The notes: generated by a model not told the origin, from the letters alone. DNA of 40,854 bases from a virus (IMGVR_UViG_3300050034_000084:1-40854); one strand, 5' to 3'; counted from the stretch's first letter, positions 1 to 40,854 are shown. Program-made: numbers and translations.

Positions 1-2
1 CG

Positions 3-224
3 ATGGTCGAGGAGTTTGACCGCCTGTGCCCGCCGCTGGAGTTGATACCGACCGCGGTAATCCGCTGCGAGGTTAATCGGCGCACTGCGGCAGAGTCGCC
101 CAAACACAAGACTCTGCGCCCATGCGCAGGTTGCGGCGCAATGCTGGGCGCGCGGGAGCGGCGCAAGGCGTGCCCGAAATGCGGGGCAAGGAATACGCGC
201 ACACCGAAAGGAATCCATGACTGA
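3..224 (+). CDS. small zinc-ribbon protein, possibly 5'-truncated
   Basis: A 73-residue protein whose C-terminal half has two CxxC knuckles (CAGC and CPKC) about 16 residues apart, the pattern of a treble-clef or zinc-ribbon fold. The N-terminal half shows no recognisable motif. The first ATG is only two bases inside the window, so the true start may lie further upstream. The stop overlaps the start of the next gene by 8 nt, which suggests one operon. Function is unknown. Small zinc-ribbon proteins of this kind in phages are often nucleic-acid-binding accessory factors, but nothing here proves that. Confidence 0.55.
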   Translation: MVEEFDRLCPPLELIPTAVIRCEVNRRTAAESPKHKTLRPCAGCGAMLGARERRKACPKCGARNTRTPKGIHD

Positions 225-471
225 CCGACCAATGTCCGAACGAATGCAGAAGATCCTCGCAACCATCGCAGACGCCAAGAGCGGAGAGATCAGCGGCTGG
301 TCAATTACAAAGTGGATGAATCAGAGCAGAAACCCGGATGGCGTGAGAGAGGCTCTGCGAGGTCTAGTTAATCGCGGCCTGGTCACAATGCGCCCGGTGG
401 ACGATCCAAGCGATGAATGGAGCAGGCAGTTTCCTGACCGCATGAAAGCAATGTATTCTCTCAAAAAATAA
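217..471 (+). CDS. small winged-helix-like protein, hypothetical
   Basis: An 84-residue protein. Its middle (about residues 10-60) reads like a helix-turn-helix with wing: a first helix MQKILATIADA, a turn, a helix SITKWMNQS, a helix GVREALRGLVNRG, then LVTMRP, which could be the wing strand. The pattern 'xxLVNRGLVTMRP' is typical of winged-helix proteins that end a recognition helix before a beta hairpin. It overlaps the previous zinc-ribbon gene by 8 nt. It may be a DNA-binding regulator, but the fold is inferred from pattern only. Confidence 0.5.
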   Translation: MTDRPMSERMQKILATIADAKSGEISGWSITKWMNQSRNPDGVREALRGLVNRGLVTMRPVDDPSDEWSRQFPDRMKAMYSLKK

Positions 472-483
472 TTGCGCATTTTT

Positions 484-512
484 TTGTTTCAAACTGGGCG
501 CACTGTGCTAAT
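484..512 (+). promoter_or_regulatory. extended -10 promoter of the RHH gene
   Basis: The -35 candidate TTGTTT (484-489) is followed by a 17-nt spacer and -10 GCTAAT (507-512), preceded by TGT (504-506), an extended -10. The predicted transcription start falls at about 518-521, on the ATG at 521, and no Shine-Dalgarno lies upstream. The transcript would therefore be leaderless. A nearby AT-only inverted repeat (AAAAAAT 463-469 with ATTTTTT 478-484) could be a weak terminator for the upstream pair. Confidence 0.5.
500..508. promoter_or_regulatory. candidate operator palindrome
   Basis: GCACTGTGC is a perfect 9-nt palindrome around a central T. It overlaps the first bases of the -10 hexamer of the promoter above. 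Ribbon-helix-helix regulators bind short palindromes of this size, so autorepression of the RHH gene is a reasonable inference. A 9-nt palindrome alone is weak statistical evidence. Confidence 0.3.
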
Positions 513-520
513 CTTCACAC

Positions 521-652
521 ATGGAATTACGCATCACCAAATTCGACGCCGCGCTGCATAAGTCCCTCAAGATGCAGGCGGCAAAGCAAGGTAAATCCCT
601 GCGGCAGGTTGTTATCGAACTGCTGCGCGAAGCGATGAAGGCTCTTAAGTAG
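521..652 (+). CDS. Arc/CopG-type ribbon-helix-helix protein
   Basis: A 43-residue protein. It begins with the strand MELRITKFD, then helix AALHKSLKMQAAKQG, then KSLRQVVIELLREAMKAL. This is the strand-helix-helix layout of Arc/CopG/MetJ regulators: a short beta strand, first helix, a K-S turn and a second amphipathic helix. These proteins form dimers whose paired strands enter the DNA major groove. There is no Shine-Dalgarno, and the ATG coincides with the predicted transcription start, so the gene is probably leaderless. It stands alone, followed by 237 nt without a clear gene. It is the only obvious candidate in the window for a lysogeny or early-timing regulator. Confidence 0.7.
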   Translation: MELRITKFDAALHKSLKMQAAKQGKSLRQVVIELLREAMKALK

Positions 653-660
653 TATCAAGT

Positions 661-847
661 TTGCGCAGGATGAAACTATGCTCCAAGCGGAATCGGTGTG
701 GACCACCTTGCAGCGCAGGACATAGACATACTGACGACGTGAAGGCCAGATGCCCGGACTAGAGCAGCCGCAAGGCCGAGACTCAAGGGTACGCGGGGCG
801 AAGACACAGCGACACTTTAAGTCCCCTTAATTCTAGCTCCTGCGCAA
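661..847 (+). ncRNA. candidate structured RNA with possible alternative pairing
   Basis: This stretch lies in the 237-nt gap between the RHH gene and the gene at 890, and no credible ORF was found in it. A perfect 10-bp inverted repeat closes it (661-670 with 838-847). Inside are a helix of 8 bp with one bulge (676-684 with 718-725), a GNRA-capped hairpin (767-769/774-776, loop GCAA), a 5-bp helix (756-760 with 820-824), and a 6-nt complementarity that could form a pseudoknot (706-711 with 770-775). The octamer GCGCAGGA occurs twice (663-670 and 713-720), so the 3' arm could pair with either copy. It ends 42 nt before the ATG at 890. It could be a small RNA or a cis-acting leader. It matches no RNA family that I recognise. 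Confidence 0.35.
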
Positions 848-889
848 TTCATTCCAACGCACCATCAACCCAGTAATACGAGGCGCACT

Positions 890-1306
890 ATGTCTCTCTT
901 CTCTTTTTTCCGCAAGTCCGCACCATCCCCTGAAACCGAGCGCTCCAATGCGCTTATCGAGCTAATCTATTCCGGCCACGCTATGGCTGAACTGTTGGTC
1001 ATGGCTGATGGCCGCGATTACTCCTGCGTCTGCGGCATGATCGTAGGCCCAGTGGAAAACCCCTCGCATCATCGCAACTTCTGCCCGGTCGCACGCTTCT
1101 ATGCTGCGGTTGAGGCTGTGCGTGCAGCGCAACTCCCCTTATATTCCGCTGAGGCTGATCGCGATTGTGAAGCCCTGCGCAACGGCACAGCGCGTTACTC
1201 CACGCCGCGCGAGGATGTTATTGTGATGGGCGTGTTGGCTGTTATCTGCACCGCACTCATCGGCCTATGTGTGCATTTCGCGCAGAAAGCGGGCCTACCG
1301 TGGTAA
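890..1306 (+). CDS. hypothetical protein, Cys/His cluster and C-terminal membrane helix
   Basis: A 138-residue protein of unknown function. Residues about 47-65 contain a Cys/His cluster (CVCG, then HHRNFC) that could bind one metal ion. Near the C-terminus is a hydrophobic segment of about 22 residues (VIVMGVLAVICTALIGLCVHF), long enough to cross the membrane, so the protein is probably a tail-anchored membrane protein with its metal-binding part in the cytoplasm. The start has a GAGG about 8 nt upstream. It overlaps the next small membrane-protein gene by 7 nt. The two may act together. Confidence 0.55.
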   Translation: MSLFSFFRKSAPSPETERSNALIELIYSGHAMAELLVMADGRDYSCVCGMIVGPVENPSHHRNFCPVARFYAAVEAVRAAQLPLYSAEADRDCEALRNGTARYSTPREDVIVMGVLAVICTALIGLCVHFAQKAGLPW

Positions 1307-1443
1307 CTGTTCACGAGATAGCAATTCTCGTAATGGGATTTACGATGGGCGTGCTCGTCTGGCAGATCACAAACATCATTCGCGACACGCGCTGGCTCGG
1401 GCAGGAACGTCGCAAGGCCGAGCGCAGAAAAGAGGAACAATGA
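1300..1443 (+). CDS. small single-pass membrane protein
   Basis: A 47-residue protein read from GTG at 1300, overlapping the previous gene by 7 nt and the next ATG by 4 nt. Residues 6-27 (EIAILVMGFTMGVLVWQITNII) form one membrane helix, followed by a highly charged tail rich in Arg, Lys and Glu. The overlaps on both sides and the clear hydrophobic/charged design support a real gene. A role in the envelope is likely; nothing more specific can be said. Confidence 0.5.
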   Translation: MVTVHEIAILVMGFTMGVLVWQITNIIRDTRWLGQERRKAERRKEEQ

Positions 1444-1706
1444 GCAGTCCCACACAGCACGAATGGCAAGAAATGGAACATGCATGGGTGAATCGCGCCC
1501 TTGTCGCAGAAAGAAAACTCGCCGCCCTGCAATCCTCGCACGAGGAGATGGTCAAGGCGCTGACAGTGATGCTCGAACGGTGCGCTCTGGTTTACACGCA
1601 TCCCACCCTTGACCCTGAGGTCATGAAGGCGCGGAAAGCCCTCGACAACGCGGCGAAGCTGGACCCAACCAAGGCAGACGGAAAGCAGGCACCCAATGCG
1701 CTTTGA
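1440..1706 (+). CDS. hypothetical helical protein
   Basis: An 88-residue protein starting MSSPTQHEWQ. The start at 1440 is preferred over longer versions because it overlaps the upstream stop as ATGA and has an AGAGGA sequence 4-9 nt upstream. The protein is mostly predicted helix, with one long amphipathic stretch (about residues 15-45) that could form a coiled coil. No catalytic motif is visible. It overlaps the next gene by 11 nt. Function unknown. Confidence 0.55.
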   Translation: MSSPTQHEWQEMEHAWVNRALVAERKLAALQSSHEEMVKALTVMLERCALVYTHPTLDPEVMKARKALDNAAKLDPTKADGKQAPNAL

Positions 1707-2025
1707 CTTCGCATGCTTCGCCCTCTGCGAGATCACGGTAGTGGACGACTCAGACCTAGACCTGCACGAGGTAGACGCCACGCTGCTCAGCTTCCATGCC
1801 AGCGTACTCGACGCGATGAAAGAGCAGACGCACCGCACCGAGTTACTGCGCGCTGCGCACAAACTTCAGTACAGCGGTCCGAAATGGCCCTGGGCTGCGC
1901 CGGAGTTTCTAGAACCCATCTATCAGCTTGTGCCTATCCAGCAGATGCGCTTCGATGACTTGAGCGATGCGCAAGACATGATCGAATCTGCTGCCGTTCT
2001 TCAACAAAAGGGCGTTGGAGTCTAG
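1696..2025 (+). CDS. hypothetical protein
   Basis: A 109-residue acidic protein of unknown function. It has a possible N-terminal strand pair (FDFACFALCEITVVDD), a His/Glu-containing helix (EQTHRTELLRAAHKL) and a Trp/Pro-rich middle (SGPKWPWAAPEFLEP). It ends with TAG, and the promoter-like TATAAT of the HNH leader begins at the next base. Nothing supports a specific role. Confidence 0.5.
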   Translation: MRFDFACFALCEITVVDDSDLDLHEVDATLLSFHASVLDAMKEQTHRTELLRAAHKLQYSGPKWPWAAPEFLEPIYQLVPIQQMRFDDLSDAQDMIESAAVLQQKGVGV

Positions 2026-2031
2026 TATAAT
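2026..2031 (+). promoter_or_regulatory. perfect -10 box inside the HNH leader
   Basis: TATAAT follows the upstream stop codon directly. No good -35 is present at 17 nt; TTCAAC at 2000-2005 is 20 nt away. Transcription from here would start near 2038, inside the left arm of the inverted repeat at 2030-2041. Such mRNA would lack most of that arm, whereas read-through mRNA from the operon would carry all of it. Confidence 0.4.
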
Positions 2032-2100
2032 GGGGTTGTCAGGTGTTAGAAGCACCGGCAAAGCCTTATCGCCTGGGAGGGCGAATCATGACAACCCCAT
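2030..2100 (+). promoter_or_regulatory. start-codon-masking leader structure of the HNH gene
   Basis: A perfect 12-bp inverted repeat (2030-2041 with 2089-2100) encloses 47 nt. The right arm covers two of the three bases of the HNH start codon (2088-2090). Inside are three small hairpins: GGTG/CACC (2042-2045/2053-2056), GGC/GCC (2057-2059/2063-2065) and CGCC/GGCG (2070-2073/2080-2083). The last holds the Shine-Dalgarno GGGAGGG. Together they can fold as a compact four-way junction that hides both SD and ATG. The layout resembles the translational masking known for T4 homing endonuclease genes such as I-TevI; that parallel is inference. Confidence 0.6.
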
Positions 2101-2591
2101 CTACGCCATTGTACCGCGAAATCCAGTTGACGCAAGGTCAGGTAGCGCTGGTATCGGAGCATCGTTTCGAGGAACTGAATTCTTTCAAGTGGTATGCCAG
2201 ATGGGACCCAGCCATGATGAGTTTCTATGCTGAACGCGCCATCAGTAAAGGGAAAGGTAGGCAATCGAAACTACACATGCACCGTGTGATTCTTGGGCTA
2301 GCGCATGGAGATAAGCGGCATGGCGACCATAAAAATCATGACACACTCGATAACCGCGACGAAAATTTACGGATCGCTACACGATCAGAGAATCTTTGCA
2401 ATCGGGGAGCTTGCATCAATAATCGGAGTGGATTTAAAGGGGTTTACAGGCACAATCAAAAATGGGCAGCGCAGATAGGTTTTAATGGAAAGCGCAAATA
2501 TCTGGGATACTACCCCACTCCAGAGTTAGCTTTCGCCGCATATTGCGCAGCGGCAAAACAATTGCACGGAGATTTTGCGAGGACAAAATGA
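2088..2591 (+). CDS. HNH endonuclease with AP2 DNA-binding domain
   Basis: A 167-residue free-standing homing-type endonuclease. Residues about 60-100 hold the HNH nuclease core: GDHKNHDTLDNRDENLRIAT contains the His at 81 and the two conserved Asn residues (about 89 and 93) of the HNH_3 pattern. Residues 114-160 form an AP2-type DNA-binding domain (SGFKGVYRHNQKWAAQI, then KYLGYYPTPELAFAAY). The ATG at 2088 is chosen because GGGAGG lies 7 nt upstream and the extended reading frame has no better signal. The enzyme would nick or cut DNA at a target site and promote spread of its own gene. The stop overlaps the next ATG by 4 nt. Confidence 0.9.
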   Translation: MTTPSTPLYREIQLTQGQVALVSEHRFEELNSFKWYARWDPAMMSFYAERAISKGKGRQSKLHMHRVILGLAHGDKRHGDHKNHDTLDNRDENLRIATRSENLCNRGACINNRSGFKGVYRHNQKWAAQIGFNGKRKYLGYYPTPELAFAAYCAAAKQLHGDFARTK

Positions 2592-2833
2592 GGGAATATC
2601 GCGGCGAATCCGCAGATGAATGGCTGGGCATCACCTGCCCGGAGGATTTAGCGCCGCTCGAAAGCAACTACGATGCGGACGCAGACTACAACGCAGAGCG
2701 CGACGAACCAGAGCCGCAGCCCGTCAGCACACCCGAGCAGATCGCAGCACGGCGTGCATTCGTTGAGCGCCACTTTGCAAACTTTCCGGACTTACGACAG
2801 TGCCTAGCCATGCTGGACGCGGAGGCGAAATGA
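2588..2833 (+). CDS. hypothetical acidic protein
   Basis: An 81-residue protein read from the ATG at 2588, which overlaps the HNH stop as ATGA. It is strongly acidic in its first half (ESNYDADADYNAERDEPEP) and helical in its second (TPEQIAARRAFVERHFANF). No family was recognised. Its coupling to the HNH gene could mean it belongs to the host phage operon into which the endonuclease inserted. Confidence 0.5.
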   Translation: MREYRGESADEWLGITCPEDLAPLESNYDADADYNAERDEPEPQPVSTPEQIAARRAFVERHFANFPDLRQCLAMLDAEAK

Positions 2834-3012
2834 CGCTTGAGGAGAAACAGATAAGAGCCGAAGCGATGCGGGAGATTGCCCGCGAGCTGGTCCGTATGAG
2901 ATCCGAATCGAGTGTGCCGTTTCGTTTCGGCTTTTGTTACGACAGGAAAACAGCATTATTCGATGCAGCAAGCTTTGTTTACGATAAGGCACAGCAGGAG
3001 TTAGGTAAATGA
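2830..3012 (+). CDS. hypothetical protein
   Basis: A 60-residue protein starting MTLEEKQIRAEAMREIA. The start is set by the ATGA overlap with the upstream stop. It begins with a long charged helix, has a central aromatic stretch (PFRFGFCYDRKT) and ends with another helix. It overlaps the ERF gene by 4 nt. Position suggests a small accessory to the recombination module, but no function is visible. Confidence 0.5.
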   Translation: MTLEEKQIRAEAMREIARELVRMRSESSVPFRFGFCYDRKTALFDAASFVYDKAQQELGK

Positions 3013-3800
3013 CCGATAGCGCAATCACCAAACAAACACCAGCGCCACTCGCAGAACTAGGCCCCATGCAGCTCATGCAGCAAGCTCTCGCCAGCGGCAC
3101 GTCGCCCGAGGTTATCCGCGAGCTGGTCGCCCTTCAGCAGTCCGTGGAGCGCTTCAATTGGGAGCGCGAAGAGCGGCAATCGAAGATTGATTTCGATAAT
3201 GCGCTGAGCACCTGCCAGTCCAAGGTTGCCACGCTGGCTCCTAACCAGGGGCGCAAGAGCAAGAGGACAGATACACACGACAGTATTTTCTGGCTTGATT
3301 ACAAAGGGCTCGATGGAGCTATCCGCCCAATCTATCTCGCCGAGGGGTTCTCGCTTAGCTTTTCTGAGGTTCAGGAAGCAAAAGATAACTACGTGGGCAT
3401 GACAGCCATCCTTTCTCGCGGCGGCGTTTCGCGGGAGTACTTCAAGCGCCTCACTCTTACTGCGGCGTTCGACGGGATGCCGAAAGCGGACGCGGAGGCA
3501 TCCGCTGCATCCCGCGTCAAGCGCTACCTTGTGCTCCAGATTTTCAATATTGCTGTCGGCATCGACAAGGATGAAAAGAAGCCTTTCGCGGACGGCAAGC
3601 AGCCAGGCGTACTCGATGAGCGCGAACACATCACGCACCTTGAGAATATCCGCGCGGCCAACGACGTTAAAGAGCTACAGCGTCTTTACATGGCCGCGCA
3701 GAAGGCCGCGGACGCGACCGGCGATACCAAGAGCACAATCACCTTTGCGGACGCGAAGAACAAGCGCTACCGCGAACTTCAAGCGGAAGGAAGGGTCTAG
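3009..3800 (+). CDS. erf: ERF-family single-strand annealing recombinase
   Basis: A 263-residue protein. The central motif (about residues 94-120: FWLDYKGLDGAIRPIYLAEG followed by FSLSF) matches the ERF/Rad52-like signature, in which an aromatic, 'IRPxL' and 'GFSLSF' follow a lysine-rich segment. The N-terminal part is a charged helix, the C-terminus another. ERF proteins coat single-stranded DNA and anneal complementary strands during phage recombination and end repair. The YqaJ-type exonuclease, SSB-like protein and RusA resolvase nearby complete a classic recombination module. It ends in TAG one base before the next ATG. Confidence 0.85.
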   Translation: MTDSAITKQTPAPLAELGPMQLMQQALASGTSPEVIRELVALQQSVERFNWEREERQSKIDFDNALSTCQSKVATLAPNQGRKSKRTDTHDSIFWLDYKGLDGAIRPIYLAEGFSLSFSEVQEAKDNYVGMTAILSRGGVSREYFKRLTLTAAFDGMPKADAEASAASRVKRYLVLQIFNIAVGIDKDEKKPFADGKQPGVLDEREHITHLENIRAANDVKELQRLYMAAQKAADATGDTKSTITFADAKNKRYRELQAEGRV

Positions 3801-3801
3801 C

Positions 3802-4041
3802 ATGGCAGTAAACAATTTCGACGTGCTGAAACGCATGGCCGCGGAGAACAAGGATATTCGTCTAGGAACCGATCTTCTCAACATGAAAGCGGTCAAGGCC
3901 GGGAGCCAGATAACAATGGGAATCGAAGGGAACGTTCTCGCACAGTTGATGTTTGGCGAGTTGAACGCGTGTTTGATTCTCTACAACAAAAAGCAGTTCA
4001 TTGAAACCGTTGCGACGATGGAAAAGGAGAACGAGGCATGA
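3802..4041 (+). CDS. hypothetical protein
   Basis: A 79-residue protein starting MAVNNFDVLKRM at 3802, with AGGAAGG about 10 nt upstream. It is mixed alpha/beta (KAGSQITMGIEGNVLAQLM). No family was recognised. Located between the ERF gene and the coiled-coil gene and overlapping the latter by 4 nt, it probably is a small accessory of the recombination operon. Confidence 0.55.
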   Translation: MAVNNFDVLKRMAAENKDIRLGTDLLNMKAVKAGSQITMGIEGNVLAQLMFGELNACLILYNKKQFIETVATMEKENEA

Positions 4042-5342
4042 GGCTGAACGCAGAAGCACACGCAAAACTGGAAATCTTCGCGCCCGATGCGGAGGAATCG
4101 CCCATCACGTCACTGGCGCTGATCGAAACCACATCGGCATCGCTGGTTTACGCCCCTGGCGCCCTCACCGCGCTGGTGGACAATCTCAAGCAGGAAGTCC
4201 GCGCACAGCTTGCCACGCTGGACGTGTCCATTCCCAAGGACCGCGCCCGCATGATCTCGCTGTCCGCCCGCGTTGCGACCGCAAAGGTCAAGCTCGACAA
4301 ACTGGGCGACTCACTCATTGAAGAGCATCGCGCCGTGGTCACAGCGGTGAACTCCGACCGCAAGGCAATGCGCGACGACTTGGACGCCTTCAAGGTCGAA
4401 GTGCGCAAGCCGGTGACGGACCTGGAGAATGCGGAGACGGCACGCAAAGCTGCGCACGAGGCGGCGCTGGCAGAGATTGAGCTTTCCGGTCCGCATTCGC
4501 TTCAAAACTGGATGGAATTTTCAGCAGAAGCCATGCGGGAGCGGATACGTGAGATCGAGAGCGATCCGCGGGACTGGCAGGAATTCTCGACCCGTGCAGA
4601 GCGAACCAAAGCATGGGCTAAAGAGCAGATTTTGCGGGCTATCAAGGCGAAAGAGGAGCACGAAGCAGCGAAAATTGAACTGGACCGTCTTCGCGCCGAA
4701 GCCGCTGAACGCGCCATCAAGGAACGCGAGGAAGCAGCCGCCAAAGCCGCCCAGGATGCCGCAGAGCGCCGCGCAGCCGAGCAAGCGCGCATTGCCCGCG
4801 AAGCTGCCGAGCGTGAGCGCCAGCGGGTCGAGAATGAGCGCATCGAGGCCGAGGCGCGGGCGAAGCAGGCCGAAGCCGAGAGGATCGCCGCGGAGCAGAA
4901 AGCAGAGCGCGACCTCAAGGAAGCCGCCCACCGCGCCGTGTTGGCCGCGCAAGAGGCTGCGGACTCCGAGCGCAGAGCCATCGCCCAAGAGCGCCAGCGG
5001 CTCGCAGACCAACAAGCAGAGGCAGAGCGTGCGGCGGAAGCAGCAGAGGCCAGGCGCGTTGCCGAGGCTGAAGCGGCAGAGCTTGCACAGCAGAAAGCTT
5101 TGAAGGCAGCCGATATTGAGCGCATCGCAGCCGTCGCAAAGGAACGTCTCAGGCTGGAAGACGAACAGCGCGAAGCGCGGATTGCTGCTGAGACCCGGGC
5201 AAAGAATAAGGCGCATCGGCTCAAGATTGACAACGAAGTCCTGGGCGCGATTGTTGCGCTCGACATCCCAATGGATCGCGCCCAAGACTTGCTCATTGCC
5301 ATTGCAAAGGGCGCTGTGCCGCACGTAACCATTTCGTACTAA
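4038..5342 (+). CDS. long coiled-coil protein of the recombination module
   Basis: A 434-residue protein. Residues 1-190 form a folded or helical head (with VDNLKQEVRAQLATLD and a conserved-looking DSLIEEHRAVVTAVN). Residues about 195-395 are an almost unbroken Ala/Glu/Arg coiled coil with strong heptad character. A short C-terminal tail ends in PMDRAQDLLIAIAKGAVPHV. Coiled-coil proteins of similar architecture commonly sit beside recombinases and YqaJ exonucleases in temperate phages, but their biochemical role is not established. The high GC makes long antisense ORFs appear here; they are shadows. Confidence 0.75.
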   Translation: MRLNAEAHAKLEIFAPDAEESPITSLALIETTSASLVYAPGALTALVDNLKQEVRAQLATLDVSIPKDRARMISLSARVATAKVKLDKLGDSLIEEHRAVVTAVNSDRKAMRDDLDAFKVEVRKPVTDLENAETARKAAHEAALAEIELSGPHSLQNWMEFSAEAMRERIREIESDPRDWQEFSTRAERTKAWAKEQILRAIKAKEEHEAAKIELDRLRAEAAERAIKEREEAAAKAAQDAAERRAAEQARIAREAAERERQRVENERIEAEARAKQAEAERIAAEQKAERDLKEAAHRAVLAAQEAADSERRAIAQERQRLADQQAEAERAAEAAEARRVAEAEAAELAQQKALKAADIERIAAVAKERLRLEDEQREARIAAETRAKNKAHRLKIDNEVLGAIVALDIPMDRAQDLLIAIAKGAVPHVTISY

Positions 5343-5351
5343 GGAGCGACA

Positions 5352-6149
5352 ATGCAGATTCTACGATTCGCGCAGCACGGCACAGGCGGTAACGTGTCCG
5401 ATGACTTCTTTCAGGCGCACTTAGGCCGCGCCACGGCTTCCAGCGCCTCAGCCATTCTCGATTTCACGCAGAAGGGCGTGGAGGGTTCCAAGCGCAAACT
5501 CTACCGGCTGGAGAAGGTCGCAGAGATCCTGAGCGGCATCGCGGCGCAAGATCACTTCGTTTCAGCGCCCATGAAGGCTGGCACATTCTCCGAGCCAGCG
5601 GCCCGCACGGCCTACGAACTCGAAGAGGGCGTGATGGTCGAAGAGGTCGGCATGGTGGTAGGCGATAATGAGCGCACAGGCTGGAGTCCTGACGGTCTGG
5701 TAAACGACGCCGCTGGCAATCTGGTCGGCGCAATCGAGTCGAAGTGCCCGCGCACAACCACGCACCTGCAAACCCTCGACGCGGGCCAGATTCCCGAGGG
5801 CAACATGCCGCAACTGCTCTTCGCATTCATGTGCTGCCCGCCGCTGCAATGGATCGACTTTATCAGCCGCGACGGAGGCATGAGCAACGATCCAGCGATG
5901 TTCGGACCGATCCTGCCCAGGCGCTACGTGCAGTTCACAATCCGTTTGCACCGCGCAGAGTGCGAGGCACAGATTGCCAAGATGCGCGAGGCGACAGACA
6001 AGTTCTTGGCGGATGTGGACGCGACCATTGAGCGCCTGAAAGCCAGAGCGCCGGAGGTTGCCGAACCTGAGCGCGTTGCGGAAGATTTCGGCGACCTTGG
6101 GCTGACCGACGCGGACATTCAAGCAGCAGATCCAAACTGGAAAGGGTAA
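5352..6149 (+). CDS. YqaJ/lambda-exo type recombination exonuclease
   Basis: A 265-residue nuclease of the PD-(D/E)xK superfamily. Motifs in order: RATASSASAILDF (26-38), the family's opening R-x-T-A-S; E81 in GTFSEPAAR; WSPDGLV (111-117) with catalytic Asp114; AIESKCP with Glu129 and Lys131; and Gln154 in MPQLLFAFM. These match lambda exonuclease/YqaJ enzymes, which degrade one strand of double-stranded DNA 5' to 3' to expose the single strand used by an annealing protein, here ERF. The start has AAGGAG 5-10 nt upstream. It is followed directly by the SSB-like gene. Confidence 0.88.
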   Translation: MQILRFAQHGTGGNVSDDFFQAHLGRATASSASAILDFTQKGVEGSKRKLYRLEKVAEILSGIAAQDHFVSAPMKAGTFSEPAARTAYELEEGVMVEEVGMVVGDNERTGWSPDGLVNDAAGNLVGAIESKCPRTTTHLQTLDAGQIPEGNMPQLLFAFMCCPPLQWIDFISRDGGMSNDPAMFGPILPRRYVQFTIRLHRAECEAQIAKMREATDKFLADVDATIERLKARAPEVAEPERVAEDFGDLGLTDADIQAADPNWKG

Positions 6150-6152
6150 ATC

Positions 6153-6674
6153 ATGGCAAACGCACCGTTTTATGAGGCCGGTAACTACATGGGAACGATT
6201 ATCGGCCAAGGGCTGTCCAAGGCAAAGACAGGGACAGCGCAGTTTGTTTTGGAAGTACGAATTCTCGGCTTTCAATCAAGTTCCGGAGTCGTTGAACTTG
6301 AAAAGCAATACAGCCGCACCATCTACATGGCACTAACGGAAAGGACAGTTGAATTTGTCGGACACACGCTCCGCGCTCTAGGCTTTCGCGGCCAGTCGTT
6401 CGGCCCTCTCGATCCTGCGCACCTTGAACATCAAAGCTTTGTCGGCAAGAATGTCGAACTATCTTGCGAACACGAAAGTTACAACGGCGGTGCGCCCCGC
6501 GAAAAGTGGCGCATCAATGACCGCAAATCGCTGAATCTAACTCCGCTGCGGGAGGAAGAAATAAGCAGCCTTGACCGGCAGTTCGCCTCGAAATTGTCGC
6601 ACGACAACACTGATACAGCCTCAAGCAGCCTTGCAGCACAAACCGAAATCTCGGACGACGATATTCCTTTTTGA
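6153..6674 (+). CDS. single-stranded DNA-binding-like protein
   Basis: A 173-residue protein ending ISDDDIPF, the acidic tip with C-terminal Pro-Phe by which SSBs recruit repair and replication enzymes. The N-terminal 110 residues are beta-rich (TAQFVLEVRILGF, NVELSCEH) and could form an OB fold. The middle is Ser/Thr-rich linker, as in SSBs. It lies 3 nt after the exonuclease gene and fits the recombination module. It may belong to a phage SSB family distinct from bacterial Ssb. Confidence 0.7.
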   Translation: MANAPFYEAGNYMGTIIGQGLSKAKTGTAQFVLEVRILGFQSSSGVVELEKQYSRTIYMALTERTVEFVGHTLRALGFRGQSFGPLDPAHLEHQSFVGKNVELSCEHESYNGGAPREKWRINDRKSLNLTPLREEEISSLDRQFASKLSHDNTDTASSSLAAQTEISDDDIPF

Positions 6675-6683
6675 GAGGGAACC

Positions 6684-6914
6684 ATGCAGACAGCGCAGCA
6701 AGTTGAAAACTTCACTGGCGTCGTAGAAAATACGATTCCGCAACGCGACATAGGTTGGGTGCGCACAGATGCCGGCGAGACGCTCTTCATGCACAAGAAC
6801 TATACCCGCGCGCACAAACTTCCCGAGATCGGTCAGCGGGTCAAGGGCCGCATCGGGCGCGTGGAGCAAGAGGACAAGCAGGCAAGAGCGTTCAACGTGG
6901 AGGTGTGCGCATGA
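6684..6914 (+). CDS. cold-shock-domain-like OB protein
   Basis: A 76-residue protein resembling a divergent cold-shock domain: a first strand FTGVVENTI, then GWVRTDAGETLFMHKN, echoing the G-x-G-F-I ... D-I-F-V-H signature, and GQRVKGRIGRVEQ, echoing the later strands. The RNP1-type aromatic residues are only partly kept, so nucleic-acid binding is plausible but not certain. It is one of two cold-shock-like genes in the window; the other, at 29136-29348, is canonical. It overlaps rusA by 4 nt. Confidence 0.55.
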   Translation: MQTAQQVENFTGVVENTIPQRDIGWVRTDAGETLFMHKNYTRAHKLPEIGQRVKGRIGRVEQEDKQARAFNVEVCA

Positions 6915-7285
6915 TCACTTTTATAGTCCCTCTCGTGCCGCCATCAGTGAACCACTACGTCAAGCACACGCGCACCGGCAGGAGTTATGTTACCGCAGAG
7001 GCTACTGCGTTCAAGGCTGCGATTGCTGTCTACGCTCAAGGTATGCGAGTTTGCGCAAAGAAGTTCTCTGTTCACATTGCGGTTGTGCTGCCAAAAGGAG
7101 GCCGGGGCGATGTAGATAACTTCCCCAAGCTGGTTCTGGATGGCCTGGCAGACTGCGGCGTATTCCAAAGCATCAAAGACAAGCGCATGTCAGATGCTCG
7201 CGTGCGCCGCTTGGTAGTAGACTTGGACTCTGATTCGCGGCCCGATGAAGGTTGCACAGTTATCACCGTGGAAGCGCTCACATGA
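6911..7285 (+). CDS. rusA: RusA-family Holliday junction resolvase
   Basis: A 124-residue protein. The start (MITFIVPLVPPSVNHYVK) has the P-x-S-x-N-H-Y pattern of RusA, and GDVDNFPKLVLDGL (66-79) has the RusA catalytic aspartates (67, 69 and 78 here). These enzymes act as dimers to cut four-way junctions symmetrically during recombination and replication. The length is normal for the family (about 120). The start is set by an ATGA overlap with the upstream stop. It completes the ERF/exonuclease/SSB module. Confidence 0.88.
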   Translation: MITFIVPLVPPSVNHYVKHTRTGRSYVTAEATAFKAAIAVYAQGMRVCAKKFSVHIAVVLPKGGRGDVDNFPKLVLDGLADCGVFQSIKDKRMSDARVRRLVVDLDSDSRPDEGCTVITVEALT

Positions 7286-7482
7286 CGCGCTTTGTCGCGA
7301 TCTGTAGCCTCAAGCGCGGCAACATTGACCCACCGGAGCCGCTGGACGCCGAAGGGCAGTATGCTGCGAACCTGGAAGCGGACATAGGCGACCAGCAGGA
7401 CCGCAAGGAACTTCAGCGCCGCGCTACTTTGGGATACCAGATTGAGCGCGACCGACCGTTAACCCGCGCAGAGTGCGCATAA
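7282..7482 (+). CDS. hypothetical protein
   Basis: A 66-residue protein starting MTRFVAICSLKRGNID, set by ATGA overlap with rusA. It has one strand at the start and a charged helix at the end. No family was recognised. The coupling to rusA argues that it is a real gene. Confidence 0.5.
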   Translation: MTRFVAICSLKRGNIDPPEPLDAEGQYAANLEADIGDQQDRKELQRRATLGYQIERDRPLTRAECA

Positions 7483-7501
7483 CCGAAAGAAAGGAACGAA
7501 G

Positions 7502-7840
7502 ATGCAGCATACACCCGCACCCGAATACGACGCAGAAACCATCGAGGCCGCCGCAGCGCGAGTTGCAGCGATGAACCTGAGCGCAGACAAAGAAGAGCGG
7601 CACGCCATCGAGAACGACCTCGACCGCGAACCCACCCCGCAACCGGCCGCTCCGCCCAAGCCCACCAAGCCGGAGCGCAAGACCATCACCGTCGATATGA
7701 CCGATGAGCCGGAAACCTATGCGCAAATCAAGGAACTGGCGTACGACGACGACCGCACGCCCGCTGCCTGGCTGAGGCGTTACATCGTTGCGCGGTACCT
7801 CGCCGGCCATCTCAAAACGCCGCCTGCGGTGACGAAGTGA
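7502..7840 (+). CDS. RHH-like protein with acidic/Pro-rich N-terminus
   Basis: A 112-residue protein. Residues 1-58 are acidic then proline-rich and probably disordered. Residues about 59-105 (KTITVDMTDEPETYAQIKEL, then DRTPAAWLRRYIVARYL) resemble ribbon-helix-helix: a strand, a first helix, a turn with T-P and a second helix. If so, it would bind DNA as a dimer. It has a strong AAAGGAACGAAG upstream. A regulatory or architectural role is inferred from the fold only. Confidence 0.5.
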   Translation: MQHTPAPEYDAETIEAAAARVAAMNLSADKEERHAIENDLDREPTPQPAAPPKPTKPERKTITVDMTDEPETYAQIKELAYDDDRTPAAWLRRYIVARYLAGHLKTPPAVTK

Positions 7841-8012
7841 AGCCGCGCCGCAAGCCCCTGGTGGGCCGCAAGATACCGTGCAACCATTGCGGCCACCGCA
7901 CAGTGCAAGGGACAGCTCGGTGCGGCGCAAGGTACTGTTCTTCTTCTGCCCAGACTGCTGGACGAAGAAGCACGCGGACTGCAATGAGCAGATGGTCAAG
8001 GTGACCGCATAA
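7837..8012 (+). pseudogene. zinc-finger protein split by an apparent -1 frameshift
   Basis: The frame starting at GTG 7837 (overlapping the upstream stop) gives 55 residues, with a CNHC knuckle at 15-18, and stops at 8002-8004. From about 7929 the -1 frame reads KVLFFFCPDCWTKKHADCNE and ends in TAA at 8010-8012. It supplies the second knuckle, CPDC. Joined, the two halves make a normal two-knuckle zinc ribbon of about 58 residues; separately neither does. The likely explanations are a one-base deletion or sequencing error near 7915-7930, or programmed -1 frameshifting. No X_XXY_YYZ slippery heptamer was seen, so the first is favoured. An alternative GTG at 7920 could start the second half alone. 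Confidence 0.45.
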
Positions 8013-8046
8013 CCCAATCGATGGAATTCGAAGAAATGAGACAGAA

Positions 8047-8394
8047 ATGCAAGCTCCCAAAGTAGACCTGTTCACGATTTGCCGGGGCGCCGCGCATCCG
8101 CTTTTCTAGAACGCTCTAGAGGCGGTCAACGCGAACATCAAAGACCCAAACACGATGCTCGACAAGCACCGCAAGATTTCCCTGACTTTCGAGTTTGTCC
8201 CATACAAGGACCGCTCCGGGGCCGCTGTCGTGTGCTCGGTTGACACCAAACTGTCACCGGTCAATGGTGTGGACTCCACCATCTACCTCAAGAAGATTGA
8301 CGGCGTTATCGAAGCCTTTACGCAGGACACCAGCCAAATCGACCTGTTTGAAGGGGAAACCGAACCAGAACAACAGCAGAAAGAGACGGTGTAA
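8047..8394 (+). pseudogene. conserved-looking protein interrupted by in-frame TAG
   Basis: The frame from ATG 8047 reads MQAPKVDLFTICRGAAHPLF, then TAG at 8107-8109, then continues NALEAVNANIKDPNT and 79 more residues from an internal ATG at 8155. The whole would be about 115 residues. The part before the TAG and the part after it look like one protein: a helix-rich N-terminus leading into a beta-rich body (RKISLTFEFVPYKDRSGAAV) and an acidic tail. The ATG at 8155 has no SD. The TAG sits in the first of two TCTAGA palindromes (8105-8110, 8115-8120). Point mutation or amber read-through are both possible. Function unknown; probably a small protein of the early module. Confidence 0.5.
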
Positions 8395-8395
8395 T

Positions 8396-9133
8396 TTGGA
8401 CCAATCCGCAGAATTCATTCAGAAAATCGTTGACCTTGCGCCCGCAACGCAGATCCAAATTCATGGTCTGCCTTATGGGACGCGCGCCCTCACGCTTATT
8501 CCCACCCCATCGGCTCCGGCGCTCTCTGTCGGCACGCTGGATGGATTTGTCAACTTGCTCGAATCTGGCGTGGATGGCTTCGAAGTTGCTGGGAGTTTGA
8601 TCCACATCACAACCTTTGGCCGCGTGGATCTCGTTCAGCGCAAAGCGGACAGCTACGGCCGCCGCATTGCACACGTGACCGCGGTACTGACCGAGGGCGT
8701 AACCACCTTCCCATATTTCAATCGATTTGGGACGCAAGAAGACTTCATCATCGGCCTGCAATCCCACTTCCAGAGCACCCCTGACCTCGCCGGACTGCTC
8801 GACCTCGCCAGCCACATCACCGGCAAGGAAACCGTGAAGCAGGTAGACAGGGGAATCACTCAGGAGGTAACCGTCCAGCGCGGTTCCGCCTTCAAGGAAA
8901 GCGTCGAAGTAAAGGCGCGCGTCATACTGAAACCTTTCCGCACGTTCCGCGAACTGGATCAGCCGGCCAGCGATTTCATTTTCCGCGTGAAGGATGGCGC
9001 GCAATTGGCGCTGTTTGAAGCAGACGGCGGGGCCTGGAAGATTGCAGCTATTGGGCTCATTTCCGAATGGCTGCGCAACCGTATCAAAACGTCCGAAGTG
9101 GCTGAATTAGCGAACCTGCCAATTATCAGCTAG
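8396..9133 (+). CDS. DUF2303-like protein
   Basis: A 245-residue protein read from TTG at 8396, which has AAGAGACGG about 12 nt upstream; no ATG or GTG offers a better start. The layout (a hydrophobic 'TLDGFVNLLE' segment near residue 45, a YFNRFGTQEDFIIGLQSHF segment near 113, then a beta-rich C-terminal half with VKARVILKPFRTFRE) resembles the DUF2303/YfdQ family found in early regions of many phages. That match is from memory and moderate. The family's function is unknown. Confidence 0.5.
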   Translation: MDQSAEFIQKIVDLAPATQIQIHGLPYGTRALTLIPTPSAPALSVGTLDGFVNLLESGVDGFEVAGSLIHITTFGRVDLVQRKADSYGRRIAHVTAVLTEGVTTFPYFNRFGTQEDFIIGLQSHFQSTPDLAGLLDLASHITGKETVKQVDRGITQEVTVQRGSAFKESVEVKARVILKPFRTFRELDQPASDFIFRVKDGAQLALFEADGGAWKIAAIGLISEWLRNRIKTSEVAELANLPIIS

Positions 9134-9203
9134 GCAACCTACACGCAAACCAGGCGGGAATCAGCGCAGTATCCCGCCCAGCATTTTACGAGAGGATGAA
9201 AGA

Positions 9204-9671
9204 GTGACGCACAAAGAATTGGTACGGGCCGCTGTTCGATGGCTTACAGGTACGCAACATTGCGGGGCTGTGCTGGCTGAGATTTCAACCAGCGCGATGG
9301 AGAATCCAGACGCGATTGGATGGCAGGCCCATAAATCAATCGTGGTCGAGTGTAAGGCAAGTCGAGCAGATTTCTTGGCGAACAAAAATAAGCCATGCAT
9401 TCGCATCGGTCATCTGGTAGGCAACGAGCGGTACTTTATTTGCGAACCGGGCGTGATCAAACCTGAAGACCTGGAAGGCACTGACTACGGCCTGATCATT
9501 GTGGACGGCGGTTACATCCGCGTCAAAATTAAGGCTAAGTTTCGCGCACTCGATTCAGGCGAGCATCAAGATGAGCGCACTATGCTCGTGTCGGCGCTGC
9601 GAAGGATTCAGACGCGAGAGTTCTTGACTATCGTCCCTGAGTCATCTCTGGAAATCGCGATCCCCGATTGA
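9204..9671 (+). CDS. PD-(D/E)xK-fold nuclease
   Basis: A 155-residue protein. Residues 26-51 hold the classic nuclease core: EISTSAMENPDAIGW with Asp36, then SIVVECKAS with Glu49 and Lys51, separated by about 13 residues as in MmcB/VRR-like and Hjc-like enzymes. A Glu at 26 could complete the site. The enzyme would cut DNA with Mg2+. A role in repair or junction processing alongside RusA, or a nuclease aiding replication, fits the place in the operon. The GTG start is supported by GAGGA upstream. Confidence 0.7.
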   Translation: MTHKELVRAAVRWLTGTQHCGAVLAEISTSAMENPDAIGWQAHKSIVVECKASRADFLANKNKPCIRIGHLVGNERYFICEPGVIKPEDLEGTDYGLIIVDGGYIRVKIKAKFRALDSGEHQDERTMLVSALRRIQTREFLTIVPESSLEIAIPD

Positions 9672-9720
9672 TTTCCATTTTGTCCAAGACAGTCCGCGAC
9701 CAAAGGTGTAGGGTGCAAGT

Positions 9721-10647
9721 ATGTTTGCAAAAGTATTCGGGCAGATATTCGATTCATCTGTCGCAGAAGATTATCTAGTCCGACTTGTCTTTGAGGACTT
9801 TCTTGTGCTGGCCGACAAGCTTGGCGTCGTGGACATGACGCCGCAGGCCGTCTCCCGGCGCACAAATGTACCCCTAGAGATTGTGCAGCGGGGAATCTTG
9901 GTGCTTTCCTCTCCGGACCCTGAGAGCCGCTCTCAGGGCGAAGAGGGCAGGCGGCTGGTACCTATCGACTCGCACCGCTCCTGGGGCTGGCAGATCGTCA
10001 ATTATGAGCACTACCGCAACCTCCGCGACGAGGAAGCTCGGCGCGCCTACTTTCGCGATGCAAAGCGAGAGCAGCGGTCCAAGAAATGCGCGGAAAGTCC
10101 AGCAGTGTCCAATGTTGTCAAAGACAGTCCAAAGAATTCCACACAGGCAGAGGCAGAAGCAGAGGCAGAAGAAAAACAAAAGCCTACGTCGGTTTCACCG
10201 ACCCCTGCCGACATAATCTCGATCTGGAACGAGGCCGCGAAAGGCAAACTCCCCCAGGCAAGAAACACGTTCAAGCGCCAAGCGGTGATCCGAACCAGGC
10301 TCAAGGAACCCGGCTGGCTGCCCGACTTCCGCGCTGCATGTGCCTTCATCGCCGCGACGGACTGGTACGCCGGCGCGAACGACCGGAAATGGGTCGCAAC
10401 CATCGATTACCCGCTGCAAGCAGGAAAAGCAATAGAGCTGGCCGAGAAGTCAGCGCAGCCCCCACAGGAGAACGCAAATGTCGGATCTGAGAAAAATCAG
10501 CGAAGCCCAGCTAGCCAACGTGTTGAAGCCAACCTCCGGGCAGTTGCAGAAACGGCTGTCCGCAGAGGATGGGTTAGCGCTGACAGTTTTGAGCGGCCAG
10601 ATGCAGCGGAGATGGCCGAACCAGGACCGAGCGGAATCGATCGATGA
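9721..10647 (+). CDS. O-like replication initiation protein
   Basis: A 308-residue protein. Residues 1-120 contain a winged-helix-like start (LADKLGVVDMTPQAVSRRTN, then PLEIVQRGILVL) and a 'GWQIVNYEHYRNLRDEE' segment that is usual in phage replisome organisers. Residues about 120-165 are a charged, repetitive linker (AEAEAEAEE). The C-terminal half (IWNEAAKGKLPQARNTFKR, KWVATIDYPLQAGKAIELAE) is of the DnaD/O-like C-terminal type. Such proteins bind the phage origin and bring in the helicase loader. The last 170 nt overlap the next gene in another frame. The linker DNA carries a short tandem repeat (10145-10168), a possible origin element. Confidence 0.72.
   Translation: MFAKVFGQIFDSSVAEDYLVRLVFEDFLVLADKLGVVDMTPQAVSRRTNVPLEIVQRGILVLSSPDPESRSQGEEGRRLVPIDSHRSWGWQIVNYEHYRNLRDEEARRAYFRDAKREQRSKKCAESPAVSNVVKDSPKNSTQAEAEAEAEEKQKPTSVSPTPADIISIWNEAAKGKLPQARNTFKRQAVIRTRLKEPGWLPDFRAACAFIAATDWYAGANDRKWVATIDYPLQAGKAIELAEKSAQPPQENANVGSEKNQRSPASQRVEANLRAVAETAVRRGWVSADSFERPDAAEMAEPGPSGIDR
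10145..10168 (+). repeat. tandem hexamers in the O-like gene, possible origin iterons
   Basis: Four hexamers in a row: AGGCAG, AGGCAG, AAGCAG, AGGCAG. They are followed by an A-rich run (about 10169-10181). They encode the AEAE linker. In lambda, origin iterons and an A-rich tract lie within the O gene, so an origin here is plausible. The repeats are much shorter than lambda's, and coding for an acidic linker explains them equally well. Confidence 0.25.
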
Positions 10648-10831
10648 ATACGCCGCGGACTGGGAGCGCCTGATTCAGAAGCATGGCGCGCAGGCCCTAC
10701 AGGATGCGGTGAATGCGCTGCGGATTGACCCAAACCGCAAAGACTTCTACCCGGACCCGAACGAAGTAGCACGCGAGATTCAACGGCAGGCGCTGAAGAA
10801 GGTGCCGAGCCATGTGTATGCGCGTGGGTGA
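10478..10831 (+). CDS. helicase-loader-like protein
   Basis: A 117-residue protein. It starts with ATG at 10478 behind AGGAG 7-11 nt upstream, a strong start, although it overlaps the O-like gene by 170 nt. The C-terminal part (YAADWERLIQKHGAQALQDA, then PNRKDFYPDPNEVAREIQRQ) resembles small loaders that bring DnaB-type helicase to the initiator, such as the SPP1 gp39 type. Gene order (initiator then loader) supports this. The assignment is moderate. Confidence 0.5.
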   Translation: MSDLRKISEAQLANVLKPTSGQLQKRLSAEDGLALTVLSGQMQRRWPNQDRAESIDEYAADWERLIQKHGAQALQDAVNALRIDPNRKDFYPDPNEVAREIQRQALKKVPSHVYARG

Positions 10832-10840
10832 GGGGCTGAC

Positions 10841-11062
10841 ATGAACGAGCAATTCCTAGTGCGCTGGAAGTGTCCAGACTGCGGCGCAACGAAATGCGGG
10901 TACATTGGCCTGGCAGATTTTGCGCCGCGGTACTGCACGGGCACTCCGAAGCGCAAGCATACCAGCGGCGAGCATTGCTGCCACGACATGCAGATCGTGC
11001 ACGATGAGCGTCCGGCCCGGGGAAATGAGACTGCGCCGCACTGGAGCGACGGGAAGGAATGA
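10841..11062 (+). CDS. small zinc-binding protein
   Basis: A 73-residue protein rich in Cys and His: CPDC at 11-14, then CG, YCTG and a terminal GEHCCHDM. These give six or more ligands, enough for two metal ions or one with extra residues. It lies 9 nt after the loader-like gene, has GAGGGG upstream and is the last gene of the plus-strand block. It probably binds nucleic acid or protein; the function is unknown. Confidence 0.55.
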   Translation: MNEQFLVRWKCPDCGATKCGYIGLADFAPRYCTGTPKRKHTSGEHCCHDMQIVHDERPARGNETAPHWSDGKE

Positions 11063-11064
11063 AG

Positions 11065-11097
11065 GCGCTGCGGTCCTGCTCAGGCACCGCAGTGCGC
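11065..11097. terminator. hairpin between convergent blocks, probable terminator
   Basis: GCGCTGCGGT pairs with ACCGCAGTGCGC (6 bp, a 2-nt bulge, then 4 bp), with further pairing possible in the loop. It starts 3 nt after the last plus-strand gene and lies about 80 nt beyond the last minus-strand stop. No T-run follows on either strand, so termination may be inefficient or factor-assisted. A second inverted repeat, CATCTGA/TCAGATG, follows at 11119-11125/11140-11146. Confidence 0.4.
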
Positions 11098-11176
11098 ACA
11101 TTATCGTTGCCTGACTCCCATCTGACGATTAGGTACCGTTCAGATGTATTCAACTTGACTCTCTTGATGCCGGGTC

Positions 11177-13144
11177 CTATTGCAGGATTCTCACATTGTA
11201 AGTCCGGGCGGTAGGCGTCACTGCCACTGCTGTGCATAATTGCGGAGTGACCGTATTCGCAGCAGTCACTGCGCATTGTGGTTGGACGTTGGCTGGATTC
11301 CCTGCTGTACCAGAAATAACGCAGGCCATTGCAGTTGTTGCGCCGGTTACGGTCAAGGTCGTTTCATTCGTACAGCCAACGGCCAGGAGATCGCCTCCGA
11401 TGCTTGCCGTGGTTCCCGTGAGGGGAGTAGTTGCAGTTGGGAGCGTACTCAGCGTCCCATTGCTGCACATACGCCAATTGTTTGTGCTGCCTGCGATGGG
11501 GTCAATCCAGTAAGACCCTGAAGTACACGACGGATCGGAGGTAAGCAAGTTTCCTCCCACGAACTGTTGCGCGATTGACTGGTTAGTAGTCACGCTGTTC
11601 CAGCCTAGCCATGTATTTGCTCCTGTGCCCGGCAGAACCACATTAAACCCCAACGTGGTGGGCTGGATTTTCCAAAGATTTGAACCAGAGTCCGTCATAT
11701 CGATCTCAGGCACACTGGTGATACCAAAACTGGACGGTCCCAATGCGTGGAACCCACCGGCCAAATCAAACCACTGATAGTTTTTCGAGAAATTCCACCA
11801 GCTATTACGTGTCCCTCCGTCGGAGGACGTGTCCATACTCCCTGAGACAATATTCCCCATGAAGGCGTTATGATTGGTAAAGGCATTATAACTATAGCTC
11901 GCCTGCGATGAAGTGAAGCCGTAGTCCCAAATATTGAAGTTCACGAAACTGTTTGAATATGTGTTAGACCCGGCAACACCATTTACCATAAGTCCGGTCG
12001 CCGACTGCGGCCCCGACTGGCACGACGAATTGACAAAAACATTTCCTATAATATCTCCAGGATTAGACTGGTAATAGATGCAGTTTACTGCGTTCTTGAT
12101 GTTAACATCATTAACCCGAGTGTCATTGACGAAATAATTCGACCCTATCGCCCCTGTAGATGTGAGAAAAATCCCATTCTGAAAACCAACAGTGCGCCCG
12201 TGTTCAATATCCACATACGCCAGGGTATTCACCCCAGAAAGCGCTTTCAGTTGTATTGCTGTTCCAGTCGTAATACCACTTGTCACGGTACCGTTGATAA
12301 AGAGAAAGTTCGTTAGACTGCACGGTGCGCCATCTCCGCAAGTCCCTGGAAATTTTACGACATTACCTGCATAGTTTCCGAGAGCGCTGTTATCCACTGT
12401 AAGGCCCGTAATTGAACTGTCTGGCATGATGGCAAACATGTCTATAGACGGTGAAGCTGCCGTAAATGTCGTCGCAGGATCAAAAATTAGAGAAACCTTT
12501 TGCACGGTGGTTACTGTGGCCGCTATGGTGCGGCTAGTAGCACCATAACCACGCATGTCACACGTTCCACCAGTACCGACGGCTGCAATACATGCGGAAA
12601 TTTGCGCGTCCGCTGTTGTTCCAGCAAACATTTCGGCGTGTTGCACAAGGTTCGTAGCAAGAGCCGCGACGGTGCCAGAGAACGATGCGCTGGTGCCGGT
12701 GAGTGGGCCGGTTAGCGTGCCGCCTCCGAGAGATAGGTAGCTACCCGAAATCCCCACTTGCACATAGTCAGTTCCATTGTTCCAGACGGCCACCGTCGCG
12801 CCGTTGGCAATCGTGACGCCCAGGCCGCTGGGTCCGACGATCTGGACGCTCTGACCACCCGTCGTGGCGTTCTGGATAGTGAACGGGAAGTTGCCCAATG
12901 GAGCGCGTAGATTGCGCGTGGCTGTCAAGGTCACCGACGAAGTCAGCTTGATGTAAAAGGCGCTGGTTTCCCGCGCAGTCATGGTGTGATCCGCATCGGA
13001 TGCGAAGATCAGCGTTCCGTTGTTCACGCAGGGAAACCCCTGGCAGCCGATGTTTCCGGTAAGTGCGATCTGTGGCGCGGGAATCTGTGCGGCGCACGGA
13101 ATTGCCATCAAAAGAATCGCTGCGAGTTTGATTGCTGACTTCAT
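11177..13144 (-). CDS. exported beta-helix fibre/spike-like protein
   Basis: A 655-residue protein. Residues 1-19 form a Sec signal peptide ending CAA/Q. Residues 20-130 are a module shared with the neighbouring protein (84 of 111 residues identical by eye), with a Cys pair in GCQGFPC. Residues about 200-470 look like a right-handed beta helix: many short strands, Asn ladders and aromatic stacks (such as IIGNVFVNSSC). The C-terminus ends TARTYNVRILQ. The position at the end of the tail genes suggests receptor binding or polysaccharide recognition. The signal peptide and cysteines argue instead for export to the periplasm or surface. Both remain possible. Confidence 0.75.
   Translation of the reverse strand: MKSAIKLAAILLMAIPCAAQIPAPQIALTGNIGCQGFPCVNNGTLIFASDADHTMTARETSAFYIKLTSSVTLTATRNLRAPLGNFPFTIQNATTGGQSVQIVGPSGLGVTIANGATVAVWNNGTDYVQVGISGSYLSLGGGTLTGPLTGTSASFSGTVAALATNLVQHAEMFAGTTADAQISACIAAVGTGGTCDMRGYGATSRTIAATVTTVQKVSLIFDPATTFTAASPSIDMFAIMPDSSITGLTVDNSALGNYAGNVVKFPGTCGDGAPCSLTNFLFINGTVTSGITTGTAIQLKALSGVNTLAYVDIEHGRTVGFQNGIFLTSTGAIGSNYFVNDTRVNDVNIKNAVNCIYYQSNPGDIIGNVFVNSSCQSGPQSATGLMVNGVAGSNTYSNSFVNFNIWDYGFTSSQASYSYNAFTNHNAFMGNIVSGSMDTSSDGGTRNSWWNFSKNYQWFDLAGGFHALGPSSFGITSVPEIDMTDSGSNLWKIQPTTLGFNVVLPGTGANTWLGWNSVTTNQSIAQQFVGGNLLTSDPSCTSGSYWIDPIAGSTNNWRMCSNGTLSTLPTATTPLTGTTASIGGDLLAVGCTNETTLTVTGATTAMACVISGTAGNPANVQPQCAVTAANTVTPQLCTAVAVTPTARTYNVRILQ
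12755..13087 (-). repeat. copy A of duplicated N-terminal module
   Basis: Codes for residues 20-130 of the 655-residue protein. It is the counterpart of 13977-14309 and lies in direct orientation about 1.2 kb away. The protein copies share about 84 of 111 positions, so the DNA may be similar enough for recombination. Confidence 0.7.
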
Positions 13145-13160
13145 GTGATCTCCTACTTGA

Positions 13161-14366
13161 TTAGATTACGCACTGCCAAGTTGCCGAAATAGCAACATTT
13201 CCTGTTATTGTCAAACCTGATGATACGGCAATCTGCCAGTCGATTCTATCCCCCGCTACTACAGATGGATTGTGCGCCAAGTCTACGCAGTTGTTCCCCG
13301 TGCTTCCATTGCCCGTTATCGTGCATGTAAGAGACGATGATGCCCCATTCTGCCTAAGCGAAACTGTAACCGTAGTCAGATTTCCCTGATCTCCGCTGGT
13401 CAATAGGACTCTAAGATTATTGACGGTACAGTTAACCGGAGAGAGAGATTGTTCGGGCGCTTCTGTTGCTGAAAAGGCTGTTTCACCGCCCGAGAACGGG
13501 ATATATCCCGTCACACTCAGATCGTCATATCCGGTTGACAATATAGGAGACGCGGCAAGGAAAGTTGTAGATGTGTCGATGAACTGTTGGCTGCTATTGG
13601 TCCCCACAATCGAAGCGCTGGCAGGTATCGCCGCTCCGTTCACTTTCGCTACAGTAGGGTTTGGATATGTTCCGCTCAGGTCTCCTCCCGCTGATCCGCC
13701 TGGCGCTCCTCCACTGCACCCCGTAGTGGTAAATGCTGCCGCTGTACCATTTGCGCAGATGGGCAAAGTGCTGGCTGGAATCGCAGCATCCGAGATGGTT
13801 GACGCGCCCAATCCGGACCCGCCAATAATAGCGCCGCCGTTGAGATTAGCGCCGCCAGTGACGCTAAGTGTGCCGCTGGAATTGAGGCTTGCAGATGTTG
13901 TCAGGGTCGGAAGACTCAACGCTCCGGCCATCGTCTGCGGCGTGGTGAGGCTCGTGGATACATATCCGGTGGACGTTACCTGCACATAGTTCGATCCATC
14001 ATTCCATACAGAGACGGTCATACCGTTGGGAATTGTGACGCCAGTGCCGCTAGAACCGATGATCTGTATGCTCTGGCCGCCCGTCGTGGCGTTCTCGATT
14101 GTGAAGGGAAAGCGGCCGGTGGGTGCAACCAGGTTCCGCGTCGCAGTCAGGCTCACGCTGCTGGTCACCTTGATGTCGAACGCGGATGTTTCCGTGACCG
14201 TCATCGCATGATTTGCGTCAGAAGCGAAAACCAGCGTTCCGGTATTCACGCAAGGGAATCCCTGGCAGCCGATGTTTCCGCTGAGGTTGATCTGTGGGAC
14301 CTGAATCTGCGCAGAGGCGCCTACGGGCATAAGTAGCGCGAAGAGCAGCCATCGTAGAATTCTCAT
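13161..14366 (-). CDS. exported fibre-like protein, paralogue of its neighbour
   Basis: A 401-residue protein with a Sec signal peptide (residues 1-19, ASA/Q). Residues 20-130 repeat the module of the 655-residue protein. The middle (about 150-260) is low-complexity Ser/Thr/Gly with short strand repeats, typical of fibre shafts. The C-terminal 140 residues are beta-rich and contain several Cys (CTVNN, CTITGN, NNCVDL, TWQC), perhaps paired. A surface-binding role is likely. As with the neighbour, export and virion assembly are hard to reconcile. The gene is 1-2 nt from the next. Confidence 0.72.
   Translation of the reverse strand: MRILRWLLFALLMPVGASAQIQVPQINLSGNIGCQGFPCVNTGTLVFASDANHAMTVTETSAFDIKVTSSVSLTATRNLVAPTGRFPFTIENATTGGQSIQIIGSSGTGVTIPNGMTVSVWNDGSNYVQVTSTGYVSTSLTTPQTMAGALSLPTLTTSASLNSSGTLSVTGGANLNGGAIIGGSGLGASTISDAAIPASTLPICANGTAAAFTTTGCSGGAPGGSAGGDLSGTYPNPTVAKVNGAAIPASASIVGTNSSQQFIDTSTTFLAASPILSTGYDDLSVTGYIPFSGGETAFSATEAPEQSLSPVNCTVNNLRVLLTSGDQGNLTTVTVSLRQNGASSSLTCTITGNGSTGNNCVDLAHNPSVVAGDRIDWQIAVSSGLTITGNVAISATWQCVI
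13977..14309 (-). repeat. copy B of duplicated N-terminal module
   Basis: Codes for residues 20-130 of the 401-residue protein and matches 12755-13087. Both copies start at the mature N-terminus that follows the signal peptide. Gene duplication with later divergence of the C-terminal domains is the simplest origin. Confidence 0.7.
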
Positions 14367-14367
14367 G

Positions 14368-15465
14368 TTAGCTCGCGATCCGAGGCTGGAACGTGCCGGT
14401 GAGAACGTTCGTGCTCTGATAGAGGTACATGGTGATCGTCACGCCAAATTCGTTGACAAACGTCACCGTTGTTGGCGTATTGAAGGCGAACGGGAATCCG
14501 GTCGTTGCATCGGTGAACGTGTGCGATCCGCCTGTCAAAAGCAGGTAGATCGTCTGGCTTGAAGGAGAATAGGGGCCGAACGTCTGCCCAACTGTCTCTG
14601 CGCCCAGGCCAGCGCTCGGCAGCGCATCGGAGGTTGACAGCACCGCTGTGGTGCCACTGGCTGTGACTGTCGACGTGGCGCCAGCAGTGCCCAGGCCGCC
14701 GAAGATGCGCGGGTTCCATGTGTAGGTCTGATTGGCGGTTTGCGTAGAAGACCCCGTAGCGGTGAGCTGCACCGTAGTTGTCGTGATCGTGGTGTGATAG
14801 AAACTGCCAACGATTGTGCCGCTGGTGAATGGCGAGGCCAGCACAAGCGGCGAGCTTATGGAGTCTGTATTCGTGATGCTTGCGCTGGTCGGCGTTCCAG
14901 AGTAGGTTGCGCTACAGGTCGGATTCGTGACCGTCTGCCCCAGTTCAAGCGCCCCGCTGCACCCCGTGAACGAAGTGATGGCGAACGTAGTGGACAGCGA
15001 AAGCGTGACCGCGCCTGTGCAGCTTCCGCCTGCCAGTGGCGTACAGGTCAGCCCGGCAGCCGGCGTTATGGAGGACACCCCACCCGCACCGCTTCCGCCG
15101 CCGATCGTGAAGTAGTAGTTGTAGCTGCGCTGCGAGGATGAGATGGTCGCCATGTACTGCCCGCTGGTGAACCATCCGCCCATGTTGCCATAGGAGTCAG
15201 CGGACGAAACGCAAGCCCCGGATCCGTTCAGCACAACCTGCGAGCCGGTCGGGCACGCAGTGGTTGACGTTGCCGAGTTGTAGGTGGTTGCCAGTGAGCC
15301 AGACGGCTCATTGTAGAACGACACCGAAGCACCCGGCACAGCGTAGACAGGCAGCAGGTTTCCGCCCTGCGCCTGCGTGGTGTAGACGGGAAGGTCCCAG
15401 CGCACGTTCTGCGCCATGAGCGGCGATGCAAGTACGAACAGAAGTAGCCAGCGAAACGGTTTCAT
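14368..15465 (-). CDS. exported beta-sandwich protein of the tail region
   Basis: A 365-residue protein. Residues 1-18 form a Sec signal peptide (LMA/Q). Residues about 20-115 form a first domain (NLLPVYAVPGASVSFYNEPS, with paired Cys in TTACP and GACVSS). A Gly/Ser hinge (IGGGSGAGG) follows, then a Ser/Thr-rich, Ig-like beta region to the end. Cysteines come in pairs throughout (LTCTPLAGGSC, FTGCSG, PTCSA), which suits an oxidising compartment. It overlaps the internal virion protein gene by 4 nt. It may be a fibre adaptor or an exported surface factor. Confidence 0.7.
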   Translation of the reverse strand: MKPFRWLLLFVLASPLMAQNVRWDLPVYTTQAQGGNLLPVYAVPGASVSFYNEPSGSLATTYNSATSTTACPTGSQVVLNGSGACVSSADSYGNMGGWFTSGQYMATISSSQRSYNYYFTIGGGSGAGGVSSITPAAGLTCTPLAGGSCTGAVTLSLSTTFAITSFTGCSGALELGQTVTNPTCSATYSGTPTSASITNTDSISSPLVLASPFTSGTIVGSFYHTTITTTTVQLTATGSSTQTANQTYTWNPRIFGGLGTAGATSTVTASGTTAVLSTSDALPSAGLGAETVGQTFGPYSPSSQTIYLLLTGGSHTFTDATTGFPFAFNTPTTVTFVNEFGVTITMYLYQSTNVLTGTFQPRIAS

Positions 15466-17198
15466 TGGTTGTCCTTTCGAGGGGGCAATGTTTGTGTAGT
15501 CGTGAGCGGGTAAATCGGAGCCGTCATCAAGTTGCGCGCCGTTCCATTATTCAAAAGCGAACCGAGCGCGGAAGGGAAAGCCGATACCCCACGCAGAAGC
15601 GGCTTGACGGCACCCCCGCCCATCGGCATCGGCGTTTCCTCAGGGTTCTGGAATCGATCTACAGCGGAACGAACAAGCGCATTGGGGCTGTCAACATCGC
15701 CAAGAAGCCTATTTCCAACATAGCGCATGACGGTACTTTTAGGGCGGAATACATCCACCCCCGCGATGTTGGTCGGGTCTGTTGTGGTAGCCATGCGGTT
15801 TGCCTGCCGAGTAGCAATATCACCTAAATCATGGAAGGCGCCATAGCGGTTCTGACCGGCGCGAATGTCCTCTTCGGGGACACCACTTAGATCGGATAGA
15901 TTTCCATATTCGACACCACGCAGAGCGTTTCCAGACGCTTCAAGGCGACGCACTTCCGGGTTAGCCCGCGCAGTGTATTTATTACCCTCCGCTTTCTGAT
16001 AAAAAGGCTGTAACTTTTGATTCGTCTCGCGGCGCAAGGCGTCAACATCCCGCATCGTTGTTGGCTCTTCTCCGGGGATTAGCTTTTCAGTTGTGATCGG
16101 ATCCCCGCGCTGATCTAGGATCGGACTTGTCTGTGTTACGGTCGTAGGTTCTGTGTCGGGAACGTATCGCGAAGCAGTTCCTGCTGTGCGCGATTCAATC
16201 CCTGGATGCTCTAAGAGATCAAGCCTGTTAGTGCTCCCTATTTGCGCCTTCGCGACTGGAGTCATATCAACAGGGGCATCGCGGAAAGGAGCACGCAGCC
16301 GCGCAAAGTCCTTGAGTTGTCCACGCCCCAATCTCCCCGCCTGAGACGCAACTTCGGCGACTCCGCTCGGATTGGTCGCAGCGATAGGCGGAAACGTTTC
16401 GTTGAAATTTCCCATAAAGTCTGGACGTTCCGACTGTGTGGGCTTCAGCGCGTCCCCAAGGGCCTGCATCGGCGTTCCCGGCTTGAGTTCGCGGGTGAAC
16501 GCGAGTCGCTGCGCTTCGGGTGTCGCGGATAAAAACCTTCCAGCCTTTCCCGCTCCTTCCATCGCGGCCCCTCCTGCTCTTAGGGCTGGATTCGCATACG
16601 GATGGCCAAGCAGAGTACCAGCGGCCAATTGAGGAATGAGCGTTTCGGCGGACTCGGCGGGATTGGTTGCAATTTGGTGAGCCATGTCGCCATAGATAGA
16701 CTTGCTCAGGTCAAAGGTGGACTTCCCTGGATTGTTAGGATCATACCCATAGGAGTCCATCAACACCCCAAGGGGAGACCCGCGCAAAATTGCCTCTCCG
16801 GTATCCTCCGGGTGCATGACGATGGACCCTAGAGCGTGGGGGATGCTTTTGAGTACATTCCCCGCGCCGGTCTCGAGGTTTCCGAGAATCCCCTGATCGA
16901 GGCTGTGCGGCTTTGGGCCAAGAGCCGTATCGAAATCGTTCTGCGCTTTAGTAGCCGTGTTGCTAATCGCTTGCATGAGGGTAGGATTTTCGTGCGGCTG
17001 TGCTGTGGATGTGCTGTAATTTGGATCGGCCGGGATGAAATCTGCGTCTGTTCCTGTGACTTGGCCGCCGTTCGAAGGCGCGGAAACTCCCTGATCTCCG
17101 ATCAGCATGGCGCGGTGATCCGCCGTTGTGCCCGTGTGGACCCACTCTCCCCCAGCGGGAATGAAATCAGGCGCGGGTTGTGCTTTCAGCGGCGGCAT
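15462..17198 (-). CDS. internal virion/ejection-type protein
   Basis: A 578-residue protein without recognisable enzymatic motifs. Residues 1-75 are disordered and rich in Pro/Gly. Residues about 80-230 are helical with hydrophobic or Gly-Ala stretches (IPQLAAGTLLGHPYANPALR), as in ejection proteins that cross or contact membranes. The rest is charged and helical. In podoviruses several such proteins lie between nozzle and fibre genes; they are ejected with the DNA to form a channel across the envelope. The gene is contiguous with the 527-residue protein gene. Confidence 0.55.
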   Translation of the reverse strand: MPPLKAQPAPDFIPAGGEWVHTGTTADHRAMLIGDQGVSAPSNGGQVTGTDADFIPADPNYSTSTAQPHENPTLMQAISNTATKAQNDFDTALGPKPHSLDQGILGNLETGAGNVLKSIPHALGSIVMHPEDTGEAILRGSPLGVLMDSYGYDPNNPGKSTFDLSKSIYGDMAHQIATNPAESAETLIPQLAAGTLLGHPYANPALRAGGAAMEGAGKAGRFLSATPEAQRLAFTRELKPGTPMQALGDALKPTQSERPDFMGNFNETFPPIAATNPSGVAEVASQAGRLGRGQLKDFARLRAPFRDAPVDMTPVAKAQIGSTNRLDLLEHPGIESRTAGTASRYVPDTEPTTVTQTSPILDQRGDPITTEKLIPGEEPTTMRDVDALRRETNQKLQPFYQKAEGNKYTARANPEVRRLEASGNALRGVEYGNLSDLSGVPEEDIRAGQNRYGAFHDLGDIATRQANRMATTTDPTNIAGVDVFRPKSTVMRYVGNRLLGDVDSPNALVRSAVDRFQNPEETPMPMGGGAVKPLLRGVSAFPSALGSLLNNGTARNLMTAPIYPLTTTQTLPPRKDNQ

Positions 17199-18782
17199 CT
17201 ATTTGTACCATCCTGTTCCTTTGGGGCCTTTTGCGTCGAAATGGTAACCCGCTGGAACATTGGGCGGCCGCGGCGGCGCTGCCTGTTGCTGGTTTCCTAC
17301 GGTATGTCCCTGATCTTGAACCTTCTGAAGCCATGGAATCATCGTTTGAATGATTCCCTTTAGGTTGGCCGGCGTCTGGTGCGGGGCGTTGATGGCGTGG
17401 TCAAACTCTTCGCGTAAATTCTCTGGCAAACGTCCTTGCGCATGAGCCAGAGCGACCGCGCTCGACATCATAAGCAGGTCTGAACGCAATTCTGCCATTT
17501 GCTGATTCGGAGCACCCACTTTGCCCTGCATGAACTCGTTCCATCGGCCCGCGACAGGTCCCATTTGAGAAGCTGCTGCATCGATTCTGGCTATGACTTC
17601 TGGGGCCATCTCGATGACTGTCTGTGCACGGCCAGCCGCAGTGCGCTGCGTCATCGTGGGCGTGTTCACGGAATTCAGTCCAGCAGCGGTCTGTGCGCCG
17701 GGCGCAATATTGCTCCCGGGCCGTACAACCGTCGCTGTCGAGCCGCCGTTACCGTTCGGCACCATCATCATGATTGGCGCAATTTGGGGAGGCCGCTGCG
17801 TATCGAGCGAGTATTGGCGCTCGGCTTGCGCGATCGTTGCGCCCTTGTGTAGCTTCTGGTACTCATCGATATACTGCTGCTCGGGAGAATCTGGCTTGGG
17901 CTGCTTCATCGGTTGAATGCCCGTCACATTGCCAAGCCGCGTCTGCCCGGAACGCTCCTCATATTCAACTGGCTCGCCGTTCGGACCAACCATCCCCGTG
18001 AGTGCTTTCCAAACTTCAGGCGGATTCTCGCGGACGTTGGTTTCCGACTCAAGATTCGTTTTCTGGGCACCCTGCAATCCGCGTGTGCTTTCCGCGTTCG
18101 GCGCAATCTCTGGCGTCTCCACAGCGGTATGCTGCGCGGTGGCGTTCTCGCTGGCGGTCTGCGCCTGCTTCTGCGCGTTGGCTTCATCCTGCGCGACCTG
18201 GCCGCGCTCATGTCCGAGAGTCACCGCCTGGTGCGCATATGTGCCCGGCACATTTGACAGCGCCATTCGCGCAATAGGCGATGCACTTTCGAGAGCGGTA
18301 TCGCCAATCATCGCAGGAACTTGAGCGCCCCATCCGAGAATCTTGCCAAGCAGTGGATGATTCGGCATCGCTCCTTCGATTCTGTGCGCAATGCTGTTGA
18401 TGCCCGCACCTTCGTCAAGCGAACGCGACAGCTCTGTCTGGTCGCCGAGCAGCGTTCCCTGGTGGACTTGCTGCCCTGTCGTCATCATCTCCTGACCGCG
18501 CTTAGGCCCGGTGACCAACTGCGGTGCCGCGCTCGGTATTGCGGGCGTAGAAATCGATGGAGTTGTGCTGCCCATTGAGATTGGCGCGGGCTCAGGGCCG
18601 GCGTCCGGGTGCGGTAAGAGCATGCCGTGAGGAATAACTGAGGGTGCTTGTGCGGCAGTAGTTGCGGTAGGAGTAGGCTGCGAATTACCGCCCATTTTCG
18701 CCACAACAGCCTGCGCATCGGGAGACAAAGATTGCATGTGCCCCTGAATCTCGCTCAATACCGGATTGAAGTTGAAAGCCAT
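17199..18782 (-). CDS. internal virion/ejection-type protein
   Basis: A 527-residue protein. The start MAFNFNPVLSEIQGHM at 18782 is chosen because it overlaps the upstream stop and skips an unlikely 24-residue extension. The first third is Pro/Thr/Gln-rich; residues about 180-300 are helical and Gln/Glu/Ala-rich; the C-terminal third has LRSDLLMMSSAVALAHAQGR, a helix pattern like P22-type ejection proteins. No motif indicates enzyme activity. It ends with TAG directly before the next gene. Confidence 0.55.
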   Translation of the reverse strand: MAFNFNPVLSEIQGHMQSLSPDAQAVVAKMGGNSQPTPTATTAAQAPSVIPHGMLLPHPDAGPEPAPISMGSTTPSISTPAIPSAAPQLVTGPKRGQEMMTTGQQVHQGTLLGDQTELSRSLDEGAGINSIAHRIEGAMPNHPLLGKILGWGAQVPAMIGDTALESASPIARMALSNVPGTYAHQAVTLGHERGQVAQDEANAQKQAQTASENATAQHTAVETPEIAPNAESTRGLQGAQKTNLESETNVRENPPEVWKALTGMVGPNGEPVEYEERSGQTRLGNVTGIQPMKQPKPDSPEQQYIDEYQKLHKGATIAQAERQYSLDTQRPPQIAPIMMMVPNGNGGSTATVVRPGSNIAPGAQTAAGLNSVNTPTMTQRTAAGRAQTVIEMAPEVIARIDAAASQMGPVAGRWNEFMQGKVGAPNQQMAELRSDLLMMSSAVALAHAQGRLPENLREEFDHAINAPHQTPANLKGIIQTMIPWLQKVQDQGHTVGNQQQAAPPRPPNVPAGYHFDAKGPKGTGWYK

Positions 18783-19339
18783 TATTGATTCCCCAGGTAC
18801 GCCGATGCTGCTTGGCCGCCAGACTGAACTCCTTGCAAAAGCAGTTTCTGCCAAAAATTCCCTACATCGCCAGCGTTCTTGAGCGCATTATTTGAGGAAT
18901 TCAAGCCGCCCACCGCCGTTCCTTCGTTGGTTCCATAGAGGCTTTGTAAACCCTTCAGTCCTTCTCCCTGCTGCTGCTGTTTGACCTGCTGATTTTCGTT
19001 CTGCGTGGTGAGATTCGCCTTGGATAGATTCTGGCTTGCCGATTCGCCGCTCTTCGCGATAGCCGAGTCTGCGGTGCCCGCATTCTTCGTGCGCGCCGCA
19101 AGCAAGGAACCTTGCCCGACAGCGCCCGCGTTCGCTCCACCGGCGGTCTGCATGTTGGATGTCTGGATTTTGGCCATGTCCGCGGGGTTGATGCCCTGCG
19201 GATTGGTCGCCATTGTACTCAGCGTGGGGCTGAGGGTGCCGTAGAGGGATGCGGCATTGTTCTGGCCGGTTTTGGAGATTCCCTGCCCTGTGGTCGAATT
19301 CGCTAAATCCTGCGATTTGATTCCTGATCCGCCCGCCAT
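18782..19339 (-). CDS. small internal virion protein
   Basis: A 185-residue protein rich in Gly, Ser, Gln and Asn, with few hydrophobic core segments except near the C-terminus (WQKLLLQGVQSGGQAASAYL). This composition is common for the smallest ejection proteins of P22-like podoviruses. It overlaps the GNAT-like gene by 37 nt and the following gene by one base. The role is inferred from composition and order. Confidence 0.5.
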   Translation of the reverse strand: MAGGSGIKSQDLANSTTGQGISKTGQNNAASLYGTLSPTLSTMATNPQGINPADMAKIQTSNMQTAGGANAGAVGQGSLLAARTKNAGTADSAIAKSGESASQNLSKANLTTQNENQQVKQQQQGEGLKGLQSLYGTNEGTAVGGLNSSNNALKNAGDVGNFWQKLLLQGVQSGGQAASAYLGNQ

Positions 19340-19698
19340 TTATCACCCTCCGCAAGAAAGATTGCGCTCTGGCAACCCTCCTTGTACCCCAAAGATACCA
19401 GCCTCCGCAGGAAGCCTCGTGCGATCTTCGGTGTGACGAGAGCGATGGTCCGCTTGTGCCCCGTTTCGTTCATCCACGCTAATAGTTCCACGTGGAACGT
19501 CCGTAACCAGTGCATTTTCGCTGCCGGATGGCCTTTTGCCAGCGCTAAAACCACTTCAGGAACCATTCTGATACCAGCGTGCCCTACAATCCTGCCATCC
19601 TCAACCAAAACGCGCTCATAAAAAAGTTTGGGTACGTCACCATCAGTGTACAACGCGCGCAATTCGGCGTCGTCGGAATCTTGCCGAGCGCGGATCAT
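19303..19698 (-). CDS. GNAT-like acetyltransferase
   Basis: A 131-residue protein with a GNAT-like profile: a strand-helix start (MIRARQDSDDAELRALY), a middle strand LVEDGRIVGHAG, which matches the usual 'xxGxIVGxxG' of GNATs, and a late helix-strand FLRRLVSLGYKEG, the family's acceptor-side 'xxlGFke'. The acetyl-CoA pyrophosphate loop (Q/RxxGxG/A) is not clear, so catalytic activity is uncertain. Small GNAT-like proteins occur within podoviral structural operons. It may modify a virion or host protein, or be a structural remnant. Confidence 0.55.
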   Translation of the reverse strand: MIRARQDSDDAELRALYTDGDVPKLFYERVLVEDGRIVGHAGIRMVPEVVLALAKGHPAAKMHWLRTFHVELLAWMNETGHKRTIALVTPKIARGFLRRLVSLGYKEGCQSAIFLAEGDKWRADQESNRRI

Positions 19699-20276
19699 GT
19701 CGTAGGCGGCTTTCCGGTTGCGCTGCGGAATGGAACTGGCCCAGGTCCGCTCGGATGCTGCCCCGCTGTGCCCGTTCCTGTTCCCTCAGATGGAAGCCAA
19801 AGGGGACCCGGATGCGAACCGCCGCCCCGGACCGCAATCGGTGTTGCGCCGCCATGAATCACCGGCTGCGTCGGACCACTCCCTGCGTAGGACTTGTAGA
19901 CCTGCACATAGCGCGTCTGGTTGCCGATGAATTCCGTGTGGTTGCGCAGTTCTGTTCCCGATGCCTGCGTGTGGATGGCGTTCGTGAAGTTGGGGTTATC
20001 GGCGTGCGCTACCCAATACTTGACGCCGCGCGAAAGCGGACCCTGGTCGTTGATGGCAACGTGCATGTAGCCGCCCTGCGCGGTGACCTTGACGCCCATC
20101 TGCCCGTCAGGCGGATGCGGTTCGCCGATGGGGTTGCTATTCGTCTGCGCAAGGTGGTTCGTAACTGCGTTATTGATGTCCTGCAGGGCCTCGTACAGTT
20201 TTGCGCCGTAGCTGCTTCCGGTCGTGGCCGGGTCAGCGTTGCGCAGGTAGTCGAGGTTTCTTATCTTCAATGTCAT
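19695..20276 (-). CDS. tail-associated structural protein
   Basis: A 193-residue protein. Residues 1-100 include a helical start (AKLYEALQDINNAVTNHLAQ) and a beta region (QMGVKVTAQGGYMHVAIND, GVKYWVAHADNPNF) reminiscent of fibronectin-like or collar domains. The last 60 residues are Gly/Pro-rich and probably disordered. It overlaps the large nozzle gene by 4 nt. A structural role in the tail follows from position. Confidence 0.5.
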   Translation of the reverse strand: MTLKIRNLDYLRNADPATTGSSYGAKLYEALQDINNAVTNHLAQTNSNPIGEPHPPDGQMGVKVTAQGGYMHVAINDQGPLSRGVKYWVAHADNPNFTNAIHTQASGTELRNHTEFIGNQTRYVQVYKSYAGSGPTQPVIHGGATPIAVRGGGSHPGPLWLPSEGTGTGTAGQHPSGPGPVPFRSATGKPPTT

Positions 20277-23200
20277 TGCGCCGCGCCCCTAGTCTTCAAA
20301 CGAGTCGGGACAATCAAGCATGTCACCATCTGGATATTGTAGGCGTTGTCCGTCTCGCCCGGCAGCGGTTGCGCTGAGAATTTCAGAAAGAATCGGCTGC
20401 CCCGCGCAATGATCATGCCTCCCATTCCCCACTGGAGGTCGATATTCGGCTGGCTCACTGTGCGCTCGCAGGACAGCGGCCAGATGTTCGCCGGATTATT
20501 TGGCGCGACCTGGACCAGCATCGTTCCCGCCGGCCAAGTGACCGTTGCCAGAACGCCGAAGAATCCCTTTTGATGGCTGCCAACCTGTAATTGCTGCTCT
20601 GCGCCGCGGTTCACAAAGCCATAGGTGTAGTAGTAGCTGTTCACCTGCCCATAATCGTCGTCGGTGTACTTGTTCGGGTTGAGCGTGTAGACATTCCCAA
20701 ATCCGCCCGCGCCCGGCGTGGCACCGTTTCCACCGCCCAGCACCAGCGAGAGCGTGCCGGCCTCGCGGTACATCAGCGCAGCGCCGTTCATGCTCATGTT
20801 CCATAGCGACCACTTGCGGGAGTTGTCTGTTGCGATCAGCTTTCCGCTGAAGGATACGCGGAATGGCGGCGACCCGGCGATGGACTGCGCTGAATCAAGC
20901 TGCCGATAGGACATAAACAGGATGTGCGATGGCGCGGTAGATGTTCCACGTGGAACGCCGAAATACAGCGCCCGCTCCACCGGGTCATTCACGCTCCAGA
21001 CGGTCAGCGCAGCCGCGGGGTTGATCTGCGCCCAGTCCGGCTGAATCTCCTGCGAAATCTTGTCGGGATATGAGCCGCCGAAGATCCGCGCACCCGAGAG
21101 GCTGGCCCAGGCCATCCACTCCTCGCCACCCGAGGCCGCGGTATCATCCGCCTGTGATTTTGTAAGCGAGAACGCCGATAATGCTCCACAGTTCGCTCCT
21201 ACCTCGTTTACCTGCCATCCGCTGGGTTCGGTCGTTCCGTTGTCGGTGGTCTCGTGCAGCCGCCCGCTGGGTTCCTGCGTGAGCATGTAGAACGTCTCGC
21301 GCATCACACCGAAATCCATCACCTTGCGCGTGTCCGTCACCGGGCCGAACTTGCCCGATTCGCCGTCAATGCCCTCTGCGTTGTTGCCGTAGGAGCCGAA
21401 AAGAACGCCGTCCAGGTAGGGCGTCTGCGAGTAGATCACGTTGATTTCATCCACCAGCACGCTTTGGTTGGCAACTGTCGAGGCCGCGTAGATGGTCAGC
21501 AGCATGTCAGTCGGGATGGCTTCCGGCGTTACTACGGTGAAATCTGTCTCGACGAATCCACCGCGTGCGCTCATCTGTGCGCCATCGATCGATGCGACCG
21601 AAATGAATCCTGTGAGTGCGCTCGAAAACTTGGCGTAAAAGGTCAGATTCGCATCAAGCGCGCTCGGCTGGAGCCAAACCCGCAGCGTGTAAGGCGTGTT
21701 TCCGGTCAGAATCGGGTTGCCGTAAGCGTCAAGGTAGGCCGACTGCGAAAGAACTCCGGACGGCCCCGCCCCGGCAGCGGCATTGATCAGCCACGCGGAA
21801 GAAGGGGGCAGTGCCGGGTTGCCGGCTAGGGTGCCGGGGTTCGTGCTGGCAGTCCAGCCGGAGGGCACAAGTGGCGCCGAAGGCATATACCCGCCATCGA
21901 ATCCCAGGTTGAGGAACTTCTGGATGCGGTTGCGCTGCCCGTAAGTGATCAGCCTAGTCGCATACTGCCCAAAGCCCAGCGCGCCGTCCAGCACAATCTG
22001 CGCGATCAGGTCGTTGCCGGGGATTGAGGTCGCCAGGCCTGCGAACAGCGAATTATCCGAGAAATCGAGCAAAACCGAGGTCGTCGTGTTGTCGTTGATC
22101 TGCGTGGCTGTCGAGACAACTTGCCCGTTGACCTGCGCGGGGATGGGTAGGTAGAAGAAGTACGCACCGTCTGCACCGGTGAGCTCCAGAATGCGCGCAA
22201 CCACATTTGAGGGGCCGATGGGGATATTGTCTACCTGCGGATACTGGCCACCGTTGGCGATGAACTTGACGTAGGAGCTCGACTTCAGCACCGCGCCCTG
22301 CCGCGTCAGGAACGTGCAGCGCAGAAGGTGGAAGCCTGGAGCCATCTGGCCATAAGGCGTGACCGTGCCAATCGCTGTCGTGGAACCATTCGGCCCATAC
22401 TGCTGGTATTGGAACTGTGTGGGGGAAATCACCGCCGTAACGTAAAAAGTCCCTTCCCACGCAAAACCCACGGTGCCCGTTGTCCAGGTTCCATCGGAAT
22501 AGTTGATCGGCACATAGAACGTGGTCGGACTCGGCGCAGATTCGACTTGGAAATAGCTCGGCGTTGGGGAATCTGGGACTGGCCACGCGATCACGATACT
22601 GCCGGTGTTGGACGTGGCATTGATCACGTTGGGAGTCGTCGCGGTGATCGGCGTCTGCAGATAGGTGATCTGGTTCGGCGAGGGCACTGTCTCTACTGCG
22701 AACGTCCCATCGAAGCTGAAGGTGGTCCCGCTGGTGGCCGTGGCCACAGAGCCAATCTGCACGACACTGCCGGGAATCAGGCGGTGCGAGGTATTCGTGG
22801 TGATTGTCGTCCGACCGGAGGTCCACTGCGCTGCAGAGATGTCTGCCAGCGTGCCCGGCTCTACGCCAACAATCGAGACATACTCTTCTGGAGCCAGACC
22901 GTGCGGTTGCGTAGTGGTAACCAGCGCCAGGCCCGGCGCGGTTTCGTTGTCGATCACGATGGATTGGATGATCGCCACGGTTCCCGATCCGGACAGCGTG
23001 TAGTAAATCGTCATCTGAAACGGGATGCCGATGAACACGCGGCTGGTATCGGTATTGGCTGCCATCGCAAAACCGAAGCTGGGATCGTTGACGATGGCCG
23101 GCGTGAGTGCGGCGCCCCATGAATCTCCCGCGCTGCCGTAGGGCTGGATCGTCTTTGTTGTGGTGAAATTGGTCCCCGGATCCTTCGCGGTTCCCACTTG

Positions 23201-24091
23201 GCCGCCGCTATTCCATAGCGCAACCTGCGACAGCGTTGCACCAGAGGCTGATTGCGAGACAAGTTCCGCGCTGAGTTCCACGCCCAAAATGATTGCGGTG
23301 GAGGGGATCGCAAACCCGAAATTGTGAAAGGTTAGGTCCGACAGCGCAGACACGCCCGGGTTAAAGTTCGAGCGCCACTGATTTGTGGCTGCCCCCCACT
23401 TGCTGGTCGCAGTCTGGCCGGAAGGCCACGCCGATGTGGCCGATTGGTTGACTGTTGTCGAGTTTGAGTCCGGAACATTGGAAATCTGCGCTTGATAGCC
23501 GATTTGCAGCGGCGGATTGGGCGCAGTCGCCAAGTTCGCGGTGACAATGTTCCCGTTGCGCGTGAGCGTGTTCGGCGCGGCCACCATCTGCGCGGGAGTT
23601 GGCGCAAGAGAGGTCACCGTAGGGCATGCGCCGGGTCCGTCCTGCGTCACGCGGTCAAGATAGGTTCCATCCCACTGAAGCGGCACAGTCGCGCCGTGCA
23701 GGGCGTCAGAGATACCGATGAACTCGCGTCCAAACATCGTCGCGGACTTGGCATAGCTCCCAGGCGGCCCCGTAAAGAGCAGATTGACGACGCCGGGCGC
23801 GTTGATGGGGTCTTCCCAGTAAAGCTCGCCATTCGAGAACAGATACAGGTTCTTAATCGCGCCGGTGGGCGTGACAAAGGATTTCTGATAGGTGCAAGTG
23901 GTGTTTGGCGGGGCGTTCGTTAGGACGCGCTGAAGGTTGGGGCGCGTCATCACCGCGCCTGGGCGATAGGTATTGTCCTGCTCGTCAGGCGAGACGCCAT
24001 CGGGAATGTCGGTGGCCGCCATCTCAGTAACGCGGCCACCAAAATTCTCAAGAGGGATTTCAATTGCACCTTTAGTTGCGAATCCAGGCAT
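20273..24091 (-). CDS. large tail nozzle/tubular-type protein
   Basis: A 1272-residue protein, the largest in the window. The start (LENFGGRVTEMAATDIPDGV, then SPDEQDNTYRPGAVMTRPNL) resembles the opening of T7 gp12-like tubular and nozzle proteins, in which a 'D..SP.....N.....G....RPG' motif begins a beta-propeller-like ring. The body is almost all beta with many Tyr, Gly and Thr and has a few carbohydrate-module-like inserts (such as PYTLRVWLQPSALDANLTFY). The protein would form the distal tail tube. No long tape-measure gene is present, which supports a short-tailed virion. Confidence 0.65.
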   Translation of the reverse strand: MPGFATKGAIEIPLENFGGRVTEMAATDIPDGVSPDEQDNTYRPGAVMTRPNLQRVLTNAPPNTTCTYQKSFVTPTGAIKNLYLFSNGELYWEDPINAPGVVNLLFTGPPGSYAKSATMFGREFIGISDALHGATVPLQWDGTYLDRVTQDGPGACPTVTSLAPTPAQMVAAPNTLTRNGNIVTANLATAPNPPLQIGYQAQISNVPDSNSTTVNQSATSAWPSGQTATSKWGAATNQWRSNFNPGVSALSDLTFHNFGFAIPSTAIILGVELSAELVSQSASGATLSQVALWNSGGQVGTAKDPGTNFTTTKTIQPYGSAGDSWGAALTPAIVNDPSFGFAMAANTDTSRVFIGIPFQMTIYYTLSGSGTVAIIQSIVIDNETAPGLALVTTTQPHGLAPEEYVSIVGVEPGTLADISAAQWTSGRTTITTNTSHRLIPGSVVQIGSVATATSGTTFSFDGTFAVETVPSPNQITYLQTPITATTPNVINATSNTGSIVIAWPVPDSPTPSYFQVESAPSPTTFYVPINYSDGTWTTGTVGFAWEGTFYVTAVISPTQFQYQQYGPNGSTTAIGTVTPYGQMAPGFHLLRCTFLTRQGAVLKSSSYVKFIANGGQYPQVDNIPIGPSNVVARILELTGADGAYFFYLPIPAQVNGQVVSTATQINDNTTTSVLLDFSDNSLFAGLATSIPGNDLIAQIVLDGALGFGQYATRLITYGQRNRIQKFLNLGFDGGYMPSAPLVPSGWTASTNPGTLAGNPALPPSSAWLINAAAGAGPSGVLSQSAYLDAYGNPILTGNTPYTLRVWLQPSALDANLTFYAKFSSALTGFISVASIDGAQMSARGGFVETDFTVVTPEAIPTDMLLTIYAASTVANQSVLVDEINVIYSQTPYLDGVLFGSYGNNAEGIDGESGKFGPVTDTRKVMDFGVMRETFYMLTQEPSGRLHETTDNGTTEPSGWQVNEVGANCGALSAFSLTKSQADDTAASGGEEWMAWASLSGARIFGGSYPDKISQEIQPDWAQINPAAALTVWSVNDPVERALYFGVPRGTSTAPSHILFMSYRQLDSAQSIAGSPPFRVSFSGKLIATDNSRKWSLWNMSMNGAALMYREAGTLSLVLGGGNGATPGAGGFGNVYTLNPNKYTDDDYGQVNSYYYTYGFVNRGAEQQLQVGSHQKGFFGVLATVTWPAGTMLVQVAPNNPANIWPLSCERTVSQPNIDLQWGMGGMIIARGSRFFLKFSAQPLPGETDNAYNIQMVTCLIVPTRLKTRGAAQ

Positions 24092-24105
24092 CTAGTCCCC
24101 TTTGG

Positions 24106-24498
24106 CTAATAGCTGGGGAACCATGCGCGAACGCGAAGAACCGTAGCCAGGAGAGCCGCAGAGTAAGCGGAAGCCTCGGTGTACTCCTGCGCGGGGCCAC
24201 CGGCTGCCGCGCCGGTTCCAAGGATACACAGCACGCCATTCGCTTGAGTTGTTCTGGGACAGAAGACGAATTCAAAGCCGGTCGGCGCGGCCCCTGCGGG
24301 CGGAGCCTCCCAAATCTCAACCTTGGTTGGCAACTGCGAGGACTTCGCCAAATCCTGAAGCTGTGCGAGGTTCAGCGTATCGCCGTGCGTATTCGCGCCG
24401 CCGTAGTTGCCGGTCAGTGCGATGGTACCATCGACAAGAGCTTCGCGCTCGGTAACGTCCGGGTTCTGCGGTGCCGTAATCGGTGTAATCGTGAGCAT
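24106..24498 (-). CDS. small virion protein
   Basis: A 130-residue protein (MLTITPITAPQNPDVTEREA). It is beta-rich in the middle (TKVEIWEAPPAG, GFEFVFCPRTT) and ends with a hydrophobic helix (AYSAALLATVLRVRAW). Comparable small proteins often lie between adaptor and nozzle genes in podoviral clusters. A role in the connector or capsid surface is inferred from location. Confidence 0.5.
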   Translation of the reverse strand: MLTITPITAPQNPDVTEREALVDGTIALTGNYGGANTHGDTLNLAQLQDLAKSSQLPTKVEIWEAPPAGAAPTGFEFVFCPRTTQANGVLCILGTGAAAGGPAQEYTEASAYSAALLATVLRVRAWFPSY

Positions 24499-24522
24499 GA
24501 TGCCTCCTGAAATATCCTACCA

Positions 24523-25347
24523 CTAACCGCCATTGCCGCCATAGCCGTAACCGCCGCCCTGGTTGCGTGGGCCGCTGTGGGGGCGCCGGCGCACATTGGA
24601 TCGGTTCTTGAGCCGCACATCGCGGTTGAAAATCAACTTTGCTTCGCCCTCAGCGCGGCTCTTGAACGTCGCAGAGTCGATGTCGTCGCGCCCGTCACAG
24701 GCTTCCACGCAAATATAATCCGCCAGCGCGTCCAGGCAGCCAACAATCGGCACCGGCTGCTGGTACCACTGCGTCTCGCCCTGCGTCTCAAAAAATGGGA
24801 AGAACTGCGCAAATCGCACCCGCAAATCGACCGGAATCGTCGTTCCAGGCATATAAATCCGGTCGTTGCGCCATTCGAATAGGCTGTTGCGCTGGTATTT
24901 GAATCTCGCGGGCAGGCCGTCCATGACGTTGATCAGCGGTTCGCCCCAGCCGGAATTGTAGCCAGATGCGCGGTCCCAAATCTTGAGTGGGAAGGAGCAG
25001 CGCTGCGGGAGCGCGTAGTTTGTCCAGAGTTGCGTTCCGTCGAAGAAGCCCGTCCAGTCAATCCAGCACTGCGTGGCCGGGTCTTGCAGATTCCCGCAGA
25101 TCGGCAGCGCAGAAATTACTTCCTCGTCGATCAGCCGTCCATAGCCCAGATTCGCAAGGAACTGCTGGAGACGGAGCCATGCATTATTGCAGTACGTCTG
25201 CGCGAAGGGCTGATCCACTTTGAGGATGTCGCCTCCCACGCTCTGGATCATGTCGTTCAGCCGCCCGCGTGCCGTCGCCAGCGCGCCGCCCCCGTGCCCA
25301 TCATCGAGTACGTGGTACGGCGCGAGATTGGACGGCGGGAAAGGCAT
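24523..25347 (-). CDS. head-tail adaptor-type protein
   Basis: A 274-residue protein. The helical start (ALATARGRLNDMIQSVGGDI, then QTYCNNAWLRLQQFLANLGY) matches the helix bundle of podoviral adaptor/gatekeeper proteins that bind the portal. A central beta part with Trp/Tyr follows, and the tail ends in Arg-rich and then Gly-rich sequence (GGGYGYGGNGG). It abuts the next gene by a 1-nt overlap. The adaptor role is a moderate inference. Confidence 0.55.
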   Translation of the reverse strand: MPFPPSNLAPYHVLDDGHGGGALATARGRLNDMIQSVGGDILKVDQPFAQTYCNNAWLRLQQFLANLGYGRLIDEEVISALPICGNLQDPATQCWIDWTGFFDGTQLWTNYALPQRCSFPLKIWDRASGYNSGWGEPLINVMDGLPARFKYQRNSLFEWRNDRIYMPGTTIPVDLRVRFAQFFPFFETQGETQWYQQPVPIVGCLDALADYICVEACDGRDDIDSATFKSRAEGEAKLIFNRDVRLKNRSNVRRRPHSGPRNQGGGYGYGGNGG

Positions 25348-26189
25348 TAGGCAGTTTCCAGCGACTTCTTAATTGCTTCCTGCTGCGCGTGAGCCCGCTT
25401 GTAGGCCTCGGCATCCACGATGTGACCGTTCTGGCAAGTCGCGATGCCCTTGTCTACCAGCAAGCCGCACATCTCGCACGTAACGCGGCCTTGAGGTTTG
25501 GTGCCACGCAGCCAGTCGCGATCGCCCAGGTTGAGCCAGCGAGCGCACACATGGTGAATCTCGGGGCGAATGATTGCCTCAGCCTTCATCGGACCCTGCG
25601 CCCAGGCGAGATCAGCCTCGCGGATCATTTCGGCCATGTAGTCGGTTTCCATGGTCTCGCGCGCCTTCGCCAGCTCTTCCGCTGTCGGCTTCTTTCCCTC
25701 GGCAATAAAGCATCCGTGCCGCACATGAGAGGTACGCGCGCTGTGCCCGATTCCGACACCCAAAAGCTCGTTGGCAAAGTAGCGTCCCGTGTCCTTGAGG
25801 CTCCACATGGCCTCGTCCTGCTGGACCGGTAGCGGCTCGGCCATCAGGCCGGGCAGCGGCTTCATCGCGGCGTACTCGGTGCGCGGATCGGTGACGCGCC
25901 GCTCGCCCGGCTCCCAATGGTCGGGAACGTACTTCCCGTTGTCGCTGCGCATCCGCAGGCGTTCCCACTCCATCGGCGCGCCGACTTCGCAGGCAGGCAT
26001 GAAGAAGATTCCGAGCGAACCCATGTTTTCCTTGAAGCCCCACGGGCCGACATTGAACACGTGCACCGTTTCATTGCGGATCATGTCCGCGATCTGCGGG
26101 GCGAGCGGTTCAATTCTGCGCTGCCGTCCGTTTTGCTGCACTTCGTCGAGGGCCTTCTGTCCATCTGGCCATAGCTTCGGTCTTCCCAT
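25347..26189 (-). CDS. virion-region protein with C-terminal zinc ribbon
   Basis: A 280-residue protein of unknown function. Residues about 40-100 contain aromatic and Gly-rich segments (VFNVGPWGFKENMGSLGIFF). Residues about 237-257 hold a zinc ribbon (CEMCGLLVDKGIATCQNGH) with CxxC and CxxxH. The zinc ribbon is unusual in a capsid-cluster protein and may bind DNA or another virion protein. The start lies just after the methyltransferase stop. Confidence 0.5.
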   Translation of the reverse strand: MGRPKLWPDGQKALDEVQQNGRQRRIEPLAPQIADMIRNETVHVFNVGPWGFKENMGSLGIFFMPACEVGAPMEWERLRMRSDNGKYVPDHWEPGERRVTDPRTEYAAMKPLPGLMAEPLPVQQDEAMWSLKDTGRYFANELLGVGIGHSARTSHVRHGCFIAEGKKPTAEELAKARETMETDYMAEMIREADLAWAQGPMKAEAIIRPEIHHVCARWLNLGDRDWLRGTKPQGRVTCEMCGLLVDKGIATCQNGHIVDAEAYKRAHAQQEAIKKSLETA

Positions 26190-26190
26190 G

Positions 26191-26586
26191 TCACGCTCCT
26201 TGGAATATCACGATCATACTCGGAAATGGTGCCGAGTTCTTGGAATCGCCGAACTTGAGTCGCCCCTTGATGAAGCGGATTTCTTTCGCGTACGGCAAAA
26301 CGATTTCATGGAACCAGCGCGTATCTGTTCGGGCTGGGATAAGAAACACCGCAACATCAGCTTCTAGGGCGCGTTCAAGAAATGGGCGCAAGCCGGGACC
26401 ATACGGAGGATTGCAGAAAACCCACTTCCCGCGCTATTGAACAAAGAGCGGTGCAGTTCCGTCAACCATTCCGCCCAGCGGACATGGGTCAAAATCGAAG
26501 TTAAATTCAGCATCTAGAGCGTCATAAACGTCAATCGGCGTGGACCATTCTTCCGATGCCGAACTAAAAAGTGCTCGCGTATCCAT
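26191..26586 (-). pseudogene. phage DNA N6-adenine methyltransferase with in-frame TAG
   Basis: The full frame from ATG 26586 encodes about 131 residues of the phage Dam-type N6-adenine methyltransferase family: EEWSTPIDVYDALDAEF near the start, the catalytic NPPY at about 58-61, and ALEADVAVFLIPARTDTRWF with RFIKGRLKFGDS, then APFPSMIVIF near the end. Codon 51 (26434-26436) is TAG, just before the NPPY motif, in a place where related enzymes commonly have Trp. A TGG-to-TAG change would explain it. Without suppression only a 50-residue fragment is made. A restart at the TTG near the GLRPF segment would miss the active site. The intact enzyme would protect phage DNA against restriction. Confidence 0.7.
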
Positions 26587-27213
26587 CTACGCTCCTTGCA
26601 ACTGGCTTAGCCCCATCGGGGGGAGTTTGTGGTCTGATGCGCGGCCCACTTTCGCCGATTTCACCTTGCTCAACATCATAAGCCCGTTCGGGTCGGGCTG
26701 CGCCTCGCGCAAGCGGTAGCGCTCCGATTCCTGCGTTTTCTGCGCCTGGTAGTCGATCATTTCCTGGCGAAGACGGCGGCGCTCCGCAAACGTGATGTTT
26801 TTGTCGTGGTTCCACTTCTGAATCAGTTGCTCGATGCCTTCCGGCTCGCCGGGGAAGATGTAGCGCTGAACGTAGGTTCCCTCATACGGATACGGCTCGC
26901 TCTGGATGGTCGTTACGCAGTTGGGAACTTGGAATTTGATGGGGTATTCTGCCGCAGTACATCCGGTGTGCTCAAACGCCGAAATCCACGATTCCAGCAC
27001 CCATTTACCCTTTGCGCCAGGGCCATTGTAGAAGCGTGCCAGTCGGTACTCTTCTTTCCCATCCGGCCACCTGCCGCCGACCAGGTTCCGCACCGAATCC
27101 GCGAACACGATGCGCCACATGGGCGCCCCGTGGGGATTCAGGCCAAAACGGGCCATAGGCGTGGGGTGATGCGTGGGTGTCGCGCTGTTTTCGGTCAGGA
27201 TCATGGCTTCCAT
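26587..27213 (-). CDS. capsid-cluster protein of unknown function
   Basis: A 208-residue protein. Residues 20-120 are beta-rich with many aromatics (HGAPMWRIVFADSVRNLVGG, WVLESWISAFEHTG). Residues about 130-190 are a charged helix. It may be a minor head or completion protein. Two starts are possible: ATG 27213, or ATG 27204, which has GGAAG just upstream. It ends with TAG, and the methyltransferase ATG begins at the next base. Confidence 0.5.
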   Translation of the reverse strand: MEAMILTENSATPTHHPTPMARFGLNPHGAPMWRIVFADSVRNLVGGRWPDGKEEYRLARFYNGPGAKGKWVLESWISAFEHTGCTAAEYPIKFQVPNCVTTIQSEPYPYEGTYVQRYIFPGEPEGIEQLIQKWNHDKNITFAERRRLRQEMIDYQAQKTQESERYRLREAQPDPNGLMMLSKVKSAKVGRASDHKLPPMGLSQLQGA

Positions 27214-27256
27214 GCTACCACGCGGCCCACCGGGTTAGATGAGCCGCGTGCCGGGT

Positions 27257-28516
27257 TTAGTGGCCGAAGTAGTACCTGGGGATGGTCACGTTGGTGATCG
27301 ACGCATTGATACGCGGCATCCACGAGCCAATCTGCACGCCGATGATCTCCCAAAACATGTTTGTCATGTTCACGGAACCGTCCTGGCCGTACTTCGTGAA
27401 GGTCGTGAGCCCATCGCACTCATACATGTCGAGCGCCTTGGCTTCGAGCCTGCCCCACTGCTTTAGCGCGAAGAAATCGATCAGTCCGGGCTGGGCGCGC
27501 GGATTAATGACCTTCTCGTATCCGCCAACCGTCTCCGAAGACTTCTTGGCGAGTATGTCGTCGGAATTGCGCCGCGATCCTGAGCCAATGTCGATGCGCT
27601 GGACGAGCAGGACATTGTTTTCCCAGGCCGCGTCCATGTCCACGTTCATGTGGACCACCAAGTCGTTCTCGTCCGCAGCGTCAACGCCCTTGGCGAGGAT
27701 GATCTGGTTGAGCATCGCGCGGACCGTAGCCGGAACCAGTGCGCCATTAGCGGGAATGTTGCGGATGGAGAACTGGTCAGGATAGGTCGAGCGCAGGATG
27801 TTCATGAAGTTGCTCACGTTGCCGACAACCTGATAGTAGTTGCGCCCAAAGAGCGAGGAATTCGATGTGCCCGAAGATCCGCTCACGTACAGGCCATAGC
27901 CGACAGTCGTGCCGGCCGGAACCGCGCCGGTGAGCCAGATGGTCGTGTTGGTGGTATCGACGGTCTGGACCTTGACCGGCCCGACATATGCGCCATTGGT
28001 GGCCGTCCAAATGTCGAGGATCTGGCCCGAAGAGAACAGGTTCGCGTTGTTGACGACGAGGTAGTTCGCGCCGACAGTCACGATGGTATCGAGCTGTCCG
28101 TCGCCACCGCCCGAGCAAATTACCGCGTCCATCAGGCCCGCAAAGGTACGGGTTACGGTTTCCTCGGTGTAGGCGACGTAATCCTTGATGGCGCGCGAAT
28201 CGCCGCTGGTCGCGTACTCGGACTGCGCAGTGTAAGCGCCGCCCTGGGCGAAGTACACGCATGAAAGCTGCCCGTAGACTTCCTGCGGGGCATCACCGAC
28301 GCCGAGATCGCCGCCGTCCGGGTTGACCTGGCGGAACGAAGCTGTGGGGATCGGGGTGAAGGGGATACGCGAGGGTCGCGAGGAAACCGGCTTAATGTCG
28401 GTGCGCGCCTGAATGCGGCTCCAGAGAACGGAGGAAAGGAGGAAGGTCTCTTCCAGTTTATCGCGCAGATATTCGCGCTGGGACGCAATAGTGTTTGCAT
28501 TGTTTCCGGCTGCCAT
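27257..28516 (-). CDS. major capsid protein
   Basis: A 419-residue protein. The start (helix with REYLRDKLEETFLLSSVLWS) resembles an N-arm, then RIPFTPIPTASFRQVNPDGG and ARTFAGLMDAVI-type helices follow, matching an HK97-fold capsid protein. Residues about 160-225 are beta-rich (VQTVDTTNTTIWLTGAVPAG) and could be an inserted domain. The C-terminal part (DLVVHMNVDMDAAWENNVLL, NVTIPRYYFGH) suits the spine helix and P-domain. It follows scaffold in order and has its own promoter-like leader. The exact capsid family (P22-like or N4-gp56-like) is unclear. Confidence 0.75.
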   Translation of the reverse strand: MAAGNNANTIASQREYLRDKLEETFLLSSVLWSRIQARTDIKPVSSRPSRIPFTPIPTASFRQVNPDGGDLGVGDAPQEVYGQLSCVYFAQGGAYTAQSEYATSGDSRAIKDYVAYTEETVTRTFAGLMDAVICSGGGDGQLDTIVTVGANYLVVNNANLFSSGQILDIWTATNGAYVGPVKVQTVDTTNTTIWLTGAVPAGTTVGYGLYVSGSSGTSNSSLFGRNYYQVVGNVSNFMNILRSTYPDQFSIRNIPANGALVPATVRAMLNQIILAKGVDAADENDLVVHMNVDMDAAWENNVLLVQRIDIGSGSRRNSDDILAKKSSETVGGYEKVINPRAQPGLIDFFALKQWGRLEAKALDMYECDGLTTFTKYGQDGSVNMTNMFWEIIGVQIGSWMPRINASITNVTIPRYYFGH

Positions 28517-28573
28517 AGCGAGTCACCTCAAGTGAATTTGAGCTGCTGTCGCCATTCCGCTGCCGGTTGATCG

Positions 28574-28693
28574 CTACGTTTTTTGGTAGGAGTCACGCAC
28601 TCCAGGCAATCGCGTTGCAAACTTCATGGTGATACTTTCAATTTTCAGGCTCTCTGCGCTTGGCTTAACCGTTTGTAATGGGCCGGGTTCCAT
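28574..28693 (-). CDS. possible leader ORF before the capsid gene
   Basis: A 39-residue ORF (MEPGPLQTVKPSAESLKIES ...) lying in the capsid leader, starting about 25 nt after the predicted transcription start. It ends with TAG at 28574-28576. If the TAG were read through, the frame would go on to a TGA at 28523-28525, just before the capsid SD. There is no clear SD, so translation is doubtful. Confidence 0.25.
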   Translation of the reverse strand: MEPGPLQTVKPSAESLKIESITMKFATRLPGVRDSYQKT

Positions 28694-28724
28694 CGTGCCG
28701 TGCGCTTCGAGAGATTACGAATCC

Positions 28725-28733
28725 ACTATACCA
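28725..28733 (-). promoter_or_regulatory. extended -10 promoter for the capsid gene
   Basis: On the minus strand TGG (28731-28733) precedes TATAGT (28725-28730), an extended -10. A usual -35 is missing; the position falls in the hairpin at 28744-28767. The predicted start is near 28718, giving a leader of about 200 nt. Placed directly after a terminator-like hairpin, it would let the capsid gene be expressed at its own level. Confidence 0.4.
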
Positions 28734-28743
28734 CAGGAAGTCA

Positions 28744-28767
28744 AGCGCCTCAGGAAACCGAGGCGCT
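28744..28767 (-). terminator. terminator-like hairpin upstream of the capsid promoter
   Basis: AGCGCCTC (28744-28751) and GAGGCGCT (28760-28767) form a perfect 8-bp stem with an 8-nt loop, directly after the stop of the 28773-29078 gene. On the minus strand it is followed by a T-poor sequence (TGACTTCCTG), so it may terminate only in part. It is the only strong hairpin between scaffold and capsid genes. Confidence 0.45.
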
Positions 28768-28772
28768 ATGGT

Positions 28773-29078
28773 TCACGAGTTGATATAGTTGATCACAGTT
28801 TCGAAGTCCTGGTTTGCCCGCTCCAATAGGCAGCGGAATGAATTCAAAACATCCAGAAGAGATGCGGGCTGGGAAGGCTCTTTGCCTTTGGTTTCTGGCG
28901 CAGCAATACCCAAAGCCGCACGAACACTATATGCAAGTTTTACGGCTGACTCGACTTGCTGGCTAAGAGACTGCAAAGAAGAAGCAATCCCAGCGCTCTG
29001 TTGGCCTGGACTATCGAGGGGGTAAGGGATGGGGGCGGAGGCGATTGTACTGTTTGCTGTTTGATTTAACGGATACAT
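28773..29078 (-). CDS. hypothetical helical protein
   Basis: A 101-residue protein. Residues 1-30 are Ser/Pro-rich and probably disordered. Residues 30-60 form a helix (SLQSLSQQVESAVKLAYSVR) and residues 75-101 another (LLDVLNSFRCLLERANQDFE). It lies between the cold-shock gene and the capsid terminator. A minor head role is possible, but nothing proves it. A Shine-Dalgarno (CAGGAGA) precedes the ATG. Confidence 0.5.
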   Translation of the reverse strand: MYPLNQTANSTIASAPIPYPLDSPGQQSAGIASSLQSLSQQVESAVKLAYSVRAALGIAAPETKGKEPSQPASLLDVLNSFRCLLERANQDFETVINYINS

Positions 29079-29135
29079 GGAATTTCTCCTGATTTGGATT
29101 GATGAAGCTACTATGAAATATTCGCCACGCCCTAC

Positions 29136-29348
29136 TTAAATCACACGTACTGCGTGCGCCTGAGGCCCTTTTCCGCCCGGCACAACCGCAAACTCCACGC
29201 GCTGGCCCTCGGTCAGCGTCTTGTAGCCGTCCATCTCGATTGCGCTATGGTGGACGAAAATGTCCTTGCCGCCGCGATCCGGGCCGATGAAACCGTACCC
29301 GAGTTCGTTCTTGAACCACTTCACTGTACCTTGAATTCGTTCTTCCAC
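29136..29348 (-). CDS. CspA-family cold-shock protein
   Basis: A 70-residue protein of the usual family length. It has [18 protein letters not shown] (RNP1, with the aromatic residues kept), [13 protein letters not shown] (RNP2) and [18 protein letters not shown]. These proteins bind single-stranded RNA or DNA with little sequence preference and melt RNA structure. Finding one between scaffold and capsid genes is unusual. It may help translate structured late mRNA, such as the 200-nt capsid leader, or assist the host in stress. It seems intact. Confidence 0.92.
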
Positions 29349-29357
29349 GTGCGTCTC

Positions 29358-29648
29358 CTATTTGATTATCCAGCCGATGAGAACCGAAATCCACGGAGCA
29401 ATAACGCAGATTGCGATTGATCGGGCCATGATTGCAGAAAAGGATTTGTCTTTCTGCTTAGGGCTAATAGTCGCGTGCATGATTCCAAGAAGCAGAATCA
29501 AGCCGTAGGCGACATTCCACGTCAGCGGGTTTGAGTGGAACAGTGGAATCACAAACCATCGCCACAATATGACTGCCGCATAAGCCTGCGAAAAAACGCC
29601 CAATGCGCCTATCAGCAATCCGAAAACGAACTTTCCAAACACTTCCAT
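29358..29648 (-). CDS. multi-pass membrane protein
   Basis: A 96-residue protein read from ATG 29648, which has AGGAGA about 7 nt upstream. Three hydrophobic segments can be seen: FVFGLLIGALGVFSQAYAAV near the start, NVAYGLILLLGIM in the middle and SIAICVIAPWISVLIGWII at the end. It could be a holin-like or exclusion protein, although it lies in the head gene cluster. No family was recognised. Confidence 0.55.
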   Translation of the reverse strand: MEVFGKFVFGLLIGALGVFSQAYAAVILWRWFVIPLFHSNPLTWNVAYGLILLLGIMHATISPKQKDKSFSAIMARSIAICVIAPWISVLIGWIIK

Positions 29649-29658
29649 CAACTTTCTC

Positions 29659-30942
29659 CTATCGGCTGTACAGCACTCGTGATCCATCGCGCATGATGAA
29701 TTTGCCATCACCCGCCTTCTTGCCCGGAATCGCGTTAGTCGCCTGCCAATTGACCGCGTTGTGATCCGGCTTCGTCGCTGAGCGCGTGAAACCAGTTACC
29801 GCAGTCGTCGGTGCTTTGGCCGCGCCCGCTGCTGCCTTCGCGGCTGGCTTTGCCGCAACCGGTCCAGGCTTACCCGGCATGACCGCCTTGAATGCCTGTT
29901 CCATCGCTAGCGGAGCCTTGGCGCGGTAGGCTGCCGCCACGTGCTTCGCGTAGCCTGCTTTGTCTTTAGCTGCTAGGAAGCGGTCCACCTTGGACGTGTG
30001 CGCCTTATCTGAGCGCAGCATCTTGTCCAGGCGCGAATCGAACAACTCGCGAATAGCTGAAATCTGCGTCTCGCTGGCTTTGCGTCCGCCCAATTGCTTC
30101 TTGAATTCGCCTTCGGTCACAGAGTTGTAGACCCGAGCCCGTTCCGCGCCGAACTCCTGAATGGTCAATGCGTGTTCGCGCTGGTCCATATCAAGGTTTC
30201 CGGTGGGATTGGCCGCGCTCGGCTTGGCTTCCGTCTTCGGAGCGGCCTTGGCCAGACCATTGACGCGATCCACATAGGCGGCAAGCTGCTGCCAAAGCTG
30301 CTGTACTGGCCCGCGACTCTCTTCCGGCAGTGCGGCAATCTCGCGCTGGAACAGCCGCATGGTCAGCACAACGTCATTCGCGGCCATGTCCTGCGCGAAG
30401 ACCTTGGAAACCTCGTGCGAGAACACGTCCGGCGCGATCTCGGCCAGCTTCGCCATGACCACTGGGCCAATCTTGGTGAACGCTTCGGGGTTGCCAGCGG
30501 CAATGTCGTTTACGAACTCGGGGCGGCCGGCCTGAAAGTCAGCGTCAAGGTCTTTCCACTGGCCCAGTTCCTGCTTGACCTGCTGAACCGCCTCGGAACC
30601 GCCCTCGGCCTCATACGCCTCAATGGTCGCAAGCGCTTCCTTGACGCCGCCCGGAACCTTGGCAAGTAACGCCTGCCGGTCGAACAGCGCGGCGCGCATC
30701 TCGCGGGCCAGACGCGGATTCTCAGCCTTGATCTTGTCGAGTTCTGCGCGGGCCGTCTCGGAGAGCTTGAGCTGACCGTTCGAGTCGGAGATTACTGGCG
30801 CGGAGTCGTCGCGGGTCTGCGTTGTCTCTGTGGTCTGTGTTTCGGTGCCTTCAGCGGTCGATTCTTCCGCGCCTTCGGTCGATTCCGTTCCAAGGTCTAC
30901 GTCTTCAGTTTCCGGTGTTTCCAACAGGACTTCGTCTGCCAT
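29659..30942 (-). CDS. scaffolding protein
   Basis: A 427-residue protein placed between portal and capsid genes. Residues 1-50 are very acidic and Thr/Glu-rich. Residues about 60-250 are almost all helix, rich in Ala, Glu, Lys and Gln (ARAELDKIKAENPRLAREMR). Residues 345-400 are Ala/Lys/Pro-rich and basic, as in the coat-binding end of podoviral scaffolds. Scaffolds guide procapsid assembly and leave before DNA packaging. Order and composition support the call; no sequence signature is diagnostic. Confidence 0.7.
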   Translation of the reverse strand: MADEVLLETPETEDVDLGTESTEGAEESTAEGTETQTTETTQTRDDSAPVISDSNGQLKLSETARAELDKIKAENPRLAREMRAALFDRQALLAKVPGGVKEALATIEAYEAEGGSEAVQQVKQELGQWKDLDADFQAGRPEFVNDIAAGNPEAFTKIGPVVMAKLAEIAPDVFSHEVSKVFAQDMAANDVVLTMRLFQREIAALPEESRGPVQQLWQQLAAYVDRVNGLAKAAPKTEAKPSAANPTGNLDMDQREHALTIQEFGAERARVYNSVTEGEFKKQLGGRKASETQISAIRELFDSRLDKMLRSDKAHTSKVDRFLAAKDKAGYAKHVAAAYRAKAPLAMEQAFKAVMPGKPGPVAAKPAAKAAAGAAKAPTTAVTGFTRSATKPDHNAVNWQATNAIPGKKAGDGKFIMRDGSRVLYSR

Positions 30943-30957
30943 ATCGCTACTTTCTCC

Positions 30958-31251
30958 TTAGTTCGCGGCTTCCATGCACTCATGCGCGAAATCGTTCAAA
31001 TCTGACGCAAAAAACGTTCTGTTACAGCGTTCACACCTAAATCCCTCGATTACATTGAATTTGGTCGCAGGATCAGTGTAGTAGATTGGTACTCCCTTAA
31101 CGTCCCCATCAATAGCCCACATTTGCCGCTTCATGGAAATCACTTCGTAATTGGCGGGAGTTTTGGGGTCGAAAGTGTTTCCAAAACTAAACACCGGCAT
31201 CAGTGGGAGTTTTCGCGGAAATCTTATGAACTCGTGAAACGGTGAGATCAT
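30958..31251 (-). CDS. hypothetical zinc-binding protein
   Basis: A 97-residue protein. The last third has FRCERCNRTFFASDLNDFAH and then EC, a CxxC plus H/C set that resembles a C2H2-like or FYVE-like finger. The first part is beta-rich (IDGDVKGVPIYYTDPATKF). It is between portal and scaffold genes. Function unknown. Confidence 0.5.
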   Translation of the reverse strand: MISPFHEFIRFPRKLPLMPVFSFGNTFDPKTPANYEVISMKRQMWAIDGDVKGVPIYYTDPATKFNVIEGFRCERCNRTFFASDLNDFAHECMEAAN

Positions 31252-31260
31252 TGTCGCTCC

Positions 31261-31464
31261 TTACAGTAAAGGTCGGTTCATTTCATCTGTGATTTCAAGT
31301 GGTTCCGTCAAGGGACTTGGAATCTTAGATTGGCGCTCAATCTCTTTCCATAAAAGTTGCTCTTGTTTCGCTTTCGCGCAATCATGATGAAACCAACCGT
31401 ACTTCGAGCGATAGCGATTTTTCCCAATAGATGCTGGCTGGCGGCATCGAACGCAAACTTCCAT
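31261..31464 (-). CDS. small zinc-binding protein
   Basis: A 67-residue protein with CVRC at residues 4-7, then GWFHHDC about 20 residues later. The four Cys/His suit one zinc ion. The C-terminal half is polar and acidic. It follows the portal gene closely. One of several small zinc proteins in this genome; function unknown. Confidence 0.5.
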   Translation of the reverse strand: MEVCVRCRQPASIGKNRYRSKYGWFHHDCAKAKQEQLLWKEIERQSKIPSPLTEPLEITDEMNRPLL

Positions 31465-31474
31465 GACTTGCTCC

Positions 31475-33931
31475 TTACATCGTCTCTGGCGCTGCCGGTG
31501 CCTGCGGTGGCCCTTGCTGCGCTGGTTTCGCTGGCGTTATCGCACTCATCGCCGCCTGCTGTGCCTGAATCATAGCAGCCGCGCGCTCTAAATGCTCCTT
31601 CGCATGCAATTTTACATTCTCGACGCCCGCGACGTTCGGCATGGGCGTACCATCCGCGCCGGGTCGGCCTACGTTCAATTCGCGCCATGCGGCCTCGGTG
31701 GAGAGCCAATTCTGCGCGCAAGGACCCTCCCACTGGTGGAAGTCCAAATCGTCAACCTCAATCGACGGCTTGAGCAGGTCTTCGGGGTATTGCTGCCCGT
31801 CGCCCAGGTCGATCATCTTCGGCGGCTGCGGCGCGGGCGGTTCCGGCAATCCCTGCTGTTGCGCCATCAAAGCGGCGGCCGCGTGCTGCTGGAGAATCTG
31901 CGATTGCTGCTGCGCATACGCCTGCATCTCTTCTGGGCTTGGCGGGATCGGGGATTGATCCAAAAGCTCCTCGATTTCGCGCATTTGCTTCTTTGCAGAC
32001 TCCGCTTCCATGAGCTGAAGCTCTTTGAATCCGAAAATCTGGCAGATAATCTCCCAGTTGTACACGTCGCCGAGCAGTTGCGCGGAAATCTGTGGGTTTT
32101 GCGTTGCAACCGTCATGAGTTGCTGCAAAAGTGCTCTTTTTGCGGAAGTGGACTCCGGAAAACTCGAATCTTCGTCTGGAAATGCTCCAAATTTGCCTTT
32201 TGTCAGTTTTTCGAGCTTCAAAACCTGCGTTTGGCCCTTTACGGGCACCAAAATCTGTTCCGCGTGGTCCGGATTCTTGCTGGCCTTCAACGCGGCGAGG
32301 TAGTACATGCGCGCCATGATCCACTGGACGCTCATCCAGGGTATGCCCTTGACGCCCATCGCCTGATTCTTAGCCTGCGCGTAGCCCGAAGCGGTTTTCT
32401 GGTCCTCCATGCTGGCGCCGAACAGCGCCGGGGGCGTACCAAGCACGAATTGCAGGAATGGACCTGCCAGGTACTCCATCAGGCTCACGAGCGAAGCGGG
32501 CAGCACCAAATCGGGCTCGCGGAAGAAGTCGTCTTCCAGCTTCATGCCGGTGCGAGCCTTTTTGAGGGAAAAAGCGTAAGGCTCACTGCGCTGATCCTGA
32601 AGCGCGTCGAATTCATCGTCCTCGGCGGATATGTGAGTCCGCGGCCAGCCCAGGTCTTGCGCCTCCCGCAGCGAGTTCATGATGTCATTAAAGAAGTCCT
32701 GAATGACAATCGAGTCATCCATGATCGCTTCCCGCGCCATGCCGTCGCCTTCGTAGGGGAAGCCGATCACCAGCCCGTCGTCCATCGACTCAGCCCAGGC
32801 CTCGGCGTACTGTTTGCCCAGGAAAACGCAGTGTACACCATCAGGGAAGAGCTGATTCAGCTTGTCGCGCACCGTGAATGGTTCGCCATCACGTGGACCG
32901 CCCTTCACTGTGTTCTGTTCGGGCGCGTCGGGCGGAATGTCGTGCTCTTTGTCGCCCGCGAATAGCTCGTATGGATCATCAAACTTGTCGTCAAGGAAGT
33001 TGCAGGGGCGCAAATAGCAGTTTGCGCGCACGGCGAGATGCGTCATGGCATCGCCAACCTGCGCATAGCGCCGGGTGCCCTGCAAGACTCCGAGTCGCGC
33101 GATGCGCTCGTAAGCGTTCTCGCAGATGCCGGACGAATCGCCCTTGACCTTCTTGGCGATGTGCGGATACTGCATCTTCGCGGAGTTGACAGTGGGATCG
33201 TTGTAGAGGATCACCGCATCAAGATCGTTTTGGCACTTCGCCGTCAGCGGGAAGACGCGGGATTCAAGCGTGCCCCAAACATGCGCTGTCTCGTTCTGCT
33301 TAGCCTCGCCGTCGTCGTTCATACCCCATAACTGCGCATTGGCCTCGGTGTTGACCGAAACCACCGTGCGGCCACTCTCGCACATGTGCTGCACGATCTT
33401 GAGCTGGATACCTTTGGAGTCGTTCGAGCGGTCGAAGAATTCCCGGTAAATCTCAGCGGTGTTGGCCGCTTCTAAGTCTTCTGTCTGCTGCGTGTTGGGG
33501 CGGAAGTCGATGCCGGGAGGGTTCTGCGTAAGTACGGATTCGATGACGAGTTCTGTAGGGCGCACAATGTTGTAATCCCCAATGTACTGCGGGCATTCGA
33601 TAAAGCCGCTGCCCACTGCAACGGACTCGCCGGCGACGCCCACAGCGAACATGCCAGTCTGGCGGTTCTCATAGATATGCTGGAATCCCTTGCGGTAATA
33701 GCGGTTGCGCCGGTCGCGCATAACTTCGCGTCGTCTATCATAAAGCTCCTTTGTGGCCAGCGACTCCAGCGCCACTTTCAGAGCGTTCTTGAGTTGCTCA
33801 GGCAGATAGCAGTTGCGCTCACCATAGGTTGGTGGCTCGTTGGGGTCTTGGATTTCTGCGGGGTGATCTTCTACGGCCTGGTCGCCATCGTTTGGCGCGG
33901 TGGGTTCTTCGATGGTGGGCAATGTCGCCAT
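31475..33931 (-). CDS. portal protein
   Basis: An 818-residue protein, the right size for a podoviral portal (P22 gp1 is about 725). The core has features of portal wings and stem: RDRRNRYYRKGFQHIYENRQ near residue 75, GDYNIVRPTELVIESVLTQN near 120, and the clip region around AGPFLQFVLGTPPALFGASM (about 500). The last 180 residues are Gln/Ala-rich helices (QQQSQILQQHAAAALMAQQQ), like a barrel. The portal forms the dodecamer through which DNA enters and leaves the head. It precedes scaffold and capsid in order. Confidence 0.75.
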   Translation of the reverse strand: MATLPTIEEPTAPNDGDQAVEDHPAEIQDPNEPPTYGERNCYLPEQLKNALKVALESLATKELYDRRREVMRDRRNRYYRKGFQHIYENRQTGMFAVGVAGESVAVGSGFIECPQYIGDYNIVRPTELVIESVLTQNPPGIDFRPNTQQTEDLEAANTAEIYREFFDRSNDSKGIQLKIVQHMCESGRTVVSVNTEANAQLWGMNDDGEAKQNETAHVWGTLESRVFPLTAKCQNDLDAVILYNDPTVNSAKMQYPHIAKKVKGDSSGICENAYERIARLGVLQGTRRYAQVGDAMTHLAVRANCYLRPCNFLDDKFDDPYELFAGDKEHDIPPDAPEQNTVKGGPRDGEPFTVRDKLNQLFPDGVHCVFLGKQYAEAWAESMDDGLVIGFPYEGDGMAREAIMDDSIVIQDFFNDIMNSLREAQDLGWPRTHISAEDDEFDALQDQRSEPYAFSLKKARTGMKLEDDFFREPDLVLPASLVSLMEYLAGPFLQFVLGTPPALFGASMEDQKTASGYAQAKNQAMGVKGIPWMSVQWIMARMYYLAALKASKNPDHAEQILVPVKGQTQVLKLEKLTKGKFGAFPDEDSSFPESTSAKRALLQQLMTVATQNPQISAQLLGDVYNWEIICQIFGFKELQLMEAESAKKQMREIEELLDQSPIPPSPEEMQAYAQQQSQILQQHAAAALMAQQQGLPEPPAPQPPKMIDLGDGQQYPEDLLKPSIEVDDLDFHQWEGPCAQNWLSTEAAWRELNVGRPGADGTPMPNVAGVENVKLHAKEHLERAAAMIQAQQAAMSAITPAKPAQQGPPQAPAAPETM

Positions 33932-33935
33932 GCGC

Positions 33936-34178
33936 TCAGTTTACCTTATCCTGCACAGTGTTCAGGAAGTCAATCGCGGCCTGCTTGTCCATGCGGTCGA
34001 TCACCGCCAGGCTGGCCTCGCCAAACAGCTTGCAGCATACGTGCTCATCGACCGGCGTGTTCTCGTGACCACAGTACGGGCAGGTGATGAACGTGAGCAG
34101 GTTTGCGCGCACCTGCATAATCTGGTCGCGGATATAATCGACCTTCTGTGCGGGCGAGAGTGCAGCGGCGTTGATCAT
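33936..34178 (-). CDS. small zinc-ribbon protein
   Basis: An 80-residue protein. Residues 33-50 have CPYCGHENTPVDEHVCC, a zinc-ribbon knuckle with a second Cys pair. Helices flank it (AQKVDYIRDQIMQVRANLL, ASLAVIDRMDKQAAIDFLNT). It lies 4 nt before the portal gene. Function unknown. Confidence 0.55.
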   Translation of the reverse strand: MINAAALSPAQKVDYIRDQIMQVRANLLTFITCPYCGHENTPVDEHVCCKLFGEASLAVIDRMDKQAAIDFLNTVQDKVN

Positions 34179-34181
34179 GGC

Positions 34182-34397
34182 TTACGATCTCTTTCGGCGG
34201 GAAATCATGCTTCCTTCGCCAATTTCGGGATACTTGCTGTGGACCTTGGCGCGAATCTCTGCCTCTACCGGCTTGCCAGATGCGCGAGCGAGGGCGTTCC
34301 GAGCGTGGCTTTTATTTTCAACCGGATACGACCGATCCGGTCCCGCAAAATCCGAACTCGGCAGACTGTTCCGTCTCTTGGCAGTCAACAGGCTCAT
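34182..34397 (-). CDS. conserved small phage protein
   Basis: A 71-residue basic protein. RNSLPSSDFAGPDRSYPVEN, then KSHARNALARASGKP, is a pattern found in many phage and prophage small proteins ('FAGPxRSYP...SHARNALAR'). Its role is not known; its position near the portal and terminase genes is typical. It overlaps the next gene by 4 nt. Confidence 0.65.
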   Translation of the reverse strand: MSLLTAKRRNSLPSSDFAGPDRSYPVENKSHARNALARASGKPVEAEIRAKVHSKYPEIGEGSMISRRKRS

Positions 34398-34585
34398 TTA
34401 CGTTTCCTCCGCGCCGAAATCATGCTACCCTTGCGCTCCGGCAGTCCAGTCTCTTTGGTGTCCGCGAACTCGTGCAGTTGCTTGTGCGACATCGCAAGGA
34501 GGCCCCGGTTCGCTGGGTTGAGCTTGCCGGGGTCGTGTTCCGCGATGGCCATGGCCTCGCGTTGCTTCTTGGAGACGGCTGGCAT
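34394..34585 (-). CDS. DUF3008-like small protein
   Basis: A 63-residue basic protein starting MPAVSKKQREAMAIAEHDP, with LLAMSHKQLHEFADTKETGL and a basic end (SARRKRK). The opening 'MPAVSKKQRxAM' and 'FAxTKExGLPER' are features of the DUF3008-type small phage proteins. Function unknown. Confidence 0.65.
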   Translation of the reverse strand: MPAVSKKQREAMAIAEHDPGKLNPANRGLLAMSHKQLHEFADTKETGLPERKGSMISARRKRK

Positions 34586-35241
34586 TAGTAGATGACGTGA
34601 GTCGTGGAAGCCAGGACGCTGCCGACCGCTGCCGTATACGACAGTGCGCCGACACCGCCGCCCCAGTCGAGCACCGTGGCCGTGGCCGACGCCGACTTGA
34701 TGGCCACGATAAACGCATTCGAGGCTGTGTGGCCGGACGCGATGCCTGCCATATTGAGCAGTTGAGGGCTAATGGCGACCAGTCCGTATCCCCACTTGTT
34801 GGTGACGTAAATCTGCGCCTCGGCGATACCGTAGGTTCCGCTGGTGACCCTGTCACCTGTACCATGCGGATAAGCAAAGGTAGCCGTGAACGAGCAGGAC
34901 TGGTATACCTGCGGGGTCCGGCAGCTCACCGCGCTAGGCGTCACCGTCTCCGCATTCGCCCCAGTGCCTACAGTAACCGGCGCAGCGGTGGAAAGCGGAG
35001 TAATCAGGGTGCCATCGCTGGTAGCAACGGTTCCGAAGGCGACGGTGAAGGTGGCGACGCCGGCGCCGTTCGTGACCAGCGTCGAATCAATCTGCAAGGG
35101 CGGCACAAGCGAGTTGAGGCCGTAGGCGAACGAGTACGCATTGGCAACGCCGCCAAACACGGCGGGGTTTTGGGCAAACGCTGGCACGCCGACGAATCCG
35201 GCTACAGCGATCAGGGAAACGAGCGAGCGAAACAGCTTCAT
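34585..35241 (-). CDS. exported protein with Sec signal peptide
   Basis: A 218-residue protein. The ATG at 35241 (MKLFRSLVSL) has GGAG 7 nt upstream and is preferred over the ATG two codons earlier. Residues 1-23 form a Sec signal peptide ending AFA/Q. The mature part is beta-rich with Thr, Val and Ala and has a Cys pair (SCRTPQVYQSC), consistent with a disulphide. It lies among small genes between the terminase and portal genes. No family was recognised. A role in the host envelope, such as exclusion or surface display, is more natural than a place in the head. Confidence 0.65.
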   Translation of the reverse strand: MKLFRSLVSLIAVAGFVGVPAFAQNPAVFGGVANAYSFAYGLNSLVPPLQIDSTLVTNGAGVATFTVAFGTVATSDGTLITPLSTAAPVTVGTGANAETVTPSAVSCRTPQVYQSCSFTATFAYPHGTGDRVTSGTYGIAEAQIYVTNKWGYGLVAISPQLLNMAGIASGHTASNAFIVAIKSASATATVLDWGGGVGALSYTAAVGSVLASTTHVIY

Positions 35242-35276
35242 TTGCATTCTCCATGGTGGGCAGATTGCCCGGTTGT

Positions 35277-35561
35277 TTACTGCTTGAGCGCGGCTTCGAG
35301 GGCTTCAGTTTTTGCGGCCTGACCCTTTTGGTAAGGCATCCACTCAGCGTAAGAACCCTGCGGACGATCACCATCCCCCTGGTACAGAAAGACGCTGGTT
35401 GCGGGGAACTGCACCCCATTGTGATCAACTATAGACAGATTAATCATCGTGTCAGAGTGGACATACGCGACCGTTGCCGCCTCGGGCTGCTCGTTCGCGT
35501 CAAATTGCGTCTTGCCGTGCCGGTAGTACAAGACTACGCGGCCCACTGTGGGCTTGATCAT
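35277..35561 (-). CDS. conserved small phage protein, beta-barrel type
   Basis: A 94-residue protein. MIKPTVGRVVLYYRHGKTQF, VAYVHSDTMINLSIVDHNGV and GSYAEWMPYQKGQAAK follow a pattern that recurs in small phage proteins ('KPTVGRxVxY ... PxxAxVxYVxxDxxxNL ... CEWMPYQ'). The pattern suggests a small SH3-like barrel. Its role is unknown; it is often found near structural genes. Confidence 0.6.
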   Translation of the reverse strand: MIKPTVGRVVLYYRHGKTQFDANEQPEAATVAYVHSDTMINLSIVDHNGVQFPATSVFLYQGDGDRPQGSYAEWMPYQKGQAAKTEALEAALKQ

Positions 35562-35573
35562 GCGAATTTCTCC

Positions 35574-35930
35574 TCAGTAAAGGCTCTGGTTCTCTTCCGG
35601 CTCTTCGCCCTTCTCGCTGGGCTCCTGAGCTTCCTCGTCAAAGAACTTCATCAGCCTCGGTTTCAGCTCTTCGATGTTTTGCGCATCGTGCGCGCCCTGC
35701 TCCGGGTCATGTGTGCCGTCCTCGCGGATGCCGTGCGACTTATACGCATAGCCGTCATGCGAGACAACCATGTGCTTGGAGCCGGGGTCAGCGGCGTGCA
35801 GGGACTCGGCGGCAGCGTGCATATGGTCGCCCTCGGGCTGCTCGCCGTTCTCGACGTTCACGGGTGCTTTGGTCGGTTCGGGTGCAGCTTCACTACGGCG
35901 GCTGCCAAGGCGCGAAAGGGATTTAGGCAT
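35574..35930 (-). CDS. hypothetical His/Glu-rich protein
   Basis: A 118-residue protein read from MPKSLSRLG at 35930. It is acidic and rich in His and Glu (GDHMHAAAESLHAADPGSKH). A short beta part (MVVSHDGYAYKSHGI) sits in the middle and the end is very acidic. It overlaps the next gene by 8 nt. Function unknown. Confidence 0.45.
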   Translation of the reverse strand: MPKSLSRLGSRRSEAAPEPTKAPVNVENGEQPEGDHMHAAAESLHAADPGSKHMVVSHDGYAYKSHGIREDGTHDPEQGAHDAQNIEELKPRLMKFFDEEAQEPSEKGEEPEENQSLY

Positions 35931-36495
35931 TTCCAAGGGGTTGCTCCTGTTCTTCAGTCGTCTCGGGGTTCGGTGCAATCACGTTGCCAGCAGGTGATTC
36001 TTCCTCGTGCGTGAGTGTGGAGGAATCGATGGCGGTCAGCGTAGGGTCCACCGGCTCGACCAGAGCGGCCTCCTTTATGATTTCCGGGATCTCTGCACCT
36101 TCCGGAGGCGCATCGCCTGTGCCGGCGACGAAGGAAGTGGCGGCGCTGGGCTCTGCGAATATCCCTGTCGACTTGATGGATTCAACGCCTTTCGGCAATG
36201 TCCCCTCTCCCAATTCAAGATCGGCGGCGCTGGGGGAGGAGGGGATCAACTCGACTCCTTCGGTCGCAGCCTCCTGGATTGATTCCGTGGTCAGCGGGAA
36301 CAGGGGATTGCGTTCCACATTGCCCGGCACATGGTAGGCGGGAGTCAACTGGCCCGCGTGGTAGGACTCCGGCTCGTCAATCAAACTCTGGACATGAACG
36401 CCAGCTACCGGATGCTTGACTTCTTCCAAGCATGCTGCTCGCTCTTCCGCTGCGGCATCCAACTGCGCTTTCCGCTCATCTGTGACGTGGGTCAT
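35923..36495 (-). CDS. hypothetical acidic, low-complexity protein
   Basis: A 190-residue protein rich in Glu, Pro, Ser, Thr and Ala, probably disordered from residue 60 on. The start has a short helix with DERKAQLDAAAEERAACLEE. No catalytic motif or membrane segment was seen. Its place after the terminase suggests a linker-like assembly role, which is only speculative. It overlaps the upstream gene by 4 nt. Confidence 0.45.
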   Translation of the reverse strand: MTHVTDERKAQLDAAAEERAACLEEVKHPVAGVHVQSLIDEPESYHAGQLTPAYHVPGNVERNPLFPLTTESIQEAATEGVELIPSSPSAADLELGEGTLPKGVESIKSTGIFAEPSAATSFVAGTGDAPPEGAEIPEIIKEAALVEPVDPTLTAIDSSTLTHEEESPAGNVIAPNPETTEEQEQPLGNA

Positions 36496-36818
36496 TCTTC
36501 CTCCGGTGCATCGCGATTTTCCAGCGCTTCACGCGCCTGATGCCAGTTTACACGCTTTGGCGCGGCTGGTTTCGCAATAATCTTCGGCTTTTCGGCTTCC
36601 GCTGTCAAACGCTTTTCGCGCTGTTCGCGCTCAAGCAGCAGCAGGTCCACCTGCTTCCATAGCTCATCCATTCGCTTATGGTGGGCCTGGGATACCTTTG
36701 CCAGCGTCAAGTTCTCGCGCTTCAGGTCTGCAATCTCTTTCCGGGAGCGCTTGGCGAAGTCGTTGAATGCCCATCCGCTTATGACCCAAAGAACTGCCAA
36801 GATTATCGTACCGACCAT
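36492..36818 (-). CDS. membrane-anchored coiled-coil protein
   Basis: A 108-residue protein. Residues 2-18 form one membrane helix (VGTIILAVLWVISGWAF). Residues 19-75 are a charged coiled coil (RSRKEIADLKRENLTLAK, MDELWKQVDLLLLEREQREK). The end is basic then acidic. The layout resembles inner-membrane spanins, but it overlaps the terminase gene by 16 nt and is far from the likely lysis genes. Lysis or membrane attachment are both possible. Confidence 0.5.
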   Translation of the reverse strand: MVGTIILAVLWVISGWAFNDFAKRSRKEIADLKRENLTLAKVSQAHHKRMDELWKQVDLLLLEREQREKRLTAEAEKPKIIAKPAAPKRVNWHQAREALENRDAPEEE

Positions 36819-38410
36819 CTTCCCCTCCGCTTTGGTTTGTTGCGCTCATCACTTCCAAACTTGCGCATCGCCATAGCCAAATTGGTCATTTGCTCGGCTG
36901 TTGGCGTAGCGTTAGGCTCAATGATAGACGCCGCCAGCTCGGCGCGCCTCACAGACGAGGGAATCTTAGCAGGTTTTCCCCAAATTCCGTACAGCCCGTA
37001 CCCTGCGCCCTGCAGCGGGCTGTCTGAGCCATCGTTTACTGGCTCGATCTTCTCAGGATCTTTATCATCTGCCTTGGCGATTGGAATCACGCGAATCAAC
37101 TCCTTGCAGCGCCTGCTAATTCTCCAGTTGGGAACCTCGATGAAATGACCATCCGCGCTCTCGCCCAGGCAGATGCGCTTTTCCAGGCGCTCACGCATCA
37201 GGCTATCGCGCCCCACCTTGTCCCGTGTGCTCGGATATGGTTCGGGGATGCCAGCGGCGCGGAGAATTGGGGTCATGCGGGCGGCGATTGAGTTCGGCTC
37301 TGCGCCCATTGTGCTGGTCGCCATCGACCGCTGTGCATCGAACGAGAACGGAAAACTGATAAATTTTGGCATGGAACCATCATCGTCAATAGCCCAGTTG
37401 GCAACAGATTCGGCCAAAACCTCAGGAGATTGGTGCTGTACTACCATTTCATCGTAGGTGTAGACGACGCCCTTATCGTCCATGCAGTGTTTGTAGAAAG
37501 CTGCTGGGTGCTCGTATCCCCAGTTTCCAGAGATCCAGCGCTTCCAGTAGGGAAGAAGCTCTACTTCGCCATCGGCATAGACGTGCTCGGCCTCGTCCCA
37601 GATGCCGCGGAAGTAGCCGGCCGCCACGCCCCACTTGCCGAATTTGAGCGCATCGCGTACCGCAACAGGATAGGAGGCGAGGTTTTTAAGGAATGTCGGA
37701 TCGTTCGCGTAAACAGGATTGTCGAGGTAAGTCGCTGGAAAGTAAGCGTAATCGCGATGCTTCTTGACGCCATTTTCGTAATAGATTCCCGCCAGATATT
37801 CGCGCTTCTGATCCTCGTCCATGCCGTTGCAGGGAACGAGATTTACCCAGAGATCCTCACACCAGAGCGCGCCGATGCCCACCGGGTTTCCGGCGCCATA
37901 CTTCTTGGCGTACGGGCTGACCGGGCATCGGTTCCAGGCACTGGTAGCCATCCACTGATTGAACGTGAACTCGCACAGCTCATCGTACCCAATTTGCAGC
38001 CATTGGCCCTGATAATCCCATGCGTTGTGGTCATACTGCATTGAACCGAAAAGCGTTGTCGCCCCATTGCGCCAGGTGACCTCGCTTTTTGTGAGGTTGA
38101 ATTTTGAATACAGACTCGGGTCGATGGCTTCGCGGAAGCGGGTAATCACGGTTGCTTCGAGCTTGGGATTAGTGCGGCGCAGAAGAAGAGTGTGAACCTG
38201 CGGACCATCGTCCACATTGAACTCATTGCAGGCCGTCATCTGCTCCATGATCATGGCGAGGGTCTTGCCAGGGCCGGCCGCGCCACCCATGAATGGATAC
38301 TGGCAGGTTGTCGCGTGAAATCGAGCCTGCATGGGGTATGGATCGTATTTCTTGCGCAGATCGTACATTCCGCGCTCAAAACCCGATAAACCGACTATCG
38401 CGCCAGCCAA
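36803..38410 (-). CDS. terminase large subunit
   Basis: A 535-residue protein. Walker A is GGAAGPGKT (42-50) and Walker B is WLQIGYDELC (137-146) with the catalytic Glu after Asp. These drive DNA translocation into the head. The C-terminal nuclease half begins WISGNWGYEHPAAFYKH (292-308). Related enzymes usually have Asp where Asn296 is, a residue that binds the catalytic metal. If this Asn is real, cutting may be impaired. The start is uncertain: TTG 38410 (GGGGA upstream) or ATG 38368. It follows the small subunit with one short gene between. Confidence 0.88.
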   Translation of the reverse strand: MAGAIVGLSGFERGMYDLRKKYDPYPMQARFHATTCQYPFMGGAAGPGKTLAMIMEQMTACNEFNVDDGPQVHTLLLRRTNPKLEATVITRFREAIDPSLYSKFNLTKSEVTWRNGATTLFGSMQYDHNAWDYQGQWLQIGYDELCEFTFNQWMATSAWNRCPVSPYAKKYGAGNPVGIGALWCEDLWVNLVPCNGMDEDQKREYLAGIYYENGVKKHRDYAYFPATYLDNPVYANDPTFLKNLASYPVAVRDALKFGKWGVAAGYFRGIWDEAEHVYADGEVELLPYWKRWISGNWGYEHPAAFYKHCMDDKGVVYTYDEMVVQHQSPEVLAESVANWAIDDDGSMPKFISFPFSFDAQRSMATSTMGAEPNSIAARMTPILRAAGIPEPYPSTRDKVGRDSLMRERLEKRICLGESADGHFIEVPNWRISRRCKELIRVIPIAKADDKDPEKIEPVNDGSDSPLQGAGYGLYGIWGKPAKIPSSVRRAELAASIIEPNATPTAEQMTNLAMAMRKFGSDERNKPKRRGRWSVR

Positions 38411-38745
38411 ATCGTCCCCGCCGTGATCGCTGCACCAGCCTTGACCGCGTACTGCAATCCGGGCGCAACCTCAACCTCGCGCACTGTGCCGGCGGCGAGC
38501 GCCACGGCCACGCCGGCCGTATCGGTGACGGGAAGGTAATCAGCAGCGGTGAAGTCGGGCGACGCCACAAGCGTTACCGCTTGCCCGCTGTTGTTGTAGA
38601 TCGCCAGCACAACTGGAGTCGGTTGGGGAGTCAGCGACACGGCCATCGTGAGCGCGTTCAGAGCCAAGTTCTCGGCGTTGAGCACGGCCAACTTGTCGCC
38701 GCTGGAAAGTTCTGTCGGGGTTTGCACTGCGCCGAATGCTGGCAT
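38395..38745 (-). CDS. small beta-rich protein between terminase genes
   Basis: A 116-residue protein. It is made of short strands with Ala, Val and Thr (LNALTMAVSLTPQPTPVVLA, GQAVTLVASPDFTAADYLPV), like a small beta sandwich or head-decoration domain. No motif was seen. It overlaps the large terminase frame by 16 nt. A virion role is suggested by composition and place. Confidence 0.5.
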   Translation of the reverse strand: MPAFGAVQTPTELSSGDKLAVLNAENLALNALTMAVSLTPQPTPVVLAIYNNSGQAVTLVASPDFTAADYLPVTDTAGVAVALAAGTVREVEVAPGLQYAVKAGAAITAGTIWLAR

Positions 38746-38767
38746 GAATCACCTCATCGCAAGGATA

Positions 38768-39223
38768 CTACTTCCGCTCAGGCCTGGGTATCGAGCTGAC
38801 GATTGTGAGGCCGATGGGCCTTTCAGGGTCGCCGGAATGCTCAAGCTTATCGCCGTAGTCCAGCGGGGCGCCATAATCAAGTCCGCCGCGCAGTAGGTGT
38901 GAGGCTTCCCATTTGGCCGTGTCAACGCGCAGGCGGTTGCGCTGAATGCCGGCGGCATCGATGCGGGTTTTTCCGTTCTCGTCGAGATATGTCGGCGTCT
39001 CCGCAGCGATTTCGTTGGCGTCTTCGATCCGCGATTCAACCCCAGCCCGACGCGCAGCCGCATACCGCACCCCAAACCCATCGGTATCGCGCACGGCCCA
39101 ACGGGTCACCGTCCTGCGGCATGGGTACCCATCGTCGGAACAGATCGTGCGCAGACTCTCGCCGCCACTCATGCGGACCAGGATTTCTTCAGCGATTTCG
39201 GGATTATAGATTTCGGACGCCAT
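38768..39223 (-). CDS. terminase small subunit
   Basis: A 151-residue protein read from MASEIYNPEIAEEILVRM at 39223, with GAGG about 8 nt upstream. It follows the Sf6-type small terminase pattern: SGGESLRTICSD, then RRTVTRWAVRDTDGFGVRYA (helix-turn-helix), AAARRAGVESRIEDANEIA, and QRNRLRVDTAKWEASHLL with YGDKLEHSGD. This subunit recognises the packaging site and regulates the large subunit. Its stop-start junction with the upstream gene is TGATG. Confidence 0.85.
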   Translation of the reverse strand: MASEIYNPEIAEEILVRMSGGESLRTICSDDGYPCRRTVTRWAVRDTDGFGVRYAAARRAGVESRIEDANEIAAETPTYLDENGKTRIDAAGIQRNRLRVDTAKWEASHLLRGGLDYGAPLDYGDKLEHSGDPERPIGLTIVSSIPRPERK

Positions 39224-39543
39224 CACTTTGGCCTCGCAAGGAACCACTGCAGCATCGCGCCGGCCGTCAGGAGCGCTGCGCTACCAACCCAGCGCAGAAA
39301 TGGAATGACAATGCCGGACTGGCCGCGCTCTTTCGCGTGGACGCCTTCGATGATCGTCACGCGGTTATCCAAAGCTGAGACTTCCTTCTTGAGCATGGGC
39401 AGATGGCCGGCAGTGAACTGGTCTTCAGGTGCGCCGAATAGCTGGACGCTCTGCACTGCGAGACGGTTCGATATGTCCTGAAATCGATCCAGCAACAGGT
39501 CTAGCTTTTCTTGCACTTGATCACGCTGCTCTGAATCGCCCAT
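39223..39543 (-). CDS. coiled-coil protein with C-terminal membrane helix
   Basis: A 106-residue protein. Residues 8-35 and 50-72 are helices with heptad character (QEKLDLLLDRFQDISNRL, LKKEVSALDNRVTIIEGVHA). Residues 80-102 form a membrane helix (VIPFLRWVGSAALLTAGAML). This resembles XhlA-type holin partners. The gene begins the terminase operon, directly after a leader with several hairpins. A role in lysis is possible. Confidence 0.55.
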   Translation of the reverse strand: MGDSEQRDQVQEKLDLLLDRFQDISNRLAVQSVQLFGAPEDQFTAGHLPMLKKEVSALDNRVTIIEGVHAKERGQSGIVIPFLRWVGSAALLTAGAMLQWFLARPK

Positions 39544-39557
39544 TCATTCCCTCAAAG

Positions 39558-39640
39558 GTCCACCCCGGCTCATCACCGGGGCTGCTCTGGACTGCTCCGC
39601 GCTCCTTTCGGGGTGCGGAATACTGCGGTGGTTGCCGCAG
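39558..39640 (-). promoter_or_regulatory. leader with tandem GC-rich hairpins before the terminase operon
   Basis: Within about 85 nt lie a compound hairpin (39558-39562/39588-39592 plus 39563-39568/39576-39581, with a 7-nt loop and a 6-nt bulge), a 4-bp stem (39597-39600/39615-39618) and a 6-bp stem (39623-39628/39635-39640, 6-nt loop). There is no T-run after them. They lie between the terminator at 39659 and the first gene of the terminase operon. They may be an RNA element acting on transcription (as put sites do in HK022), a leader that controls translation, or part of a packaging site. Confidence 0.4.
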
Positions 39641-39658
39641 AGATTACGCGCTCACTCT

Positions 39659-39689
39659 AAAAATAGGCCGGCCCTTTGCCAGACCGGCC
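39659..39689 (-). terminator. intrinsic terminator after the lysis-type cassette
   Basis: On the minus strand the stem GGCCGG (39684-39689) pairs with CCGGCC (39666-39671) through a 12-nt loop, and TATTTTTA follows (39658-39665). This is a classic rho-independent terminator. It lies 20 nt after the stop of the 51-residue membrane protein and separates the genes of 39709-40854 from the terminase operon. Confidence 0.75.
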
Positions 39690-39708
39690 CCGTTATAAAG
39701 TGACGCAG

Positions 39709-39864
39709 TTAAAGCTTGTCCTTCGCGGCCTGCTCGGCTGCTTTGATTTTGCTCTCGACGTAGGCCTTGAACTCGGCGTAGTCGCCGCGCACGACAGGAG
39801 CCAGCCACACGCCCAGGTTGAATGCCAAGAAAATTGCGATTGAAATCACCAGAAAATGCACCAT
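39709..39864 (-). CDS. small membrane protein
   Basis: A 51-residue protein. Residues 2-25 form one membrane helix (VHFLVISIAIFLAFNLGVWL); the rest is a charged helix (YAEFKAYVESKIKAAEQAAK). The ATG at 39864 has no strong SD, but the hydrophobic design and the terminator just after it support a real gene. Pinholin-like or lysis-accessory roles are possible. Confidence 0.5.
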   Translation of the reverse strand: MVHFLVISIAIFLAFNLGVWLAPVVRGDYAEFKAYVESKIKAAEQAAKDKL

Positions 39865-39885
39865 TTTGAATCCTCACAATCTGCG

Positions 39886-40224
39886 TTAGAGTTTACCATC
39901 TGCTCCCGCTGAGGGCGGTTGAACCTGATCCTGAGCATTTGGAGCTCGGTTGTTTGCCACGTCCGTTCCGCCTTTGATGAGCCCAAGCGTTCCGATCAGC
40001 ATGGTCGCGAACGTGCCAAGGGAGCCAATAAACGTCACCATGTCCGTCATGCTTATGACGCCGTGCGTCTTGTAGGTAATCAGGCAGTAGCAGAACAGGA
40101 GCGCGCTGACCCATCCCAACACGTGGCAGATGATCAGGCATTGCATCACGCGCGTATTGCTCACGCTGCCATCTTTGTCGCTCAGTTGCGACCGGAGAAA
40201 CCCTGCTGCCCAGTTGCCACTCAC
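39886..40224 (-). CDS. two-helix membrane protein, holin candidate
   Basis: A 112-residue protein read from GTG 40224, whose GTGA overlaps the upstream stop. Two membrane segments: about 25-50 (CLIICHVLGWVSALLFCYCL) and about 58-80 (VTFIGSLGTFATMLIGTLGL). The start is polar and the tail is polar and Gln/Pro-rich. Size and topology fit a class II holin. An endolysin gene is not in the window and could lie beyond the right edge. Confidence 0.55.
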   Translation of the reverse strand: MSGNWAAGFLRSQLSDKDGSVSNTRVMQCLIICHVLGWVSALLFCYCLITYKTHGVISMTDMVTFIGSLGTFATMLIGTLGLIKGGTDVANNRAPNAQDQVQPPSAGADGKL

Positions 40225-40409
40225 GGATGGACCGCTTTCCAGATCAGAATCGCACCCCATGCGCCATCGGCGAGGATATAGAACGCGCACATCGCCCAAA
40301 AAAGCAGTCCGAGGATCAAATCACCATCGTTCGTGTCGTCTTTGATGCGATAGAAAAACCAGCCTGCGGTGATGATCTCGACCGCTAATGCAAGCAGAAA
40401 CAGCTTCAT
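40221..40409 (-). CDS. small two-helix membrane protein
   Basis: A 62-residue protein. Membrane segments are residues 2-20 (KLFLLALAVEIITAGWFFY) and 32-57 (LILGLLFWAMCAFYILADGA). A short charged loop (RIKDDTNDGD) joins them. Overlaps of 4 nt on both sides show tight coupling with the holin candidate. It may be an antiholin or second holin. Confidence 0.5.
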   Translation of the reverse strand: MKLFLLALAVEIITAGWFFYRIKDDTNDGDLILGLLFWAMCAFYILADGAWGAILIWKAVHP

Positions 40410-40854
40410 TTTGTTAACCTTCCGGCGGCGTATGCCGCACCTGCTGTGACCGTGATCACAATTGCATCATGCTTGAATCGCTGCCAGAACGTGCCGCCCT
40501 TGGCAGTGGCCTCCCAACTGTCGCGCTCTTTGGTCACTGCGGCGAGCTGGCTGGCTATGCCCTGCTGGATCACCGCGGCGCTGGCAGCGTTGAGCGAGCA
40601 GGCGGTGAGCTTAGCGCTGTTCTCGTCGCAGTCGAGCTTGTAGGCCTGGAACGCGGGAATGTCGGCCTGCGGAATCATGATTTGCTGCGAAGCCGGCGTG
40701 ATGGCTGTGGCGGGCACCTGCTGGACTTGGACCTGGGCGGGAAGATTGGGCAGCGTGTTGGCGACCGCCGCGGCTTGCTGGGGGGTTACCACGATGGTGC
40801 GCTGCGCGGCGATAGCGGCGAGTTGCGCTTTTTGGTCGCTATCGGTCTTCGCTT
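40406..40854 (-). CDS. hypothetical protein, 5' end beyond window
   Basis: The frame stays open to the right edge, so the true start is probably outside. At least 149 residues are visible: Gln/Ala-rich start, a Pro/Gln-rich middle, LDCDENSAKLTACSLNAASA with two Cys, a helix with VTKERDSWEATAKGG, and a hydrophobic C-terminal stretch (HDAIVITVTAGAAYAAGRL). A start at GTG 40792 would give 128 residues. It could be a spanin-like protein, given the membrane-protein neighbours. The call is weak. Confidence 0.4.
   Translation of the reverse strand, partial: AKTDSDQKAQLAAIAAQRTIVVTPQQAAAVANTLPNLPAQVQVQQVPATAITPASQQIMIPQADIPAFQAYKLDCDENSAKLTACSLNAASAAVIQQGIASQLAAVTKERDSWEATAKGGTFWQRFKHDAIVITVTAGAAYAAGRLTK

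Follow-up and report, generated by a model that had tools for sequence, protein, structure and literature searches.

Organization of the Spike Cassette

The 40,854-nt sequence IMGVR_UViG_3300050034_000084:1-40854 (the window, i.e., the whole stretch of DNA that was analyzed) belongs to an uncultured soil phage. Three genes on its minus strand, encoding predicted exported proteins of 365, 401 and 655 aa and transcribed in this order, form one tight operon behind the gene of a 578-aa protein (Table 1): the 365-aa start and the 578-aa stop share 4 nt, a single nucleotide separates the 365- and 401-aa genes, and an AGGAG motif is located upstream of the start of the 655-aa gene. The sequence confirmed the initial annotation of this region as three ORFs of these lengths and positions, with predicted cleavage sites LMA/Q (365 aa), ASA/Q (401 aa) and CAA/Q (655 aa). 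A regulatory scan gave no excess of promoters and a slight excess of terminator-like sites.

Among the other late proteins, TerL was similar to podovirus terminases, the 818-aa protein had a weak match to the P22 portal, the MCP matched phrog_14242 and the 1272-aa protein matched tail tubular proteins, while family searches with the 578-aa gene gave no match. The resulting gene order, terminase-portal-MCP-nozzle-ejection proteins-spikes, parallels that of the podovirus MW202473, which encodes a terminase, portal, capsid, tail tubular, stabilization protein, acetyltransferase, coil protein, internal proteins and tail fiber. The cassette lies where podoviruses have their tail-spike gene, after the nozzle and ejection-protein genes, in agreement with the earlier description of fibre-like proteins encoded directly behind tail genes. 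The fibre in the spike slot of MW202473 has no signal peptide.

Table 1. Features of the spike cassette and associated genes in the window (positions counted from the first nucleotide of the window).
Feature	Position	Strand	Basis
Predicted exported anchor/adaptor protein, 365 aa, first in spike cassette	14368..15465	-	ORF; relatives; 6 mature Cys
Predicted exported fibre, 401 aa	13161..14366	-	ORF; A2 N-domain; fibre-type linkers
Predicted exported tail-spike-like protein, 655 aa	11177..13144	-	ORF; phrog_3783 match
Predicted Sec signal peptide, 365-aa protein, MKPFRWLLLFVLASPLMA/QNVRWD	15412..15465	-	sequence; in place in 24/24 domain relatives
Predicted Sec signal peptide, 401-aa protein, MRILRWLLFALLMPVGASA/QIQVPQ	14310..14366	-	sequence; relatives
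Predicted Sec signal peptide, 655-aa protein, MKSAIKLAAILLMAIPCAA/QIPAPQ	13088..13144	-	sequence; AGGAG at 13154-13150
N-terminal domain A1 of the mature 365-aa protein (QNVRWD...), putative virion-docking type	15082..15411	-	AF2, Foldseek, even Cys in 24/24 relatives
C-terminal CT domain (putative adaptor), 365-aa protein, Cys pair FTGC...NPTCSATY	14371..15015	-	16 distinct contigs, exchangeable N-termini
A2 N-domain (QIQVPQINLSGNIGCQGFPC...), 401-aa protein, covarying Cys pair	13971..14309	-	alignment, AF2, Foldseek
A2 N-domain, 655-aa protein	12752..13087	-	75% identity to 401-aa counterpart
Central tail-spike-like region, 655-aa protein	11963..12628	-	phrog_3783 match
Ejection/internal-protein-like gene, 578 aa, 0 Cys, without signal peptide	15462..17198	-	position between nozzle and spikes
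Ejection/internal-protein-like gene, 527 aa, 0 Cys	17199..18782	-	homologues in same place, related contigs
Tail nozzle/tail-tubular-like protein, 1272 aa	20273..24091	-	tblastn matches in two podovirus records (tail tubular proteins); alignment
Fourth predicted exported protein, 218 aa, MKLFRSLVSLIAVAGFVGVPAFA/Q, 2 Cys	34585..35241	-	translation

Two further features had not been recorded in the initial annotation. The 401- and 655-aa proteins have a common N-terminal domain, designated A2, with 75% identity between them. Apart from the cassette, the window encodes a fourth protein with a predicted signal peptide (218 aa); it had a suggestive similarity to contig L036 (39% over 51 aa, E 0.002), and in a related contig the equivalent position (L043:566-1264) encodes a signal-peptide protein that resembles it by eye.

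Signal Peptides and Their Conservation

The N-termini of all three proteins consist of a basic n-region, a hydrophobic core and small residues at -3 and -1 (or Leu at -3), followed by Gln at +1, as in Sec substrates of signal peptidase I. Both the twin-Arg motif and the lipobox Cys at +1 were absent, which argues for Sec and signal peptidase I and led to the rejection of the Tat and lipoprotein readings. A start further downstream was also rejected, since the signal region is retained across all relatives. Signal peptides were called where a basic n-region preceded an uncharged hydrophobic core and small residues occupied -3 and -1. In the acidobacterium Terriglobus, 53 of the 276 genes within 400 kb passed this rule, but in related phages it was passed by just 4 of 308 late ORFs other than fibre genes. 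Gln was the most frequent +1 residue among the rule-positive Terriglobus genes (19/53), so that its presence at +1 in the phage proteins agrees with the habit of a likely host.

Relatives were collected by scanning IMG/VR and GTDB genomes, followed by HMM searches of the retrieved loci, using as queries the mature N-terminal domains without signal peptide: A1 from the 365-aa protein and A2 from the 401- and 655-aa proteins. A1 was found in 24 non-redundant proteins, and A2 gave 19 hits that include a broken ORF in contig L035. Every A1 and A2 copy with a readable start had a signal-peptide-like N-terminus before the domain, ending at the domain or a few residues ahead of it, mostly with Gln at +1. 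Mean identity in the 18 residues before the domain was 0.18 (A1) and 0.17 (A2), compared to 0.29 and 0.55, respectively, in the first 30 mature residues; the signal region is the more divergent of the two, suggesting that selection preserves a property and not a sequence.

In a second survey the relatives were picked via the nozzle gene, ignoring the spikes. At least one signal-peptide fibre-like gene was present behind the ejection-type genes in 26 of the 27 contigs extending past both of them (window included), with L056 as the single exception; this tally was read by eye and counts L064 and L007 (identical to contig L040) only if a longer N-terminus is allowed. Given such conservation in related contigs, the predicted signal peptides of these spikes are not a matter of chance, and the Sec signals proposed in the initial annotation are borne out by the relatives as well as by the three proteins themselves.

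Cysteine Pairs and the Natural Experiment of the CT Domain

The mature 365-, 401- and 655-aa proteins contain 6, 8 and 14 Cys, respectively, all even numbers, at a density of 1.7–2.2 per 100 aa vs 0–0.7 in the nozzle, MCP and ejection-type proteins of the window. The mature A1 domains of the relatives had 2, 4 or 6 Cys, an even number in 24/24. Both members of the first A1 pair were gone together in three sequences, and in eleven the first Cys had moved by two columns with its partner kept. In the alignment of 19 A2 sequences the two main Cys columns were jointly filled or jointly empty in each row, and additional pairs appeared at other positions. An even Cys number was found in 22 of 25 complete signal-peptide proteins (23 with the evident cleavage site of L051) vs 89 of 200 other late proteins, which had 2.07 and 0.72 Cys per 100 aa, respectively, and these parity counts, like the Fisher test below, ignore kinship. 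A preference for even Cys numbers among exported proteins is known for E. coli and Burkholderia (PMC7678975). The exported proteins of Terriglobus had no general trend of this kind (16/45), and the even number was dropped as a phylum-wide mark of export. Parity alone is therefore not decisive, and the weight lies on covariation and on the comparison of exported with non-exported proteins. VKOR and signal peptidase I are encoded in three genomes of the host phylum.

This comparison was provided by the CT domain, the well conserved C-terminal 215 residues of the 365-aa protein, which was found in 16 distinct contigs behind either a signal peptide with A1, a signal peptide with other short domains, or another, non-exported N-domain. 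The Cys pair FTGC...NPxCSATY was present in 10 of 11 exported CT copies and in 0 of 5 non-exported copies (Fisher p = 0.0014, kinship uncorrected), the latter having 0–1 Cys in total. The pair is thus present when, and almost only when, a signal peptide is present. We consider the predicted export of the three proteins close to certain. The oxidising compartment suggested earlier from the paired Cys is in line with parity, covariation and the CT comparison, and the spikes probably fold outside the cytoplasm, as judged from these sequence features.

The idea that the first spike gene is always exported was contradicted by the related contigs L023, L027, L029, L031 and L035 and the G274 prophage, in which a non-exported anchor precedes an exported spike. 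The N-domain of the non-exported CT protein of L031 matched phrog_1640 and phrog_5510 (tail protein/tail-fiber); Pfam did not recognize the non-exported anchors and PHROGs recognized one of them. An A2 gene followed the CT gene in 16/16 contigs, regardless of whether CT was exported. In L025 the CT gene has been replaced, yet its last codons (LTGTFRPKIAS-stop) remain ahead of the A2 gene. From this constant gene linkage we infer a contact between the CT and A2 proteins, read as mutually binding adaptor and spike.

Similarity to Podovirus Tail Spikes

Structure prediction, recommended in the initial annotation as a check, gave a divided result: the N-domains were modeled well, with phage tail and tailspike folds as their nearest matches at weak E-values, while the bodies of the proteins were not. 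AF2 reached a pLDDT of about 95 for residues 31–100 of A1 and of about 90 for residues 21–110 of A2. The best PDB match of A1 in Foldseek was the Pam1 tail machine (7eeq_A, prob 0.99, weak E 0.03), and the Pan3 tail complex was also matched (prob 0.98–0.99, weak E above 0.001). The best match of A2 was 24qj, the tailspike of Acinetobacter phage Solidus (prob 1.0, weak E 0.008). In 7eeq, the part matched by A1 is the N-domain by which the spike is fixed to the nozzle (2026, PMC13243795).

In the profile searches, residues 173–394 of the 655-aa protein matched the tail spike family phrog_3783 (E 5e-4), with no such match in the 365- and 401-aa proteins. The 401-aa protein had weak matches to phrog_12796 (tail fiber) and phrog_28023 and contains fibre-type linkers, e.g., GGDLSGTYPNPTV. 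No Pfam match was obtained for the three proteins, and the A1 set gave a single stray match to SdrD_B. Sequence searches of the PDB found no relatives, and among 50,697 annotated phages there was no relative either of these proteins or of the portal. A closer link to known spikes came from an acidobacterial prophage protein (L141:14692-15636), which has a signal peptide and, behind it, a domain with 52% identity to the tail spike of Xanthomonas phage PBR31 and 61% identity to a protein of Rhodoferax phage P26218, these identities belonging to the prophage homologue and not to the proteins of the window. In the PBR31 and P26218 proteins the domain starts near residue 9–17 with no signal peptide, and the PBR31 N-domain is regarded as virion-binding (PMC10975493). 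Homology or fold thus supports the identification of the three proteins as tail-spike/adaptor proteins of a podovirus of Acidobacteriota.

Host Affiliation

Homology provides good support for Acidobacteriota as the host phylum. Terriglobus albidus encodes an A1 protein, one genome of the phylum includes a contig in which a virion module of this kind adjoins metabolic genes, and in a 6.4-Mb chromosome, likewise of this phylum, three fibre genes with signal peptides stand behind ejection-like genes in a prophage-like stretch. The GC content was 0.575 in the window and 0.570 in the Terriglobus stretch. The signal-peptide fibre genes of this kind in T. albidus had no recognized virion genes within the 19 kb examined, so such proteins may function without a virion. 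A search of the open-licence literature found almost nothing on Acidobacteriota phages.

Proposed Assembly Route and Alternatives

The explanation that we consider somewhat better than an even bet is that the cassette encodes exported, cleaved and disulfide-bonded spikes which dock on virions at or after lysis. The 365-aa protein would serve as the anchor or adaptor, and the 401- and 655-aa proteins as two distal fibres or spikes with a common N-terminal docking domain. Late in infection each of them would be exported through its host-type Sec signal peptide and cleaved before Gln by the host signal peptidase I; it would take on its disulfide-bonded fold in the periplasm and wait there. Heads and tails are built in the cytoplasm, so that the spikes would reach them only when the envelope breaks; likewise, where the anchor is cytoplasmic and the spike exported, as in five of the contigs, membrane breakage would have to precede any encounter of the two partners. 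The 365-aa protein would then dock on the nozzle through A1 and, as the adaptor, would receive the 401- and 655-aa proteins through their A2 domains, giving an infectious particle. We infer docking at or after lysis from this arrangement. The addition of tailspikes to heads in vitro is reportedly established for P22, which makes docking after release physically plausible. We know of no tailed phage that attaches exported spikes after lysis, and in a search of open-licence full texts export of tailed-phage spikes or fibres was nowhere described; the phage proteins reported there to depend on Sec act in lysis or in its control.

The initial annotation had left four uses open: surface-displayed decoys, superinfection exclusion, secreted polysaccharide-binding proteins and fibres assembled in a new way. 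The last is favored by the putative nozzle-docking type of N-domain, the spike slot, the adaptor and spike pairs and the tail-fibre N-domain on a non-exported homologue. The main rival to docking on virions is a secreted, non-virion role, in which the proteins, with folds descended from spikes, would never enter the virion and would act as lysis-released or secreted depolymerases, decoys or receptor blockers, clearing exopolysaccharide or protecting the progeny. Signal peptides and disulfides do not require a virion, the T. albidus genes point the same way, and the five contigs with a non-exported anchor and an exported A2 protein indicate that a phage can make use of both compartments at once. 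There is also a precedent in Pantoea stewartii WceF, a glycanase with a tailspike-like fold destined for export (PMC7949094), which differs from the present proteins in being bacterial, in its Tat signal peptide and in its location outside a phage late operon. The proteins may have a purely secreted role, but we regard this as the less likely reading, because the spike slot of most contigs shows no spike candidates other than the exported genes, the N-domains are similar to virion-docking domains, and the constant CT and A2 pair suggests that the products are in contact.

Retention of the exported spikes in the periplasm or on the surface of the infected cell, blocking superinfection or masking receptors, would be compatible with their location, and many exclusion proteins known from other phages reside in the envelope. 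Retention would call for a lipobox or an uncleaved anchor; here both are absent and the cleavage motif is conserved, the signals being of cleavable type. Together with the position of the genes in a late structural operon, their large products (300–2000 aa), their number of several per phage and their modularity, this makes the retention reading improbable. It is very doubtful, too, that the hydrophobic N-terminus is an uncleaved virion anchor or plug of a fibre, or that the true starts lie downstream, with no secretion signal at all. The odd N-termini of some relatives (L007, L064), with an additional hydrophobic stretch, would suit this possibility, while against it stand the A-x-A/G motif followed by Gln, the basic n-region, the drift of sequence with conserved physico-chemistry, the paired Cys that track the signal peptide, and starts that either couple to the preceding gene or follow a ribosome-binding site. 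Export and a virion role could finally be reconciled if Sec-exported spikes were attached before lysis by a novel route or if virions crossed the envelope before lysis, but tailed phages mature in the cytoplasm and no gene for such a route was recognized, which leaves this a far-fetched option.

Comparison With Known Systems and Implications

Known podovirus spikes (Pam1/7eeq, PBR31, P26218, P22/Sf6 type) share with the proteins of the window the slot after the nozzle and ejection genes and probably the beta-rich docking-type N-domain and the tail-spike-like body, the latter in the 655-aa protein. They differ in that their docking domain begins near residue 9–17 without a signal peptide, whereas the proteins of the window have an added Sec signal and paired Cys. 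A podovirus spike would be expected to be made and assembled in the cytoplasm, but these additions point to the periplasm; the proposed likeness therefore extends to fold, likely role and gene order, and not to the assembly route. Phages of the G7C and CBA120 type have branched receptor-binding systems of adaptor and spike. The present cassette is similar in its conserved first anchor protein followed by spikes with a common N-terminal domain, with the difference that all of its parts in the window are predicted to be exported; the likeness is one of architecture, and the contact is read here from gene linkage. The use of host Sec and signal peptidase by phages is exemplified by the signal-peptide endolysin of fOg44 and the T4 antiholin RI, which, in contrast to the proposed spikes, are lysis or lysis-control proteins and not receptor-binding.

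The virions of tailed phages are taken to be completed in the reducing cytoplasm before lysis. There is, in our estimate, about an even chance that a tailed-phage lineage completes its virions outside the cytoplasm, with Sec-exported, disulfide-bonded spikes joining spike-less particles at lysis, and that this is the rule in this acidobacterial group, an arrangement that would give tail spikes access to disulfides ruled out by assembly in the cytoplasm. It raises a testable question, namely whether a particle is made infectious by a spike added after lysis. If true, Sec-routed spikes would break the rule of cytoplasmic virion completion and explain disulfide-hardened spikes in phages of soil bacteria, here those of the Acidobacteriota, which are abundant in soils. 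They would also change the search for receptor-binding proteins, in which a signal peptide is normally grounds for discarding a fibre call.

Gene content around the spikes and the nozzle

Besides its three exported fibre-like proteins, the window encodes a fourth signal-peptide protein of 218 aa. A similar protein, judged by eye and with a signal peptide of its own, was found in contig L043. A domain adjoining the C-terminal adaptor domain (CT) in L036 showed weak resemblance to the window's protein.

In several exported spikes with longer N-termini, a ERDWPRSTWRGL-like motif lies directly before the signal core, preceded in L007 and L064 by an extra hydrophobic stretch. In L025, a C-terminal remnant of CT (LTGTFRPKIAS-stop), the remainder of which was replaced, stands before the gene carrying A2, the N-domain common to the 401- and 655-aa proteins; the leftover is a scar of recombination where the adaptor and spike genes meet.

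The 131-aa protein of the window, which had no match in a Pfam search, occupies the slot of an annotated acetyltransferase in podovirus MW202473. The insertion after the nozzle in two contigs looks by eye like a beta-propeller type.

Coordinates of the features discussed
Feature	Location	Strand	Position or context
Fourth protein with a signal peptide (218 aa, 2 Cys)	window 34585-35241	-	between terminase and portal
Protein resembling it	L043:566-1264		
131-aa protein	window 19303-19698	-	between nozzle and coil protein
930-970-aa protein lacking a signal peptide	L060:12714-15497; L061:13315-16227		between nozzle and next gene
Exported spikes with longer N-terminus	L007:9854-10007; L064:14415-14580; L065:11432-11585; L059:18285-18435		
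CT remnant	L025:7915-7948		before A2 gene
Three signal-peptide fibre genes	L141:14692-20676		prophage-like stretch
Six signal-peptide proteins	L036:2757-13487		in a run

Exported fibres in bacterial genomes and possibly in another phage type

The prophage-like stretch L141, from a 6.4-Mb acidobacterial chromosome contig, harbored three signal-peptide fibre genes in succession, with 8, 2 and 24 cysteines in the mature proteins. At a contig end of Terriglobus albidus (L038), two large genes on opposite strands encode fibre-like proteins of 1138 and 1115 aa with signal peptides, and no virion genes were recognised within the 19 kb examined; they are possibly domesticated spikes. Finally, the six consecutive signal-peptide proteins in the 58-kb contig L036 ranged from 162 to 1848 aa, and the examined portion of this contig showed no nozzle like that of the other phages. 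The exported-fibre habit may thus extend to another phage type.
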